Positions 1-63,019 of a stretch of DNA of 63,019 bases are shown here, piece after piece. A program made the translations under genes and the position numbers. How positions within the stretch are numbered: the stretch's first letter is position 1; each line of letters begins with the position of its first letter. The DNA comes from Dehalococcoidia bacterium. GTDB taxonomy: Bacteria; Chloroflexota; Dehalococcoidia; Dehalococcoidales; UBA3254. The DNA lies in assembly GCA_025361145.1 (NCBI GenBank), contig JANYAV010000016.1:1-63019 (forward strand). Direction: 5' to 3'. Under the pieces are notes generated by a model that was not told the DNA's origin, ran no database searches, and saw only the letters and a list, made by a program, of their open reading frames with translations.

Positions 1-18
1 AATCGCCCAGTGATCGGA

Positions 19-285
19 CTAGAGCTTGGCCGCGATATAAGGATTGCTGCGGGCTTCTTCCGGAAGCATTTTGTCCAGGATCTTTTCCATGGCCATAGTA
101 TGGGCGCAGATTTTCCATTGCGCGTGGAAGGGACAGGTACAATGCAACTTGCCTTCTTTCAGACTGGTTGTGTAGACGGAGTTATCCCCTCTAAATTTTA
201 CGCTGAAGTCTGAGAAGGTAATTCGTTCGGTTTCTTCGGCATAACGCTTGGCTTTCTCGATTTTTCCAATAATACTAGATTGCAT
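19..285 (-). CDS. SWIM zinc-finger domain protein
   Basis: Small protein of 88 residues. The centre carries a SWIM-type zinc site, C-x-C followed by C-x-H (CTCPFHAQWKICAH), which in this family binds zinc and mediates DNA or protein contacts. There is no catalytic domain, so it is a stand-alone SWIM module. The start is set by a strong ribosome site (GGGGAGGT) 6 bases before the ATG. The upstream leader contains a 12-codon reading frame and a terminator-like hairpin, listed separately, which suggests its expression may be controlled by attenuation. The cellular target is unknown. Confidence 0.75.
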   Translation of the reverse strand: MQSSIIGKIEKAKRYAEETERITFSDFSVKFRGDNSVYTTSLKEGKLHCTCPFHAQWKICAHTMAMEKILDKMLPEEARSNPYIAAKL

Positions 286-310
286 TATTTACCTCCCCAC
301 ATTAATTAAA

Positions 311-340
311 AAGCACCGTGCTAAGATTAGCACAGTGCTT
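311..340 (-). terminator. Terminator-like hairpin in the SWIM gene leader
   Basis: A 14-bp stem (AAGCACTGTGCTAA on the minus strand, one G-U pair) with a 2-base apex is followed on the minus strand by CTTTTTAATTAAT. It lies between a promoter and the SWIM gene rather than after a normal gene. This is the layout of an attenuator, or of a terminator for the mini-ORF just before it. Confidence 0.6.
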
Positions 341-379
341 CTAGTTCACTTTCGCTAAGCTGGGAATTAATATCCGCAT
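341..379 (-). CDS. Putative 12-residue leader peptide
   Basis: A 13-codon frame (MRILIPSLAKVN, stop TAG) begins 9 bases after a near-perfect ribosome site (GAGGAGGT) and ends one base before the terminator-like hairpin. The composition is not strongly biased to one amino acid, apart from two Leu and two Ile, so the signal sensed, if any, is unclear. It may be a true leader peptide or a chance frame behind a good Shine-Dalgarno sequence. Confidence 0.4.
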   Translation of the reverse strand: MRILIPSLAKVN

Positions 380-410
380 GACGGAATTACCTCCTCAACC
401 CCAATGATGC

Positions 411-440
411 ATTATACCCCCAAAGGGTCGTATAAGTCCA
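411..440 (-). promoter_or_regulatory. Predicted promoter for the leader and SWIM gene
   Basis: On the minus strand there is a perfect -10 TATAAT (416-411) with a weaker -35 TGGACT (440-435) at 18 bases. Transcription would start near 404, giving an RNA that begins with the leader peptide and hairpin. Confidence 0.55.
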
Positions 441-479
441 GTGAATTTGGGACAAAATTTATATACCAAAAAGAGCTTT

Positions 480-501
480 AAGCTACAAGCTATAAGCTAC
501 A
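480..501. repeat. Degenerate heptamer repeat (AAGCTAC unit)
   Basis: Three tandem 7-mers, AAGCTAC-AAGCTAT-AAGCTAC, lie in the space before argC. The same heptad-type low-complexity filler, with other units, recurs near 1735, 7408, 12017 and 39385. Confidence 0.6.
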
Positions 502-660
502 TAAATTAACCTACAAAGATCAAATTTCGAAAACAGAAGCAAAGGGAAAGATGTTAACAGTTTTCAGTTGACAGTTTTGAGACAAGGAGTAGAAAATCCT
601 AAACAATATCTAAACTTTAATTACTAAATACAAAACAGAATGTGTTACAATAGTTGCCTG

Positions 661-669
661 TGTTAAAAT
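661..669 (+). promoter_or_regulatory. Extended -10 element for argC
   Basis: TGTTAAAAT is an extended -10 (TG-n-TAAAAT), about 27 bases before the argC ATG. No convincing -35 is visible at 16-18 bases. A clear GAGGAG ribosome site follows at 684-689. Confidence 0.4.
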
Positions 670-696
670 AGAGATAATCTAACCGAGGAGATCGTA

Positions 697-1734
697 ATGA
701 GTAAGACCAGAGTAGGTATTATCAATGTCACGGGCTATGTGGGAATCGAGCTAGCTCGTTTATTATGCCGGCATCCCGGGGTAGAACTGGTTTCTGTGAC
801 TGGACGCAGTGCCGCAGGCCAGAAATTAAAAAAGGTTTTCCCCAATTTGTTTAATCTGGATATTACGATCGAAGCTAAATTGGGTGAGGCAGATATCGTA
901 TTTTCAGCCATGCCTCATGAAGAAAGCGCTAAAGAAGTGATACCGCTGCTTAAAAAGGGTAAAAGAGTAATTGATATGAGCGCGGATTTCCGGTTGAAAG
1001 ATGCCGCAGATTATCCACGCTGGTATAAGATTGAGCATGTTGCCCCTGAGCTATTAAAAGAAGCTGTTTATGGTATTCCAGAGCTATACCGAAGTGAAAT
1101 ATCCGGTGCGCAACTGGTAGCCAATCCGGGTTGTTATCCCACCTGTTCGATTCTAGCTTTAGCTCCGGCGGTTAAAGCAGGTATTATTGAACCGGACATC
1201 GTGATAGACGCTAAATCGGGAGTTTCCGGGGCCGGGCGCTCCTTGAAACTGGGCAGTCTCTTTTCTGAGGTTGATGAAGACGTCTGCGCTTATTCTGTGG
1301 ACGGACATCGGCATTTCCCTGAGATTGCCCAGGAATTGGGAATAATAAATAGCGGTGAACCACTGAAAATAATCTTTGTACCCCATTTGATGCCTATGAC
1401 CCGGGGTATGATGAGTACCTGCTACGCGGCCGTTAAATCTGGTAAGTTCTCAGGTAAGAACATCAAAGAAGAGATCCGTAAAATATATCAGGATTTTTAT
1501 GCGAATGAGGAGTTTGTCAGAGTGGTAGATGATCCCCCGCATACCAAACACGTGCAGGGCAGCAACTATTGCCTGGTTTACCCCAACTATGATCAGCGAA
1601 CAGGTAAATTGATGGTAATTTCTGTTATTGATAACCTGGGCAAAGGTGCTGCCAGTCAGGGTATCCAGAATATGAATGTTATGCTGGGTTTACCTGAGAC
1701 GATGGGGTTAGACGCGCCGGCGATGTTCCCCTAA
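697..1734 (+). CDS. argC: N-acetyl-gamma-glutamyl-phosphate reductase
   Basis: This cytoplasmic enzyme of arginine biosynthesis reduces N-acetylglutamyl phosphate to the semialdehyde with NADPH. The 345-residue length is normal. The N-terminal Rossmann motif reads GIINVTGYVGIEL. The active-site cysteine is Cys146 in ANPGCYPT, and SGVSGAGRSLK and HRHFPEI follow as expected. The start is supported by GAGGAG seven bases upstream. It stands alone here: no argJ, argB or argD lies nearby, so the rest of the pathway must be encoded elsewhere. The first glycine motif has Val-Thr-Gly-Tyr-Val-Gly where many homologues have Ala-Ser-Gly-Tyr-Thr-Gly. I read this as family variation, not damage. Confidence 0.95.
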   Translation: MSKTRVGIINVTGYVGIELARLLCRHPGVELVSVTGRSAAGQKLKKVFPNLFNLDITIEAKLGEADIVFSAMPHEESAKEVIPLLKKGKRVIDMSADFRLKDAADYPRWYKIEHVAPELLKEAVYGIPELYRSEISGAQLVANPGCYPTCSILALAPAVKAGIIEPDIVIDAKSGVSGAGRSLKLGSLFSEVDEDVCAYSVDGHRHFPEIAQELGIINSGEPLKIIFVPHLMPMTRGMMSTCYAAVKSGKFSGKNIKEEIRKIYQDFYANEEFVRVVDDPPHTKHVQGSNYCLVYPNYDQRTGKLMVISVIDNLGKGAASQGIQNMNVMLGLPETMGLDAPAMFP

Positions 1735-1845
1735 AAAGTCAAAAGGTAAAAGGCAAAAGTAAAATTAAAAAGCAAAATGCGAAATTATAAATCGCAAATA
1801 ACAAATAAAAATTAGAAATATAAAGTAAAAAACACAAATAAAAAA
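1735..1845. repeat. A-rich degenerate heptamer tract
   Basis: This intergenic stretch is built from loosely repeated 7-base units, such as GTCAAAA-GGTAAAA-GGCAAAA, then units of the AAATAAC and AAATAAA type. It has strong A bias on the plus strand and no coding sense. It belongs with the other heptad tracts in the window. Confidence 0.6.
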
Positions 1846-1870
1846 CATGGAGAAATGGACGGGGAACCGG

Positions 1871-2581
1871 CTATTTCTCCATGGCTTTTTTACGAAGGTC
1901 GGCGGGGAAGCGCTCGACGGCATAGCGTAAGGCGGTACGGGGCATAACCTTCTGGTTTTTCATAACGTAGTCAAAGATCTCCTGCTGGTGTTTAATGGAG
2001 GCGTCTTTTAAGAGCCATCCATAGCCTTTTTGCACCAGGTCATCTTTATCTAACAGCAGATTATCGGCTATTTCAAAAATATCTTGCAGGAATTTACCCT
2101 GCTTAGCGGGGATGATCAGGGTCACAGCCGCAGCCCTTCTGAGCCAGCGGTTTTCAGATTTAGTCCACTTTTTGAGGTATTCGATATAGCCTGGATACTG
2201 TTCAATGAAAGCGCCGACGGTATGATTGCAGAGAGTGTCGCACTTAGCCCAATTGTTGACGTATTTATTGATCCATCTTTCGAAAGTGGCAAAATCACTC
2301 TCTTCGAACCGATCATGAATAAGATAGCTCCACGCACTAGCAACAAAAGCTTCATCATTAAAGTCCGATTTGAAGAGTTCCTCACATAAATCAAGGATCT
2401 CTGGCTTTTGAAGCAGTCTTACCTCAGAAAACCATTTTCTGGCGATTTTAGAGACCTTAGTGGTCTCAACTCCGTAGAACTTGACGGGTTCTTTAAAATA
2501 GCGGGCATAGTTACCGCTGAGCTTTACGTCAATAGCTTCCGTTAATTGCTTTCTAAGCCGGGCAATAAATTCTGAATTCAT
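1871..2581 (-). CDS. DNA alkylation repair protein, AlkD-like
   Basis: A 236-residue protein of the AlkD/AlkC-type HEAT-repeat glycosylase family, which removes positively charged alkylated bases. Family features are present in order: an N-terminal helical region with YFKEPVKFYGV, then NWAKCDTLCNH (its Asp matches the catalytic Asp of AlkD), then SENRWLRRAAAVTLI and LVQKGYGWLLKDA. The length is normal for the family. It faces argC tail to tail and lies downstream of hppA with a terminator between, so it probably has its own promoter. Family assignment is firm; which lesion it repairs is inferred. Confidence 0.88.
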   Translation of the reverse strand: MNSEFIARLRKQLTEAIDVKLSGNYARYFKEPVKFYGVETTKVSKIARKWFSEVRLLQKPEILDLCEELFKSDFNDEAFVASAWSYLIHDRFEESDFATFERWINKYVNNWAKCDTLCNHTVGAFIEQYPGYIEYLKKWTKSENRWLRRAAAVTLIIPAKQGKFLQDIFEIADNLLLDKDDLVQKGYGWLLKDASIKHQQEIFDYVMKNQKVMPRTALRYAVERFPADLRKKAMEK

Positions 2582-2624
2582 GGCCTATCTCCCATATTAA
2601 AGTAATCCAATAATAACACAAAAA

Positions 2625-2656
2625 AGTACCCTCCTCTCAATCGAGAGGAGGGTACT
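2625..2656 (-). terminator. Intrinsic terminator of hppA
   Basis: A perfect 14-bp stem (AGTACCCTCCTCTC) with a 4-base loop is followed on the minus strand by CTTTTTTG. It lies 24 bases past the hppA stop codon. Confidence 0.9.
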
Positions 2657-2679
2657 GATTATGACAGACTCAGCGAGTT

Positions 2680-4854
2680 TTAGACGAATAAGGGAGCGAG
2701 CACCAGGGTAATGGTAGCCAGAAGCTTGACCAGCACATGGACTGACGGGCCCGCGGTATCCTTGAAGGGATCGCCAACGGTATCGCCAACCACAGCGGCT
2801 TTGTGGGCTTCTGAACCTTTGCCCAGTACTTTACCATTTTCATCTTTGAGTTGATTGTCTTCGATGTATTTCTTGGCATTGTCCCAGGCGCCACCACCGT
2901 TGTTCATGAAGGAAGCCATCATGATACCGCCGATGGTACCAACCATCAGGACGGCTGCGACAACCATGGCAGCATTACCGGAATAAGCCGGGATCAGGCG
3001 GAAGACCACGCCAATGATTACAGGGGCCAGAACAGGCACCAGGCCGGGAGCGATCATGCCTCTCAAGGCAGCTTTGGCGGTGATATCCACAGCGCGGGCA
3101 TAGTCAGGTTTGACAGTGCCTTTCATGATGCCGGGATTCTCACGGAACTGGCGTCTGACTTCTTCAATGATCTTAGTAGCTGTGACGGAGACGGCGCGGA
3201 TGGCCAGAGAGCAGAAGAAGTAGACCAACATGGAAGCTAGCAGGGCGCCAACGAAAATTTCCGGTTTTACCAAATCCACTGTTAATGAGGAGATGGGTTT
3301 TCCACTCAAGACTGAAACCCTTTCCAGATAAGCCTGGAAGAGTAGGAAGGCAGCTAGACCGGCAGAGACCATGGCATAACCTTTGGTTAGAGCTTTGGTG
3401 GTGTTGCCCACCGCATCCAGACGGTCGGTGATTCTTCTTACTTCAGGTCCGGCATGAGCGAATTCGTTAACACCATTAGCGTTGTCAGTGATAGGACCGA
3501 AGGTGTCTTCAGTCAGAACAAAAGCGCAGGTCATTAACATACCCATGGTGGCGATGGCGGTACCGAAGGCGCCGGCAGCCATGGGGGAGAGGTTAGCAAT
3601 ACCGGTCAGGGCTTGGGTGCCCAACCAGTAAGCGCTTAACAGGGAAATACCGATGATGATAGCGGTCATGAGAGTGCTTTCAAAACCGACAGCCACACCA
3701 GTGACAATGTTGGTAGCAGGACCGGTGCGAGAGGCCTGAACGATGGACTTAACAGGTCCGTATTTGCCGTCAGTATAATACTGGGTCACGAAGACGATGA
3801 CGACACTGGCGATAATGCCGACCAAACCAGAGGCGGCTAACCAGATCCAACCACCGGGAGCACTGCCGAGCATGGCCCAAACAGTCAGTACCATTGCAAC
3901 CGCGCTAATGGCGACAGAAACAAAATAACCGCGGTTCAAGGCGTTCATAGGGTCCTCGTTGCCTTTAATGCGAACAGACAAGATACCGAAGATGCAAGCA
4001 ATGAGACCGAAGGAACGAACGATCAAAGGGAAGATAATCCAGGCGACCTGATTGGTAGCCATGTAAAGGGCGATACCCAGGACCATAGCGCCGATGTTTT
4101 CAGCGGCGGTAGATTCAAAGAGGTCGGCACCGCGGCCTGCGCAGTCACCAACATTATCACCCACCAGATCGGCGATCACAGCGGCATTGCGTGGATCGTC
4201 TTCCGGGATACCGGCTTCGACTTTACCTACTAGGTCGGCACCCATATCGGCAGCCTTGGTATAAATACCGCCGCCGAGTTGAGCGAAGAGGGCAACGAAG
4301 CTAGCGCCGAAACCGAAACCAAGGATCAGGTGAGGAGCGGTTTCAGGATGAGCAGCTCCGCCATACGCAAAGAAGATAATCGCCACACCGATGAGGCTGA
4401 GGACGACGATCAGGAAACCGGGGACTGCAGCACCGCGTAAGGCGGTCTGGACGGCCTCATTCAGACTTTTCTGAGAGGCAGCGGCACAGCGTACATTGGT
4501 TTTAACGGCAATAATCATACCGATAAAGCCCGCAGCGCCGGAGCAAATAGCGCCTATCATGAAGGCGACGCCGGTCTTAATCGCGAAGTCAAGAGCGGTA
4601 ACTCCTACGATACCCCTCTGTCCCTGGAGGACACCCACGATAATCGCGATAATGACAGCAACCAGGACGGAAATCCAAGCAATAGTGCTGTACTGACGCT
4701 TGAGGAAAGCCCAGGCGCCTTCATAAATCATGTCGCCTACTTTCTTCATCTCAGGAGTTCCTTGAGAGCGTTTCAGAGTGGTAACAATCAGCCAGACGGC
4801 GAAGATGATCGTTATTACGCACGCAATGGGCACAACCCAAATAATTCCGGGCAT
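2680..4854 (-). CDS. hppA: Membrane-bound proton-translocating pyrophosphatase
   Basis: This integral membrane pump couples hydrolysis of pyrophosphate to proton export. It has 724 residues, about 16 membrane segments, and the family hallmarks DMGADLVGKVE (203-213) and DNVGDCAGRGADLFES (233-248), which hold Mg-pyrophosphate. The C-terminal motif GDTVGDPFKDTAGPS is intact. GNTTKALTKG has Lys and Thr at the two positions that distinguish potassium-independent pumps (potassium-dependent ones carry Ala at the first), so it should be K+-independent. AGGAGGT lies 9 bases before the ATG. It is a single gene with its own terminator. It would recover energy from biosynthetic pyrophosphate, which suits an energy-limited anaerobe. 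Confidence 0.96.
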   Translation of the reverse strand: MPGIIWVVPIACVITIIFAVWLIVTTLKRSQGTPEMKKVGDMIYEGAWAFLKRQYSTIAWISVLVAVIIAIIVGVLQGQRGIVGVTALDFAIKTGVAFMIGAICSGAAGFIGMIIAVKTNVRCAAASQKSLNEAVQTALRGAAVPGFLIVVLSLIGVAIIFFAYGGAAHPETAPHLILGFGFGASFVALFAQLGGGIYTKAADMGADLVGKVEAGIPEDDPRNAAVIADLVGDNVGDCAGRGADLFESTAAENIGAMVLGIALYMATNQVAWIIFPLIVRSFGLIACIFGILSVRIKGNEDPMNALNRGYFVSVAISAVAMVLTVWAMLGSAPGGWIWLAASGLVGIIASVVIVFVTQYYTDGKYGPVKSIVQASRTGPATNIVTGVAVGFESTLMTAIIIGISLLSAYWLGTQALTGIANLSPMAAGAFGTAIATMGMLMTCAFVLTEDTFGPITDNANGVNEFAHAGPEVRRITDRLDAVGNTTKALTKGYAMVSAGLAAFLLFQAYLERVSVLSGKPISSLTVDLVKPEIFVGALLASMLVYFFCSLAIRAVSVTATKIIEEVRRQFRENPGIMKGTVKPDYARAVDITAKAALRGMIAPGLVPVLAPVIIGVVFRLIPAYSGNAAMVVAAVLMVGTIGGIMMASFMNNGGGAWDNAKKYIEDNQLKDENGKVLGKGSEAHKAAVVGDTVGDPFKDTAGPSVHVLVKLLATITLVLAPLFV

Positions 4855-5163
4855 GTCTTTCTAGACCTCCTTATATTAATTTCTATTAAAATACAACTAA
4901 GTTATGACCCTCTGACAAACAAAATCCATCCTCGCGGCAGGTCCACTGGATGGTTTCGAAAAGATATCAAGAAAGTCAATCAATTTTCAGGAATATCATA
5001 CTACAAGCATGGTTTAAGGTCAATATTCGTAGCTAGAAGCGCCACTCAAAAATTCACTTTTCCAGGGTGAAAGAGTATGATAAAAGCCTAAGATATTGTA
5101 TATCAAGAAAGCCTATGATTAAAGGCTGAATACGAGTGTGTTTTAAAAGGAGCTATCAGACTC
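4855..5163. other. Divergent intergenic region, hppA / molybdoenzyme
   Basis: This 309-base gap serves two divergent genes. For hppA a weak promoter is possible on the minus strand: TTGTCA at 4918-4913, 17 bases, TGTATT at 4895-4890. A small hairpin (CCATCC/GGATGG, 4926-4953) lies in the middle. For the molybdoenzyme I see no strong -35/-10 pair; AAAGGAG at 5147-5153 is its ribosome site. No gene is apparent. Confidence 0.4.
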
Positions 5164-7407
5164 ATGGAAAAGGATAAAAGAAAAATAGTAAGGACAACAG
5201 CCTGGTCGCCCGGTTGCGGCTCTCATGGCGGCTGCGGTTTCAAGCTGGAAATAGAAAACGGTAAATTGGTTAAGGTAGAAGGGGATGAATGCCATCCCTG
5301 GAACCAGGGCAGAGTCTGCGCCAAAGGTTTGGCTTTGACCCAATATGTGCACCATCCAGATCGTGTGCGTCACCCATTAAAGAGAGTGGGAGCTCGGGGT
5401 GAGAACAAATGGCAGCAAATCACCTGGGAAGAAGCCTTCGATATTTGTGAAAAGAAACTAAAAGAAATCCGTGAAAAATATGGCGCTGAGTCTGTTATCT
5501 TCGCTCAAGGTACAGGACGTGACATCGGAGGACCGATTACCTATCTTTGCTATGCCTACGGCAGTCCCAACTGGGTGCAGATCGGCCTGGCTGGACATTC
5601 TTGCTATACTCCTCGCCAGGGCGCTATGTTTGTGACTAACGGAAACTATACGATGGCAGATTGCTCTCAATTCCTGGAGAAACGTTACGAGGATCCCCAG
5701 TGGGTAAGGCCTAACGTTATTATTAACTGGGCGCAAAATCCCATCAACGGCTGTTTCGATGGTTTTTACGGTCATTGGATCGTTGACTGTATGAAGCGGG
5801 GTTCGAAATTAATTGTGATAGATCCGCGGGTGACCTGGTTAGCCAGCCGCGCTGAGATACACCTGCAGAACCGTCCCGGCACCGACGGCGCCATCGCGCT
5901 AGGGATGTTGCATGTTATTATCAATGAAGGTCTATATGATAAAGAGTTTGTAGACAAGTGGTGCAACGGTTTTGATAAATTAAAGGAAAGAGTGCAACAA
6001 TATCCTCCTGAGAAGATGGCGGCTATTGCCTGGATAAAGACGGAAGATTTGATCCGCGCTGCCCGCCTTTATGCACAAAGCAAGCCTTCAGCTATTCACT
6101 GGGGGGTTCCTATTGATGGTAATCCTCAAGGTACGGTAGTGGCTCAGGCCATCGCTCACCTGTGGTCGATTACCGGAAATATCGATATCCCGGGCGGAAA
6201 TGTAATAGCCAAAGCCGCTTTCGGTGTGACGACCTATCCCTTTACTTCGCAGGAAATGGCTGACCTCTACGGTGAAGAGATGGTCAAGAAATTAAATGAA
6301 CTGCGGATTGGCTGCGACCGCTACCCCATGATCAAGGGATTCCGGGGTTGGGTACAGCCGGATGTGCTGCTTGAACAGTTGGAAACTGGCAAACCTTATA
6401 AAGTTCATGGCGCCTGGATTCAGACTTCCAATCCGATTGGGGGTCAGGCCGCGGATCCCAAGAGACATTTAGCAGCTTTGCAAGACCTGGATTTCATAGT
6501 AGTGGTTGATACTTTCCATAACCCCACCAGCGTAGCTCTGGCGGACATCTTCCTGCCTGCCGCTGCTTTAAGCGAAAAAGAGAGCTTCCGCAACTGGTGG
6601 TGGCCTTTGACCAATATGGTTAAAGCCGTCGACTCCGGAGATACAAAGTCGGACTGGGAAATCAACCTGGAGATGGCTAACAGGCTGACTACTGGACCGA
6701 TCCGCTTTAAAACTGTTAAAGATTTGATTGATGACAGGTTGAAACCGGCTGGAATAACCTATGATGAACTGGCCAAACGCGGCAGCTGGTATGCCCCCAA
6801 AGATGGGTCCAGTGTGCCCTATTACAGGTATGAGACAGGGATGCTGAGAAGAGATGGTAAGCCTGGCTTCGATACCCCGAGCGGTAAGGTTGAATTATAC
6901 GCTACTCGTTATGAGGAGTGGGGACTGGATCCTTTGCCTTACTTTGTTGAGGCGTCCGAGAGCCCGGTGTCTACCCCTGAACTATGGGCGAAATATCCTC
7001 TTATCTTCGCCAGTGGTCGTCGTGTACCAGTTTTCTTCCATGCTGAACATCGTATGATACCCTGGTTGAGAGAGATCGTGCCGGACCCTGTAATCGAAAT
7101 CAATCCTCAGACTGCTAAGGACCTGGGTATTGAGGACGGCGAATGGGTTCTAGCTGAGAATAATCATGGATCGGCTAAATTTAAGGCCTTACTTACTCCT
7201 ACCGCTCATCCCAAGATTGTTTCGGTGGGCCACGGCTGGTGGATACCCGAAGCCAAACCTGAGACCCCAGGCTTATTTGATAACTGGGAGCACAACTGTA
7301 ATCAACTAGTGCCTATGGGAACTCAGAGTAAGTCCGGGTTTGGTGGAGGAGCCTATAAGACCAGCCTTTGCAGAGTAGTGAAGATAGGCGCTAAGGATAG
7401 TAAATAG
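5164..7407 (+). CDS. Molybdopterin oxidoreductase, DMSO-reductase superfamily
   Basis: Catalytic subunit of 747 residues with the standard order: an N-terminal Fe-S region, a molybdopterin domain (from about 60; GSPN at 133-136), and a C-terminal dinucleotide-binding domain (from about 620). Cys147 in GHSCYTPR is the likely molybdenum ligand. The Fe-S site is odd: Cys18-x5-Cys24, then Cys43 and Cys52, with His21 between, rather than the usual C-x2/3-C-x3-C. There is no twin-arginine signal, so it should be cytoplasmic. It is followed after 75 bases by a two-cluster ferredoxin-like subunit, its probable electron partner. The substrate cannot be read from sequence. It could be an oxidoreductase or a non-redox member such as a hydratase or transhydroxylase. 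Confidence 0.85.
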   Translation: MEKDKRKIVRTTAWSPGCGSHGGCGFKLEIENGKLVKVEGDECHPWNQGRVCAKGLALTQYVHHPDRVRHPLKRVGARGENKWQQITWEEAFDICEKKLKEIREKYGAESVIFAQGTGRDIGGPITYLCYAYGSPNWVQIGLAGHSCYTPRQGAMFVTNGNYTMADCSQFLEKRYEDPQWVRPNVIINWAQNPINGCFDGFYGHWIVDCMKRGSKLIVIDPRVTWLASRAEIHLQNRPGTDGAIALGMLHVIINEGLYDKEFVDKWCNGFDKLKERVQQYPPEKMAAIAWIKTEDLIRAARLYAQSKPSAIHWGVPIDGNPQGTVVAQAIAHLWSITGNIDIPGGNVIAKAAFGVTTYPFTSQEMADLYGEEMVKKLNELRIGCDRYPMIKGFRGWVQPDVLLEQLETGKPYKVHGAWIQTSNPIGGQAADPKRHLAALQDLDFIVVVDTFHNPTSVALADIFLPAAALSEKESFRNWWWPLTNMVKAVDSGDTKSDWEINLEMANRLTTGPIRFKTVKDLIDDRLKPAGITYDELAKRGSWYAPKDGSSVPYYRYETGMLRRDGKPGFDTPSGKVELYATRYEEWGLDPLPYFVEASESPVSTPELWAKYPLIFASGRRVPVFFHAEHRMIPWLREIVPDPVIEINPQTAKDLGIEDGEWVLAENNHGSAKFKALLTPTAHPKIVSVGHGWWIPEAKPETPGLFDNWEHNCNQLVPMGTQSKSGFGGGAYKTSLCRVVKIGAKDSK

Positions 7408-7450
7408 TTATTAGTAATTAATTGTTAGGTTACCCCTCTTCAATAACTAA
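7408..7450. repeat. Heptamer-type repeat between molybdoenzyme and Fe-S subunit
   Basis: TAGTTATTAGTAATTAATTG and the later CAATAACTAATAACC form degenerate AGTTATT-type heptads in opposite orientations. They can pair (GTTATTAG/CTAATAAC) to make a weak hairpin inside the presumed operon. Confidence 0.45.
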
Positions 7451-7482
7451 TAACCATAAACTTATAAAAAGGAAGGATTTAG

Positions 7483-7818
7483 ATGCCCAGAAAAGCTTTA
7501 ATGATAGATTACGAGTATTGCACCGGCTGCCATGCTTGCGAAGTGGCCTGCAAGCAGGAACATGATTATCCGGTAGGCAAGGGCGGTATTCACATGAATG
7601 AAATTATGACCACTTTGCCGAATGGGCGGCTGAGGATAGACTATATTCCTTTTCCGACTGCCTACTGCGATTTGTGCGCGGTAAGGACGAAGAAGAAGGG
7701 AGAAACGACAGCTTGTGCAAAACATTGCCAGGCCCAGGTGATAAGCTACGACACAGTGGCTGAGTTAGCCAAGATCATGGAAAATAAGGCTCATGCGGTG
7801 ATGTTCACGCCCAAATAA
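7483..7818 (+). CDS. 4Fe-4S ferredoxin-like electron transfer subunit
   Basis: A 111-residue protein with a canonical cluster motif Cys13-x2-Cys16-x2-Cys19-x3-Cys23 (CTGCHACEVAC). A second set, YCDLC and later CAKHC, indicates a second [4Fe-4S] cluster. It resembles a shortened NrfC/HycB-type subunit. It follows the molybdopterin subunit in the same direction and ends at a strong terminator, so the two form a likely two-gene operon. There is no membrane anchor or third subunit nearby, so the electron acceptor is unknown. GGAAGG is the ribosome site. Confidence 0.85.
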   Translation: MPRKALMIDYEYCTGCHACEVACKQEHDYPVGKGGIHMNEIMTTLPNGRLRIDYIPFPTAYCDLCAVRTKKKGETTACAKHCQAQVISYDTVAELAKIMENKAHAVMFTPK

Positions 7819-7843
7819 AACCAGGGGTTAAAGGTGATTTGAA

Positions 7844-7873
7844 GGGGGAAGCTCAAGGGCTTTCCCCTTTTTT
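7844..7873 (+). terminator. Intrinsic terminator after the molybdoenzyme operon
   Basis: GGGGGAAGCTC pairs with GGGCTTTCCCC (two G-U pairs) and is followed directly by TTTTTT. Confidence 0.85.
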
Positions 7874-7929
7874 ATAGGCCGGGTTTAAGAGACAAGCACC
7901 TTGCACGAATGTTAGAAGCTGGAGTGCGG

Positions 7930-7935
7930 TATAAT
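7930..7935 (+). promoter_or_regulatory. -10 box upstream of ygiQ
   Basis: Perfect TATAAT, 28 bases before the ygiQ ATG and just after the preceding terminator. No matching -35 is seen at normal spacing. Confidence 0.4.
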
Positions 7936-7963
7936 AGCAATAGATAACAATGGAGAAATTGGA

Positions 7964-9733
7964 ATGTTTCTACCTTCGACAGGGTTGGAATTAGAGCATT
8001 TGGGATGGTCCCAACTGGATATCATACTCGTAACTGGCGATAGTTATATTGATAGCCCGTTTATCGGCGCCGCCGTCATAGGTAAAATTCTGGAGCACGC
8101 CGGGTACCGGGTTGGAATTATTGCGCAACCTGATCTCCATACCGATATGGATATCTGCCGATTGGGAGAGCCACGCTTATTTTGGGGAGTAACGGGTGGC
8201 AGCGTGGATTCCATGATAGCCAACTACACCTCTTTGAAGAAAAGAAGAAAAAGCGATGATTTTACGCCGGGAGGAATAAATAACCGGCGTCCTGACAGAG
8301 CAACCATAGTCTATACCAATTTGATTAAACAGTATTTTAAGAGTGCCAAACCCATCGTGTTGGGAGGTATTGAAGCCAGCTTGCGGCGCGTTCCTCATTA
8401 TGACTTCTGGTCAGACAAGATCCGATCCTCCATATTGTTTGATTCTAAGGCGGACTATCTGCTTTACGGCATGGCTGACAAATCAATCCTGGAGTTCGCC
8501 GGAGCATTACGAGACGGAACTGAACCTCGAAGTATCCGCGGACTGTGTTATACAGCGGGCGCAGGAGAGATTGATAAAAAAGGTGATTATCTGGAGCTAC
8601 TGCCCTTTGAGGTAGTGGAAAAGGATAAGTCCTCTTTTAGCGAAATGTTCCGCACTTTTTATCAAAATAATGATCCTCTTACAGCTAAAGGGCTTTACCA
8701 AAAACAGGGTACTCGTTATCTTGTTCATAACCCGCCAGCCCAACCTTTGAGGCAGGAGGAATTGGACGCAGTTTATGAGCTGGATTTCGAACGTAACCAG
8801 CATCCCTATTATGAACAACGGGGAAAGGTGGTGGCGCTGGAGACCATCAAATTTTCTATTTCGACCCACCGTGGCTGTTATGGGGAATGTAATTTTTGCG
8901 CCATCGCTGTGCATGAGGGGCGGACCGTTCTCTGGCGAAGCCAGCAGTCCATACTAGATGAAGCCAGGAAGCTTACCCAATATCCTGATTTCAAGGGCTA
9001 TATCGTGGACATTGGCGGTCCCACAGCTAATATGTATGGTTTTGAATGTGAGAAAAAACTTCGGCGGGGGGCTTGCCAGGAAAAGCGCTGTTTATATCCG
9101 GAAGTATGCCCGTCCTTGAATGTGGACCATCATCATCAACTAGAACTGCTGAGGGAAATCCGTAAGATTAAAGGCATTAAAAAGGTATTTGTAGCTTCAG
9201 GTGTGCGCTACGATCTTCTATTTAGCGACAGAAAATTTGGCGCGCAATATTTACAGGAAGTGGTGGAACATCACGTATCAGGTCAGATGAAGGTGGCGCC
9301 TGAACACTCAGAGAAAGATGTTTTGAAAACCATGGGAAAACCTGATGCGGAAATGGTCGTACAATTCAAGAAGATTTTTGATAAGATGAGTCAAAAAGCT
9401 GGCAAGAAACAGTTTCTGACTTATTATCTTATTGCCGCACACCCGGGATGTACGGAAGAAAACATGCGGAGCTTAAAACAGTTTATGAGCCAAAGGCTTA
9501 AAACTAATCCGGAACAAGTTCAGATTTTCATTCCGGCACCATCTACCTATTCAAGTTTGATGTATTACACTGGAATTAACCCGTTTAGCGGGAAGCCGGT
9601 TTTTGTGGAAAAAAATCCTGTGAATAAACAAATTCAGAAGGATATAGTAACCAATAAACAGCCATCAAGTAGTCCTCTTTTTAAAAGAATAAGCCGCCGT
9701 CAGAGCCAGGGCAACCATTCGAAGAGTGATTAA
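7964..9733 (+). CDS. YgiQ family radical SAM protein
   Basis: A 589-residue member of the YgiQ (UPF0313) family. The N-terminal region (to about 290) has the family opening DIILVTGDSYIDSPFIGAAVIG, then the radical SAM core with Cys305-x3-Cys309-x2-Cys312 (HRGCYGECNFC) to bind the 4Fe-4S cluster that cleaves S-adenosylmethionine. The extra cysteines in the CQEKRCLYPEVCPS segment are also typical. The C-terminal tail is basic. The substrate of the family is not established. The gene is monocistronic: a terminator lies before it and a promoter for the next gene after it. The ribosome site is weak (GGAGA 10 bases upstream). Confidence 0.9.
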   Translation: MFLPSTGLELEHLGWSQLDIILVTGDSYIDSPFIGAAVIGKILEHAGYRVGIIAQPDLHTDMDICRLGEPRLFWGVTGGSVDSMIANYTSLKKRRKSDDFTPGGINNRRPDRATIVYTNLIKQYFKSAKPIVLGGIEASLRRVPHYDFWSDKIRSSILFDSKADYLLYGMADKSILEFAGALRDGTEPRSIRGLCYTAGAGEIDKKGDYLELLPFEVVEKDKSSFSEMFRTFYQNNDPLTAKGLYQKQGTRYLVHNPPAQPLRQEELDAVYELDFERNQHPYYEQRGKVVALETIKFSISTHRGCYGECNFCAIAVHEGRTVLWRSQQSILDEARKLTQYPDFKGYIVDIGGPTANMYGFECEKKLRRGACQEKRCLYPEVCPSLNVDHHHQLELLREIRKIKGIKKVFVASGVRYDLLFSDRKFGAQYLQEVVEHHVSGQMKVAPEHSEKDVLKTMGKPDAEMVVQFKKIFDKMSQKAGKKQFLTYYLIAAHPGCTEENMRSLKQFMSQRLKTNPEQVQIFIPAPSTYSSLMYYTGINPFSGKPVFVEKNPVNKQIQKDIVTNKQPSSSPLFKRISRRQSQGNHSKSD

Positions 9734-9786
9734 TATGTTTGTAATGTTGATGGGTTAAAATGAATATGGTGCAAAGGTAAAAGTTT

Positions 9787-9815
9787 TTGAATATATTGTA
9801 TGGCCGTGTTATGAT
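9787..9815 (+). promoter_or_regulatory. Promoter of the citrate/homocitrate synthase-like gene
   Basis: TTGAAT (9787-9792), a 17-base spacer, and TATGAT (9810-9815). The expected start of transcription is near 9822, which is the first base of the hairpin listed next. Confidence 0.65.
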
Positions 9816-9821
9816 ACTCGA

Positions 9822-9843
9822 CACCATAAGAAACGTTATGGTG
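9822..9843 (+). other. 5'-end stem-loop of the synthase mRNA
   Basis: Perfect 8-bp stem CACCATAA/TTATGGTG with a 6-base loop, placed exactly at the predicted transcription start. It may protect the 5' end of the mRNA. It could instead be the ygiQ terminator, since GATTTATTTT follows. Confidence 0.5.
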
Positions 9844-9879
9844 GATTTATTTTAACATTGAAACCCGTGGAGAAAATTA

Positions 9880-11124
9880 ATGCCTAAAATATATTTTATC
9901 GATGTAACGAACCGAGATGGCGTGCAGACTGCCAAGTTGGGCCTTTCCAAGCTAGAAAAAACCCTGATCAACGTTTATCTCAATGAGATGGGGATTTTTC
10001 AGTCGGAATTTGGTTTTCCCACGACACGGCATGAGTCGCTTTATCTACAGGCTAACCTGGAATTGGCAGCCATGGGGGTGCTGAAACGTATACATCTTGG
10101 TGGGTGGATACGGGCGGTTGTAGCTGATGTCGAGAATACCTTTAAATTGGTACCGGAAATACGCCATTTAAATCTATCGATTTCCACCTCTAACCAGATG
10201 ATTTATGGAAAGTTCCAGGGGAGAAAGTCATATGGTGATATTATCGAAGATATGACGGATGCGGTAGACGCTGCGCGTAAACACGGGTGTGAAACAATCG
10301 GTGTCGATGCTGAGGACGCTTCACGTACCGATCTGAAATATTTAATAAAGTTTGGTCTGGCTGCCAAGGAGCACGGCGCGGATCGCTTACGCTACTGCGA
10401 TACACTGGGCTACGATAACCCCTTTTCGATTTATGATACCTGTAAGAAGTTGGCGAAAGCCGTGGAGTTACCTATAGAGATTCATTGTCACGGTGATCTG
10501 GGGATGGCGGTAGCCAATGCTCTGGGTGGCGCTAAAGGCGCTCTGGACGGTGGTCAGGACGTTTATATCAATACAACAGTAAACGGCATCGGTGAACGAG
10601 CCGGTAATGCCGATCTGGTGGCAACAATTCTGGCGTTACTAAAATCCAAGGACTTCACTAAAAAATATGAAGTCGGGGATAAGATTGATCTTACCAAGGC
10701 TAATAAGATAGCGAAATTCGGCAGTTATGCCTTTGATGTACCGATCCCGATTAATCAACCAGGAGTGGGGGCTAACGCCTTTGCTCACGCGTCAGGTATT
10801 CATGCGGATGGTGTATTAAAAGACCCTCAAAATTACGAACTATATGGTTTTGAAGAATTGGGACGAGGCGAACCAGAACAGGTGGAAACAGGACGTGAAA
10901 TTTGCTCAGGCCAATACGGTGGTATTTCTGGGTTCGGCTACTTAATGGGCAAGATGAAAGACCCCATCTGTTTCTCCTCTAAAGAGGAATCTGATCAGGT
11001 ACTGGAGCTCGTGCGGTATGCCAATGTGGAGGCCCATAAACCGCTGGTGGAAGATGAGTTACGCTTCATTGCCAAATATCCGGGGATCGCTAAAAAACTC
11101 CTCACTCTGACACCGCTGGAATAA
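9880..11124 (+). CDS. Homocitrate / Re-citrate synthase-like enzyme
   Basis: A 414-residue enzyme of the LeuA/NifV family, which condenses acetyl-CoA with a 2-oxoacid. The N-terminus has FIDVTNRDGVQTAK (the RDG motif binds substrate), the metal site is HCHGDLGMAVANA, and VNGIGERAGNADL follows. The length fits homocitrate and Re-citrate synthases better than the longer LeuA, which has a C-terminal regulatory domain. Family members in Dehalococcoides include a Re-citrate synthase that replaces the usual citrate synthase. No nif, lysine or leucine genes are adjacent, so context does not decide among citrate, homocitrate or citramalate synthesis. It is a single gene between its own promoter and terminator. 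Confidence 0.75.
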   Translation: MPKIYFIDVTNRDGVQTAKLGLSKLEKTLINVYLNEMGIFQSEFGFPTTRHESLYLQANLELAAMGVLKRIHLGGWIRAVVADVENTFKLVPEIRHLNLSISTSNQMIYGKFQGRKSYGDIIEDMTDAVDAARKHGCETIGVDAEDASRTDLKYLIKFGLAAKEHGADRLRYCDTLGYDNPFSIYDTCKKLAKAVELPIEIHCHGDLGMAVANALGGAKGALDGGQDVYINTTVNGIGERAGNADLVATILALLKSKDFTKKYEVGDKIDLTKANKIAKFGSYAFDVPIPINQPGVGANAFAHASGIHADGVLKDPQNYELYGFEELGRGEPEQVETGREICSGQYGGISGFGYLMGKMKDPICFSSKEESDQVLELVRYANVEAHKPLVEDELRFIAKYPGIAKKLLTLTPLE

Positions 11125-11139
11125 AAAACAGTCTTTAAA

Positions 11140-11170
11140 GGGGGCTGAGAATTATCAGCCCCCCTTTTTT
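11140..11170 (+). terminator. Intrinsic terminator after the synthase gene
   Basis: Perfect 9-bp stem GGGGGCTGA/TCAGCCCCC with a 6-base loop followed by TTTTTT. Confidence 0.92.
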
Positions 11171-11266
11171 AATCGCAAGGAGCCAATTTGTCGAGGATGC
11201 TGTCTGGAGGAAATCGGTGAGAAAAATTGAGATAATTGGTTTATTATAATGAGGCAAGGAGATCTA

Positions 11267-12016
11267 ATGGCAGGAAAATGTGTTTTATATAATAAAAAAG
11301 ATCACATAGGATGGATTACTCTCAATCGGCCACAATCTGGAAATTGTTTTGATCTGGTTATGGCTCAAGAATTGGTGGAGATCTGTGCTCAGATCAACGA
11401 AGGCCATGAAGTTAACGCGATTTTCTTGACTGGGGCCGGATCGTCTTTTTGCAGCGGCGTTGATTTTCCCTGGCAGGAGAAGAATGGGAGGGTATCTGCA
11501 GTCGAAGCTGTGGCCGGTCTGGTGGGTCCTACTATAGCGGTAATCAACGGGGATGCGATTGGATTCGGCTTGGAGCTGGCGTTAGCCTGTGATTTACGCT
11601 TAGCGGCTAAAACGGTTCACTGCGGCCTTCCTCAGATTAGCGAAGGCCAGATACCTATTAATGGCGGGACTCAGCGACTATCACGAATCATAGGAAAAGC
11701 ACAAACTCTGGAAATGGTCCTGACCGGTGAAATATTAGATGCTCAGGCTGCTTTTGAAATCGGCCTGATAAATAAAATATATAATTCCTCTGATTTGCAA
11801 TTAGAAGTTGATAAATTAGCGGCTGATTTGTCTCTTAAAGCCCCCTTCGCACTTCGCTACATTAAAGAAGCAATAAATGAGGGATTAGATATGACTTTGG
11901 AACAGGGGCTGCGGTTGGAGGCTGATCTGTATTTTCTGTTGCATACCACAAGTGACCGTACTGAAGGTGTTAAAGCATTTCTCGAGAAAAGAAAACCGAA
12001 TTTTACGGGGAAATAA
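11267..12016 (+). CDS. Enoyl-CoA hydratase/isomerase family protein (variant active site)
   Basis: A crotonase-fold protein of 249 residues. The oxyanion-hole segments are present (SSFCSGVDF and GDAIGFGLELALACD). The first catalytic Glu is kept (GFGLELAL). The position of the second is Gln in CGLPQISEGQIPINGG, so simple hydration of enoyl-CoA may be impaired and another crotonase-type reaction (isomerase, hydrolase or ring chemistry) is possible. An ATG 18 bases earlier exists, but AAGGAGA at 11256-11262 points to this start. A TATAAT lies at 11245-11250. A second crotonase gene follows in the same direction after a repeat-filled gap, so the two probably work on related acyl-CoA substrates. 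Confidence 0.85.
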   Translation: MAGKCVLYNKKDHIGWITLNRPQSGNCFDLVMAQELVEICAQINEGHEVNAIFLTGAGSSFCSGVDFPWQEKNGRVSAVEAVAGLVGPTIAVINGDAIGFGLELALACDLRLAAKTVHCGLPQISEGQIPINGGTQRLSRIIGKAQTLEMVLTGEILDAQAAFEIGLINKIYNSSDLQLEVDKLAADLSLKAPFALRYIKEAINEGLDMTLEQGLRLEADLYFLLHTTSDRTEGVKAFLEKRKPNFTGK

Positions 12017-12086
12017 AAGACCAAATTACAAATCAAAAATCACAAATAGAAAATACCAGGCAAGAAATAACAAATAAGAAACAAGA
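12017..12086. repeat. A-rich degenerate heptamer tract between the two crotonase genes
   Basis: Units of the CAAATTA-CAAATCA-AAAATCA-CAAATAG type fill the gap and continue almost to the next start codon, which therefore has no good ribosome site. Confidence 0.6.
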
Positions 12087-12803
12087 ATGTCTAACTTTAA
12101 AGCTATTATTTACGAGAAAAGCGGCTATTTGGCCAAAGTAACACTCAACCGGCCCGATGTGTTGAATGCTTACAATATTCAAATGCGAGACGATCTCTAC
12201 GAGGTGTTGGGTGCTATACAGGATGACTCCGAGATAAGGGTAGTTATTTTGAAGGGCGCAGGGGAAAAGGCGTTCTGTGCCGGCGCGGATTTATCCGAGT
12301 TTCTAACAGCGCCAGCTCCTGTTTTTGCCCGTGCCGCCCGTTTTGAGCGTGACGTTTGGAAGCGTTTTACTGAGATGCCAATTCCCCTCATTGCCGCTTT
12401 GCACGGTTTTGTAATAGGCTCAGGGGTAGAAATGTCCCTGTGTTGCGATATCCGATTATGCTCGGAAGACGCCCAATTCCGTTTACCAGAAGTAAATCTG
12501 GGTCTCATTCCTGCTGCCGGCGGCAGCCAAACAATCCCGAGGGCAATTGGCAAGTCTCAAGCCATGGAAACTATTTTAAGCGGACGCTGGTTGAAAGCCG
12601 ATGAAGCTCAGCGCATCAAGCTAGTTAACAGGGTCTTGCCGCTTGCAAAACTATTTCTTGAAGCTGATAAATTGGCTGAGAAAATAGCACAATTTGATCC
12701 CAACGCGGTTATTATCGCCAAGCAAGCAGTAACCTTGGGTCTGGATTTGAGTCTGGAAGAGGGTTTAAAGCTGGAACGCCGCTTGGGTCTATCTTTAGGC
12801 TAG
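12087..12803 (+). CDS. Enoyl-CoA hydratase/isomerase family protein
   Basis: A crotonase-fold protein of 238 residues. AFCAGADLSEF and HGFVIGSGVEMSLCCDIR form the CoA and oxyanion site. Both catalytic glutamates expected of a hydratase are present (GSGVEMS and LPEVNLGLIPAAGG), in contrast with the gene before it. It is slightly short at the C-terminus compared with the usual 255-260 residues. No clear Shine-Dalgarno sequence precedes the ATG because the heptamer tract runs up to it. It could hydrate enoyl-CoA esters in fatty or aromatic acid oxidation; the substrate is not readable. Confidence 0.85.
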   Translation: MSNFKAIIYEKSGYLAKVTLNRPDVLNAYNIQMRDDLYEVLGAIQDDSEIRVVILKGAGEKAFCAGADLSEFLTAPAPVFARAARFERDVWKRFTEMPIPLIAALHGFVIGSGVEMSLCCDIRLCSEDAQFRLPEVNLGLIPAAGGSQTIPRAIGKSQAMETILSGRWLKADEAQRIKLVNRVLPLAKLFLEADKLAEKIAQFDPNAVIIAKQAVTLGLDLSLEEGLKLERRLGLSLG

Positions 12804-12853
12804 CAGACCGTTGCTTTCCCGCCCCTTGTTGGGTATTAAATTGGTTACTTAAC

Positions 12854-12887
12854 ACAGGTCAGGAGAGATTTAAAACTCCTGGCCTGT
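12854..12887. terminator. Hairpin between convergent genes, probable terminator
   Basis: A 12-bp stem ACAGGTCAGGAG/CTCCTGGCCTGT (one G-U) with a 10-base loop lies 51 bases after the second crotonase gene. The T tail is weak (TCTATT), so it may be only partly effective. Confidence 0.55.
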
Positions 12888-12949
12888 TCTATTAAGTGAT
12901 ATTGAAGAAACGATGGGCCGAAAAAACCTTGGTGAAAGGGCTTGCAAAG

Positions 12950-13327
12950 CTAGTGGGTTTTTTCGATAACCTCTTCCACCCATTTATGGGCGGCAATCAT
13001 GGTGGGGAATCCGACCGTTGTAAAAGCTAGAAGTACGACGTGGCGGATCTCATCCTGTGATATGCCTTCCTCTAAAGCTCTACGGACATGAGAGCGGACA
13101 CTGCCTTCTGAATTAATGCCGATAGCAATGCCAAGCTTGATCAGCCTGCGGCTCTTTTGATCGAGCGGACCTGCTTCGTGGCAGCTATTAGCCAGGTTAG
13201 CATAGGCTTTCCCGATAGCCGGGTAACGTTTAATAAAATCCGTGTATACCTCGGGTAAATAGCCCGTTTCTTCTTCTTTCCCATTTACCATGGTTCTTTT
13301 GGCTTTAGGTTTAGCTGGCATAGTCAT
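12950..13327 (-). CDS. Carboxymuconolactone decarboxylase / AhpD-like protein without redox cysteines
   Basis: About 125 residues of the CMD/AhpD fold: SRRLIKLGIAIG, then the loop where AhpD has Cys-x2-Cys-x3-His, then HVVLLAFTTVGFPTMIAAHKWV. Here the loop reads EGSVRSH: the His is kept but both cysteines are gone, so it cannot act as a peroxidase-type thiol enzyme. An upstream GTG at 13333 is in frame, but AGGAGGAG overlaps it and fits the ATG at 13327. It follows the Rieske gene by about 87 bases and is probably cotranscribed with it. The role is unknown. Confidence 0.78.
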   Translation of the reverse strand: MTMPAKPKAKRTMVNGKEEETGYLPEVYTDFIKRYPAIGKAYANLANSCHEAGPLDQKSRRLIKLGIAIGINSEGSVRSHVRRALEEGISQDEIRHVVLLAFTTVGFPTMIAAHKWVEEVIEKTH

Positions 13328-13414
13328 TTTCACTCCTCCTAAAAATAGTAAGCTACAAGAGAAAGGTTCATATCTCCCAAATCACGGGTAAAAGACATAT
13401 TTTCCCATAATATA

Positions 13415-13738
13415 TTACACTTCTACTTTGATGCTTTTACCTTCAACTTTGACATTATAATGGGATACATCTTTAGTTGAAAATCGAATAATTATCTTGG
13501 GCCCCCGGATAGTTTTTCCGGTAGTCACATCGAATTGAGAACCATGCCTAGGACAAGTCACGATTTTCCCTTCCAGGGTCCCTTTTGAGAGGTCTCCACC
13601 GGCGTGCGAGCACTTTCCATCAATGGCGTAATATTTTCCCTCAATGTTAGCGACAAGTATGGTTTTGGCGCTGACTGAAAAAGACTTCATGGTACCCACA
13701 GGAAGTTGGTCGGTCTGGGCAATTTCGACAAAGCTCAT
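13415..13738 (-). CDS. Rieske [2Fe-2S] ferredoxin
   Basis: A small soluble Rieske protein of 107 residues. The cluster ligands are clear: C-x-H in GKCSHAGGDL and C-x2-H in TCPRHGSQFDV. It resembles NirD-type or dioxygenase ferredoxins and would carry single electrons in the cytoplasm. AAGGAGAT lies 7 bases before the ATG. The next gene in the same direction is the CMD-like protein. No oxygenase partner is in the window. Confidence 0.9.
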   Translation of the reverse strand: MSFVEIAQTDQLPVGTMKSFSVSAKTILVANIEGKYYAIDGKCSHAGGDLSKGTLEGKIVTCPRHGSQFDVTTGKTIRGPKIIIRFSTKDVSHYNVKVEGKSIKVEV

Positions 13739-13879
13739 ATAATTATCTCCTTAATATCTATAATTTTATTATATATAATTTCAGCTACACGGGGTTTCCC
13801 TAAGAATACACTGTTCCTGTTTTATTAGTCACGAGTTTATAGATGCCAGGCGAATAATCCGATTCTTATTTAACACTTG

Positions 13880-13920
13880 AAAAAGCTAGAGGTTGATTGT
13901 AAGCCCCGTCTGGCTTTTTT
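13880..13920 (+). terminator. Terminator-like hairpin upstream of the MFS gene
   Basis: AAAAAGCTAGA pairs with TCTGGCTTTTT (one G-U) across an 18-base loop and ends in a T run. It sits between the divergent Rieske and MFS genes with no plus-strand gene just before it, so it may insulate the MFS promoter. Confidence 0.4.
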
Positions 13921-13947
13921 ACAGCAATTTAACTTTAAGGGTATAAT
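13918..13947 (+). promoter_or_regulatory. MFS promoter implying a leaderless mRNA
   Basis: TTTACA (13918-13923), 18 bases, TATAAT (13942-13947). The ATG at 13956 is only 9 bases past the -10, so the RNA should begin at or next to the start codon. No Shine-Dalgarno sequence is present. Confidence 0.6.
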
Positions 13948-13955
13948 CACAAGAT

Positions 13956-15338
13956 ATGCAAGCGATTTTAGCCTACGCCGCAATCCAATTGGTGGTATTG
14001 CTTTCTTCGATAAGTAGCACAGCAGTTTCAGTAGCTTTTCCAAAGATCACAGAACATTATCATACCTCACTGGTTTTGGCTGGTTGGGTATTGAGTATTT
14101 ATCAGTTAGTAGCTGCGTGTTCCATGGTTTTAATGGGGAAGGTGAGCGATGTTCTGGGACGCAAGAACACTTTTTTAATGTGTTCCGGTTTCTTTGTCGC
14201 CGGCTCGCTGTTAGCGGCACTAGCGCCTAACATTCAATTATTGATAGCCGCCCGTTTTATCCAGAGTATTGGTGGAGGGGGTTTCATCCCCTCTTTAGTA
14301 GGGATCATTGTCGAAATGTTTCCCCATCAACGGCAGCAACTTATCGGTGTAAGTATGGGAATCGGGAACGTGGGGGGGATCATAGGACCCAATATTGGCG
14401 GCTGGTTAGTAACCAACTTTGGCTGGCAATCCATTTTCTGGTTTAATGTCCCCCTCGTTACTTTAGCGGTTATTCCCCTGTTTTTCCTTTTAAAATCCAA
14501 TAAAAGAACAAAAGTTCAGATTGATTTTACAGGAGCGGGATTATTCAGCGCGTTACTATTTACATTTATGATCGGACTTTCTCAGGTTGCACACAGCGGA
14601 AGCGGTTCCGGCTGGCTAATCACGGGTCTCCTATTTATGACCAGTACAATTTTCCTTGCCCTGTTTATCCGGCATGAACTAAAAACCCCAGATCCCATTA
14701 TCGATCTAGATTTGCTGCGCTTGAAACCCTTCGCAGCAGCTAATATCTATAATTTTATGTTCGGTGCCTGTCTGTTAGGATTCACATCTTTTATCCCTCT
14801 CTACGCAGTTTCCGTGTACGGTATGACCACCATTCAGAGTGGCTTTGTTTTAATGGCCAGGTCAATCGGTTATGTTATAGCTTTGTTTACAAGTGGCTTT
14901 TTCCTGGTGAAATGGGGTTACCGTAAGCCGATGCTGCTGGGTACAATCATAATGTCAGCCGGTCTTTTATTATTTGGATTTGAATTTACAAATGTGAATA
15001 TATTAGGAACAGCAATCAGCTCAATAGGTTTAGTATCAGGGGTCGCTCTTTTAATTGGGCTTGGAATGGGGATTTCAACCCCAGCCTCAAGTAATGCTTG
15101 CCTGGATTTGAGGCCTCAAAGTGCATCTACGATTCAGGGCGTCCGGGGGATGTTCCGTCAGAGTGGCGGGGCAATCAGTATCGCCATTACAACCCTGATA
15201 CTTCAGTTTATGGGGAACCTTTCACTGGGCTTTAAAGCCGTTTTTATATCTACAGGTTTATTAGTTTTGCTAACTATTCCCTTTATCTTCGCCATGCCGG
15301 ATAAGGACAGCCAAGCCCTGGTGCGAGAGGGAAAATAG
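13956..15338 (+). CDS. MFS multidrug-type transporter, DHA2 family
   Basis: A 460-residue integral membrane protein with about 14 helices, the number typical of the DHA2 (EmrB/QacA) branch. MFS motif A is GKVSDVLGRK (61-70). Motif C, typical of drug/proton antiporters, is GNVGGIIGPNIGGWL. It would export a small organic compound using the proton gradient. It has its own promoter and is predicted to be translated from a leaderless mRNA. It faces the DUF35/thiolase pair, which are transcribed toward it. The substrate is unknown. Confidence 0.88.
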   Translation: MQAILAYAAIQLVVLLSSISSTAVSVAFPKITEHYHTSLVLAGWVLSIYQLVAACSMVLMGKVSDVLGRKNTFLMCSGFFVAGSLLAALAPNIQLLIAARFIQSIGGGGFIPSLVGIIVEMFPHQRQQLIGVSMGIGNVGGIIGPNIGGWLVTNFGWQSIFWFNVPLVTLAVIPLFFLLKSNKRTKVQIDFTGAGLFSALLFTFMIGLSQVAHSGSGSGWLITGLLFMTSTIFLALFIRHELKTPDPIIDLDLLRLKPFAAANIYNFMFGACLLGFTSFIPLYAVSVYGMTTIQSGFVLMARSIGYVIALFTSGFFLVKWGYRKPMLLGTIIMSAGLLLFGFEFTNVNILGTAISSIGLVSGVALLIGLGMGISTPASSNACLDLRPQSASTIQGVRGMFRQSGGAISIAITTLILQFMGNLSLGFKAVFISTGLLVLLTIPFIFAMPDKDSQALVREGK

Positions 15339-15365
15339 TGTGACTTTAATCGTGCCCTATCTTTT

Positions 15366-15773
15366 TTAGCTGTCTAAGACGAACATGGGAGAGATGTCTT
15401 CCGGGGGTTTTTTATCGTCGGGTATGAGGTTGTTGTCCATATGAACAGATTTTCCTATCAGATCAAGCGTAGCCTTGTTAGGATCTGCTCCCTGGATATT
15501 GCCCATGATCCAGGGGCCTTCAGCCAATTCAACCACTACCACCAGGTAAGGTGTCTGCCCACGGTGGCTCTCGGGGGGGATAAAAATCGAGGTGAAAGTT
15601 GCGATTTTACCCTTTCCTGAAAGCTGAACAATTTCCGAATCAGTGGCACCGCAATGACGGCAGGCCAGCCGGGGCGGAGCGGTAACGAAGCCACAAGCTT
15701 TGCATTTGAGCCCCTGCAGTTTATTCTCTCTGAGGGCTAGTCTATATTCTTTAACGCCTAATTTATCGCCCAT
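15366..15773 (-). CDS. DUF35 zinc-ribbon/OB-fold acyl-CoA-associated protein
   Basis: A 135-residue protein with an N-terminal rubredoxin-like zinc ribbon (Cys24-x2-Cys27 and Cys38-x2-Cys41) followed by an OB fold (about 50-125). Such proteins bind thiolase-type enzymes and help bring acyl-CoA to the active site, as in the archaeal thiolase/HMG-CoA synthase complex. It is encoded 28 bases after the thiolase in the same direction, which supports a direct partnership. GGAGAT precedes the ATG. Confidence 0.88.
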   Translation of the reverse strand: MGDKLGVKEYRLALRENKLQGLKCKACGFVTAPPRLACRHCGATDSEIVQLSGKGKIATFTSIFIPPESHRGQTPYLVVVVELAEGPWIMGNIQGADPNKATLDLIGKSVHMDNNLIPDDKKPPEDISPMFVLDS

Positions 15774-15801
15774 ATTATCTCCGAGTAATTAAATATTATT
15801 C

Positions 15802-16977
15802 TTACCAACCGCGCTCCAGCACGATGTTGCAATTGATGTTGCCGGACGCACCCATGGCATCGGTGAGGCCTATTCTGGCGTTGTCTACCTGAGTGGCGCC
15901 ACTTTCACCACGGAGCTGCCTGAAAATTTCATAGACCTGAGCGGCCCCAGTAGCCCCCACGGGGTGCCCTTTGGCCTTCAATCCGCCTGACGGGTTTATT
16001 ACAACTTTACCGCCATGAATAGTCTCGCCACGCGCCGAAGCGGCACCACCCGTCCCGTAATCGAAAAACCCCAGTCCTTCCACTGCCAGTATTTCGGAGA
16101 TAGAGAAACTATCGTGAAGTTCACAGACATCAATATCCAGAGGTTTGATCCCTGCCATTTTATAGGCTTTAGCAGAAGAGATCTGTCGGGTAATAAAATG
16201 AGGTAAATATTCTTGCTGGCTGACGAAAGTTCCAGCCGAGGCCTGCCCAAAACCAGTGATAAAAACCGGTTTATCAGTGAGTTTGCGGGCAATATCCTCT
16301 GAGGTCATTACAATCGCGGCGCCCCCATCAGAGAAAGGACAACAATCGTACACGTTGAGAGGCTGGCAGACCATTGGACTACGGAAGACCTTCTCAACAG
16401 TTAATTCACGCTGTAAATGGGCCTTAGGATTTAAGGCGCCGAATTTATGGGCTTTAACTGAAATTAGAGCCATTTGCTCTTTAAGTATTTCAATAGGGAT
16501 ATTGTATTTTTTAGCATATAGGTTGGCTAGCATGGCGAACATACCTGGAAACGTGATACCTGATGGGTAGTCGTAATAACGATCTGCGTACATGGTATAG
16601 GTCTGAGTAGCCAGATGAGTACCCATTGAGGCCACTTTTTCCATTCCGCCAACTAACACGATATCATACATCCCTGAGGCGATCCAAATAAAAGCATCTA
16701 TGATGGCTACGCTGGACGAAGCGCAGGCGCCGTCATAGGTGTTAGTAGGCACATGGGGAAGGCCCAGATTCTCAGAGATGTAGGTGTTGGCAATTTGTTG
16801 ACATTCCTCAAAATCGGTTAGAACGGTGCCTACCAACAATGCCTGAACGTCTTTATTTTTGAGGTTGGCTTCATTAAGGGCTTCCATGGCCGCTTCACTG
16901 AAAAGCTCCGTATTACTGCGGGACTGGGCTCCGCTAAATACAGTTTGCCCTACGCCAACCACGGCTACTTTGCGCAT
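15802..16977 (-). CDS. Thiolase family protein (SCP-x / acetyl-CoA acetyltransferase type)
   Basis: A 391-residue thiolase of the SCP-x/archaeal type. The nucleophilic cysteine is Cys85 in DGACASSS. The C-terminal half has CELHDSFSISE and the His motif GHPVGATG after NPSGGLKAK. It should catalyse cleavage or formation of a carbon-carbon bond in beta-ketoacyl-CoA. Pairing with the DUF35 gene downstream is characteristic of this thiolase branch. GGGAG is 8 bases before the ATG. With the two crotonase genes nearby it suggests acyl-CoA degradation, but no dehydrogenases are in the window. Confidence 0.9.
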   Translation of the reverse strand: MRKVAVVGVGQTVFSGAQSRSNTELFSEAAMEALNEANLKNKDVQALLVGTVLTDFEECQQIANTYISENLGLPHVPTNTYDGACASSSVAIIDAFIWIASGMYDIVLVGGMEKVASMGTHLATQTYTMYADRYYDYPSGITFPGMFAMLANLYAKKYNIPIEILKEQMALISVKAHKFGALNPKAHLQRELTVEKVFRSPMVCQPLNVYDCCPFSDGGAAIVMTSEDIARKLTDKPVFITGFGQASAGTFVSQQEYLPHFITRQISSAKAYKMAGIKPLDIDVCELHDSFSISEILAVEGLGFFDYGTGGAASARGETIHGGKVVINPSGGLKAKGHPVGATGAAQVYEIFRQLRGESGATQVDNARIGLTDAMGASGNINCNIVLERGW

Positions 16978-17136
16978 AAGTAAACTCCCTGGTATAAATT
17001 ACAATCTCAATTTCCAAGCACCAATGTATTTTAAACTAAACGGCTGACGGACACAAAAATAATCAGCACTTGAGTCAAAATATGAGGAATAAATATTTTC
17101 AGTCAGGTCCAATTTATTGAAATACCGTTAAGGCGA

Positions 17137-17829
17137 TCATGAGCCTTTTGATTTATTTTCAACTTGAGAGGGGGGTTTATATTGGACCCATGTCCTGGCG
17201 TCCCGGATATCCCGGTCGAAAAGAAGACGGTTGAATAATAACTGACCGGTTGGAATATCTTTCGACCTCTCCAAACGAGGCGCTGTAAGTCGACGTGAGA
17301 CCAGGATAAGAAAGAGCAGCAGCAGGCCTAAGGTCAAGACTAAGGGCTTGCCTAATGCCCAGCTGATTAGCGGCAGGGTAGCCATAGCGGTCAACACGGG
17401 CAGGGGGGAGCTACCGATTAAGAGAGTTAAAAGAGCCAGGAGTAAAAATCCCGGTAGGCCTAGTGGTAGTAGACACAGACCCACGCCTATGGAGGTGGCT
17501 ACACCTCTTCCGGCATTAAAATGTAAAAAGACCGGCCAGTTGTGGCCGATTATCACTGAAAGTCCCATGATCACCTGGTGGGCAGTATCTAGACTCAGCA
17601 ATTGGGCTACGCCAATAACCAGTACGCCTTTAAGGATATCGTATATCCCTACTACAATTCCCAGTTTTTTGGAGAAGCTTCTATAGATATTGCTAGCGCC
17701 GACCTGCCCGCTACCGTATTGGCGGATGTCCTTATGATAGCGCCATTTGACAATCAGAAAGGCCACCGGGAGAGCACCGAAGAGATAAGAGGCTACAATA
17801 CATAATATACAGCCCGCCAGTTCAGTCAT
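17137..17829 (-). CDS. plsY: Glycerol-3-phosphate acyltransferase PlsY-like
   Basis: An integral membrane enzyme that acylates glycerol 3-phosphate from acyl phosphate, the first step of phospholipid synthesis. It has 230 residues with 5-7 hydrophobic helices. The substrate motif is SGQVGASN (40-47) where most members have SGNxGATN, and GHNWPVFLHFNAGRGVAT is well conserved. The C-terminal tail of about 45 hydrophilic residues is longer than usual. It is last in the recA-to-plsY run of minus-strand genes, 59 bases after the PHP gene. The ribosome site is weak. The changed first motif raises the chance that it is a second, specialised PlsY. Confidence 0.8.
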   Translation of the reverse strand: MTELAGCILCIVASYLFGALPVAFLIVKWRYHKDIRQYGSGQVGASNIYRSFSKKLGIVVGIYDILKGVLVIGVAQLLSLDTAHQVIMGLSVIIGHNWPVFLHFNAGRGVATSIGVGLCLLPLGLPGFLLLALLTLLIGSSPLPVLTAMATLPLISWALGKPLVLTLGLLLLFLILVSRRLTAPRLERSKDIPTGQLLFNRLLFDRDIRDARTWVQYKPPSQVENKSKGS

Positions 17830-17888
17830 TTTTTACAGTTATCCTGCTGCTATTTTGTTCAGACTGTTCGATAGCGCCTATTCTAGCA

Positions 17889-18716
17889 CTATCGGCGGCT
17901 CAAGGCTATCAAGCGCTCAGCTGCTTCTAGCGGGACTTCCACTGTTCCTAAAGGGGGGTCATTCATTGAGTCCAGTCCATGATAGTCACTACCGCCGGTA
18001 GCTATCAGGCTGAATGTTTCCGCTACCTGTTGCAGGCGCTGAACTTGCTGAGGGGAATAGTTATTATAATAGACTTCCATGCCCACCAAACCAGCCGGTT
18101 TAAGTTCGGTAATAGCAGACTCAAAGTGATCGAGTGTTAGCGGATGGGCTAGAACAGGCAAACCTCCGGCTCTAGCGATTAACTGGACGGCTTCTGTCGG
18201 AGTTATTTTATCTCGCTCTACATACGCAGGGCCACCGCGATTGATATATTTCATAAAAGCCTCACGGAAGGAATTGATATAACCTTTTTCCAGCATGGCC
18301 TGTGCGATGTGAGGGCGTCCGATGGAACCTTCACCAGCCAATTCCTTAACGCGTACGAAATCTATTTTGATACCCATTTTACGCAGTTTATGGATTATTT
18401 TTTGCGCTCGTTCAATACGGGAATTACGCAATCTTTCAAGTGATTGTTTCAATTCTGGATTGTTTTGATCGTAGAAATAACCCAGGATATGCAGTTCACC
18501 CTCTGGGATATCTGTATTGATTTCAACTCCGCCGATAACAGTAACACCAGGATAGCTATGAGTGGCTAGCTGGGCAGAGGCTACTCCTTCAATGGAGTCG
18601 TGATCGCAGATGGAGATGTACTGGAGGCCGGCCTCCGCGGCTTTATGGACAATTTCAGCAGGGGTAAACTTTCCGTCCGAGGCGTTGGTATGAATGTGGA
18701 GATCGACCTTGTTCAC
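17889..18716 (-). CDS. PHP-domain phosphoesterase
   Basis: A 275-residue PHP metal-dependent phosphoesterase. The metal motif HIH is at residues 7-9 (DLHIHTNASDG), with ICDHDSIEG, GGVEIN, LAHPLTLDH and GGSDYHG following in the right order. The family includes 3',5'-bisphosphate nucleotidases and the RNA exonuclease YciV/Rnm. Its start overlaps the stop of ymdB by 4 bases, so the two are translationally coupled. Neighbours rny and ymdB make a role in RNA or nucleotide turnover plausible. Confidence 0.85.
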   Translation of the reverse strand: MNKVDLHIHTNASDGKFTPAEIVHKAAEAGLQYISICDHDSIEGVASAQLATHSYPGVTVIGGVEINTDIPEGELHILGYFYDQNNPELKQSLERLRNSRIERAQKIIHKLRKMGIKIDFVRVKELAGEGSIGRPHIAQAMLEKGYINSFREAFMKYINRGGPAYVERDKITPTEAVQLIARAGGLPVLAHPLTLDHFESAITELKPAGLVGMEVYYNNYSPQQVQRLQQVAETFSLIATGGSDYHGLDSMNDPPLGTVEVPLEAAERLIALSRR

Positions 18717-19492
18717 TGGATATCAACTTCCCTGTCAAAGCGCTCAATGTTCTCAGCCTGGCCGGACTTTTCATCAACATTAATCAAGACTGAATTAAAA
18801 GTAATTTTAGTGCCGCTGCTGACGGTTAAGCGGTGGGGTAAAGCGGTGAGGAATCTCTGGATCACAGATTGTACATCATCACCGATGATCGAATCGACCG
18901 GACCGGTCATGCCGACATCGGTGACATATGCAGTGCCCTTGGGTAAGATTTTAGCATCAACGGTGCCTACATGGGTATGAGTACCCACAATAGCGCTGAC
19001 GCGGCCGTCAAGATAGCGTCCCATCGCAACTTTTTCGGAGGTCGCCTCAGCGTGAAAATCTATAATGATTATTGATTGTTTGCTTTTTAAACCGTTGAGT
19101 AAGTTATCAATCGTTCTGAAGGGACAATCATAGTTATGAACAAAGAAAGTGCGGCCTATCAGATTGATCACTGCCACATTCTCAAAGGTCAAACAACCTC
19201 TTCCGGGGACTCCGGGGGGGTAGTTTAGAGGCCGCAAGATGGGCAGGTCGCCATCAAGTTGGGGAATGATATCCTTCTGGTCCCAGATATGATTCCCGGA
19301 AGTCAAAACATCGACTCCGGCGTCCAATAGTTCTTTAGCTGTACTGACAGTCAAGCCCAACCCGCCCGCGGCATTCTCGCCATTGGCGATTACCAGGTCT
19401 AGTTTAAGCTGCTGACGCAAACCAGGCAGAAGTTTCTGTACTGCCTGTCTGCCCGGCTTGCCTATTACGTCACCAATCATCAGAATCTGCAT
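18713..19492 (-). CDS. YmdB family metallophosphoesterase
   Basis: A 259-residue calcineurin-like phosphoesterase of the YmdB family, members of which hydrolyse 2',3'-cyclic nucleotides. Metal-binding motifs are visible as MIGDVIGKPGR, NGENAAGG, SGNHIWDQKD, DFHAEATSEK and VGTHTHVGT. It lies 17 bases after rny, a conserved pairing, and overlaps the PHP gene by 4 bases. It is cytoplasmic. Confidence 0.9.
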   Translation of the reverse strand: MQILMIGDVIGKPGRQAVQKLLPGLRQQLKLDLVIANGENAAGGLGLTVSTAKELLDAGVDVLTSGNHIWDQKDIIPQLDGDLPILRPLNYPPGVPGRGCLTFENVAVINLIGRTFFVHNYDCPFRTIDNLLNGLKSKQSIIIIDFHAEATSEKVAMGRYLDGRVSAIVGTHTHVGTVDAKILPKGTAYVTDVGMTGPVDSIIGDDVQSVIQRFLTALPHRLTVSSGTKITFNSVLINVDEKSGQAENIERFDREVDIQ

Positions 19493-19509
19493 TTTAACAG
19501 CCTTTCGTT

Positions 19510-21057
19510 TTACTTAGCAAAATCTACAGCGCGGGTTTCGCGGATAACAGTTACTTTGATCTGACCGGGATATTCCATGCCTTCCTCGATCTTTTTAACG
19601 ATATCTCTGGCCAGACGGACGGAATCCAGATCATTGATCTCCTCGGGTTTAACCAGGATGCGAATCTCACGGCCAGCTTGAATAGCAAAGGATTTCTCAA
19701 CACCCTTAAAGCTGTTAGCAATGCTTTCGAGCATTTCCAGTCGTTTAATATAGTTTTCCACCGATTCGCGCCGGGCGCCAGGTCTGGCTCCACTGATAGC
19801 ATCGGCCGCTGAAATGATATAGCCCAGAATGCTGGTGGTAGGAGCTTCATTGTGATGCTCACCGATGGCCTGAGCAATTTCCGGAGCTTTATCCCAGCGC
19901 TGCATCAGTTCGGCGCCTATGGTAGCATGGCTGCCTTCAACCTCGCGGTCGATAGCCTTTCCTATATCATGCAGAAGTCCGGCTTTTTTAGCAATCGTAA
20001 CATTAGAACCGAGTTCGGCTGCGATAATGCCGGCCATAAAAGCACTCTCAATGCTATGTTGAAGCACATTCTGTCCGTAGCTGGTGCGGTATTTCAATCT
20101 GCCCAAAATTTTGAGCAATTCAGGTCGCAAACCCTGCACGCCTACTTGAATAGCGGCCTGCTCGCCGGCAGTGAAGATAGTGGCATCCACTTCTTCTTTA
20201 GCTTTAGTGACCACTTCTTCAATACGGGCCGGATGAATGCGTCCGTTGATAATCAAGCGGGTCAAGGCCAATCTGGCCACTTCTCTTTTCACCGGATCGA
20301 AGCTAGAAAGTGTGACGGCTTCAGGGGTGTCATCGATAATCAAATCGACACCGGTAGCCTGTTCCAGAGCACGGATATTACGGCCTTCTCTGCCAATCAA
20401 ACGTCCCTTCATTTCGTCGTTAGGGATGGGCACTACAGAGACTGTGGTTTCGGAGGAGATTTCAGAAGCTTGCCGCTGGATGGCTTGAACCAGAATTTCC
20501 TGAGATTTCTCATTAATTTGGGTTTGCAAAGTAGCCTGCCAGTCGCGAATGCGGCGTCCAGTCTCCTCTTTCATCTCAGATTCCATGTTTTCCAGTAAAA
20601 TTTTCTTGGCATCTGCGGTGGAAAGCTGGGAGATTTCTTCAAGTTTTTTAAGCTGAGTGGTGCGCAGCTCCGCAACAGAAGCGCGCTGATTTTCGATTTC
20701 TTTTTCGCGGTTGTTTAAAGCGCGGTCACGGCTGTCCAGGTTTTCCAATTTACGGTCCAGGGAATCTATTTTCTGTGTGAGGCGGTTTTCATTGCGCTGA
20801 ATTTCGCCGCGTCTCTGGCGATATTCGTTTTCAGCGGTGTTTTTGACCTTTTCGGCTTCGATTTTAGCTTCATCTAAAATGGTTTTAGCTGTAGTTCGGG
20901 CTTCTGCTTCAATTCTGGCCGCCTTCCTTTCAGCGATACGCGCTCTTCTACCCAGGAGGGCTCCCCTCAGGGCTAACATGCCGAAGCCTCCGCCTACCAC
21001 GCCAATCACCAGGACTGCTAGAAGAACAACACCGGAGAGTAATGTTTGTTGATCCAT
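19510..21057 (-). CDS. rny: Ribonuclease Y
   Basis: A membrane-anchored endoribonuclease that initiates mRNA decay. It has 515 residues: an N-terminal transmembrane helix (about 8-30), a long charged coiled coil (about 40-190), a KH domain with [19 protein letters not shown], and an HD domain with [10 protein letters not shown]. The order and length are standard. It is followed by ymdB and preceded by recX in the same direction. AAAGGGGTG lies about 11 bases before the ATG. Confidence 0.95.
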
Positions 21058-21109
21058 AAATCGTTACACCCCTTTAAGAATATTTTTAACGGAGATTCAC
21101 AAGCTTAAT

Positions 21110-21784
21110 CTAAGGCAGCATCTCTTCAACATCCGATCCAGACTGCCCGGTCCGTTCCTCCCAGAGCTGCTTGACGATCTTACTTATTACTCCGTAATCA
21201 AAACCCCTTCTATGTAAATATCCACCCAGTTTTTGCCTAAAAATCTGATAATCTGTCACCGGCAATGTGCGGGCTCTGGCAGCGCCTGCCCTTTGGGCGT
21301 TGGCTATTTCATCAATACCTTCGATAGCCTCAATAATAATGTCCGGATCTACACCCTTACGCCTTAATTCTAATTTTAGTAATCGCTCACCGCGGGGTTT
21401 AAAGCTAGTTCGGTTGGTCTGCCAATACTCGGCAAAGGCCATATCATCGATCAGTCCCAGACTTTTCAGCCGCTCAATGACCCTATCAATTTCCCCGCCG
21501 ATATAACCGTGTTTGTGTAAACGTGTCCGGGTCTCAGCTTCGCTGCGCGGCCGGTAACCTAAAAATAAAAGGGCTGCATTCAGACAGCCTTCGTAACGGT
21601 CGGCTCCAGATAACAACTCTACTTCCTTCTCAGAAAGCGTTTGCCCCACCTGGAGATGATTCTTCAAGATGATCACGTTATCCAGACTAAAGGCAAAATG
21701 ACCATCCATAAAGATATTAGAACGCTTTACACGAAGGCTCTTTCCGGCTTTAATTGCTGTTATTTTACTTTTTAAAGTAGCCAT
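21110..21784 (-). CDS. recX: RecX regulatory protein
   Basis: A 224-residue three-helix repeat protein that binds RecA and limits its activity. Family features are YRPRSEAETRTRLHKHGY, LGLIDDMAFAEYWQ and RLLKLELRRKGVD. It lies just after recA. A GTG nine bases earlier (21793) is in frame, but both starts fall inside the U-rich tail of a hairpin after recA and neither has a Shine-Dalgarno sequence. recX is therefore probably made only from transcripts that read through, at a low level. Confidence 0.9.
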   Translation of the reverse strand: MATLKSKITAIKAGKSLRVKRSNIFMDGHFAFSLDNVIILKNHLQVGQTLSEKEVELLSGADRYEGCLNAALLFLGYRPRSEAETRTRLHKHGYIGGEIDRVIERLKSLGLIDDMAFAEYWQTNRTSFKPRGERLLKLELRRKGVDPDIIIEAIEGIDEIANAQRAGAARARTLPVTDYQIFRQKLGGYLHRRGFDYGVISKIVKQLWEERTGQSGSDVEEMLP

Positions 21785-21794
21785 AAAAAACACA

Positions 21795-21823
21795 AAAGGC
21801 TGAAGTTTATAACCTCAGCCTTT
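21795..21823 (-). terminator. recA-recX hairpin, partial terminator
   Basis: A 9-bp stem AAAGGCTGA/TCAGCCTTT with an 11-base loop runs on the minus strand into TTTTGTGTTTTTT. The T tract overlaps the recX start. This suits a recA terminator with regulated readthrough. Confidence 0.75.
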
Positions 21824-21859
21824 CATATTAACTTTATTTTCCAGTCCGAGACGGCGAAC

Positions 21860-22900
21860 TTATTCCGCGCTATCTGCAGCCGACTCAGGAGTAGAAACAG
21901 CAGCGGCTGAGGCTCTTATCTTCTGCTCTATCTCTGTGGCAAGTTCGGGATGCTGGCTTAAATAATTCTTGGCATTCTCTCTGCCCTGACCAAGCCGAAC
22001 GTCACCATAAGAGAAGAAAGCACCTGCTTTAGAAATTATCCCTATTTGAATTCCCAGATCAATGAGATTAGCCTCTTTGCTTATACCATGTGCAAACATG
22101 ATATCGAATTCAGCAGTTCTGAAAGGAGCAGCGACTTTGTTCTTGACAATTTTAGCCTTGACATGGTTTCCCACGGCCACATTTCCCTGCATAATGGTCT
22201 CAACGCGTCTGAGATCGATCCTCACCGAGCTATAGAATTTTAAAGCTCTTCCACCGGGTGTGACTTCCGGATTACCGTAGACGATTCCGACTTTTTCACG
22301 CAATTGATTGATGAAGATCACTGCAGTATTAGATTTCGATATGGCGGCTGCCAGCTTTCTTAACGCTTGAGACATCAGGCGGGCTTGCAGTCCTACGTGG
22401 GAGTCCCCCATTTCCCCCTCAATTTCTGCTTGAGGTACGAGGGCAGCTACGCTATCAATGACAACTACATCCACTGCTGTACTTCTGACCAGGGCTTCGG
22501 TAATTTCCAGTGCCTGTTCTCCAGTATCAGGTTGAGAGACTAAAAGGTCTTCTGTTTTAACTCCGCAAAGAGCGGCATAGGAGCGGTCTAAAGCATGCTC
22601 AACATCAATATAAGCTGCTGTCCCTCCCAGTTTTTGTGCTTCGGCAATAATATGCTGGGCTAGAGTGGTCTTTCCAGACGATTCTGGTCCGAAAATCTCT
22701 ACGATGCGTCCTTTGGGGATACCACCCACCCCTAAAGCAATATCCAGAGCCAATGAACCGCTGGGGATCACATCTATGGGTGAAGCATGACTATCCCCCA
22801 GCTTCATCAATGAGCCTTTACCAAAACGTTTTTCTATTTGATTGATTGCCAATTCTAGAGCTTTGACTTTTTCATTGGCGATAGATTTTTCTGATGGCAT
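21860..22900 (-). CDS. recA: Recombinase RecA
   Basis: The ATP-dependent strand-exchange protein and SOS co-protease, 346 residues. Walker A is GPESSGKT (71-78), and the regions [11 protein letters not shown] and [25 protein letters not shown] (loop L2) are conserved. The C-terminus is short and Ala/Ser-rich. The promoter carries a dyad that overlaps its -10, listed separately, suggesting damage-responsive control. It is the first gene of a minus-strand series with recX, rny, ymdB and PHP. Confidence 0.98.
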
Positions 22901-22960
22901 TTTTCAATTTTTCTCGTGTCTGATTTTAAATTTAAATTACTAAAAAAGCTTCATAATCAA

Positions 22961-22998
22961 CTATGTGTATCATAACATAGGCTTTCATTTTATCTCAA
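22961..22998 (-). promoter_or_regulatory. recA promoter with LexA-like operator
   Basis: Minus-strand -35 TTGAGA (22998-22993), 18 bases, -10 TATGAT (22974-22969). The dyad CTATGTGTATCATAACATAG (22961-22980; half-sites CTATGT/ACATAG with 8 bases between) covers the -10. Its TGT-N8-ACA core has the geometry of a LexA box. No lexA gene is in the window. Confidence 0.6.
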
Positions 22999-23091
22999 GT
23001 AAAAGAGGTTTTTAAAAAATGACACAATATATTGCTTTACTTGTCATAAAGCATATCATGCGAAGTATCAATAAGCAAGAGGAATTTTGCG

Positions 23092-24474
23092 TTACCCTTT
23101 TAGAGGTTTAAGCATATAGGCATCCTGAAGTTCATAACCTTCAGAGCGGTAGTACTCGCGGGCACCCACACCACTAAGGATAGCCATACAGTTACAGCCA
23201 AATTCCTCCTGCGCGATTCTTTCTGCTTCTCTCAGGAGGGCTTTGCCATAACCTTTATGCTGAGCGGCATTTTCCTGGCGGCTGCTTAGTGCCAGTTCCG
23301 GACCGAAAACATGCAATTCGCGAATAAGCGCTACTTTACGGCCGGTATTATCGCCCAGGCTGGCGATAGGCTTTTCCTGTATTCTCAAGCGGATCAAGCC
23401 AAAGAGGGTTCCCTGGTCGTCTTCATAAGATAAAAATATTTCCTGGCCACTGGAGGCTTCATAATCGAGACGGGTAAGTTGAGGTTCGCCGATTTTCTTT
23501 TTAGCCCGTGATCTAAAGCCATATTCCCTACAGCGGATGCAGCGGCAGCTTAATCCCATTTGATCCATACGCAATCTGAGGGGGTCGCGCAGCGAGTCCC
23601 GCAACCCACCTACAATAAATTTGGCGGGAATATCGCGTAAGACCCGTGAAATGCGTACATATTTAGGGACGAGGGCCTTGATGCGAGCCATGAGGTCCAT
23701 CATTTCCTCATCGTGGTAGGGAGTATAGGTGCCTTCACGGTACCATTTTTCCAATTCAGTCCCTTCTACTACCATTGTAGGGTAAATTTTTATTCCATCC
23801 GGCCGGAAACGCGGGTCGTCGAAAATAACCGAAGATAAGCGCAGGTCTTCCTCAGGTGTGGATCCAGGCAGTCCCGGCATCCAATGATAATGCACCTTAA
23901 TGGCATGTTCTCTAAGTAAAGCGGTGGCCCTAGCCACATCTTCCACGGAATGTTCCCGTTTGACCAGTTGATAAATCTTGTCTGAAAGCATCTGAACGCC
24001 TAATTCCACGCGGGTAGTCCCGAAATCCAGCATACGGTCGATTTCCGCTTGAGTGCAGAAATCCGGGCGAGTCTCTATGCACAAACCCGTGCAGCGGTGG
24101 AGAGCGGTTTCGTTGATCCTTTTAGCGTCCTCCAGATTGAGAGAGCCTACACCGTTAAGGGCATCGAAGCAACCTTTGATGAAGCTATATTGGTAATCCG
24201 CAGGTGCAGCGGGAAAAGTGCCACCCATAATGATCAATTCAATTTTATCGGTGGGATGACCCATATCATCCAATATTTTAAGCCGGAGATTAACTTGCTG
24301 AAAAGCATCATAATCGCAGCTTCTAGCTCTTAACACAGCGGGTGACTCTGGTGTGTAGCTCTGAGGGGTAGCGTCGAAGGTCGGGCAGTAAACGCAATGG
24401 CCAGGGCAGCCCATCGGCCTGGTCATGACGGCTACTGGAGTGATTCCTGATATTGTTCTGGTGGTCTTTTTCAT
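23092..24474 (-). CDS. Elp3 family tRNA uridine 34 radical SAM/acetyltransferase
   Basis: A 460-residue bacterial Elp3. The N-terminal radical SAM domain holds Cys23-x3-Cys27-x2-Cys30 (GCPGHCVYC). A further zinc or cluster region lies at MDQMGLSCRCIRCREYG. The C-terminal GNAT domain (about 345-460) has HKGYGKALLREAE for acetyl-CoA and ends in GVGAREYYRSEGYELQDAYM. Elp3 uses acetyl-CoA and SAM to make 5-carboxymethyluridine at the tRNA wobble position; the Dehalococcoides mccartyi protein is a structural reference for the family. It is divergent, 73 bases away, from a Trm9-like methyltransferase that could use the product. Confidence 0.93.
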   Translation of the reverse strand: MKKTTRTISGITPVAVMTRPMGCPGHCVYCPTFDATPQSYTPESPAVLRARSCDYDAFQQVNLRLKILDDMGHPTDKIELIIMGGTFPAAPADYQYSFIKGCFDALNGVGSLNLEDAKRINETALHRCTGLCIETRPDFCTQAEIDRMLDFGTTRVELGVQMLSDKIYQLVKREHSVEDVARATALLREHAIKVHYHWMPGLPGSTPEEDLRLSSVIFDDPRFRPDGIKIYPTMVVEGTELEKWYREGTYTPYHDEEMMDLMARIKALVPKYVRISRVLRDIPAKFIVGGLRDSLRDPLRLRMDQMGLSCRCIRCREYGFRSRAKKKIGEPQLTRLDYEASSGQEIFLSYEDDQGTLFGLIRLRIQEKPIASLGDNTGRKVALIRELHVFGPELALSSRQENAAQHKGYGKALLREAERIAQEEFGCNCMAILSGVGAREYYRSEGYELQDAYMLKPLKG

Positions 24475-24547
24475 TTATACTTTCCTTATCAGTTTACCAG
24501 ATTTAGCTGGCTGACCAAAATTGCAACGGTATTAAGGATATAAGATC

Positions 24548-25210
24548 ATGTCCTCTGAAATGGCGCCGGATAAAGCTGTTTTTGATCAGATGGCGATGGG
24601 TTGGTATAGCTTTCGCCACTATTCCATTTTCCGTCCGGAATTGGAAAAACTAGCCATTCGTTGGCATTCAGGGCGATTGCTAAATGTCGGATGCGGTCAC
24701 GGAGCGGATTTTCTGCCCTTTAAGTCTGATTTCGAGCTCTATGGCCTGGATTTCTCCGCTGAAATGATTAAAATGGCTCGCCGTTACTCCCATAAATTTG
24801 AATTTCCCGTCAATTTACAGGTTGCGGACGCATTAAATCTGCCCTTCGCAAATGGGTCATTTCAGTATGCGGTGGCTGTGGCGAGTTATCATCATCTGAA
24901 AGGCAGGGATGATCAACTGGCAGCTATGCTGGAACTTAAACGTGTCTTGAAACCAGGTGGGGAGGCCTTTCTGACAGTCTGGAACCGCTGTCAACCGCGA
25001 TTCTGGTTTGCGGGACGGGAAACCCTGGTGGCCTGGAAAGCTCAGGGCAAGGTAATCCAGCGATATTATTATCTTTTTACTTATTGGGAATTTGCAGATT
25101 TGGCCAGGAAAGCCGGTTTCCGCGTTTTGAAATCTAGTCCGGAAAATAACTATCATTGGCCTGTAAAATATTTTTCTCGCAATATATGTTTACTGGTGCA
25201 AAAACCCTAA
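24548..25210 (+). CDS. SAM methyltransferase, Trm9-like
   Basis: A class I methyltransferase of 220 residues. Motif I is LLNVGCGHGADFLPF (44-58), the acidic ribose site is YGLDFSAEM, and motif IV reads VASYHHLKGR. The following RVLKPGGEAFLTVW is standard. The C-terminal half is the informative part: LVAWK, then QRYYYLFTYWEFADLARKAG and the final NYHW resemble the Trm9/ALKBH8 pattern (LVPW...RYYHLF..EL....GF...NYxW). Trm9 methylates carboxymethyluridine in tRNA. The divergent Elp3 gene makes exactly that substrate. A generic small-molecule methyltransferase remains possible. AAGGA precedes the ATG. Confidence 0.72.
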   Translation: MSSEMAPDKAVFDQMAMGWYSFRHYSIFRPELEKLAIRWHSGRLLNVGCGHGADFLPFKSDFELYGLDFSAEMIKMARRYSHKFEFPVNLQVADALNLPFANGSFQYAVAVASYHHLKGRDDQLAAMLELKRVLKPGGEAFLTVWNRCQPRFWFAGRETLVAWKAQGKVIQRYYYLFTYWEFADLARKAGFRVLKSSPENNYHWPVKYFSRNICLLVQKP

Positions 25211-25267
25211 AGAAGTATTAAGAACTTAGCTAACAACGCCAAACTGGATGTTTAAAGGGAGGTTTCT

Positions 25268-25450
25268 ATGCCTGTAGTAACCGTTGAGATGTGGGAAGGC
25301 CGTACACCCGAACAGAAAAAACAGTTGGTTAAAGATTTAACAGAGGTATTTGTGAAAGTTGGGACCTCCGCCGATGCCGTGCATATCATATTAAAAGATA
25401 ATGCCAAAAGCAACTGGGCGCAGGGTGGCAAATTGGCTTCCGAAAAATAA
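25268..25450 (+). CDS. 4-oxalocrotonate tautomerase family protein
   Basis: A 60-residue tautomerase. After Met removal the catalytic base is Pro1 (PVVTVEMWEGR), and Arg11 is present. The second substrate arginine of 4-oxalocrotonate tautomerase (Arg39) is replaced by His in AVHIIL, and the position of Phe50 is Trp (NWAQGG). It should form small homo-oligomers and interconvert keto and enol acids, but the altered site makes the classical substrate uncertain. GGGAGG is 7 bases before the ATG. Confidence 0.88.
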   Translation: MPVVTVEMWEGRTPEQKKQLVKDLTEVFVKVGTSADAVHIILKDNAKSNWAQGGKLASEK

Positions 25451-25479
25451 GGACAGAATAAAGATAAGAGGTTATAGAT

Positions 25480-25962
25480 ATGCCGCAAGATATTATTATT
25501 GGTATTATAGTCATCGCGCTTTGCGCATATATGTTTTGGCGAATTAACCGTAAGAGTAAGAGCAAGACCAATACCACCACCGACGTTGAGCAACTTGAAA
25601 AGGTGATCGGTCTGTTGCAGAATATTGATTTTAACATCAAAAATATTTCTACTCGTACGGCTAACTACCGCTCAAAAAAGCGGTTTCATGTGCAGACCTG
25701 GATAAACAATAAAGAAAAGCTGGAATTCATCGATCCGGGGATAATTGACAAACTAAGAGAAGGTTTCACAACCGCCCAAGAATGCAACGCTAAAATAGAG
25801 GCCGCTTTTAAGAGCAAAGACCTTGTCTCTATGCAAACGCTGGAAATGGAAAAGATGAGGGAGCCTTTGAATCTGGCCCGGGTTGGACTGATAGAGTGGC
25901 TGAGGAAGGATTACGAATTAAGGCACTCTTCCACCGGATCCCGGGGTCTTTTTAAACGTTAG
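25480..25962 (+). CDS. Hypothetical protein with N-terminal membrane anchor
   Basis: A 160-residue protein I do not recognise. Residues 4-20 form one hydrophobic helix, followed by a basic stop-transfer (RINRKSKSK). The rest is soluble and helical, rich in Lys, Glu and Asn, with no cysteines apart from one in the helix and one near 105. It lies 29 bases after the tautomerase in the same direction and may share its transcript. The topology suggests a cytoplasmic domain tethered to the membrane. Confidence 0.6.
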   Translation: MPQDIIIGIIVIALCAYMFWRINRKSKSKTNTTTDVEQLEKVIGLLQNIDFNIKNISTRTANYRSKKRFHVQTWINNKEKLEFIDPGIIDKLREGFTTAQECNAKIEAAFKSKDLVSMQTLEMEKMREPLNLARVGLIEWLRKDYELRHSSTGSRGLFKR

Positions 25963-25987
25963 AAATCATTGAAACTCGGAGAGCTGT

Positions 25988-26644
25988 CTAGATGCCATAC
26001 TCAAAGTGGCCCAGCTTACGGAAATGCTCGGCTTTCAGCTTGCTGAACCTGGTTTGAAAAGCGACTGAAGTGAGGAAGTCTGTAGTCATGATCAGGGCAT
26101 CCTCTTTTTTATCTGTATAATAGGCCTTGCGTGATCCGACTTCTTGAAATCCGTATTTTGCGTATAAAGTCTGTGCCGTGGTGTTAGATTTCCGTACTTC
26201 CAGAGTAACGACCACAGCTTTATTCCGTATCGCCATATCTATGCCGGAAATAAGCAAAAGTTCTCCCAGCCCTTTGCCCTGACAGGATTGCCTGACAGCC
26301 ACATTGATGATATGAGCTTCGTCTACCATCACCCATAGACCCAGGAACCCGCTTATATACTCTACCTTCTGGGGGTGGTCTTCACCAGGAACTCTGGAGC
26401 TAAAAGGCCACTTAAGGTTGAGAAATGAGTGGACCGGTGTGAGCTGCAAGGCCGGTTTAGGGTTGATAACGGTCCGCTGCCCGTCACCAGCCACGGCATA
26501 ATGCGCCATTCGGTTATTCAGCTCATTGTGGAAGTTCACCGGTGGCCACATAGTAGGGAAGGCCTCGCGGTCAATAGCGGTCACCTGGGGAATGTCATCT
26601 TTAACCATCAAGCGAATATGCCAGGACAACTTAACTCTCCTCAT
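25988..26644 (-). CDS. rimI: RimI-like GNAT N-acetyltransferase
   Basis: A GNAT acetyltransferase of 218 residues. The acetyl-CoA loop is [15 protein letters not shown], preceded by INVAV, with the C-terminal [17 protein letters not shown] typical of RimI (acetylates ribosomal protein S18). Between beta strands 2 and 4 (about 55-95) there is an insertion not found in the ~150-residue RimI, and the C-terminus is also extended. It overlaps the 3' end of ruvB by 14 bases and is cotranscribed with it. Another protein N-terminus or a small molecule could be the substrate. Confidence 0.78.
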
Positions 26645-27674
26645 CCTTCAGTTTCCAGAGGCCTGGCTGCGCTTGTTTAGCTTTTTTAAAGGGGATACCC
26701 AGGTGGTCATAAGCTCTCTGGGTGGCTACGCGCCCCCGCGGGGTACGATCCAGAAAACCTAGCTGCAGGAGATAAGGTTCATATACTTCCATGACAGTAT
26801 CTGACTCTTCGCTAATGGAGGCTGCGATGGTTTCCAGCCCCACCGGACCGCCGCTGAATTTATCGATTATGGTATGCAGAATCTTATGATCTATCTCATC
26901 CAAACCCAGCATATCCACTTCCAATTTGGAAAGAGCTTCCGAGGCTACGGCCAGAGTGATCACGCCACTGGCTTTGATCTCAGCGTAATCTCGCACTCGC
27001 TTCAGCAGCCGATTAGCGACTCTGGGTGTTCCTCTAGCCCTGCAGGCGATCTCTCTTATGCCTGCGTCTTCGGTCTTGATCTTCAGGATATTGGCGGAAC
27101 GCTGCAAGATATTTTGTATGGAGTCTTGATCGTAAAAGTCGAGACGGTTGACCACACCGAAGCGATCGCGCAGGGGCGAACTGAGCATAGCATAGCGAGT
27201 AGTGGCGCCTATCAGAGTAAAGGGAGGCAGCTTCAGACGCAGACTCTTGGCGCCGGGACCTTTGCCAATCATGATATCCAGGGCAAAGTCTTCCATAGCT
27301 GGATAAAGTACCTCTTCGACTACGCGGGAGAGGCGGTGAATCTCATCAATAAATAGTATATCCTGGGCGCGCAGGTTAGTAAGGATAGCCGCCAGATCTC
27401 CAGTACGTTCGATGGCTGGGCCGGAGGTGATTTTGATGCTGACTCCCATCTCAGCGGCTATGATATAAGCCAGGGTAGTTTTACCCAGGCCGGGGGGGCC
27501 GTAAAGAAGAATGTGGTCTAGAGCTTCATCGCGCTTCCTGGCTGCGGCCATAGTGATTTTCAGGTTATCTTTGATCTTGTTTTGCCCGATGAAATCATCC
27601 AAGACACGCGGCCGGAGACTGGTTTCCAGCACCGCCTCTTCTTTATCTGAATTGCCGGTAACAACGCGTCCTAT
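26631..27674 (-). CDS. ruvB: Holliday junction helicase RuvB, probable AUA start
   Basis: The hexameric AAA+ motor that drives branch migration with RuvA. Walker A is GPPGLGKT (59-66 in this numbering), Walker B FIDEIHRL, sensor 1 GATTR. The first standard codon is a GTG at 27632, but the frame stays open upstream. Starting at ATA 27674 adds 14 residues ([14 protein letters not shown]) that resemble the usual RuvB N-terminus and give the normal 347 residues. AGGAG lies 8 bases before that ATA, whereas the GTG has only a poor, too-close site. rimI overlaps its end. ruvA is not adjacent. Confidence 0.93.
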
Positions 27675-27702
27675 TTCGTTTGCTCCTGATCAGAATGAGG
27701 AT

Positions 27703-27711
27703 ATTATAGCA
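27703..27711 (-). promoter_or_regulatory. Extended -10 promoter of ruvB
   Basis: TGCTATAAT on the minus strand is a consensus extended -10. Transcription would start near 27697, 23 bases before the proposed AUA codon and 10 before the AGGAG site. Confidence 0.6.
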
Positions 27712-27756
27712 CAACTGTTACAGGCGGAGGTATCAAAATTCAAAGAGATCACTAAC

Positions 27757-28560
27757 CTATCTCGCCCCAACTGAATATACCCTTTTTCTGAATAACTGAA
27801 CAAGTATTCCAGCGCTGATGAGGACAATACCCGCGATGGTTACGATGACAACAGTCTGGGCCGGGGGGAAGGATGGATCAGTCCGTTTAAGAAAAATTCC
27901 TAAAATTGCCCAGTCAACCACCAGGGCATAGAAAATGTCCTGCCTCCTAGCAAGAATAGCCAGGGTAATAGCTATACCCACCAAGATCACAATGACAGCC
28001 CAGACTTGATCGCTGATCCCGAACCCGTTCCAGTTTAATTGAACCAACCAAGCGGTGACATTAGCGATAGTGGCGATAGTGATCCAACCGAAATAGACAC
28101 TGAAGGGCAGGTGTACCAGATATTTTTCTCTTTCTGGTGGCCCTTTCTTGCCTATTCTCAGCTTAAGATAAATCGCCAGAAGACATACCAGCAGCGATAA
28201 CATAATCAACAAGGAAAGCGGGACTATTTCGTATTGCCAGGCAAAGATCCAGGCGATATTAGCGATGCAAGAGAGAAAAAAGAGGATACCGATTTTATCA
28301 GGAAAAGATGTTTCGGGATCTTTTTTGAAGGCACTGATCAGGTTATAGACGACGAAGATGGCCAGCAGCAAGTAGATCACTCCCCAGATAGAAAAGGTCA
28401 GTCCTGCCGGGACAAACAGGTTGGGATATTGGTCAGATAGTTGTTGTGTGGTTTTGTTGTTGATGGGCAGAATGACAGCCAGCGCATTGATGATCACCAC
28501 GCCCAGAAAACCGATAAGGTTCAGGATCGATAGGATAATACGTGACGCCTTGCCATTCAT
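27757..28560 (-). CDS. TspO/MBR-related tryptophan-rich membrane protein
   Basis: An integral membrane protein of 267 residues with about 7-8 helices. LFVPAGLTFSIWGVIYLLL, ANIAWIFAWQYE and PFSVYFGWITIATIANVTAWL match the extended TspO/MBR-like family, larger than the five-helix TspO itself. TspO proteins bind porphyrins and other hydrophobic ligands; the role of this larger group is not known. A TTG two codons earlier is in frame, but AAGGAG fits the ATG at 28560. It is the last of three minus-strand genes for membrane or exported proteins. Confidence 0.75.
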   Translation of the reverse strand: MNGKASRIILSILNLIGFLGVVIINALAVILPINNKTTQQLSDQYPNLFVPAGLTFSIWGVIYLLLAIFVVYNLISAFKKDPETSFPDKIGILFFLSCIANIAWIFAWQYEIVPLSLLIMLSLLVCLLAIYLKLRIGKKGPPEREKYLVHLPFSVYFGWITIATIANVTAWLVQLNWNGFGISDQVWAVIVILVGIAITLAILARRQDIFYALVVDWAILGIFLKRTDPSFPPAQTVVIVTIAGIVLISAGILVQLFRKRVYSVGAR

Positions 28561-28600
28561 TTGCAATCTCCTTCTGTTTTACTTATCGATTCTTCCCTGT

Positions 28601-29338
28601 CTATGAAATAATGGCTGATGGATTTGCGTTAAAAGGGCTCATTCTGACGGTCAGGGAAAACAGATAAGGATATTTATTCTGTAAGTGTTCTACATAGTCT
28701 ACCCACTGATATAATAATTGTCCATAAAGGCGGTTGACGTCCCCTTCAATATGGGCTAAATCAGAACCAGACAGGTTGGCGACCTCTTTTCGATACGCAA
28801 GCTCTTCGGTTAAGTGAAATATGGCCCAAAGCAAGTCACTGACCTTTTCGTGTTCGATCAGATTAGGATTCTCTAGAAGGGCAAGTAGAAATCCACGTTT
28901 ACTGATCAAAAAGACTTTTAAATCAGTAAAATCGATTTTTTGTCCGGAGGGTTTGCTGGTCATAGCCACAGCGTAAGCCCTAGCATTTTTAAACTCAGAA
29001 GGAGTCCATTTGCTGTTAACGGCAAAATTCCTGGCTATTTCCTGGCTGGTTTCATAGGAACGCAATAATTTATTTATCAGGTCATTGCCGACCTCGCTAA
29101 AGAAGACGCCGACTACCATGTTCAATTTATGCCTTAAAAGGAGTTTTTCCTGGCGAGCCAGAGAACCTTCAATGACTACCACAATGATAAAGACACTGAT
29201 AGGAATAAAAGACAAACCATCCAAAAGCTGGGCCAGCAAAGCCTGCCCGTCTCGAAAGATCAAGTAATCAATCAGGTATAAAATGCCGGAGGCCAGAACG
29301 GCAAATAATCCAATGTAAAAGATCTGTTTGAATCTCAC
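28601..29338 (-). CDS. Hypothetical two-helix membrane protein
   Basis: Two hydrophobic helices near the N-terminus (about 8-26 and 40-60) with a short loop, then about 185 residues that should be cytoplasmic and helical (EKLLLRHKLNMVVGVFFSEV begins this part). No catalytic motif or cysteine cluster is visible. I do not recognise the family. It follows the lipoprotein gene by 21 bases and probably shares its transcript. Confidence 0.65.
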   Translation of the reverse strand: MRFKQIFYIGLFAVLASGILYLIDYLIFRDGQALLAQLLDGLSFIPISVFIIVVVIEGSLARQEKLLLRHKLNMVVGVFFSEVGNDLINKLLRSYETSQEIARNFAVNSKWTPSEFKNARAYAVAMTSKPSGQKIDFTDLKVFLISKRGFLLALLENPNLIEHEKVSDLLWAIFHLTEELAYRKEVANLSGSDLAHIEGDVNRLYGQLLYQWVDYVEHLQNKYPYLFSLTVRMSPFNANPSAIIS

Positions 29339-29359
29339 TGTGATTTCCTTTTCAATTTA

Positions 29360-29815
29360 TTATTTCTGGGGCGCTATGTTGTACATATAAAGAGTGATGC
29401 CAGGTTTAGGTACATCTCCGACATATTTTACTTTAGCTGAAACGAGGTCATTGACCTTGAATTTACTTATGTCCTCATCGGTTTTGACGGTGACAACCTT
29501 ACCAACACTATTTTTGGTAGGGTTAGGTAAATTGCCGACATTTTCTGAACTTTGCACCAGAATATCCAGTTCAAATGGGTATCCACTGGTCTGCTGGCGT
29601 ATCGCCTGTATTTTAGCACTAATAATGCTATCGCTGTTAATTATGGCGCCACCGCCGGGCCCGCCTGGTACGAGAGTGGTTGCAGCAGTCGTGTTGGGGT
29701 TGGCGCATCCTGCCAACCCCAACACTGCCATAACAACTAATATCGCCGGGAAGAGTGCCATTAAGGGATTCTTTCGAGATAATCCAGAGCCAAAGCTGAC
29801 TAACAGTTTTTGCAT
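29360..29815 (-). CDS. Putative lipoprotein
   Basis: A 151-residue exported protein. A long signal region (about 18-36) ends in LGLAGC, a lipobox, so Cys37 would be lipidated. A Thr/Gly/Pro-rich linker follows, then a small beta-rich domain (about 65-150; VGKVVTVKTDEDISKFKVND resembles an OB-like or NusG-like barrel). GGAGG precedes the ATG. Function unknown. It is the first gene of the three-gene set with the two-helix and TspO-like proteins. Confidence 0.7.
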   Translation of the reverse strand: MQKLLVSFGSGLSRKNPLMALFPAILVVMAVLGLAGCANPNTTAATTLVPGGPGGGAIINSDSIISAKIQAIRQQTSGYPFELDILVQSSENVGNLPNPTKNSVGKVVTVKTDEDISKFKVNDLVSAKVKYVGDVPKPGITLYMYNIAPQK

Positions 29816-29978
29816 TTTTCCTCCGAAGTATTTTTTAATAATTTCATTATATTAAAATTATTTCGCAATAAGGGGGAAGGGTTTTATTCGCCAGGTTTGC
29901 TATTGAAAAGGTATTGTATGGGCGTCCGGATATATAATGTAACTGATACTCGTTAAAATCTCTGGGGGGTATATTTTG

Positions 29979-30350
29979 GTGGAAAATAGAGAAGATATGA
30001 TACAGGATGAGTTTCGCGGTGCCAGGCTTCGAGTCTATGGTACTAATCGGGAAGCCCCAGAGGATGGCAGGGTTTTTATCTGGACTAAAACAGGTTGGTT
30101 TGAACGTCTAGAAGGCAGTGCGGGGAATGTGGCGTTTACCCCTATTGCCGAATCGGAAGATGAATTAAAAGATTTGATCGCGGTGGAAGACCCCGAATTT
30201 GATTTTATCGAGCTGGGTGGGGAATTCAAAAGAATGGTCTCAGAGGAGTTCAGTGAGGATTCGTCCTTGCTGGAGGATTCGACAGCAGAGTTAACAGAGG
30301 AACCTATCGATGAAGATGATGATCAACTGTATCATCAGCACGACCTTTAA
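29979..30350 (+). CDS. Small acidic hypothetical protein
   Basis: A 123-residue strongly acidic protein. Residues 8-60 contain a compact segment (ARLRVYGTNREAPEDGRVFIWTKTGWF, split here only for description) that may be a small beta fold. The last 50 residues are Glu/Asp/Ser-rich and likely disordered. A TTG one codon earlier is possible; GGGGGGT 8 bases upstream fits GTG 29979. TATAAT at 29933-29938 may be its -10. Not recognised. Confidence 0.55.
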   Translation: MENREDMIQDEFRGARLRVYGTNREAPEDGRVFIWTKTGWFERLEGSAGNVAFTPIAESEDELKDLIAVEDPEFDFIELGGEFKRMVSEEFSEDSSLLEDSTAELTEEPIDEDDDQLYHQHDL

Positions 30351-30392
30351 GCCATATTTTATAAAATAAACGTTCTAAGATCCGAAAGGAAA

Positions 30393-30428
30393 ACTCCCCT
30401 TCCCCGCTTGATTGAGGGGAAGGGGAGT
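30393..30428 (-). terminator. Terminator of the division cluster
   Basis: Perfect 13-bp stem ACTCCCCTTCCCC/GGGGAAGGGGAGT with a 10-base loop. On the minus strand it ends in TTTTCCTTTC, 112 bases after ftsZ. On the plus strand it could also serve the small acidic protein gene, but there the tail is not T-rich. Confidence 0.7.
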
Positions 30429-30539
30429 AAAGGAAGACCGGAATCAGCAATAGCCTAAATAACTGGCAAAGTCGTCTTTAGCAGACCATTATTCTGATAC
30501 AGGGTTATATTCAGTTATATCGTCCAAGGTTAATTATTA

Positions 30540-31652
30540 CTATACTCTAGTTTGAGCCCTGGAAGTGTCAGCAGCGAAGGTTGATCTTCTATCGTTAAAC
30601 ATTGATTTGCGCATAAAGGAGGGGACATCCAGCTCCTCTTCCACTTTAAGGCTTCTCAATAATTTGGTGACCTCTTCATCTTCCATCTGACCGAATCCAT
30701 TGGAACCTGCGAATCCGGTGGCTACCAAAGTGATTTTGATTTCTTTATCCATTTTCTCGTCGCGGCGTACGCCGAAAATGATGTTAGCAGATGGATCGAC
30801 GGCTGCGCGGATTAATTCGGCGGCTTGATTGACCTCGTGAAGAGTCAAGTTATCTGAGCCAATGACATTGAACAGTACGCCTTTGGCGCCCTTGATGCTG
30901 ACATCCAGCAATGGGCTGGCCAGAGCATCTTTAGCGGCATCTACAGCGCGGGAAGCGCCGACGCCGATACCGATGGACATCCAGGCAGGACCGGCATCCT
31001 TCATGATAGCGCGAACATCGGCAAAGTCCAGATTGATCATGCCGGGTACAGTTATAACTTCAGAGATGGCCTGTACGCCATGTCTTAGTACTTCATCTGC
31101 CTTTCTGAAGGCGTTCTCAACGCTGGTCTGACGGTCGCAAAGGGTGAGTAATTTATCGTTGGGAATAATGATCAAGGTATCACATTTGCTGGCTAGTTTG
31201 GCGATGCCTTCTTCGGCATTTCTCATGCGATGGCGGCCTTCAAAAGCGAAGGGTTTGGTGACGATAGCGATAGTGAGAGCCCCGCTTTTTTTAGCTATTT
31301 CCGCTACTACAGGAATGGAGCCGGTACCAGTACCGCCGCCCATACCAGCGGTTACAAAGACCATGTCTGCTCCAGCGACAATTTGAGCGATCTCATCGCG
31401 GCTTTCTTCGGCAGCTTTGTTGCCGAGATTGGGATCACCGCCGGCGCCGAGACCGCGGGTGACTCTTTCTCCTAACTGGAAGCGTACGGGGGCTTCAGTG
31501 ATAGCCAGTGCCTGGGCATCCGTATTCATTGAAATGAACTCAACACCTCTGATCTCATCCCTGACCATGCGGGTGATGGCGTTCGAACCACCGCCACCCA
31601 TACCGATGACCTTGATTTTCGCCGGGTTCTGTACGAAACTAGATTTTGCCAT
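30540..31652 (-). CDS. ftsZ: Cell division GTPase FtsZ
   Basis: The tubulin-like GTPase that forms the division ring, 370 residues. The tubulin signature GGGTGTG is at 105-111, and [11 protein letters not shown] and the T7-loop [11 protein letters not shown] are intact. The short linker and terminal LDVPSFMRK-type peptide would contact FtsA. AAGGAG lies before the ATG. It is the last gene of mraZ-rsmH-ftsA-ftsZ and is followed by a terminator. Confidence 0.97.
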
Positions 31653-31692
31653 TTTGCTCTCCTTCCTTCTTCCTTTATATTTACTTTGGTTT

Positions 31693-32922
31693 TTATTTTC
31701 GATTAAATAAGATTTTCAAGCGCGAAACCAGGCTGAAAATGCGCAGGAATCCCAAACGCTTGCTTTGCCATAGGGGAGGGGCATCCTGCTTTGCGCCCCA
31801 AAGGACCAGACCCACGGCGGTGGCATATGCTGGATCGTGCAGTCGCTCAGGCAGGCCGACCAGGTTATTCGGAGCGCCTACTCTGACAGGTAAGTGGACC
31901 ATATCTCGGGCCAGAGTATCTATGCCAGATAAATTAGAACTGCCGCCGGTAAAAACGATCCCGGCAGGCACTAATTGCTCGTAATCCGTTTGAGGTAATT
32001 CCAACATGACTAGCCGGACAATTTCTTCAATGCGAGCACGGACGATATCACAAAGGTCTTGATATGATACGCCGTGACCATCTTGTAACATTTCTTGAGG
32101 AGTTGCTTTTTGTTTCCCTTCGTAGACCGGCATAACGCTGGCGTAGCGTTTCTTCATATCTTCGGCAATATCGAAGGGTAAACCTAGTCCCATGGCCACA
32201 TCGCGGGTTAGTTGATAACCGGCCACAGGTAAAACAGCGGTGTGCCAGATGGAACCGTCGCGGAATATGGCGACGTCCGTAGTGCCTCCGCCGATATCAG
32301 CGAGGACCACGCCGGATTGTTTTTCCTCTTCGGTGAGGACGGCCTCGCTGGAGGCCAAGGGTTCCATTACTACGTCTTCCACTTCTATTCCAACGCTGCG
32401 GACGCATTTAATAACGTTTTGAACTGATGAAATAGCAGTGGTGATAATATGAGTCTCAACATCCAGGCGCTGTCCGTGCATGCCAATCGGGTTTTTCACA
32501 CCGGGTTGGCCGTCGACAGCATAGCCTCTGGGAATAATATGCAGTAACTTGCGTTCCGCCGGGACCTGGATGTTTTGAGAAGTTTTTATGACCCGTTTCA
32601 AATCATCCTGGCGTACCATGCGGTCGCCGTTATTTATAGATACTGCGCCGCGATTATTAACTGAGGTGATATGCCGGCCGGTCACGCCGATATAAGCAGA
32701 CTCGATTTTATGGCTGCTCATCAACTCAGCTTTTCTGACGGAAGACTGAATGGCTTGAGTGGCTTCTTTTACATTGACAACCAGTCCTTTATGCATACCG
32801 GCTGAAGGCGAGATACCGATGCCGATGATGCGGAGATTCCCGTTCTCCTCTACATTGGCGGTGATTGTGCAGATCTTGGTGGTACCTACATCGATAGCCG
32901 TCACAGTCCCGTGTTTTTTCAT
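31693..32922 (-). CDS. ftsA: Cell division protein FtsA
   Basis: An actin-like ATPase that tethers FtsZ to the membrane. About 409 residues with AIDVGTTKI (phosphate 1), the SHS2-type insert GVTGRHI, LADIGGGTTDVAI (phosphate 2) and VFTGGSSNL (adenosine site). The C-terminus ends in basic and hydrophobic residues (FSLVSRLKILFNRK), a likely amphipathic membrane helix. GTG 32928 is in frame but GAGGAG fits ATG 32922. It lies 27 bases after rsmH with no ftsL, ftsI, ftsW or mur gene between. Confidence 0.95.
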   Translation of the reverse strand: MKKHGTVTAIDVGTTKICTITANVEENGNLRIIGIGISPSAGMHKGLVVNVKEATQAIQSSVRKAELMSSHKIESAYIGVTGRHITSVNNRGAVSINNGDRMVRQDDLKRVIKTSQNIQVPAERKLLHIIPRGYAVDGQPGVKNPIGMHGQRLDVETHIITTAISSVQNVIKCVRSVGIEVEDVVMEPLASSEAVLTEEEKQSGVVLADIGGGTTDVAIFRDGSIWHTAVLPVAGYQLTRDVAMGLGLPFDIAEDMKKRYASVMPVYEGKQKATPQEMLQDGHGVSYQDLCDIVRARIEEIVRLVMLELPQTDYEQLVPAGIVFTGGSSNLSGIDTLARDMVHLPVRVGAPNNLVGLPERLHDPAYATAVGLVLWGAKQDAPPLWQSKRLGFLRIFSLVSRLKILFNRK

Positions 32923-32949
32923 AGCCACTCCTCAACTCATTACCAGTTA

Positions 32950-34032
32950 TTATTTACGTCCAGAGGGTTTATTTTTTTGCATCGAAAGAAACGTCTTCCG
33001 TAATTTTTCTATTAAACCAGGTCTTCTCCATTGGCCAGTAACGAGCCCAATAGAGCAATTCAATTGTTCAACAGCCTGCTCATATTGGTGAGTGGGTGCG
33101 ATGATGCGCTCTGCCCCTCGCAGTTTGGCACTGCGGCTGCGGGGGTTAATCTCTGTTTCAGCGAAAGTGGGTGTTATGATACGCCTGGTGATGATTTTTA
33201 AATTGGCTTTATGTCCGCAAGAGCAGGTCATGGCCTCAGGAGGACAAAGGCAATCTTTAGCTTCTTTCTGGAAGAAATGCTTAACAATGCGATCTTCCAG
33301 TGAATGATAACTGATGACTACAATCTTACCACCGAAGCCCAGAAGACTGACAGCCTGACTTAAAGCCGATTCCAAGTGTTCCATTTCGTGGTTGACCACA
33401 ATGCGCAAGGCCTGGAAAGTGCGCGTGGCGGGGTGAATTTTACCATGCCGCCCACCCACAGCCTGGGTAATGATTTCGGCCAGTTGGCCGGTAGTATGTA
33501 CAGGGCGTTTTTGGATAATAAATTTAGCGATCTGACGGCTGTGAATTTCTTCGCCGTAAGTCTTGATAATGCGCACCAATTCGATTTCCGAATAGGTGTT
33601 GACGACATCGGCGGCAGTAATACGTTGGGTGGGGCTGAAGCGCATATCCAGCGGGGCATCATACTGAAAACTGAAGCCGCGGCCGTCTTCTTCTAACTGG
33701 GGAGAAGCCAGACCCAGGTCAAAGAGAATCCCGTGGACAGGGAAGAAATCCAGTTTGATGCAGATGTCTTTTAAATTTACAAAATTATCATTGACCAGCA
33801 AGACGGATTTATCGAATGATTTAAGTCTTTCACCTGATCTTTGAATAGCGTCCGGGTCAGCATCGATGCCCAGAAGCTGTCCGCCGGGGGCACTGTGTTC
33901 CAGAATAGCCTGTGAATGTCCGCCTGAGCCCAGCGTGCAGTCTATGTAGCGGCCACCGGGCAGGACACCGAGAGTATCGATCACTTCACGTGATAAAACT
34001 GGAATATGGGTGGTTTTTACTAGCGTGTCCAT
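32950..34032 (-). CDS. rsmH: 16S rRNA (cytosine-1402-N4) methyltransferase RsmH
   Basis: Methylates N4 of C1402 in the ribosomal decoding centre. It has 360 residues, slightly long: the SAM site is [12 protein letters not shown], then the RsmH family blocks [22 protein letters not shown] and [15 protein letters not shown] cysteine-rich segment [12 protein letters not shown] lies near 280. The C-terminal ~45 residues are an extension. It starts right after the mraZ stop codon (TAAATG), so the two are tightly coupled. Confidence 0.95.
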
Positions 34033-34464
34033 TTAACGCCTCTCCATAGTCTCTATCGTATGCCATGTTTCTTGCTGGCTATCGGTTCTTTCTATCTCCC
34101 ACTGATCTTTGCTCCAGATTTCGATGTAGGTATTGGCGCCGGTGATAACCACCTCATCAGTGATGCCGGCATGCTGACGGAGATGGGAAGGCACAATAAT
34201 ACGGCCCTGGCCGTCCATTTCAACACTGAAAGCGGTGGCGAAAATCGCGCGGTTGAGTTTACGCAGTTTACTGGGTAGAAGGGGCCCGGTGGTTAGAGTA
34301 TCAGCGATTTTCTTCCATTCTGAGGCGGGATAAAGGGTGATACATTTTTCCATACCGGGACTGAGTACCATCCCGTCCTTTTTCAGTTCTTCCGTTCTGA
34401 ATTTGGGAGGAACCGGCACCCGACCTTTCTCATCTACCCGGTACTCAAACTCGCCGATAAACAT
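34033..34464 (-). CDS. mraZ: Transcriptional regulator MraZ
   Basis: A 143-residue protein with two AbrB-like SpoVT domains that forms rings and binds TGGG-type repeats in its own promoter. FIGEFEYRVDEKGRVPVPPKFR is the first domain, and FSVEMDGQGRIIVPSHLRQHAG the second. An ATG 18 bases earlier is in frame, but family members begin MFxGE, matching ATG 34464. Three TGG repeats with 10-base spacing lie directly upstream, consistent with autoregulation of the division operon. Confidence 0.93.
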   Translation of the reverse strand: MFIGEFEYRVDEKGRVPVPPKFRTEELKKDGMVLSPGMEKCITLYPASEWKKIADTLTTGPLLPSKLRKLNRAIFATAFSVEMDGQGRIIVPSHLRQHAGITDEVVITGANTYIEIWSKDQWEIERTDSQQETWHTIETMERR

Positions 34465-34474
34465 GGGACAACTC

Positions 34475-34525
34475 ACCACCATTACCCACTTTTTACCATT
34501 GTACCCTTTTACCAGAATTTGTCAA
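34475..34525 (-). promoter_or_regulatory. mraZ promoter with MraZ-box repeats
   Basis: Minus-strand consensus -35 TTGACA (34525-34520), 16 bases, -10 TACAAT (34503-34498). TGGTA, TGGGT and TGGTG begin at 34498, 34488 and 34478, exactly 10 bases apart. This is the spacing known for MraZ binding boxes (TGGGN plus 5 bases). Confidence 0.75.
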
Positions 34526-34673
34526 TACCTTTTTTATGGTATTTTTAATAAAAACGGTAATTATTTAAGAGATCCATTTCCCTATAGTCCCCCTTCCCAA
34601 AATCGAAGCAAGGATTCTCTGATATCAGGAGGGGTAGATGTCAGGGTATGCAGTAAACGAATAAAGTACTAAA

Positions 34674-34780
34674 TTCCAAAAACTTTTATCTGGTGGGGAA
34701 TTGTGGAAGAATTTCATGACGCTGATACTAGAGGTTTCCAAAATTCCAGCCATTAAATGGGTTGGTAAAGGTTTTTGGAA
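34674..34780. repeat. Nested long inverted repeat
   Basis: Outer arms TTCCAAAAACTTTTA (34674-34688) and TAAAGGTTTTTGGAA (34766-34780) match in 14 of 15 bases. Inner arms GGAATTGTGGAA (34697-34708) and TTCCAAAATTCC (34736-34747) match in 11 of 12. The whole 107 bases can fold as a long imperfect hairpin. It lies between divergent genes, so it is not an ordinary terminator. It may be a small mobile remnant or an RNA. Confidence 0.6.
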
Positions 34781-34856
34781 AAACGAGGAATGGTAGTCCG
34801 ACTATCGGTTAATTTGAGCTTAAAATCAAGCGTTTATTAGAAAAGAAGGTCAAAGT

Positions 34857-34909
34857 TTGGCGTAAAAGTATAATTATGGTAAAATTAGGTTGCGTTTTAT
34901 TTTAACGCA
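34857..34909 (+). promoter_or_regulatory. mogA promoter and 5' hairpin
   Basis: TTGGCG (34857-34862), 17 bases, TAAAAT (34880-34885); an alternative TATAAT lies at 34869-34874. A 6-bp hairpin TGCGTT/AACGCA (34891-34909) follows at or near the predicted start of transcription and runs up to the ribosome site AGGTG. Confidence 0.5.
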
Positions 34910-34918
34910 GGTGTAATT

Positions 34919-35422
34919 GTGATCAATTTTGGAATATTAACGATTAGTGACAAAGGTTCACGCGGCGAGCGGTATGATGGGAGCGGAGCTGCCATCCAGG
35001 ATAGAGTAGCGCTGATGGATGGCCGCGTGATACGCTATGATATTGTGCCGGATGAGGTGGATATCATACGTAACCGTTTGATTGAGTGGGCGGATGCCGG
35101 TGAAGTAGATGTGATTTTAACAACCGGAGGCACCGGCTTAGGACCAAGGGATGTTACTCCGGAGGCCACCGCGCCCATTCTGGACAAATTGTTGCCGGGA
35201 ATCGCGGAGGCTATGAGGATTGAGACTTTCGGTAAGACCCCTAGCTCTATACTCAGTCGAGCAGTGGCCGGTGTTAGAAAGAAATGTTTGATCGTTAACA
35301 TGCCAGGTAGTCCTAACGGCGTGCGGGAGTGTATGGAAGTGATTGTACCAGCCATCACGCATGCCTATGAAATGATTACAGGGATAGTTACCGAGCATAA
35401 ACCTGAAAACCATAAGGTTTGA
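34919..35422 (+). CDS. mog: Molybdopterin adenylyltransferase, MogA/MoaB family
   Basis: A 167-residue enzyme that adenylates molybdopterin before molybdenum insertion. [17 protein letters not shown] is the signature, with [13 protein letters not shown] near the C-terminus. The start is GTG with AGGTG upstream. Its last 4 bases overlap trmD. A role in maturing enzymes such as the molybdoenzyme at 5.2 kb is expected. MogA and MoaB cannot be told apart by eye. Confidence 0.9.
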
Positions 35423-36192
35423 AGAATTTGCGTGTTGATATTTTTAGTCTTTTCCCTGAGATGTTTGCGGGTCCTTTCAGCAGCAGTATACTGAAGAGGG
35501 CAGTTGATCAGGGAATAGTGAACTTTAAAATTCATAATATCCGGGATTATACGCACGATAAGCACCACACAGCGGACGATTCTGCGTATGGCGGCGGGGC
35601 CGGGATGGTCATGAAACCTGGACCGGTTTTTGAAGCTGTTGAGACTGTTCAAGCTCAAGCCCTAGACATGAAGGACAAGAAAGTGTCCGTGATTTTGCTG
35701 ACTCCGCAGGGCCGAAAACTGACGCAGCAGATGGCCGAGGATTTGGCAAAGTCCGATTGGTTAATGCTTATCTGTGGTCATTACGAAGGTGTGGATGAGC
35801 GAATCAGGCAGCACCTGGCGACTGATGAAATAAGCATCGGGGACTATGTATTGACTGGCGGGGAATTAGCTGCCATGGTAATCGCGGATGCTGTGATAAG
35901 GCTTTTGCCTGGAGTTTTGGGGTCCGGTGAGTCTTTGATAAATGAATCTCATACCGGAGGATTGCTGGAATATCCCCAGTATACCCGGCCGGAAGTTTTT
36001 CGCGGTTGGGCGGTTCCGGAAATATTGACTTCGGGCAATCATGGGGAGATTGCTAAATGGCGGCGCAGGCAGTCTATCATCAGGACTGCTGAACGCAGAC
36101 CGGATATGTTAAAAGTGGTAGAATTAAATAATAAAGAGCAAGAAATAGTGGCTGATTTATCAACTCAAAAATCAAATGAAGAAGATGTTTAA
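35419..36192 (+). CDS. trmD: tRNA (guanine-37-N1) methyltransferase TrmD
   Basis: Methylates G37 of tRNA to prevent frameshifting. The SPOUT-fold knot is seen as [24 protein letters not shown] and [20 protein letters not shown]. About 257 residues. There is no ATG at the N-terminus. TTG 35419 overlaps the mog stop; TTG 35428 would give [13 protein letters not shown], closer to the family start. AAGG at 35414-35417 could serve either. It is followed by rplS, the usual pairing. Confidence 0.95.
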
Positions 36193-36245
36193 CAGGTTTC
36201 TTCTCAGGTTGATCAGGCCGTCTAAAAAAATAGGGGGATTTTTAA

Positions 36246-36731
36246 ATGAACATCAAGGATGTCAAAGAAGTAAAGGCCAATCCTAAGATTCCGACGCTCG
36301 TTCCGGGCGATACGGTAAAAGTCAGACAGAAGGTTGTCGAAGGCGAAAAGAGCCGTATACAGGCCTTCCAGGGAGTGGTCATAAAGGTTCACAATTGTGG
36401 ATCAGGGACTAATTTTACCGTAAGAAGAATTTCTTACAGCGTAGGAGTCGAGAGGACCTTCCCGATCTTCTCCCCCATGATTGACGGTGTTGAAGTGGTG
36501 CGCCACGGTAAAGTTCGCCGCGCCAAATTATACTATCTACGCGGCTTGAGCTCACGTGCTTCCCGCCTGAAGGAAAAGAGAATTGAGAAATTCGGCGAGG
36601 AAATTAAGCCTGTAGAGCCGGAACCTGAAGTAGCCGCTCTGGATGCCGCAGCCGCTGCCGCAGAACAAGCTCCCACCGCAGCCGTACCGGTAGCCGAAGC
36701 GCCTGCCGTTGAGACTAAAGAAACCAAATAG
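36246..36731 (+). CDS. rplS: 50S ribosomal protein L19 with C-terminal extension
   Basis: The ribosomal core (1-117) is standard: [41 protein letters not shown] and [10 protein letters not shown]. After it come about 44 residues rich in Ala, Pro and Glu, with an A-A-A-A-A-A run, which most L19 proteins lack (typical length is about 115). The tail is probably disordered and exposed. GGGGG lies 9-10 bases before the ATG. It follows trmD by 53 bases. Confidence 0.95.
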
Positions 36732-36771
36732 TAACTCTACCGGCTTGTCGGTCTTGCTAATAGATTTGCAT

Positions 36772-36806
36772 AGAGAGGGATCGATATTATCATTATCGCC
36801 CTCTCT
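36772..36806 (+). terminator. Hairpin after rplS
   Basis: AGAGAGGG/CCCTCTCT with an inner CGATA/TATCG extension. There is no T run after it, so termination would be weak; it lies between rplS and priA. Confidence 0.5.
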
Positions 36807-36852
36807 TGGCTTTGCTATAGGGATATGAAGCAGGGCCAACCAGGGAAGAAGA

Positions 36853-39285
36853 ATGCGATTTGCCGAGGTCAGCGTCAATTCACCCATAGCTCAGCGCCGG
36901 ACCTTCAGCTACAGTGTGCCGGTAGGTTTGGATGTTGTTACGGGCCAAGCTGTGCAAGCGCCTTTCGGTGAGAAGGTTTTACAAGGTATAGTGATGGAAC
37001 TGACCGATTTCCCTTCTGTGTCAGAAACCCGCGACATTGCCGGTATTATTGAGACCCTTCCCTTGCTGACACCAGCGCAGGTGGCTCTAGCACGATGGCT
37101 GAGCGATTATTACCTGGCTGCGCTTTTCGATTGTGTGGCGTTGATGCTGCCGCCCGGGTTTGAGCGGCGGGTTATCACCTATCTTAGTCCAGAATCCTCT
37201 AGAGAAGTTTCTGTTTCTCTGGATGCGCAGGCTCAGAGCGTTTTTGCTTTTATCAAAGATAATCCCGGGATCTCCCAGCAAACGCTTTCAAAAAGCTTCG
37301 GGGGCGGAAAAACCCAAAAAGCAATAGCTCAACTGGTAAGGTTGAACGCGATCAGGAGAGCCTATGAACTTGAGAAACCTCGTATCCAACCTCGTATCGT
37401 CACTTATGTCCGTTTAAAAATTTCACCGGAAGAAGCCGCTCAACAGGCCGAAAAACTGGCCAAAAAGGCAGTTAGACAGTCCGAAATCCTTCATTTGTTA
37501 TTAGAACACGTTCAGCCAGTTGCGCAAAGCAAAATATCAAAGAAACTAGGAATTACATCTTCCACTATCAAAGCGATGGAAAAGAAAGGCTGGTTGGAAC
37601 TACAATCGGTCAGGGTTGATAGGGACCCGCTGGGTGGCCGGCAGGTAAATCTTTCCTTCGCTCTGCCATTGACTTCACCTCAGAACGAAGTATTCAGGTC
37701 AATCTGCGCCGCATTACACACAGCCAGCAGCCCGCCATATAAACCTGCGGCATTTTTATTACACGGAGTGACTGGAAGCGGTAAAACCGAAATATACCTG
37801 CGTGCTTTAGCTGAGACTGTTGCTCAGGGTAAGCGCGGGTTGGTACTGGTACCCGAAATCGCGATGACTCCCCAGATTATCGAACGCTTTGTTTCCCGCT
37901 TCCCCGGCCGGGTGGCGGTTTTGCATAGTCAACTGAGTCTAGGTGAACAGTTTGATGAATGGTGGAAGATTAAAAACGGCGAATTTGATGTGGTGATCGG
38001 GCCGCGCAGCGCTATCTTTGCTCCCCAGCCAGATTTGGGTCTAATCATTTTAGACGAGGAGCACGAATGGACCTATAAACAGGCAGACAAGTCTCCTTGC
38101 TATAATACCCGCGAGGTCGCTTTAAAGCGGGCGGAATTGAGTGGGGCGGTACTGCTTTTGGGCAGTGCCACACCTGATGTGGAAAGCTATTACAGATCTC
38201 AGAATGGAACTTATCAGTTATTGGAATTAATCGAGCGTATTACCACCGGAACAGCTTCCCCTCTGCCACCTGTGCAAATAGTGGATCTAAAAGATGAATT
38301 AAAAGCTGGGAATATCAGTCTGTTCAGCCGTTCTTTGCATTCTGCAATGGAGGCTGCGCTAACCAGTCATGAGCAGATCATACTATTTTTAAACCGGCGT
38401 GGTGGCGCCACTTTTGTAGAATGCCGGAGTTGTGGTTATGTGATCCGTTGTAAACGCTGTGAGGTGCCTCTCAGCTATCATTTCACAGAGGAGAGTCTGA
38501 TTTGTCACCAGTGCAACTATCATACGGCAGTGCCGGAGGTATGTCCGCGCTGCCGCAGCCGTAAGATAAAATATTTAGGGGTGGGCACGGAAAAACTGGA
38601 GCAGGAAACAGCTAAATTATTTCCACAGGCCAGGATACTGCGTTGGGACAGTGATTCCGTGCAGGGGCAGGAACACCAGGCCATATTCGAAAAGTTTAAA
38701 AAAGGTGAAGCAGATATATTAATCGGTACTCAGATGGTGGCCAAGGGACTGGATGTGCCGGGTGTGACGCTTGTAGGGGTGATCAGCGCAGATGTGTCTC
38801 TAAACCTGCCTGATTTCAGGGCGGGAGAACGCACCTTCCAATTGTTAAGTCAGGTGGCCGGGCGGGCGGGGAGAGGTGCGGTGGTGGGTAAAGTCATAAT
38901 TCAAACTTATTCTCCGGAACATTATGCCGTACGGGCTGCAGCGGCTCATGATTACCTAGCGTTCTATCAAAAAGAAATTGCCTACCGCAAGGAACTGCGC
39001 TATCCTCCTTTCAGCCGTTTAGCCAGATTGGTTTTTACACACCCCAATGATCAACGCTGCAGAGAGGAAACAGATCGGATGAGAAAAGCATTACTGGCTG
39101 AAATAGAGTCGAAAGGGCTAGCCGGATACAGCTTGATCGGCCCGGCGCCAGCTTTTATCCACCGCCTGCGCGGCCGGTTCCGCTGGCAGCTCATTTTACG
39201 GGCAGGCGACCCGGCCGTTTTGTTAAGCGATAAGCGTTTCCCGACCGGCTGGACGCTGGATATAGATCCTGTAGGGCTAATATAA
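36853..39285 (+). CDS. priA: Primosomal replication-restart helicase PriA
   Basis: An 810-residue superfamily 2 helicase that reloads the replisome at stalled forks. The order is the N-terminal 3'-DNA-binding domain (EVSVNSPIAQRRTFSYSVP), a winged-helix region, Walker A GVTGSGKT (305-312), DEEH (401-404), then the zinc module beginning at Cys524 with eight cysteines (CRSCG, CKRC, CHQC, CPRC), and helicase motifs QVAGRAGRG. It is somewhat longer than the ~730 residues of E. coli PriA, through the inserted helical segment around 180-260. It appears to be a single gene. Confidence 0.95.
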   Translation: MRFAEVSVNSPIAQRRTFSYSVPVGLDVVTGQAVQAPFGEKVLQGIVMELTDFPSVSETRDIAGIIETLPLLTPAQVALARWLSDYYLAALFDCVALMLPPGFERRVITYLSPESSREVSVSLDAQAQSVFAFIKDNPGISQQTLSKSFGGGKTQKAIAQLVRLNAIRRAYELEKPRIQPRIVTYVRLKISPEEAAQQAEKLAKKAVRQSEILHLLLEHVQPVAQSKISKKLGITSSTIKAMEKKGWLELQSVRVDRDPLGGRQVNLSFALPLTSPQNEVFRSICAALHTASSPPYKPAAFLLHGVTGSGKTEIYLRALAETVAQGKRGLVLVPEIAMTPQIIERFVSRFPGRVAVLHSQLSLGEQFDEWWKIKNGEFDVVIGPRSAIFAPQPDLGLIILDEEHEWTYKQADKSPCYNTREVALKRAELSGAVLLLGSATPDVESYYRSQNGTYQLLELIERITTGTASPLPPVQIVDLKDELKAGNISLFSRSLHSAMEAALTSHEQIILFLNRRGGATFVECRSCGYVIRCKRCEVPLSYHFTEESLICHQCNYHTAVPEVCPRCRSRKIKYLGVGTEKLEQETAKLFPQARILRWDSDSVQGQEHQAIFEKFKKGEADILIGTQMVAKGLDVPGVTLVGVISADVSLNLPDFRAGERTFQLLSQVAGRAGRGAVVGKVIIQTYSPEHYAVRAAAAHDYLAFYQKEIAYRKELRYPPFSRLARLVFTHPNDQRCREETDRMRKALLAEIESKGLAGYSLIGPAPAFIHRLRGRFRWQLILRAGDPAVLLSDKRFPTGWTLDIDPVGLI

Positions 39286-39384
39286 TAAAATTCTCTTTGC
39301 TTTAAGCATCTGAAGTCTTAGAATATAGATCATGGTTGAGTGATCCCTTAAACGTCTTGCTAACTTTATGAGGTAATTAACGTT

Positions 39385-39432
39385 TAATATAAGCAAAGCA
39401 AAAGTCAAAGGGCAAAAGTCAAAAGTTACAAG
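39385..39432. repeat. CAAAAGT-type heptamer tract
   Basis: CAAAAGT-CAAAGGG-CAAAAGT-CAAAAGT in tandem with a degenerate flank. Same type as the tract at 1735-1845. Confidence 0.65.
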
Positions 39433-39458
39433 GCTAGTAAGGGAGACCGGAGTTTCAT

Positions 39459-39504
39459 AAGGTCGGACCTGCATTGAGATAAGGCGACTGCGAGGTCCGA
39501 CCTT
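39459..39504. other. Perfect 12-bp inverted repeat, possible structured RNA
   Basis: AAGGTCGGACCT pairs perfectly with AGGTCCGACCTT across 22 bases (GCA/TGC can pair inside). CTTTAG follows on the plus strand and a short T run is absent. It may be the priA terminator, 174 bases after its stop, or part of an unrecognised leader or small RNA. Confidence 0.5.
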
Positions 39505-39611
39505 TAGCCGTACACAGCTTGTAGTACTTTTAAAGTTAGCACGCATAATTAAATGATAGAGGGCCGGTCTGGACAAGTTATGACCGGAGCCAAATTTAAG
39601 GAGAGCGGAAA

Positions 39612-40793
39612 ATGAAAAAAAGGTTATTAGTTATCCCCTTAATCCTGATTCTTATTTTGATATCAGTTGGCTGTAGTTCTAAGTCAACGGTTGGAGAAAG
39701 TGCTGCTTATCCTCCCATTGCCACTTCAGCGGTAACGCGAACTGCTCCTGCCGCTTATCCAGGGTACGCCCCTGCACCAACTACCCTGGCTCCTTCCTAT
39801 ACTTCTTCTAAAGATGGCTTCAATGGAGTCCAGTCCAACGGTGGATCCGAGATTATAGTTAATACCACTGATCGTATGGTTATCCGCACCGGTAACATGC
39901 AGCTCGTGGTCAAGGACATCGCTGGTTCTCTGGATGATATAGTAAAAATCGCCGCTGATAATGGCGGTTATGTGGTCACTTCCAATAAATGGAAAGAAAG
40001 TGAGAGGAATTTCGGCTCCATCTCGATTCGCGTAATGGCAAATAATTATGACAAAACTATAGCAGCTTTAAGGACTCTGGCGATAAGCGTTACTCAAGAA
40101 TCCAGCTCCAGCCAGGATGTAACAGAGGAATATACCGACCTTGACTCCAGCCTGAAAAATCTTGAGGCCACCGAAGCCCAATTATTGAAAATCATGGATA
40201 CCGCTACCAAGGTCGAAGATGTGCTGGCCGTTCAGAGAGAATTGACCACGGTCAGAGGCAATATCGAACGAACTAAAGGCCGCATGTTATATCTAGAGCG
40301 CACCAGCTCAACTTCTTTGATCAATATTAGTCTTACCGAGTCTGTTTTTGGCCTGAAGTTCAGCGCCGACAAGGTGCGGGTTAACACCAATGATTCAGTG
40401 ACCTTTGTTCCCGAAATAACCGGCGGATTCCCCCCATTTAATTATCAATGGACATTCGGGGATGGTGAGAAAAGCGCTGAGGTTTCACCTTCGTATTCCT
40501 ATAAAAATGGTGGCAACTATACAGTGATTTTAACCGTTACTGATGACAAGGGTTACACCAATCAGGTGGTTCGCGAACAATATATCAACGTCCAGAGCAG
40601 TTGGAACGCTGGCAGCGTTGCCGGGTCTGCCTGGAGCGCAGTGAAGGTTTTTGCGAAAGTAGTGGCCAATGTCCTGATCTGGATTCTCACTTTTGCCCCG
40701 GTTTGGATTATTGCCGGAGCTATTGTCTGGAGCTGCTTTTATTGGAAAAAACGCAAAGCCCGCAAGGCTGCAGAAAGGAAGTCTAAGTCTTAA
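39612..40793 (+). CDS. DUF4349 lipoprotein with PKD domain
   Basis: A 393-residue exported lipoprotein. The signal ends at LISVGC (Cys21). A Ser/Pro/Thr-rich linker follows, then a DUF4349 domain (about 95-245; DRMVIRTGNMQLVVKD, EYTDLDSSLKNLEATEAQL and a coiled-coil). Next is a PKD beta-sandwich (about 255-330; YQWTFGDGEKSAE, YTVILTVTDDKGY), one C-terminal membrane helix (about 350-375) and a basic tail. DUF4349 proteins usually lack the PKD insert. It would sit at the outer face of the cell. AAGGAGAG precedes the ATG, and a strong terminator follows. Confidence 0.85.
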   Translation: MKKRLLVIPLILILILISVGCSSKSTVGESAAYPPIATSAVTRTAPAAYPGYAPAPTTLAPSYTSSKDGFNGVQSNGGSEIIVNTTDRMVIRTGNMQLVVKDIAGSLDDIVKIAADNGGYVVTSNKWKESERNFGSISIRVMANNYDKTIAALRTLAISVTQESSSSQDVTEEYTDLDSSLKNLEATEAQLLKIMDTATKVEDVLAVQRELTTVRGNIERTKGRMLYLERTSSTSLINISLTESVFGLKFSADKVRVNTNDSVTFVPEITGGFPPFNYQWTFGDGEKSAEVSPSYSYKNGGNYTVILTVTDDKGYTNQVVREQYINVQSSWNAGSVAGSAWSAVKVFAKVVANVLIWILTFAPVWIIAGAIVWSCFYWKKRKARKAAERKSKS

Positions 40794-40815
40794 AATAGAT
40801 TGCAATAATGGGGGA

Positions 40816-40847
40816 AAACCCGGAGGAATGCTAACTCCTCCGGGTTT
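40816..40847 (+). terminator. Intrinsic terminator after the DUF4349 gene
   Basis: Perfect 12-bp stem AAACCCGGAGGA/TCCTCCGGGTTT with an 8-base loop, then GTGTTAG. It ends only 13 bases before the next start codon. Confidence 0.8.
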
Positions 40848-40860
40848 GTGTTAGCATTAA

Positions 40861-42165
40861 ATGGATAGGGTTAATAACAAAAATAGCGGATTATCAGGAA
40901 CAGATTTGGAAAAAATCCACAAAAAACATAAAGAACATTTCTCCAAATCGCCAGTTAAAAAACCAACGTTGAGCCCAAAATGGCAACTGGCCATATTTAT
41001 TCTGGCGATAAGTTTAATTTACTGCGTTCTTTTTAATACGATTTATACTACCCCATATACTGCCGTAGGTAGTATATTCTTGGATTATGCCTCTCAGGTG
41101 ATGCAGGGGCACATACCTTATTTGGATTTTAATTTTGAATACCCACCGCTGTCTTTGTTGTTCTTCATCTTGCCCCGGCTGGTTTCCAGCGCTATTCCGC
41201 TTTATACCGTTCTCTATAAAGCGGAAGTATTGCTGGCTATTATGATTGGCTTGTTTATAATTTATTTGATTTCACGGCGGCTGGGCAAGGCGCCCTGGAA
41301 AATGCTGCTGGTTTACACCTTGTGTATTCTGGCGGTCGGCCCGATCGTGGCTGAACAGTACGATATATTTCCGGCTATCTTAACTCTGGGGTCGTTATAT
41401 GCTTTTCTTTCAGGAAAAAACAAGACTGCCTGGGCTCTCCTGGCATTAGGTGCTTTGACTAAGATTTATCCGCTTTTTCTGATGCCGGTCTATTTGGCGA
41501 TATCTTTACGTAATCGCCAGTCCCGCTCCGCTGGAGTGGGTATTCTGACCGGGTTGCTGGTTGGAGCGGTATTTACACTCCCTTTTGTTTTTATAGGATC
41601 AGACAGTATCAAGAGCCTGGTTGAATATCATCTCCAGAGAGGAATTCAGTTAGAAAGTACATACAGTTCCTTTTTACTAATTGCTAGTAAATTGGGCCTG
41701 GCCCAGATTAATGCTATCTTCGATTTTGGTTCCTGGAACCTTACCGGAGGCCCGGCTGAAACACTGACCAAACTATCGAGCTATTTTCTAGTTATTTTAT
41801 TAGTGTTGGCTTACTGCTTTATCTACAGGAGCATTAAACCCGGCAAAAGCCAATCCACCCGCCTGGGGACGTACGCTTTGCTGGTGCTGTGTATTGTTCT
41901 TATCACCAGTAAAGTTCTCTCTCCCCAGTATTTAATCTGGCTTATTCCGCTTATTCCGCTGGTTCTACCGCGCGGCAGAGATATTATTTTGGGGCTCTTT
42001 ATCCTGATAGGTGCCTTAACTTATTACCTTTTCCCACATGCCTATATGAACCTTACCCGACTGGAAATCGTGCCGGTGACTGTTCTTTTTTTCCGCAACC
42101 TTCTCCTGATCGCTTTGACTGTGTTGACTGTGGCAGGCCTGCGTTATATGAAAGCCTCGGAATAG
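40861..42165 (+). CDS. GT87-type membrane mannosyltransferase-like protein
   Basis: A polytopic membrane protein of 434 residues: a hydrophilic N-terminal 40 residues, then about 10-11 helices. DFNFEYPPLSLLFF in the first loop and SKVLSPQYLIWLIPLIPL in the C-terminal half are typical of GT-C enzymes of the GT87/DUF2029 group, which use polyprenyl-phosphate mannose outside the membrane. No ribosome site is clear; the preceding terminator lies only 13 bases upstream, so a short leader or leaderless mRNA is likely. The acceptor may be a mannosylated lipid such as that made by the genes at 54-57 kb, but this is inference. Confidence 0.7.
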   Translation: MDRVNNKNSGLSGTDLEKIHKKHKEHFSKSPVKKPTLSPKWQLAIFILAISLIYCVLFNTIYTTPYTAVGSIFLDYASQVMQGHIPYLDFNFEYPPLSLLFFILPRLVSSAIPLYTVLYKAEVLLAIMIGLFIIYLISRRLGKAPWKMLLVYTLCILAVGPIVAEQYDIFPAILTLGSLYAFLSGKNKTAWALLALGALTKIYPLFLMPVYLAISLRNRQSRSAGVGILTGLLVGAVFTLPFVFIGSDSIKSLVEYHLQRGIQLESTYSSFLLIASKLGLAQINAIFDFGSWNLTGGPAETLTKLSSYFLVILLVLAYCFIYRSIKPGKSQSTRLGTYALLVLCIVLITSKVLSPQYLIWLIPLIPLVLPRGRDIILGLFILIGALTYYLFPHAYMNLTRLEIVPVTVLFFRNLLLIALTVLTVAGLRYMKASE

Positions 42166-42235
42166 AGCCTCAACTGTACCTCAATAAATGGATTTGCTAA
42201 AATAAGGTAGTTATTTTGACATCCAGGGGTGGTAA

Positions 42236-42742
42236 ATGGCAGTCATTCCCATCCGGACTCTGCCCGATCCGGTTTTAAGACAAAAAGCTAAAAAAGTGCC
42301 CGGTGTCGACCCTTCGATCCGTAAATTAATTGGCAATATGATCGAGACTATGTATGAGGCCAATGGGGTCGGTCTGGCTGCTCCGCAAGTGGGCGTGTCC
42401 CTGCGTATAGCAGTGATCTGCATGCCAGAAGAAGAGGCTGAAGAGATCATTTTAATCAATCCGGAAATCATCAAAAAGGCCGGGGAGCGCGAGATTGAGG
42501 AGAGATGCCTCAGTGTTCCTGGATATGCTGGTATGATAAAAAGGGCTGTGAGTGTGACAGTCAAAGCCCGTGATATCAATTTCAAAGAAATTCGTATTAA
42601 AGCAGACGGTTTATTAGCCCAGGCCCTTGAGCACGAGATAGAACATCTTCAGGGTGTTCTGTATGTTGACCACCTAGTGTCACCAGACTCATTGAAAAAA
42701 GTAACCGCAGCTGATTCTGAAAACGAATTCCAGCCCGACTAG
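42236..42742 (+). CDS. def: Peptide deformylase
   Basis: Removes the formyl group from new proteins. It has 168 residues; motif 1 is GVGLAAPQVG (44-53), and the metal ligands are Cys91, His133 and His137. Motif 2 reads ERCLSVPG, with Arg where EGCLS normally has Gly, and motif 3 is EHEIEHLQG in place of QHExDHLxG. The metal site itself is intact, so activity is likely. The ribosome site is GGGGTGG. Confidence 0.93.
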   Translation: MAVIPIRTLPDPVLRQKAKKVPGVDPSIRKLIGNMIETMYEANGVGLAAPQVGVSLRIAVICMPEEEAEEIILINPEIIKKAGEREIEERCLSVPGYAGMIKRAVSVTVKARDINFKEIRIKADGLLAQALEHEIEHLQGVLYVDHLVSPDSLKKVTAADSENEFQPD

Positions 42743-42881
42743 ATAGTCCTCATTTATTCTTCACACTACTGATCGAGTTTAATCTGCACAGGGTTTATCG
42801 GCATGATTTTAGCTTGCTAATAGCATTGGCTTTGTTTTATAGTTGAACGGTAGAATTTTGGTTTGATGGAGCAGTTATTCA

Positions 42882-44381
42882 TTGCAGTTTAACGAGGAAA
42901 AACTGAACCTCTTAAAGCAGGTTGATAGTTTCTTGCAGGAACGTCAGATAGAAGCTTATCTGGTAGGCGGGTTCGTCCGTGATTTATTGATCGGGCGGGA
43001 GACTGCCGATATCGATCTGGCGGTCCAGGCGAATGCTTTAACCACAGCTCAGGAAATGGCGGCAGTGCTACAAGGCAAGTATGTTCCTCTGGACGAAGAG
43101 CACGGCATAGCCAGGGTAGTTCTTTTTCCCACTTCGGAGGCTGCCAATTCAAGACCGTGGTATATCGACCTTTCCAGTATCGTTGGTGGGATTGAAAATG
43201 ATCTGGGCCGGCGCGATTTCACGATAAACGCGATGGCTGTCCCTTTAAGGTCTTTTTTAGGGGCGACGTCTGCACTTGAGGTTATTGATCCATTTAAGGG
43301 AAGAGCTGATCTGGATAAGCGGCAAATTCGAGCGGTAAGCCAGACTGTTTTTATAGACGATCCCCTGCGTCTCTTGAGGGCTATCAGGTTAGCAGCGGAA
43401 TTAGATTTAACGATTCTACCTGAGACTGAAATTTTGATCCGCCAATCCGTAGCTCTGATCACGCGGGTGGCCGGGGAGAGAATTCATGACGAGTTGGTTA
43501 GAATCTTTAATACCCTACAAGCCGGGCGTTTTGTACGCTTTATGGACGATCTAGGCTTGCTCACTGCGCTTATTCCCGAATTGGAGAGTGGACGCAGCGT
43601 GGAACAGCCCCAGGAGCATCACTGGAAGGTGCTGGATCATGCTATCGAAAGCATTAGCGCGGCTGGATTTTCAATAAGGCAGGGGCAATGGGACTACGGC
43701 AATGCAGCACTTCTGAGTGATATTCCCTGGTCAGAGGATATGGACCTGTATTTTCATAGTGAGGTAGCTGGCGGCAGCACGCAGGCAGCTTTATTAAAGC
43801 TGTCCGCTCTTTTGCATGACATTGCTAAACCGGAAACGAGGATTTTGTCAGGGGAGAAGATCCGCTTTTATGGGCACGATATTCAGGGCGCAGATAGGGT
43901 CAAGGTAATTCTAGAACGCCTACGTTTTAGCAATAAAGAGATTGACCTGGTAGAGAAGATGGTGCGCTTTCATATGCGGCCGACTCAGATCGGGCATGAA
44001 GAATTACCTACCAGACGAGCGGTGTTTCGCTATTTTCGGGACACCGGCAACGCGGGGATAAGTGTGCTGTTTTTAAGCCTGGCCGATCACCTGGCCGCCA
44101 GAGGCCCTAACCTGGATACCGACCAATGGCGCTGGCATGTCAATCAGGTGGTCTTCCTATTAAATGAATACTTTAATAGGAAGGAGACAGTATCTCCAGT
44201 AAAATTAATTGACGGGCATGATCTGATCCATCTTTTCGGTCTGACCCCTGGTCAAGAAATTCGTGAAATCCTGGATTCGGTAAAGGAAGCCCAGGCAGCC
44301 GGCGAGATCGGTACACGAGAAGAGGCTTTATCTTACGTAAAAAATCAGCTATTATATAGGAAGCAAAATTTAGAAGGTTAG
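42882..44381 (+). CDS. cca: CCA-adding / poly(A) polymerase-type nucleotidyltransferase with HD domain
   Basis: A class II nucleotidyltransferase of 499 residues. The head domain has LVGGFVRDLLIGRETADIDLA with the two catalytic aspartates, RRDFTINAMAV and DDPLRLLRAIRLAAE. An HD hydrolase domain follows (LLHDIAKPETR, about 310-430). It adds or repairs the CCA end of tRNA, though poly(A) activity cannot be excluded. The start is TTG with GGAG 10 bases upstream; no ATG fits the conserved N-terminus. Its stop abuts secD. Confidence 0.88.
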   Translation: MQFNEEKLNLLKQVDSFLQERQIEAYLVGGFVRDLLIGRETADIDLAVQANALTTAQEMAAVLQGKYVPLDEEHGIARVVLFPTSEAANSRPWYIDLSSIVGGIENDLGRRDFTINAMAVPLRSFLGATSALEVIDPFKGRADLDKRQIRAVSQTVFIDDPLRLLRAIRLAAELDLTILPETEILIRQSVALITRVAGERIHDELVRIFNTLQAGRFVRFMDDLGLLTALIPELESGRSVEQPQEHHWKVLDHAIESISAAGFSIRQGQWDYGNAALLSDIPWSEDMDLYFHSEVAGGSTQAALLKLSALLHDIAKPETRILSGEKIRFYGHDIQGADRVKVILERLRFSNKEIDLVEKMVRFHMRPTQIGHEELPTRRAVFRYFRDTGNAGISVLFLSLADHLAARGPNLDTDQWRWHVNQVVFLLNEYFNRKETVSPVKLIDGHDLIHLFGLTPGQEIREILDSVKEAQAAGEIGTREEALSYVKNQLLYRKQNLEG

Positions 44382-44388
44382 GGTGGTT

Positions 44389-45741
44389 ATGCGCAGAAAC
44401 ACAAAAATTACATTCATGATTATCCTGGTGGTCTTTGTCTTAGCCGCTGTGATCGTTTTCCCCTTGAATAGCGGCTACCTCTTTAAAAAGCCGGTAAAGC
44501 TCGGCCTGGATCTGAGTGGTGGTGTACATCTGGTTTATAAAGCCGATTTATCTCAAGTTGCTACAGCGGATAAGGATTCGGCCATGGATGCTGATGTTAC
44601 CTCGATTATCCAAAGGGTAGATGTTTTCGGTGTCCTCAATCCTAATGTCTATCGGCAGGGTTCCGACCGTATTGTGGTAGAGCTGCCGGGCATTGCGGAT
44701 GTCGAAAAAGCTAAAGCCGTTATTGGTCAGACTACTGTCCTAGAGTTTGGTCAATTGGCGACCGATGCCAACGATCCTGACATTAAATGGAAAAACAGTC
44801 TGGGCAACTGGAAACCAGCCTTGGGGACATTAAACGGGGAGAAAAAAGCACTGACAAGCGCCTATTTTAATAAAAATACGTATGTTAATGTAGATAGTAC
44901 GGGTAATATTTTGCTGTTATTCAACTGGGACGCTAATGGCAGTGTATTATCCAAAGAAATTACATCACGTATGGTCGTCAATCATGACCGCCTGGGTATT
45001 TTTTCCGGTGATTCGGCTTTGATGGGTGATAACGGAGGGCCGATTGCACCTTCGGTTAACGGTATTATTAGCGACAGTGGTGAGATATCAGGCCTGAGCC
45101 GGACGGAAGCCACCCAGTTATCTGCGCTGCTGAATCTGGGTAGAATACCAGTACCGCTCAGCCCAGTTTATGAAAGCACTATTTCGCCTGTGGCGGGCGC
45201 CAATTTCGTAGACCTGGCCTTAAAAGCGGCTATCATCGCTTTAATTCTGGTAATCCTGTTCATGTCCATCTATTATAAACTGCCTGGTGTTCTGGCCAGC
45301 GTGGCTTTGATTATTTACGCCCTGGTCAACCTGGCCATATACAAAGTGTGGCCTGTGACTTTGACTCTGGCAGGAATCGGAGGTTTTGTGGCCTCACTGG
45401 GCATGGCCGTAGACGCCAACGTGCTTATTTTTGAAAGGATGAAAGAGGAGCTGCGGGCGGGGCGTACAGTGGGGGCGGCCATTGAAGCTGGTTTTAAACG
45501 AGCCTGGTCTGCCATCTGGGACTGCAATGTCACCACTTTTCTAGCCTGTATTATCATGTACTGGTTGGGCAGCAGCGTGGCAGCCAGCAGTCTGGTTACC
45601 GGTTTTGCCCTGACCCTATTTATTGGTGTGGCGCTCAGCATGATCACCGCCATTACCGTTACCCGTACTTTCTTGCGAATGTTTATTGGTTCCAAAATAG
45701 CCCAAAAAACCTCACTATTTACGGTAATAGGAAGTAAGTAA
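44389..45741 (+). CDS. secD: Protein translocase subunit SecD
   Basis: A membrane component of the Sec system that uses the proton gradient to pull exported proteins across. About 450 residues with six helices; GLDLSGGVHLVYKA and the fourth-helix region GMAVDANVLIFERMKEELRAG are diagnostic. The periplasmic domain is short compared with E. coli SecD (615 residues), as in many Gram-positive and Chloroflexota proteins. GTG 44383 is in frame, but AGGG at 44380-44383 fits ATG 44389. The gene starts right after cca and is followed by secF after one base. Confidence 0.95.
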   Translation: MRRNTKITFMIILVVFVLAAVIVFPLNSGYLFKKPVKLGLDLSGGVHLVYKADLSQVATADKDSAMDADVTSIIQRVDVFGVLNPNVYRQGSDRIVVELPGIADVEKAKAVIGQTTVLEFGQLATDANDPDIKWKNSLGNWKPALGTLNGEKKALTSAYFNKNTYVNVDSTGNILLLFNWDANGSVLSKEITSRMVVNHDRLGIFSGDSALMGDNGGPIAPSVNGIISDSGEISGLSRTEATQLSALLNLGRIPVPLSPVYESTISPVAGANFVDLALKAAIIALILVILFMSIYYKLPGVLASVALIIYALVNLAIYKVWPVTLTLAGIGGFVASLGMAVDANVLIFERMKEELRAGRTVGAAIEAGFKRAWSAIWDCNVTTFLACIIMYWLGSSVAASSLVTGFALTLFIGVALSMITAITVTRTFLRMFIGSKIAQKTSLFTVIGSK

Positions 45742-45742
45742 G

Positions 45743-46675
45743 ATGATGAAGATAGTTAGTAAAAGATTATGGTTTTTTATCATTTCAATAGTTCTGGTGG
45801 TAATCTGCATAGCTTCCCTGGCCGCCTTTGGCATCAAGTCTGGCGTAGAATTTGCTTCTGGGTCCATTTTAAGCATTTCTTTTGAAAAACCAGTGGCGCA
45901 GGGGGCCCTTACATTAGAATTTAACCAATTAGGTTATAAAAACGCTTTAATCAACACTGCAGGGTCAGCTGGTACGGATTTTATTATCCGTTCCTCTACT
46001 CTGGACGAGGCAGCCAAGACCAAGATCGTAAATACTTTGACAAGTTCATTTGGTGCATTGAAAGTTAACGAATTCGATAATATTTCTCCCATGATTGCAA
46101 CTGAAACTACGCGTAATGCCGGTATCGCTGTTCTCATTGCTATCATTGCTATGCTTCTATACATCGCTTTCGCTTTCCGCAAGATGCCCAATCCATTCCG
46201 TTATGGTTTTTGTGCCGTTATCGGGTTAGCATTTGATATTATTATTGTTCTGGGAGTTTATGCCATATTGGGTGCCATTCGGGGTTGGGAGATCGACCTG
46301 ATGTTTGTGGCCGGTCTGCTAGCAGTTCTGGGTTTCAGCATCAATAACACGATCATTGTGTTCGATAGAATCAGAGAGAACATGGGTAAAGGTATCAGTA
46401 AGGACATCGAAGAAGTGGCCAATTTCAGCATCGTGGAGACGCTGGGAAGGTCTTTCAACTCCAGCTTAACTGCTTTGATCACTCTGGTGGTTCTGGCTCT
46501 ATTTGTTGGCGCCTCTATCCAGAACTTTGTGATTGTCTTAATGATAGGCGTGATTTCCGGTGTTTATACCTCCACCTTCCTTTCGCCTGAAATGCTAGTG
46601 TCGTGGCAGAAGAAGCAGTGGAAAGGTTCCACTGGTAAGGACAATGGTGTGGTGGCGGCTAAAGCTAAGATTTAA
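45743..46675 (+). CDS. secF: Protein translocase subunit SecF
   Basis: Partner of SecD, 310 residues with six helices. KSGVEFASGSIL near the first helix and FSINNTIIVFDRIRENM in the fourth are characteristic. It ends with a short basic tail. It is separated from secD by one base and ends at a strong bidirectional terminator, closing the cca-secD-secF operon. Confidence 0.95.
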   Translation: MMKIVSKRLWFFIISIVLVVICIASLAAFGIKSGVEFASGSILSISFEKPVAQGALTLEFNQLGYKNALINTAGSAGTDFIIRSSTLDEAAKTKIVNTLTSSFGALKVNEFDNISPMIATETTRNAGIAVLIAIIAMLLYIAFAFRKMPNPFRYGFCAVIGLAFDIIIVLGVYAILGAIRGWEIDLMFVAGLLAVLGFSINNTIIVFDRIRENMGKGISKDIEEVANFSIVETLGRSFNSSLTALITLVVLALFVGASIQNFVIVLMIGVISGVYTSTFLSPEMLVSWQKKQWKGSTGKDNGVVAAKAKI

Positions 46676-46699
46676 AATAGTAACTTAAATAATCAATCA

Positions 46700-46731
46700 A
46701 AAAGGCGGATAGTTTTGACTATCCGCCTTTT
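46700..46731. terminator. Bidirectional terminator between secF and pilT
   Basis: Perfect 14-bp stem AAAAGGCGGATAGT/ACTATCCGCCTTTT with a 4-base loop. T-rich tails occur on both strands, so it serves both convergent operons. Confidence 0.92.
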
Positions 46732-46797
46732 GGGTTTTAAGGTTTAATATAGGTCTATGATTTAATACCGATCTACGGTTTTATGATCACCTGCGGA

Positions 46798-47892
46798 TTA
46801 AAACTGGTCTGCGGTCAGGGGGTCCCTATCATCGGCACTGGCGATCAGTTTTTCAACTTCATCATGATCGTTGCAAAAAGCATAAACATTGTCTCGGTTT
46901 ATTACTCCATTGCGGTGTAAATTGACCAGTGCCTGGTCCAGAAGCTGCATGCCCAAACGAGCATGAGTGCGGATAGCGTTGGGCAGTTGGTGAATTTTAC
47001 CTTCACGAATCAGGTTGCGTACAGCCGAATTGGCCAGCATGATTTCTACTGCCGCAGCGCGTCCCTTGCCGTCTTTCCTGGGCACCAGTGACTGGCACAG
47101 AATACCGATCAATAGAGAGGCAAGACGGGTTTGGGCGAGTTGTCTTTCATAGGGTGGGAACATATCTATAATACGCTCCACAGCCTGGTAGGTGCTGGGG
47201 GCATGGCCGGTGGTGAGCACCAGATGGCCGGTTTCAGCGATGGTCAAAGCTGCAGAGGCCGTTTCCAGATCGCGCATTTCACCCACCAAGATGACGTCAG
47301 GGTCCTGGCGTAAAACATGACGGAGGGCATCCGCAAAGGAATGCGTATCGTCGCCCAGTTCCCGCTGGGTGATATTGCATTTTCGGCTGGTATATACGTA
47401 TTCAATAGGGTCTTCGATGGTGACTACCCGGCGGCTGGCAGTATTATTTAAATAATCGATCATGGCCGCCAATGTAGTGGATTTACCGCTGCCGGTCGGA
47501 CCGCTGATGACCAGCATGCCGCGAGGTTTTAGAATCAAATCTTTACATAAGCCTGGGATATTAAGAGTTTCAATATCAGGAATGGTATTGGCGATTAAGC
47601 GCAGGGCTAGACTAATGGTGCCACGCTGCCAGGCTGCGTTGCAGCGTACGCGTACCACATCGGGCACTAAATAGCCGAAATCTAACTCCAGTTCTTTTTT
47701 AAATTCCGCCCTTTCCTGCTCCGTAGTAATCTGGTTAAAAGCCTCCTGCAGGTCCTGTGGGGTCAAGAGAATGTTATTTTCGGCGGGTACGAGTTCGCCG
47801 TGAAGTCTTAACATGGATGGACTGCCAACTGATAGATGCAGGTCTGAGGCCCCCAGGGTTTTAGCTAAGCGGATTAACGCAATTATATCCAT
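46798..47892 (-). CDS. pilT: Type IV pilus retraction ATPase PilT-like
   Basis: A hexameric ATPase of 364 residues that depolymerises pili. Walker A is GPTGSGKS (131-138), the Asp and His boxes are present (LVGEMRDLETASAALTIAET and GHLVLTTGHA), and VRNLIREGKIHQ matches the AIRNLIRE retraction motif. The following segment reads IRTHARLGMQLLDQAL, with Thr-His where most PilT have Thr-Gly. It is the last gene of the pilus operon, 2 bases after pilMN. Confidence 0.9.
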   Translation of the reverse strand: MDIIALIRLAKTLGASDLHLSVGSPSMLRLHGELVPAENNILLTPQDLQEAFNQITTEQERAEFKKELELDFGYLVPDVVRVRCNAAWQRGTISLALRLIANTIPDIETLNIPGLCKDLILKPRGMLVISGPTGSGKSTTLAAMIDYLNNTASRRVVTIEDPIEYVYTSRKCNITQRELGDDTHSFADALRHVLRQDPDVILVGEMRDLETASAALTIAETGHLVLTTGHAPSTYQAVERIIDMFPPYERQLAQTRLASLLIGILCQSLVPRKDGKGRAAAVEIMLANSAVRNLIREGKIHQLPNAIRTHARLGMQLLDQALVNLHRNGVINRDNVYAFCNDHDEVEKLIASADDRDPLTADQF

Positions 47893-47894
47893 AA

Positions 47895-49379
47895 TTATTT
47901 TTTGTTCCTCTGTAATGAAATAGTAAATCCGATGATCTCAGTGGGCGTTTGTTCGTCTTCTGTTTGCGCTTCAGACACCGCAAAAGAAGTGACGGTAGTA
48001 GAGGAAAAACGTCCGGTTTGATCCAGATATCTGGCATAAGCTAAGACAGCATTTTCATTTGAGGAAGTGCCTTCAAGGATCATATTACCGGCGGATTCCC
48101 GGATATTATTTAAAGTTATGTGGAAATCCGGTCTGCCCAGCGCTGCGGCGATATCGCCGTTGACGATTTCTTGCTGAATTGCCAATGAATCTACCGAACC
48201 CTGGATTTTCTTATTTTCCGTGATGATAACAGCGATTTCTTTTTCTAAAGCAGCGACCGTCTTATTGAGGTTCTGTTTTTGCAAGACTCTCTGGGTGTAT
48301 AGCTGGTTGGTGGTGTCAACGTTATTCTGGAGACTGGTTATATTAGCTGCGGTATTTTGAACAGTTATTAGCAACAGTATAGCAATACCGGTCACCACCA
48401 CACTGGCCGGTATACCAAAGACCTTGGTCAAAGAAATTGGTTTTGGTAAATAGGGGGTGGGCAAGACATTTAAATTAGCCGCTCTGAAAGTACTCCAGCG
48501 CACAGAAGATGGGGAATCAAAGGCCATGGCGATGTTAGCCAGATAGCGTCCGGTATCGACCTGCTCAGCACCTTTTAAATTGGTAGTCAGCGGCACCACT
48601 TTCCGCTCAATCTTTTTAGACAGTCCAGCTTGTAAATCAGGCTTGCTGATAAAATCACCCGATACATAGACTTGAGCAGTGACGTCCAACGGTCTTTCAG
48701 GATTGTTGGTGTCGTAGAATTTGATGGTACGCTCAAGATCGTTGGCAACTAATTCGATCTTTTGTGCCCAACTCAGATCCCCGTTGGGGAAAGTAACGGT
48801 GCGGACGGGTTGCGCTACACCCTCCACCATGATCACGATATCGAATTCGGTAGGCTGCATATCAACCAGAATGGCAGTGTTATCAGGCAGCATTTTGGTC
48901 AGAACCAGGGGTTTGATAGCCATGCGGTATACTATTAAACCAGCTGCTTTGACTGTTTTAACCAGGGAATCAGTGGTTTTGCGGGGTGTAGTCGCCAGGA
49001 AAACATGAGTACGGTTTTTCTGGCCGGGCAGATTGCACCAGGACAAATAGAGCTGGTCCAGCTGTATAGGCAGTACCCGGCGGGCTTCCCTTACGACCGC
49101 TTCAGATTGCATAGCTTTGGGCAGCAGCGGCAGTGTGACCGGGCGGGTCAGTGAATGCAGGCCGCTGTAACCCAGAATGATTTTTTTCTTGCGGACTTTT
49201 TGAGTTTTAATAAGCTGTCTGATGCGGTTGGCTACTTCTATCTCGTCTGTCACAATTCCATCTGTGACCAGGCCGGGTTCTAACCTGATCTCTGCCCATT
49301 TGCGAATGCGTTGAGAACGTACGACCAGCAGACGTATGCTGGCATCATCAATAAAGAGCGTGATAATATCATTCCACAT
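47895..49379 (-). CDS. PilM-PilN fusion, type IV pilus inner-membrane assembly protein
   Basis: A 494-residue protein joining two usually separate subunits. Residues 1-310 form a PilM-like actin-fold region (TLFIDDASIRLLVV at the start; VRTVTFPNGD and YVSGDF later). Residues about 340-360 form one membrane helix, followed by a coiled coil and a PilN-like periplasmic domain (about 415-494). An ATG 21 bases earlier is in frame, but AAGGGTG fits ATG 49379. It overlaps the pilO-like gene by 11 bases and lies before pilT. Confidence 0.8.
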   Translation of the reverse strand: MWNDIITLFIDDASIRLLVVRSQRIRKWAEIRLEPGLVTDGIVTDEIEVANRIRQLIKTQKVRKKKIILGYSGLHSLTRPVTLPLLPKAMQSEAVVREARRVLPIQLDQLYLSWCNLPGQKNRTHVFLATTPRKTTDSLVKTVKAAGLIVYRMAIKPLVLTKMLPDNTAILVDMQPTEFDIVIMVEGVAQPVRTVTFPNGDLSWAQKIELVANDLERTIKFYDTNNPERPLDVTAQVYVSGDFISKPDLQAGLSKKIERKVVPLTTNLKGAEQVDTGRYLANIAMAFDSPSSVRWSTFRAANLNVLPTPYLPKPISLTKVFGIPASVVVTGIAILLLITVQNTAANITSLQNNVDTTNQLYTQRVLQKQNLNKTVAALEKEIAVIITENKKIQGSVDSLAIQQEIVNGDIAAALGRPDFHITLNNIRESAGNMILEGTSSNENAVLAYARYLDQTGRFSSTTVTSFAVSEAQTEDEQTPTEIIGFTISLQRNKK

Positions 49380-50028
49380 TGGTGTCACCCTTATAATCAT
49401 AAATAATAATATTGATCATGGCGGCGGTATTGATGGGAAGAATAAAGGCAGGAGTCGGAGTAGGCGCGATTGAAGGAGTTGGCGTGGGTGTTGGTGTCGT
49501 GGTTGGCGTTGCAGGGGTCGTAGGTGTAGGAGTAGGTGTGTTAATGTCGACCTGATAGGCTTCCACTACGCTGGTGGGAAAAAGCGTCTTAATATTGCTG
49601 ATAAATCCCGCGATATTGTCAATATTGCCTTCCACCCGAAGGTTAAAGGACAAGGCGGTAAATTCATTACCGGAATAAGTGCTATTAGATTTACCGCCGG
49701 AGTTGATATTGACTATTTTAAGATCGAATTCATGGGCGGAATTAAGAATGGTTTCAGTACCAGCGATATTGTCTACAGGTGCCGCGAGTTTAGCTTTAGC
49801 AGCAGCGATCTGGGCGGTGTAGAGCTCTTTTTCTTGAGTTAGCTGGTCTCTCTTAAGGGTTAAATCATCGATTTTGGTGAGAGCCAATTTTTGTTGGTCG
49901 GCAAGAAGAGTTTTCTCCAGATTCTGCTGCTGCTGGATTTGCTGGGTACGAACCATGCCGATCAAAAACGCGCCTAGCACCACAATACCCAAGATAAGTA
50001 TTATCCAACTTGATTTACTGAATTTCAC
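49369..50028 (-). CDS. PilO-like pilus assembly protein with Thr-Pro tail region
   Basis: A 219-residue protein with one N-terminal helix (about 7-25), a coiled coil (about 30-80) and a PilO-like alpha/beta domain (about 90-165). Then comes a low-complexity Thr-Pro repeat (about 167-197) and a short end (AFILPINTAAMINIIIYDY). PilO pairs with PilN in the inner-membrane platform. The Thr-Pro tract sits just before the last strand, an unusual place. It lies between pilC and the pilMN fusion. Confidence 0.75.
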   Translation of the reverse strand: MKFSKSSWIILILGIVVLGAFLIGMVRTQQIQQQQNLEKTLLADQQKLALTKIDDLTLKRDQLTQEKELYTAQIAAAKAKLAAPVDNIAGTETILNSAHEFDLKIVNINSGGKSNSTYSGNEFTALSFNLRVEGNIDNIAGFISNIKTLFPTSVVEAYQVDINTPTPTPTTPATPTTTPTPTPTPSIAPTPTPAFILPINTAAMINIIIYDYKGDTNVE

Positions 50029-50063
50029 GATCGATCACCTCAATCCGTAACACTTTGATATTT

Positions 50064-51272
50064 TTAACCCATGCCACTGTACATGGAATACATGGCGGAG
50101 ACCAGGGTAAGGGCCATTAAGCCTACCACCAGGCCGATGATGATAGTCATTACGGGTTGTATCATGTTGATAAAAGTCTTGGTCCTGTCTTCAGCTTCAG
50201 TTTCATAGTTCTGAGCGACTGCCAGAAGGGTATTATCGAGGTTACCAGTCTCCTCGCCGACTCTGACCATCTGGACTATCATGGGCAGGAAGACCGGATG
50301 TTTGGCCATAGGGCGGGAGAGACCTTCGCCTCCCAACATGTCTTCACGGATGCTGTTCAGGGCTTTGGTAATAAATTTATTGTTGCAGCCAGCGATTGCC
50401 AGAGGCAGTATCTCGGTTAAGGGCAATCCTGATTTGAATAGAATCGCAATAGTGCGGCAAATTTTGGCCAATTCATTATATTGATTAATGCGCCCGAAAA
50501 TGGGGAATCTCAAGGACAATTTATCCCACTGGAAACGTCCGTCCGGGGTTTTAAGGTAGATAAAACCACCCACTACAAAGGCGGCCAATATAGCCATAAT
50601 TAAGATTCCTTTTTGACGTAATAGTGTCCCGAAGTCCAGCATAAGCACCATCGAAGTGGGCATCTTGGCTCCCAGGGATGAATAAAGGCCGGCAAAGGCG
50701 GGTAAGACAAAGATGATCATAAGTGTTACCACAATAAGAGCCACAACCATGGTGATGATAGGGAAAGTCATGGCGTTTTTAATTCCTTTTTGTGAATTGA
50801 CCTGTTTTTCAGAATGATCAGCCATCTGTCTGAGAATAACTTCCAGGCCACCGGTTTGCTCGCCGACCTTTAATGACTGGCAATGAATCTGCGAAAAGAT
50901 TTGAGGATGTTGGCCTAAAGCAGCAGAAAGCTGGCTACCGGCACGAACGTCAGCGATAATTTCTGATAGCACTCTTTTGAAGATGCGGTTGCCAGCCTGG
51001 TTTTCCAGAAGTTCCAGAGCGGTGACGATATTCAAACCGGATTCAACCAGCAAGGCCATTTGGCGATAGAAAAGGACAATGTCAGTAGCCTTGATGGGAG
51101 ACAGCCTGAGCAGTAGTTTATCCAGAGTGGGGTTACTGGCAAGCTCTCTTAGATTAATCACCTGGTAGCCGGCGACAGACAGCAGATTAGTGGCCTGCTC
51201 TTCTGTGTGGGCCTCCAGTTTGCCTTTGACGATTTCCCGGCTCTCATTATAGGCTACGTATGAGTAAACTAT
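50064..51272 (-). CDS. pilC: Type IV pilus inner-membrane protein PilC/GspF, probable AUA start
   Basis: A polytopic platform protein with two repeated GspF domains. A GTG at 51161 would start inside the first conserved domain. The frame continues upstream and encodes IVYSYVAYNESREIVKGKLE, which matches the usual PilC opening (YxYxAxDxxGxxxxGxxEA). No ATG, GTG or TTG lies in this extension. ATA 51272 has GAGGT 7-8 bases upstream and gives about 402 residues, the normal length. The downstream part includes YRQMALLVESGLNIVTALE and VRVGEETGNLDNTLL. Confidence 0.9.
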   Translation of the reverse strand: MVYSYVAYNESREIVKGKLEAHTEEQATNLLSVAGYQVINLRELASNPTLDKLLLRLSPIKATDIVLFYRQMALLVESGLNIVTALELLENQAGNRIFKRVLSEIIADVRAGSQLSAALGQHPQIFSQIHCQSLKVGEQTGGLEVILRQMADHSEKQVNSQKGIKNAMTFPIITMVVALIVVTLMIIFVLPAFAGLYSSLGAKMPTSMVLMLDFGTLLRQKGILIMAILAAFVVGGFIYLKTPDGRFQWDKLSLRFPIFGRINQYNELAKICRTIAILFKSGLPLTEILPLAIAGCNNKFITKALNSIREDMLGGEGLSRPMAKHPVFLPMIVQMVRVGEETGNLDNTLLAVAQNYETEAEDRTKTFINMIQPVMTIIIGLVVGLMALTLVSAMYSMYSGMG

Positions 51273-51341
51273 GTCTTTTACCTCGCAGGGTATAATATAT
51301 TTCCTTTTTTGTTTCAGATTTATTATTGGTTAATTATTAGG

Positions 51342-52844
51342 CTAGTCCACGGCGTAGGCGTTGCGCAGCACTTCGGAAGGAGTAGTCATATTAGCCTTAA
51401 CTTTGAGCATGCCGTCCTTCAATAGAGTGAGCATCCCGCTCTTAAGCGCCTGTGCGCGCAACTCCGAAGTTGATGTACCTTTAATCAACCCCGTTCTGAT
51501 CTCGTCATTGATCTGTAATATTTCGAAGATGCCCATGCGCCCTCTATATCCGCTTTGGGAGCAGGCGGGACAGCCAGCCCCATACATGAATTCGGTGCGC
51601 TCATCGCGGGCTTCTCTGGTGTAAACCATTTGCTCAAGCAAAGAGACTCTGACAGGTCGGGCGCATTCGGGGCAGACACGGCGCACCATACGTTGCGCTA
51701 CAATGCCGGTTAAAGAAGAGGCTACCAGGAAGGGTTCGATGCCCAAATCCAATAGCCGGAAGACCACTCCTACAGCATCGTTGGCGTGTATAGATGACAG
51801 CACCAGGTGCCCGGTTAAAGCGGACTGAACAGCGATGTTGGCGGTTTCCGCGTCGCGGATTTCACCTACCAGTATGACGTTGGGGTCCAGGCGCAGGATC
51901 GAACGCAGACCGCTGGCAAAGGTCATGCCGGCCTTGGTATTGACCTGTATCTGATTGATGTTTTTAAAGCGGTATTCAACAGGGTCTTCTACAGTGATAA
52001 TGTTTCTGCCTATGCGATCCAGACAGTTGATGGAAGCGTATAGTGTTGTCGTCTTGCCGGCGCCGGTGGGGCCGCTAACCAGGATCATGCCGTAGGGCAC
52101 CTTTAGCATTTTTTCATAGGTGGTTAACGAATCATTGGAAAAACCCAACTCGGGCAGGGTCATAGTAGACCTGGCCTTATAAAGCAACCGTAAGGCAGCC
52201 ATCTCACCGTATACGGTAGGGGTGGTGCCGACACGGATATCGATAAATCTCCCCTTGGCTTCTACTGAGAACTGGCCGTCTTGAGGGCGGTGACGGTCCG
52301 CGATATTCATGTTAGCCAGTATTTTAATACGGGAGATCAGGGGAATACAGGTGGCTGGAGGTAAAGACAGAGCGTCTTGCAACGTACCGTCTATACGGTA
52401 GCGTACTCTTAATTTATCTTCTTGCGGCTGTAAATGAATATCGGAGGCGCGGGCTTTAACCGCTTCATCGATGATTAAGATTAGAGCTTGTGCGACAGGA
52501 GCGTCTGTAACAGTGGTCAAACGGATATGATCGCTATCGCCTTCCTCACCGGACGGGATATAGGAGACCTGTTTTTCTATCTCCGCGTAGGAGCGGTAGT
52601 TGAAATCAATGGCTTCTTGTATCTCGTCCCGTGGTGCTGCCTGTGGTTCTACACGCAGGTTACTTTGGTGGGCCAAGGCTTCCAGGGCAAAGATATCAGA
52701 AGGATTAACCATAGCCACAATAAGTGCGTTACCGCTGATTCTGACCGGAATGGCGTTATACTTACGCGCCATGTCCTCCGGAATCAAGGCGATCGCTTCA
52801 GGCTGCGGGAATTGTTTTCTTAAATTGATCCGAGCTTCAGACAT
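51342..52844 (-). CDS. pilB: Type IV pilus assembly ATPase PilB/GspE
   Basis: The hexameric ATPase that drives pilus extension, 500 residues. It starts with a single MshEN-type domain (about 15-85; ALIPEDMARKYNAIPV), then the ATPase: Walker A GPTGAGKT (258-265), the Asp box LVGEIRDAETANIAVQSALTGH, and the tetracysteine zinc site CPECARP and CPACSQSGYRGRMGIFEIL. It is shorter than the ~570-residue PilB proteins because of the reduced N-terminus. AAGGG precedes the ATG. It is the first gene of the minus-strand pilus operon. Confidence 0.93.
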   Translation of the reverse strand: MSEARINLRKQFPQPEAIALIPEDMARKYNAIPVRISGNALIVAMVNPSDIFALEALAHQSNLRVEPQAAPRDEIQEAIDFNYRSYAEIEKQVSYIPSGEEGDSDHIRLTTVTDAPVAQALILIIDEAVKARASDIHLQPQEDKLRVRYRIDGTLQDALSLPPATCIPLISRIKILANMNIADRHRPQDGQFSVEAKGRFIDIRVGTTPTVYGEMAALRLLYKARSTMTLPELGFSNDSLTTYEKMLKVPYGMILVSGPTGAGKTTTLYASINCLDRIGRNIITVEDPVEYRFKNINQIQVNTKAGMTFASGLRSILRLDPNVILVGEIRDAETANIAVQSALTGHLVLSSIHANDAVGVVFRLLDLGIEPFLVASSLTGIVAQRMVRRVCPECARPVRVSLLEQMVYTREARDERTEFMYGAGCPACSQSGYRGRMGIFEILQINDEIRTGLIKGTSTSELRAQALKSGMLTLLKDGMLKVKANMTTPSEVLRNAYAVD

Positions 52845-52999
52845 ACATTTACCCTTACTTTTCCAGTATAATTATGAAGGAACGTACAGGAAATTCTATA
52901 CTCAGTTGAGATCGGGAACAATAGCGATTTAGTCATGTGACCCTGACTTTGGTAATAGGTAATTAGGGTTGCAATTTAGAGAGTAATCCAGGATGCTGG

Positions 53000-53034
53000 T
53001 TGACAAATGAGGTAAAATGTAATATAAATATTAC
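53000..53034 (+). promoter_or_regulatory. Promoter and palindromic operator of the membrane/XRE operon
   Basis: Consensus -35 TTGACA (53000-53005), 17 bases, -10 TATAAA (53023-53028). A perfect 16-base palindrome GTAATATAAATATTAC (53019-53034) is centred on the -10, the right place for repression by the XRE regulator of this operon. Confidence 0.7.
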
Positions 53035-53092
53035 AAATAGTTAGAAATACACGACTTAATCTCGGCTAAATATTATTAAACGGAGATTATTG

Positions 53093-53575
53093 ATGAATAA
53101 TAGTGTGGTGATCTTCGTCCCTAATATCATCTTGTTAGCACTATTTATCATTATTCTCTGGCGGCGTCGTTCTTTAAAAGGATTTGACTGGGTGGCTCTG
53201 ATTACGATTGTGCTGGGTGTTTCATTACTGGCAGTAATTGCCACCAGGATCATACAGAGCCCTGACACGGATTCAAAATTCTTACAAATAGGTTTATTCC
53301 TGGTTCCGACGGTAATATTTATACTCTACCTTCTCTTTATTTTTCGCGTTCTGACTATCGAGATCGTCAAAAACAAACTGCATTTTGATGAACGTCTAAC
53401 TACCGTTAATGCTAAAAGTGCTCGTAATGCTTTGGTAGCCACCTATTTAAGCGCCGTGGTGAATTTGATACTTTTTCCTGATATAACACGAATATGGTTA
53501 CTGGGCATTCTCGCTTTCAGTCTAGTGGTTTATCTGCTGTCTCTGATCATTTATCATTACAGAAGTTTTGATTAG
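53093..53575 (+). CDS. Four-helix membrane protein paired with XRE regulator
   Basis: A 160-residue membrane protein with about four hydrophobic segments (7-24, 34-52, 66-88, and 118-152 as one or two helices). It resembles the DUF2178-type proteins often encoded beside small XRE regulators; the helices are the only firm feature. TTG 53090 is in frame, but GGAG fits ATG 53093. It lies 36 bases before the regulator. A sensor or anti-repressor role is possible, but not shown. Confidence 0.65.
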   Translation: MNNSVVIFVPNIILLALFIIILWRRRSLKGFDWVALITIVLGVSLLAVIATRIIQSPDTDSKFLQIGLFLVPTVIFILYLLFIFRVLTIEIVKNKLHFDERLTTVNAKSARNALVATYLSAVVNLILFPDITRIWLLGILAFSLVVYLLSLIIYHYRSFD

Positions 53576-53611
53576 GCAGCAGCTTATCAATTTTGTTTTA
53601 AGTATTGCTTT

Positions 53612-53818
53612 ATGATAATTAAAACTAGAATTAAAGAACTCAGGGCCAGACTAAATTTAACCCAGGATGAACTGGCAGAAAAGGTGGGTGTGACCCGCCA
53701 GACTTTGCTTTATCTGGAAAAGGGCAAATACAATCCTTCTCTGTTCCTGGCCTATAAGGTAGCTGAAGTTCTCAAGTCTACCATAGAAGATGTCTTCATT
53801 ATTGAAGATGATCCCTGA
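53612..53818 (+). CDS. Small XRE-family transcriptional regulator
   Basis: A 68-residue Cro/CI-type helix-turn-helix protein. The HTH spans about 16-37 ([20 protein letters not shown]), followed by [16 protein letters not shown] and IEDVF. It has no ligand domain. It belongs to the YozG-like group of minimal regulators found with membrane proteins. It is second in an operon whose promoter carries a perfect palindrome, so autoregulation is likely. Confidence 0.88.
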
Positions 53819-53847
53819 TCGTTAAAACCGAATCAAAACGTGCACGT

Positions 53848-53876
53848 TTGTAGATACTTTTAAAAACAGGTATAAT
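53848..53876 (+). promoter_or_regulatory. ino1 promoter
   Basis: Consensus TATAAT (53871-53876) with a weak -35 TTGTAG at 17 bases. RNA should start at about 53881-53884, the first base of the structured leader. Confidence 0.5.
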
Positions 53877-53880
53877 AGGC

Positions 53881-53937
53881 GCTGGGTTGTGCGAGTAAGC
53901 CAACCGGCTTGTCAGCCAGGACTAGAGTCCACCCGGC
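53881..53937 (+). ncRNA. Structured ino1 leader, candidate riboregulator
   Basis: Three helices can form a compact three-way junction. P1 is GCTGGGT (53881-53887) with ACCCGGC (53931-53937). P2 is AAGCC/GGCTT (53897-53910, loop AACC). P3 is GGAC/GTCC (53919-53930, loop TAGA). An alternative hairpin GGCT/AGCC (53906-53917) competes with P2. The ribosome site AGGAGG follows at 53944-53949. I do not recognise a known riboswitch class. Evidence is base pairing by eye only. Confidence 0.45.
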
Positions 53938-53957
53938 AGCAAAAGGAGGAGTATTTC

Positions 53958-55115
53958 TTGGGTAAAATTAATGTAGCTATTATCGGTGTAGGAAATTGCG
54001 CATCATCATTGGTTCAGGGTGTTCATTATTATCGCAACGCTAAAGAAGGCGATGATATTCCCGGGCTTATGCATGTCACTCTGGGTGGCTATCATATCAG
54101 CGATATTAATTTTGTAGCTGCTATTGATATTGATATCACCAAAGTTGGCAAGGACCTCTCAGAAGCTATTTATGCCGCTCCTAATAATACATATAAGTTT
54201 TGCGATGTTCCTCATACCGGAGTAAAGGTTGTTCGTGGTATGACTCATGACAGTCTGGGTAAATATTTATCTCAAGTCATTGTAAAAGCTCCCGGTGAGA
54301 CCGCTAATATCGTCAAGATTTTAAAAGATAACAAGGTAGATGTGGTACTTAACTACCTTCCTGTTGGTAGCGAATCGGCTACCAAGTGGTATGTTGAGCA
54401 GATTCTTAACGCGGGCTGCGCCATGGTAAACTGCATCCCGGTATTCATCGGCAGCAGAAAAGATTGGAGTGATCGCTTTGCGGCCAAAGGTTTGCCCATT
54501 ATCGGTGACGATATTAAATCTCAGGTGGGAGCGACCATCGTCCATCGTGTTTTAACCAAGTTGTTTGTTGACCGCGGCGTCAAACTGGAAAAGACTTATC
54601 AACTTAATTTTGGCGGCAATACCGATTTCTTGAATATGCTAGAAAGGGAAAGACTGGAATCCAAGAAGATCTCAAAGACTGGCGCCGTAACTTCTCAACT
54701 ACCTTACAAGTTGCCGCCCGGGGATATCCACGTTGGTCCCAGCGATTATGTGCCTTTCTTGTTGGATCGCAAATTCTGCCATATTAGGATGGAAGGCCGC
54801 ACTTTTGGTGATGTACCGTTGCTGGTGGAAACCAAACTGGAAGTCTGGGATAGCCCCAATTCCGCCGGCGTAGTAATTGATGCTATTCGCTGCTGCAAAC
54901 TGGCGCTGGATAATGGACTCAAGGGTGAGTTGATTGGTCCGTCTTCCTATTTTATGAAGACACCCATGACCCAATTTTCGGATTCGGAAGCTCATCGATT
55001 GACTCAGGAGTTTATTGCCACTTACGCTCAGAAAGCTCCCGCTGTAGAAAAGAAAGCTAAAGCTCCTGTAATTGAAAAGAAAGCCAAAGCTTCCAATTCG
55101 AAAAAGGCCAAATAA
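53958..55115 (+). CDS. ino1: Inositol-3-phosphate synthase
   Basis: Converts glucose 6-phosphate to inositol phosphate with bound NAD. 385 residues: the Rossmann motif is [15 protein letters not shown], and [37 protein letters not shown] and [11 protein letters not shown] are family blocks. The end is a Lys/Ala-rich tail (about 30 residues) not needed for the fold. The start is TTG: AGGAGG lies 8 bases upstream and the protein then opens with GKINVAIIG. It heads a run with pimA-like and PI synthase genes, so the product feeds phosphatidylinositol lipids. A structured leader precedes it. Confidence 0.93.
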
Positions 55116-55148
55116 AAAAGCTCAGGTAAAGGAATACAGACACAGCGG

Positions 55149-56288
55149 ATGAAAATCGCACTGGTTTCGCCGTATGATTTTTCCTATCCGGGTGGGGTGT
55201 GCCGTCACATTAGCAGCCTCGAGTACTACTTTACCCGAATGGGGCATGTAGTTAAGATTATCGCACCGGCTTCCACTCCTGTAACCGGTTATGGCGATCG
55301 TTTTATCGCGATAGGGACACCGAGGCCGATTCCGGCCAGCGGATCCATTGCGCGTATCACCATTTCGCTTAATTTGGCTGAAAAGGTCAAAGAAGTTTTA
55401 GAAAAAGAAAAGTTTGATATTATTCATTTACATGAACCACTGGTCCCCACTTTATGTCCAACTGTGTTAAGGCTCTCCAAAACCGTTAATGTAGGCACTT
55501 TTCACGCGACTGAAAGCAAGCCCAGCTATCGCTGGGCTAAGCCCTTCTTAATGAGTGGTTTGTATAAAAAATGGTTTAATAAATTAGATGGGCGTATAGC
55601 TGTCTCCCGTCCCGCTCTGGACTACGTTAATAAACACTACCCGTGCAACTACGATATTATCCCCAATGGCATTGAACTGGATGATTTCAGACCTGATCTG
55701 GAGCCGCTGCCTGAATTCATGGACGGCAAAATTAATCTGCTTTTCGTGGGTCGTATGGAAAAGCGGAAGGGGTTGGAGTATCTCTTAAAGGCCTACCGTT
55801 TAATCAAGCCTGATTGTCCGGATTGCCGTTTGATAATTGTAGGTCCCGGGACACACTCGCGTGAAAAATATGAAAAAATGGTAGCGGAAGCCGGGTTGGC
55901 GGACGTGGTATTTGCCGGTAATGTGGATTATAAAATCTTGCCCAGATATTACAGGACCGCTCATATATTCTGCGCCCCAGCCACAGGACACGAGAGTTTC
56001 GGTATTATTCTATTGGAAGCCATGGCGGTGGGTACGCCCGTGGTAGCTTCCCGTATTTCGGGATATGCCAGCGTAATGACTGATGAACAAGAGGGGTTGC
56101 TGGTACCTCCCAAGCAGGAAGTTCCCCTGGCCCAGGCGATCGCCCGCCTGATGAAGAATCCCGGTCTACGTCAACAGTTGGGGCAAAACGGGATTCAGAC
56201 CTCTTCAAAATATGGCTGGCCAGGTGTTTCACAGAGGGTTATGGACTATTATACCAGGACAATCATCTCAAAAAGCGTCAAAGTTTAA
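55149..56288 (+). CDS. GT4 glycosyltransferase, PimA-like phosphatidylinositol mannosyltransferase
   Basis: A GT-B glycosyltransferase of 379 residues. The N-terminal domain has SPYDFSYPGGVCRHI, GSIARI, HLHEPLVPTL and GTFHA, closely following the actinobacterial PimA pattern. The C-terminal domain has FVGRMEKRKGLEYLL and the GT4 donor site ESFGIILLEAMAVGTPVV. It would transfer mannose from GDP-mannose to phosphatidylinositol at the inner membrane face. Genes for inositol phosphate and PI synthesis flank it, supporting this role. Confidence 0.83.
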   Translation: MKIALVSPYDFSYPGGVCRHISSLEYYFTRMGHVVKIIAPASTPVTGYGDRFIAIGTPRPIPASGSIARITISLNLAEKVKEVLEKEKFDIIHLHEPLVPTLCPTVLRLSKTVNVGTFHATESKPSYRWAKPFLMSGLYKKWFNKLDGRIAVSRPALDYVNKHYPCNYDIIPNGIELDDFRPDLEPLPEFMDGKINLLFVGRMEKRKGLEYLLKAYRLIKPDCPDCRLIIVGPGTHSREKYEKMVAEAGLADVVFAGNVDYKILPRYYRTAHIFCAPATGHESFGIILLEAMAVGTPVVASRISGYASVMTDEQEGLLVPPKQEVPLAQAIARLMKNPGLRQQLGQNGIQTSSKYGWPGVSQRVMDYYTRTIISKSVKV

Positions 56289-56364
56289 GCGGTTGTCCAG
56301 GGAGTCACCTAGCTTCTTCTGGCCAGCCTTTCCAGTTAACAAATATGCTACGGGGAGGGTCAAA

Positions 56365-57000
56365 ATCTCAACTGCAAACCAGACCAATAAATCTACTGCG
56401 AAATTGCAAGTTTTCAGGAAGTCAATTGCCGTGATACTCACCAAACCGGTTGTCACACTCTTGGCAAAAACCGGAGTTACACCCAACATGGTGACCTGGT
56501 TCGGCTTTGTTTTGATATTGGCCGCAGCTGTGCTGGCAGGGATGGGGCTTTTGGTGGCTGCTGGTTGTGTCCTAGTGGTATCGGGTTATTTTGATATCAT
56601 AGACGGGGCACTGGCCCGTGGTACTAATCAGGTAACGCGTTATGGAGCAGTGCTGGACTCTACTCTGGACAGGGTTTCTGAGGCAGTCATTTTGCTGGGC
56701 ATCGCGGCTTTTTATCTTTTTAATCCCGCGGCCCATTTTGAGTGGATCGTGCTTTTGATTGGATTGGCAATATTGGGTTCTTTCCTGGTCAGCTACGTCC
56801 GTGCCCGGGCGGAGGGTATCGGCCTGGAGTGTCAGGTAGGGATATTTACAAGAACGGAGAGAGTGATTATACTGGCCTTGGGTCTTTTATTCAGCGGAAT
56901 TGATATGCTGCTGGTCGTTGTTCTTATTATTATAACGGTACTGAGTTTAGTGACTATTATGCAGAGAATGGCGTATGTGGCCAAACAATTAAAGAAGTAA
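56365..57000 (+). CDS. CDP-alcohol phosphotransferase, probable PI(-phosphate) synthase; start uncertain
   Basis: A membrane enzyme of about 211 residues and six helices. The CDP-alcohol signature D-G-x2-A-R-x8-G-x3-D-x3-D is perfect (from DGALARG to DSTLD). Next to ino1 and pimA it most likely joins CDP-diacylglycerol to inositol phosphate. The frame opens far upstream (an ATG at 56212 lies inside the pimA-like gene), but homologues begin near TKPVVTLLAKTGVTPN. GGGGAGG at 56352-56358 is placed 6 bases before an in-frame ATC (56365); TTG 56404 and GTG 56431 are alternatives with poorer sites. Confidence 0.82.
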   Translation: MSTANQTNKSTAKLQVFRKSIAVILTKPVVTLLAKTGVTPNMVTWFGFVLILAAAVLAGMGLLVAAGCVLVVSGYFDIIDGALARGTNQVTRYGAVLDSTLDRVSEAVILLGIAAFYLFNPAAHFEWIVLLIGLAILGSFLVSYVRARAEGIGLECQVGIFTRTERVIILALGLLFSGIDMLLVVVLIIITVLSLVTIMQRMAYVAKQLKK

Positions 57001-57026
57001 AGAAATCGGAACTCGGGGGGTACACA

Positions 57027-58310
57027 ATGTCCGTAATTGCTGTGGTTGGGGCTCAATGGGGCGATGAAGGCAAAGGTAAAATCATCGATATGCTGGCGGA
57101 ACAAGCTTCTCTAGTTGTACGTTATTCAGGTGGAGATAATGCCGGGCATACAGTGATCAATAATCAGGGTGAATTTAAACTGCATATTGTACCCTCAGGT
57201 GTATTTTACGCGCATACCACCTGTATTATCGGCAATGGTGTGGTAATCAATCCCACAGTTTTGCTGGGTGAGATGGACGAATTGAAGAAACGCGGTGTGG
57301 ATATCAGCCGTCTTTATATCAGCGATCGCGCTCATCTTATTATGCCTTATCATATCTTACTGGATGGGTTGGAGGAGGATGCTCTGGGGTCTAAGGCCCT
57401 GGGCACTACCCGCAAAGGGGTAGGTCCAGCCTTTACCGATAAAGCAGCCCGTTTGGGTATTCGGATGGGAGATTTACTGGATAAAGCGGGTTTCAAGAGC
57501 CGGCTTGAAACAGTGTTGACTGGCAAGAATCAGATACTGACCAAGGTTTATGGAGTCAAACCGCTTTCCTTAAAGACAATCTTTGACCAATATTGTGAGT
57601 TTGCTAACCGATTGTCTCCATATATCTGTGAAACTACCTCAATGCTGGAAAAAGCGGCAGTTAATCGCGAGATAGTTTTATTAGAGGGAGCCCAGGGCGT
57701 TTTATTGGATCCGGATTTTGGGACTTATCCTTTTACAACTTCTTCTTCGCCTATGGCTGCGGGAGCTTGTCTGGGTGCGGGTATCAGTCCGATGCGGGTC
57801 AAGCATGTTCTGGCAGTTTTTAAAGCCTATTGCACCAGGGTCGGCAGCGGACCAATGCCTACTGAATTAAAAGATAAAACTGGAGATGCTATTCGACAGT
57901 GTGGTCACGAGTACGGTACTACTACCGGTCGCCCCCGCCGCTGCGGATGGTTTGATGGGGTGGCAGCCGCTTTCAGCAATCGTATTAACGGCTATAATGG
58001 TATCGCTTTAACCCGGCTGGATGTTCTGGACCAATTCCCTGAGCTTAAGATTTGCACAGCTTATAAGCTGGATGGCAAAACCATTCATGAGTTTCCCAGC
58101 AGTGTGGCTGAAGTGGGTAGGTGTCAACCTATTTATGAGGAAATGGAGGGCTGGATGACCGATATCAGTGATATCCGTCAGTATGCGCGCTTACCGGCAG
58201 CTGCCCGGCGCTATATCCGCAGGCTGGAAGAGCTTTGCGGCAGTCCGGCAAAATTGGTTTCCGTCGGTCCAAAACGCGACGAGACTATCATTCGTTCCTC
58301 TCTGGTTTAA
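57027..58310 (+). CDS. purA: Adenylosuccinate synthetase
   Basis: Joins IMP and aspartate using GTP in AMP synthesis. 427 residues with GAQWGDEGKGKI at 8-19, the IMP loop GDNAGHTV, GTTRKGVGPAF and GTTTGRPRRCGWFD. The length is standard. GGGGGGT precedes the ATG. It follows the PI synthase gene by 26 bases and may be cotranscribed; a strong terminator closes the run. Confidence 0.97.
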   Translation: MSVIAVVGAQWGDEGKGKIIDMLAEQASLVVRYSGGDNAGHTVINNQGEFKLHIVPSGVFYAHTTCIIGNGVVINPTVLLGEMDELKKRGVDISRLYISDRAHLIMPYHILLDGLEEDALGSKALGTTRKGVGPAFTDKAARLGIRMGDLLDKAGFKSRLETVLTGKNQILTKVYGVKPLSLKTIFDQYCEFANRLSPYICETTSMLEKAAVNREIVLLEGAQGVLLDPDFGTYPFTTSSSPMAAGACLGAGISPMRVKHVLAVFKAYCTRVGSGPMPTELKDKTGDAIRQCGHEYGTTTGRPRRCGWFDGVAAAFSNRINGYNGIALTRLDVLDQFPELKICTAYKLDGKTIHEFPSSVAEVGRCQPIYEEMEGWMTDISDIRQYARLPAAARRYIRRLEELCGSPAKLVSVGPKRDETIIRSSLV

Positions 58311-58329
58311 TTTAAATCAGTCCGATCCA

Positions 58330-58364
58330 ATCCCCTCTATTGATATCAATAGAGGGGATTTTTA
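58330..58364 (+). terminator. Intrinsic terminator after purA
   Basis: Perfect 30-base palindrome with arms ATCCCCTCTATTGAT/ATCAATAGAGGGGAT, followed by TTTTTATT. The closest bases must open to form the loop. Confidence 0.92.
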
Positions 58365-58497
58365 TTATTAAAAGTATTTTCCACCTTTTAAGACCCATCA
58401 AGGACTAAATACCCATAAGAAAAAGGACTAAATAGATATTGTTCACATAATGGATGATTGCTAAACTCAAATGTGGCCAGGCGGGGGAAAAGGGTTT

Positions 58498-58518
58498 ATG
58501 CAAGTATATAGATTATGA
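58498..58518 (+). CDS. Possible 6-residue upstream mini-ORF
   Basis: ATG-CAA-GTA-TAT-AGA-TTA-TGA (MQVYRL) begins after AAAAGGG and its stop overlaps the tandem ATGATG of the next prepilin gene, which has no ribosome site of its own. Termination and restart could supply ribosomes. Short and unproven. Confidence 0.3.
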   Translation: MQVYRL

Positions 58519-58904
58519 TGAAACAACAGGGTTTCTCTTTAATTGAGGTTCTTTTGGCAATGGCTATCGTGGGTATACTAGTAACTGCCATCCCTGGTGG
58601 CTTATCAGTGGCTCATAAAACAACCATAATTAGTAACGAACTCACCACGACTGAGAGTATCGGCCGCAGCCAGATGGATTATATCCAGAACCAAACTTAT
58701 GATAAAACCAATAATCCGCCTGTTTACGCTGTATTATCCAATTTGCCCATTGGTTATAGCATCACATCCATGGCTGCGCGGTTGGATCCCCTGGGAGATG
58801 GCACTGCCAACGACGATGGCATTCAGAAGATTACCATAAATGTAAAACACGGGACTGAGACCGTTTATACTCTGGTAGATTTCAAAGGGAACCTTGTTCG
58901 GTGA
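58515..58904 (+). CDS. Type IV prepilin-like protein (PilV-type)
   Basis: A 129-residue minor pilin. The class III signal is MMKQQG with cleavage before FSLIEV, Glu at +5, then a hydrophobic helix (to about 28). The rest is a small pilin head. It starts a set of three genes (with the next prepilin and a PilX-like protein) that would prime pilus assembly. It has no direct Shine-Dalgarno and may depend on the mini-ORF upstream. Confidence 0.82.
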   Translation: MMKQQGFSLIEVLLAMAIVGILVTAIPGGLSVAHKTTIISNELTTTESIGRSQMDYIQNQTYDKTNNPPVYAVLSNLPIGYSITSMAARLDPLGDGTANDDGIQKITINVKHGTETVYTLVDFKGNLVR

Positions 58905-58911
58905 GAAGGAT

Positions 58912-59406
58912 ATGATAGCGGAGATTAAGAAACATAAAGCTTTCACATTAATCGAAATGATTATTGCGGTGGCGCTGGTCGGAATTCTAGGCGCGGGTAT
59001 CACTACCTTCACCGTGCAGACGATTACGGAAACTAAACGAAGCAGTAATCATATGCAGGTTATCCAACAGCTACAGAACGCTGGTTTTTGGGTGAGCCGC
59101 GATGTTCAAATGGCCCAGACTGTGACACCGGGCCCCAGTGCGGGGTTTCCTCTTCAGGTAAACTGGACAGATCAAAATCTAAATACTTTTCAAGTTACCT
59201 TCAGTTTAAGTGGTGGCGTCATTAAGCGCAGCCTGGTTAAAAATGGTCAGGCAGCCGTGACCACCACGGTTGCGCAGTTTATAGACTCAACTCCCAGTCT
59301 CACTAACTGTACCTATGCCAATAATCTTCTCACCTTCAATATAACCTCTAAGCTGGGGAAATCAAGTATGAGCAGGACTTATAAAATTAATAAAAGACCG
59401 GGGTAA
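58912..59406 (+). CDS. Type IV prepilin-like protein
   Basis: A 164-residue minor pilin. The signal is MIAEIKKHKA with cleavage before FTLIEM (Ala in place of the usual Gly before the cut) and Glu at +5. Then come the pilin helix and a head rich in Thr and Ser. TTG 58894 is in frame, overlapping the gene before, but ATG 58912 gives a normal leader. It starts 7 bases after the preceding stop. Confidence 0.82.
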   Translation: MIAEIKKHKAFTLIEMIIAVALVGILGAGITTFTVQTITETKRSSNHMQVIQQLQNAGFWVSRDVQMAQTVTPGPSAGFPLQVNWTDQNLNTFQVTFSLSGGVIKRSLVKNGQAAVTTTVAQFIDSTPSLTNCTYANNLLTFNITSKLGKSSMSRTYKINKRPG

Positions 59407-59412
59407 AAGACG

Positions 59413-60534
59413 ATGCGACTTTTAAAGATCCTCAATAAACCACAAGAGGGGCAAGTTCTCATCCTGATGGTATTGATCATTTTTGCCGTCAGTAGTCTAG
59501 TCATGATTCCCCTGCTTAATTTCATGAGCACAGGCGTGATCACTAACAAAAAAGAAGGCCAGAATACTCAGGAAGTTTATGCCGCTGAGGCGGGGGTGCG
59601 CGACGCTATCTGGAAGATCCAGAGAGTGGTGCCAGGTCTGCCTAAAACCCAATCCGACTCAGCTCTGCAATATACTGTTTCCGGCGGCGTCAACGGGAAA
59701 TCTGTAAATGTGACGGTAAGCTGGATTGACTCGGCGACCTATCGGGTTCACTCAGTAGCGGCCAATCCCTCAACTGGTCATACTGGCAGCATTGATTCTG
59801 ATATCCAAATTGGGAATACCGGTGGTATTGACCTCTCCGCCTTCACTAAATTTGCCCTGACCAGTCCAGGGACAATCACGACCAAGAACAATGATGTTAT
59901 TAACGGTGATGTCTGGGTGCCATCGTTGAGTTCTTATTCAGGCGTGCCTCCTACAGGCACGATCAATGTCGCTCCGGTGACTGGCTGGCCGACGGCCGCC
60001 CAGTTACAAACATTTTTTTCATCCCAGGTGGATATGACCGCGCCATATTCCGCAAATACCATTAATGTCAGTCAGTCCGGCCAGAGCGGCCCTCTGTATG
60101 TCTTTACTGCAGGGTCTCCTACCAAGACTTATACTATAACCGGAAGCGGTCAACTCAAGGGTTCGATTTATGTGATCGGCAATGTTAGTTTCGATCAGCA
60201 GACCAACCTGAATCTTAACGGGTTTACTATTTTCGCAACCGGCAGCATCAGTACAGGGACGCAATCTTATGTCTCTGGCCCAGGGGCGATCATCGCGGTG
60301 GAGAATGTAAGTTTCCAACCCCATGTTACACCGAACTATATTTTTGTGATGTCAGTTGGCGGAGCAATCAATCTGCAGCCTAATGGAAACTTTGTGGGAG
60401 CCCTCGCCGGTGATACCACCATTACGCTGCAACCGAATTGCTCGGTTTCCTGGACAGCTCCCGGGGTGGGCAATCTGGATGTGCCGGGCTTATTTAATGT
60501 CGTTCAAAAGATCAAAACCTGGACGATTCACTAA
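59413..60534 (+). CDS. PilX-like exported protein
   Basis: A 373-residue protein with one N-terminal helix (about 14-34) in the manner of PilX-type minor pilus proteins (GQVLILMVLIIFAVSSLVMI, then EVYAAEAGVRDAIW). The rest is a secreted Ser/Thr/Gly/Asn-rich beta domain with repeated short strands (GSIYVIGNVSFD, NLNLNGFTIFATG) like a beta-solenoid. It has no prepilin cleavage site. It lies 6 bases after the second prepilin and belongs to the same operon. Confidence 0.7.
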   Translation: MRLLKILNKPQEGQVLILMVLIIFAVSSLVMIPLLNFMSTGVITNKKEGQNTQEVYAAEAGVRDAIWKIQRVVPGLPKTQSDSALQYTVSGGVNGKSVNVTVSWIDSATYRVHSVAANPSTGHTGSIDSDIQIGNTGGIDLSAFTKFALTSPGTITTKNNDVINGDVWVPSLSSYSGVPPTGTINVAPVTGWPTAAQLQTFFSSQVDMTAPYSANTINVSQSGQSGPLYVFTAGSPTKTYTITGSGQLKGSIYVIGNVSFDQQTNLNLNGFTIFATGSISTGTQSYVSGPGAIIAVENVSFQPHVTPNYIFVMSVGGAINLQPNGNFVGALAGDTTITLQPNCSVSWTAPGVGNLDVPGLFNVVQKIKTWTIH

Positions 60535-60709
60535 ATTCTCCTCGTGTCACTCAATTAAAAATTACTCAATTCGCAGGAGTAGATTTTTGTGTCTATCCAA
60601 TACGCTCTATCTGCCCAAAAACCCTTGGTTTGTTCAGCACCCATTCAATGGGCTAAAAGGCCCAACCCCTATAAATAAGCGGAAGCAGAATTTTTGTTTT
60701 CAAGAAGGC

Positions 60710-60941
60710 TGTCATTCTGGAGTCACGATAATCCCATTATTCCATACCTGCACGAAGAAATTGGCGGTAGGGAGAGAAATCCTTGGCCACAGGAACTCCA
60801 CCCTGAGATTTCCCTCGATTCGCTTCCCCGATAGATATCCCGATTCCTTCCAGTCATGCGGGATTCACGACGGGACCTTCGGCAGGCTACATACAGGACA
60901 AAGACGATCATGCTGGACAGGTCGCGGCTCTCAGAATGACA
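60710..60941. repeat. MITE-like element with TGTCATTCTG termini
   Basis: Perfect 10-base terminal inverted repeats TGTCATTCTG (60710-60719) and CAGAATGACA (60932-60941) enclose about 212 bases. No protein is encoded. The ends match the commonly dispersed TGTCATTCTGAG-type intergenic repeat known in many bacterial genomes. Confidence 0.6.
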
Positions 60942-61062
60942 CTGCGTGAGGGGTAAACTTGTAACTTGAAACCCTCAACTCAAAACCATTATTGTTTGTG
61001 GTCAATCATGGGTGACTGCCTCTGAAATTAATCGAAATTTGAACTTTCGTTGAATAGAAGCG

Positions 61063-61150
61063 TGTCATTCTGGAGGGAGCTTGATACTTTTCATCGTCTA
61101 TCGCAACTACGAAGAATTCTGTGGAAGGGGAAAAACTGTAACATTCTCAC
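61063..61150. repeat. Partial copy of the TGTCATTCTG element
   Basis: TGTCATTCTGGAGGGAGC (61063-61080) restates the left end of the element 340 bases upstream and keeps the CGAAGAATTCTG interior. The right end is missing or decayed; the right limit given is approximate. Confidence 0.45.
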
Positions 61151-61263
61151 GCCAGTGCAATTATTGGCAATTACTTTGCTGGCTTGAATTAAGGAAATTC
61201 TACTGACAGATAATTAGAGGAAGTCGGGGCAACAAGCTTTAATAATAATATATAATAAAGAAG

Positions 61264-61301
61264 AAGCCTACCAGCCAAATTAGAGGGCGGCTGGTAGGCT
61301 T
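61264..61301 (-). terminator. Terminator of the major pilin gene
   Basis: Perfect 13-bp stem AAGCCTACCAGCC/GGCTGGTAGGCTT with a 12-base loop; on the minus strand CTTCTTCTTTATTAT follows. Confidence 0.9.
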
Positions 61302-61338
61302 ATATGCGAGTCTAAAGGTGATTAATATACTTTAAAAC

Positions 61339-61791
61339 CTAAGGATATGAAAGTTGGTATACGCTGCCATCTGTGCCAATAGCATAAGTACCATGTAGTT
61401 TTCCTATGCCTCCGCTAATAAAGTCTCCAACAGCGTAAACACCAGCTGGGGTAGTGACTGTTACTGTCAGGTTAACTGGACCGGTGGCATTTAAGTTGCA
61501 AGCGCTAACACTGGAAAGCGGAAAAGAATCTGCTGCTGGTGCGATAGATATTCCAGTTTGTCCAGATGCTAAACTCCCTACTGATGCATCTGCCATAACC
61601 GCGGTAATAGCGGTTTGGACATTTGCTACTTCAGTTGCCGCAGCCTCAGCCTTTCCTCTGCCGATGAATTTACCTACATTCGGGATGGCCACAGCGGCCA
61701 GGACACCCAGGATGGCTACCACGACCAGCAACTCGATCAGGGTGAAGCCCTTCTTTCCGTACTTGAAGCTCTTGAAGAATTTCTTAAACAT
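61339..61791 (-). CDS. Type IV major pilin-like protein
   Basis: A 150-residue prepilin with a 15-residue basic leader, cleavage between Gly15 and Phe16 (GKKG/FTLIELLVVVAILGVLAAVAIP) and Glu20 at +5. The head is Ala/Thr/Gly-rich and small. It is the best candidate for the main pilus subunit: it has its own strong ribosome site (AGGAGG) and terminator. It points away from pilD and toward the minor pilins. Confidence 0.88.
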   Translation of the reverse strand: MFKKFFKSFKYGKKGFTLIELLVVVAILGVLAAVAIPNVGKFIGRGKAEAAATEVANVQTAITAVMADASVGSLASGQTGISIAPAADSFPLSSVSACNLNATGPVNLTVTVTTPAGVYAVGDFISGGIGKLHGTYAIGTDGSVYQLSYP

Positions 61792-62077
61792 CTAGTCCTC
61801 CTATTTTTCACCTATATATTTTTCTTTTTTCTCAGCTCAGGAAATTTAGTGAACAGTTACTACTTTATCACAACTAAAAAATCACACAATCACCCATAGG
61901 TCATGCCGTTTTTATAAGAAGAAAGTCCTGTTTTGAGGCTAATCCTGTGTTGTAATGTAATCGCCTTGCATAGCTCCAAAGTACGGGTTACTTTAGGCAG
62001 AGCCAGGTGAAATCGAGCTTTTTTGAATGTACGGGCTATTGACGCGAGATTAAAAAGCAGGCACAATAGATAAACAT
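61792..62077. other. Divergent intergenic region, pilin / pilD
   Basis: The gap carries the pilin leader and promoter on the minus strand and the pilD start on the plus strand. It is AT-rich near the pilin gene. I see no clear -35/-10 pair or sigma-54 site (GG-N10-GC). Confidence 0.3.
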
Positions 62078-62839
62078 ATGGCAATATATTTAACCGTCAT
62101 CTTCGGCTTAATGGGCGCGGCTATTGGCAGTTTTATCAATGTCTGCGTGGACCGTATACCGGCGGGTAAGTCTTTGACCGGGCCGCCTTCACATTGCGAC
62201 TCATGCCAGCGGCAGCTTAGCTTTCTGGATTTGTTTCCTATCTTGAGTTATATCTTTCTGCGCGGGCGCTGCCGTTATTGCGGCGCCAGGATTCCCTTGC
62301 AGGTATTATTAGTTGAACTGGGCTGCGGATTATGGACAGCCTTAGTGTTCTGGCAGAAGGGGCTGTCGGCTGATTTCGCGGTTATTGCTTTCTTCTCCCT
62401 GGTTTTTATCCTCATCGGTCTACTGGATTTAAAAACCCGGCTGGTTTACGGTGTGATCATCTGGCCGGCTATTGGAGTGGCACTGCTGGCAGCAGCTTTC
62501 ATACTGCCTCAAGGAATAATAAACAGCCTGGAAGGCTCAGCATTAGGGGCCGGTATACTGCTTATCCCTTTTTTAGTCACCAGGGGAGGTGGTATGGGTT
62601 TTGGCGATGTTGAGATCGCTTTGTTGATCGGACTGCTAACCGGTTTTTATGGAGTGGTTGTACCGATTCTGCTGGGTATTATCCTTGGTGGAGTTGTGGC
62701 CATTATTTTATTGGCATTTCGTATCAGGGGCAGAAAAGACGCTATTCCATTTGGCCCTTTTCTCTCAATCGCGGCCATAATATCGATGTTATGGGGAGTA
62801 CATATTATGAATTGGTGGTTAAAAATGTTTGCTTTTTAG
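62078..62839 (+). CDS. pilD: Prepilin leader peptidase/N-methyltransferase
   Basis: A membrane aspartyl protease of 253 residues that cuts prepilin leaders and may methylate the new N-terminus. GSFINVCVDRIP (17-28) opens the protein. The zinc site is Cys40-x2-Cys43 and Cys65-x2-Cys68. The catalytic aspartates are Asp117 (LLDLKT) and Asp177 in GFGD. About eight helices. No Shine-Dalgarno sequence is obvious before the ATG. It would process the four prepilins around it. Confidence 0.93.
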   Translation: MAIYLTVIFGLMGAAIGSFINVCVDRIPAGKSLTGPPSHCDSCQRQLSFLDLFPILSYIFLRGRCRYCGARIPLQVLLVELGCGLWTALVFWQKGLSADFAVIAFFSLVFILIGLLDLKTRLVYGVIIWPAIGVALLAAAFILPQGIINSLEGSALGAGILLIPFLVTRGGGMGFGDVEIALLIGLLTGFYGVVVPILLGIILGGVVAIILLAFRIRGRKDAIPFGPFLSIAAIISMLWGVHIMNWWLKMFAF

Positions 62840-62900
62840 TCGAGTTACCGATTACATGGATGTCGGGGAAAAACCAGGTGAATTCGTTCAGATAGATGGG

Positions 62901-62920
62901 TGACACTTATAATGGTGTCA
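62901..62920 (+). promoter_or_regulatory. Promoter within an inverted repeat, transposase-like gene
   Basis: TGACAC-TTATAATG-GTGTCA: a 6-base inverted repeat surrounds TATAAT (62908-62913). The ATG at 62920 is 6 bases past the -10, so the mRNA would be leaderless. It may be the left end of an insertion sequence. Confidence 0.5.
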
Positions 62921-63019
62921 TGAGAATAATAAACGGAGTAATACCCGGGACCTTTAGTTTAGCCAAATTAGAAATTAATCTTTCTAGAGAAGCTAAGCTT
63001 CGTTTGAGCTGGTTTGAGT
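62920..63019 (+). CDS. Partial gene, transposase/integrase-like N-terminus
   Basis: An open frame of 33 codons runs off the window. It begins MRIINGVIPGTFSLAK and continues LSREAKLRLSWFE. The LSxEAKxRLxWF pattern resembles the first helix of the IS481-type integrases found in Chloroflexota, but only this fragment is visible. There is no ribosome site. It could also be another helix-turn-helix protein. Confidence 0.4.
   Translation, partial: MRIINGVIPGTFSLAKLEINLSREAKLRLSWFE

Follow-up and report, generated by a model that had tools for sequence, protein, structure and literature searches.

Translation of pilC in a Dehalococcoidia bacterium appears to start at a conserved AUA codon, a probable built-in brake

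The pilC gene of a Dehalococcoidia bacterium is predicted, with high confidence, to be translated from an AUA codon at position 51272 of the window (the whole stretch of 63,019 nucleotides that was analysed). Judged from sequence comparison, the codon is no error but a trait that a pilC clade has conserved, and it probably acts as a built-in translation brake. Four lines of evidence lend strong support to AUA initiation: conservation across the clade, constrained codons 2-37, the Shine-Dalgarno sequences, and the lack of GTG 51161, the first standard codon of the frame, in the nearest relative. The explanation that best covers the whole, with a probability of roughly 0.8, is initiation at AUA 51272 by the ordinary initiator tRNA, restrained by IF3 to a lower rate of PilC synthesis and giving a low ratio of PilC to PilB. 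The features of the region are as follows:

50064-51329, minus strand: stop-to-stop frame of pilC, read from the sequence
50064..51272, minus strand: predicted pilC coding sequence, 402 aa, type IV pilus inner-membrane platform protein of the T2SSF family
51270..51272, minus strand: predicted start codon (ATA) of pilC, at the position where 82 other loci have ATG in the alignment, conserved clade-wide
51280..51284, minus strand: GAGGT Shine-Dalgarno sequence, read directly, with a 7-base spacer to the ATA
51159..51161, minus strand: GTG, first standard start codon of the pilC frame (codon 38 from the ATA), judged not to be the start
51342..52844, minus strand: pilB (T2SSE ATPase), ATG start, upstream of pilC with 69 bases between its stop and the ATA
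49369-50028, minus strand: gene in the pilN/pilO position, no Pfam match, downstream of pilC in the same gene run
47895-49400, minus strand: pilM-like gene, PilM_2 Pfam match, downstream of pilC in the same gene run

A rereading of the frame bears out the preliminary description, which had found neither ATG, GTG nor TTG in the extension upstream of GTG 51161; 19 codons separate the in-frame stop from ATA 51272, and none of them is a standard start. Direct reading and translation likewise agree with its proposal that ATA 51272, with GAGGT 7-8 bases upstream, yields about 402 residues: the spacer is 7 bases and the protein has 402 residues. Membership of this protein in the PilC/T2SSF family is shown by two T2SSF stretches (Pfam, E 1.5e-56), the first beginning at residue 68, and by similarity to the solved PilC of M. 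xanthus along almost the entire query, from residue 7 on. Among the 1018 called genes examined (93% of the genome), pilC ranks second for coding-like sequence 5' of the first standard codon; this rank, together with the alignment of the ATA to the ATG of most other pilC loci (82 of 99), speaks against a chance pattern. The RNA fold of the start region is ordinary (z -0.73).

The nearest relative, 77% identical, is a same-genus MAG from lake sediment (L001, titled uncultured Dehalococcoidia; its contig is shared with G001). Its start region reads GTGAGGTAACGGCC-ATA-GTTTACACATAC, and GAGGTAA precedes the ATA. Within codons 1-37 the two genes differ by 11 synonymous and 3 non-synonymous changes. 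Codons 2-37 give dN 0.037 and dS 0.875, vs 0.173 and 1.687 for the remainder of pilC. The conserved PilC N-terminus that had been placed 5' of GTG 51161 is thus under strong purifying selection at the protein level. The bases upstream of the ATA are not constrained, with only 2 of 11 codons identical between the two genomes. Since the codons after the ATA are under protein constraint and those before it are not conserved, the coding region begins at the ATA or very near it.

A survey of 99 pilC loci from the window's order and from other orders of the class places the codon in a wider context. At the start position there are 82 ATG, 10 ATA (the window included), 2 ATC, 1 ACG and 1 TTG; the remaining 3 loci have a standard ATG a few codons upstream of the homologous position. 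The other orders of the class use ATG throughout (11 of 11 loci). A standard codon is missing from the six codons upstream in 12 of the ATA, ATC and ACG loci. In L005 the ATA, here no more than a candidate start, is accompanied by an in-frame ATG six codons upstream, and in L004 an upstream GTG and TTG stand 5' of the Shine-Dalgarno sequence. In a protein tree built without the first two residues of each PilC, 13 loci from four family groups form one clade (10 ATA, 2 ATC, 1 TTG and no ATG), with an SH-aLRT value of 87 in this quick tree, under the level starred by the program; the ACG start is one further locus beyond it. The non-AUG label requires 3 changes on the tree, vs 11.5 in shuffles. 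Alignment of PilC starts, a check that the preliminary description had proposed, puts ATA at the same position in the same-genus relative and in most of the clade, and relatives carry the same class of codon (AUH) there. Of the 13 clade rows, 10 have A as the third base of codon 1, a uniformity equalled in only 9 of 65 comparable columns, 4 of which are Met codons, without a synonym. Inside four of five checked pilC genes of the clade, ATA is the rarest isoleucine codon. An AUA start is probably ancestral in this pilC clade.

The surroundings of the start are also informative. Shine-Dalgarno strength, taken as the pairing of the 20 upstream bases with the 16S tail, averages -11.4 kcal/mol for 12 non-AUG pilC starts vs -7.1 for the 82 ATG starts (Mann-Whitney p 1.6e-5, a value that ignores the relatedness of the loci). 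The stronger pairing is a trend of the group and not of its member in the window, where the GAGGT site is well placed and of average strength (-7.3 kcal/mol). The gene directly 5' of pilC is pilB in all 14 examined loci of the non-ATG set. With the pilB ends of relatives located by tblastn, the distance from the pilB stop to the pilC start is 23-69 bases for ATA, ATC and ACG starts, vs a median of 19 for ATG starts. The longer distance fits independent initiation rather than tight coupling.

Several other explanations have to be weighed against an AUA start. The window comes from an assembly of 25 contigs, and one wrong base would suffice to hide an ATG at 51272. This sequencing or assembly error, which had been named earlier as a finding that would overturn the AUA reading, is extremely improbable given that ATA is present in independent loci: it recurs in the same-genus relative (L003) and, without a nearby upstream standard codon, in L007, L050, L053, L058, L061, L068 and L072, one of these seven lying in a single-contig genome of 2.3 Mb (G096). 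It is also very improbable that translation begins at GTG 51161 to give a 365-residue PilC, with the upstream matches as mere remnants. No standard start precedes that codon in the frame, and a protein begun there would keep both T2SSF stretches whole; however, its counterpart in the nearest relative is TTA, no Shine-Dalgarno match precedes it, and codons 2-37 are under tighter constraint than the rest of the gene, which argues that the stretch before it is no remnant. Initiation slightly further upstream, at an ATT or ATA 7-8 codons before ATA 51272, could draw on an AAGGA 3-6 bases from these codons, yet it deserves equally little credence, because the extension that holds them is poorly conserved and the 7-codon extension of the relative has no such codon. 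Moreover, in L007 (G035) a TAA stop abuts the pilC ATA, so that an upstream start is impossible in this locus. A PilB-PilC fusion made by readthrough or by frameshifting, as known for prfB, would be aided by the shared frame of the two genes in the window, where two stops separate them. Nevertheless, their relative frame varies among clade members, with gaps of 11 to 69 bases, and pilC has its own Shine-Dalgarno sequence, so that a fusion has a vanishingly small probability.

A different kind of alternative accepts AUA as the true start and denies it any regulatory role, the codon having drifted near-neutrally on ribosomes that tolerate AUA and AUC. AUA or AUC also stands at the start of infC, hisA, ruvB and some further genes in the order, as such drift would lead one to expect. 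On the other hand, all 13 members of the clade keep ATA, ATC or TTG, never ATG, and the Shine-Dalgarno sequences are stronger; the ATA codons of the genome have no overall Shine-Dalgarno excess, which argues against AUA as a general start. Drift is a possible but doubtful account of the codon.

In the preferred reading, an AUA start held back by IF3, the ordinary initiator tRNA (CAU anticodon) would read AUA 51272 with a third-base mismatch, and the Shine-Dalgarno sequence 7 bases upstream would position initiation there. Of the three CAU tRNAs in the genome, one has ordinary initiator features, and a gene for IF3 is present; a search of 93% of the genome found no tRNA with a UAU anticodon that might serve as a special initiator. 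Because IF3 disfavours such codons, PilC would probably be made at a reduced rate, slower than PilB, which has an AUG start in the same gene run. PilB acts as a hexamer, whereas PilC probably occurs in fewer copies, so the weak start could set the PilC:PilB ratio at a low value and would make PilC output dependent on IF3 activity. We infer the reduced rate and the response to IF3 from work in other bacteria, and the stoichiometric purpose from this reasoning. Relatives outside the clade use ATG, and a weak pilC start is thus not needed everywhere. In vitro, third-base pairing is the basis of discrimination by IF3 (PMC10158994), and the GTC start of Streptomyces sigR is repressed by IF3 (PMC5472188). 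In Listeria, output from an ATA start is below that from ATG (PMC13068326). AUA-initiated ccpN and citZ and AUU-initiated cvfC1 of S. aureus reached about 10% of the AUG level in poor medium; for ccpN the figure rose to as much as 30% in rich medium (PMC13009471).

That the pilC start belongs to the known class of non-canonical start codons is well supported by these comparisons. The AUU, AUC or AUA start of infC (IF3 autoregulation; E. coli, Streptomyces, S. aureus) resembles that of pilC in having an AU-non-G codon, a Shine-Dalgarno sequence and conservation, and a start of this type occurs in the same genomes as the pilC AUA. However, infC encodes IF3 itself and forms a feedback loop, whereas the product of pilC is a pilus platform protein and pilC could be no more than a target. 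Conserved AUA starts are known elsewhere from S. aureus infC and ccpN (PMC13009471). The AUA of ccpN (S. aureus, B. subtilis) and the AUU of cvfC1 (staphylococci) are likewise conserved and show extended Shine-Dalgarno pairing, as in the pilC group, with a measured output of about 10-30% of AUG; they concern other genes in another phylum and were proven by Ribo-Ret and reporters, whereas the evidence for pilC is comparative (PMC13009471). Streptomyces sigR resembles the pilC group in its conserved weak start behind a strong ribosome binding site, and this start sets the ratio of the two products of a gene pair, as that of pilC may do; the codon is GTC and not AUA, and the ratio, of sigma to anti-sigma factor, was shown experimentally (PMC5472188). 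Listeria monocytogenes offers ATA and ATT variants of rsbW, a fixed ATT in infC and a fixed ATC in rnhC, which are alike in start codon class and lowered output; the rsbW ATA is a recent mutation, whereas that of pilC is old and clade-wide (PMC13068326). The unusual part here is that several unrelated genes of one order share a non-AUG start.

Common gene callers take only ATG, GTG and TTG, and therefore probably misplace the start of pilC in this genome and, across much of the order, those of infC, hisA and ruvB. A weak start, provided that it is functional, would offer a simple means of holding an inner-membrane platform protein at low abundance compared with its ATPase, and start-codon control would extend beyond infC in Chloroflexota.

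The search for further starts of this kind covered 1.57 of the 1.70 Mb (93%) of the window's genome. A general AUA start code was considered for this genome and rejected: ATA codons near gene starts have Shine-Dalgarno sequences in 8.1% of cases vs 7.5% at other codons, with no excess in the part covered. The genes that rank high together with pilC for upstream coding-like sequence are hisA (ATC), a peptidase (ATC or CTG), a phosphoribosyltransferase and ruvB (ATA). The scan also brought up prfB, whose known programmed frameshift makes it a natural positive control:

G000 C14 129060-130127, minus strand: prfB, with the usual programmed-frameshift arrangement

When 0.8 Mb of a closed genome from the same order (G018) was compared over 504 ortholog pairs, pilC, ruvB, the peptidase and the phosphoribosyltransferase resurfaced; most other high rows resemble antisense shadows or conserved Shine-Dalgarno stretches. 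Within the order, the start position of infC (L117, L111-L127) has ATA in 16 of 17 genomes and ATC in that of the window. ruvB starts with ATA, ATC or ATT in 12 of 18 genomes. For hisA (L208-L225), 16 of 18 genomes, closed ones included, have ATA, ATC or ACG, and the window's genome has ATC (L208, G000 C3 101378); a standard codon lies 3-4 codons upstream in two of the hisA loci and at a greater distance in some others. As infC and hisA carry AUA in closed genomes too (G009), and as the AUA/AUC habit recurs in several unrelated genes, any member of the order in culture would allow a check on the wider claim. Earlier reports of non-canonical start codons in Dehalococcoidia were not found in the part of the literature searched. 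It may be, though this is rather unlikely, that the order maintains a group of genes sensed by IF3 (infC, hisA, ruvB, pilC and a few more) whose AUA/AUC starts have been conserved since ancient times, and through which the state of the initiation machinery would jointly tune pilus assembly, histidine synthesis and recombination repair.

Some minor observations concern single genes. In the window, ruvB (26631-27674, minus strand) has no standard start at its conserved N-terminus, and an apparent ATA start lies at 27672-27674 behind AGGAG. In the same genome (G000), the peptidase (C4 231-1409, minus strand), the phosphoribosyltransferase (C15 55910-56620, plus strand) and miaA (C14 110212-111153, minus strand) have seemingly non-standard starts such as ATC, CTG, ACG and ATA. 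The closed genome G018 contributes one more gene:

G018 C1, offset 96146-97415 of the first 800 kb, minus strand: purD (L251, id approximate), upstream-open ORF

This purD begins IKILVVGGGAREHTL directly after a stop and may start at a non-standard codon.
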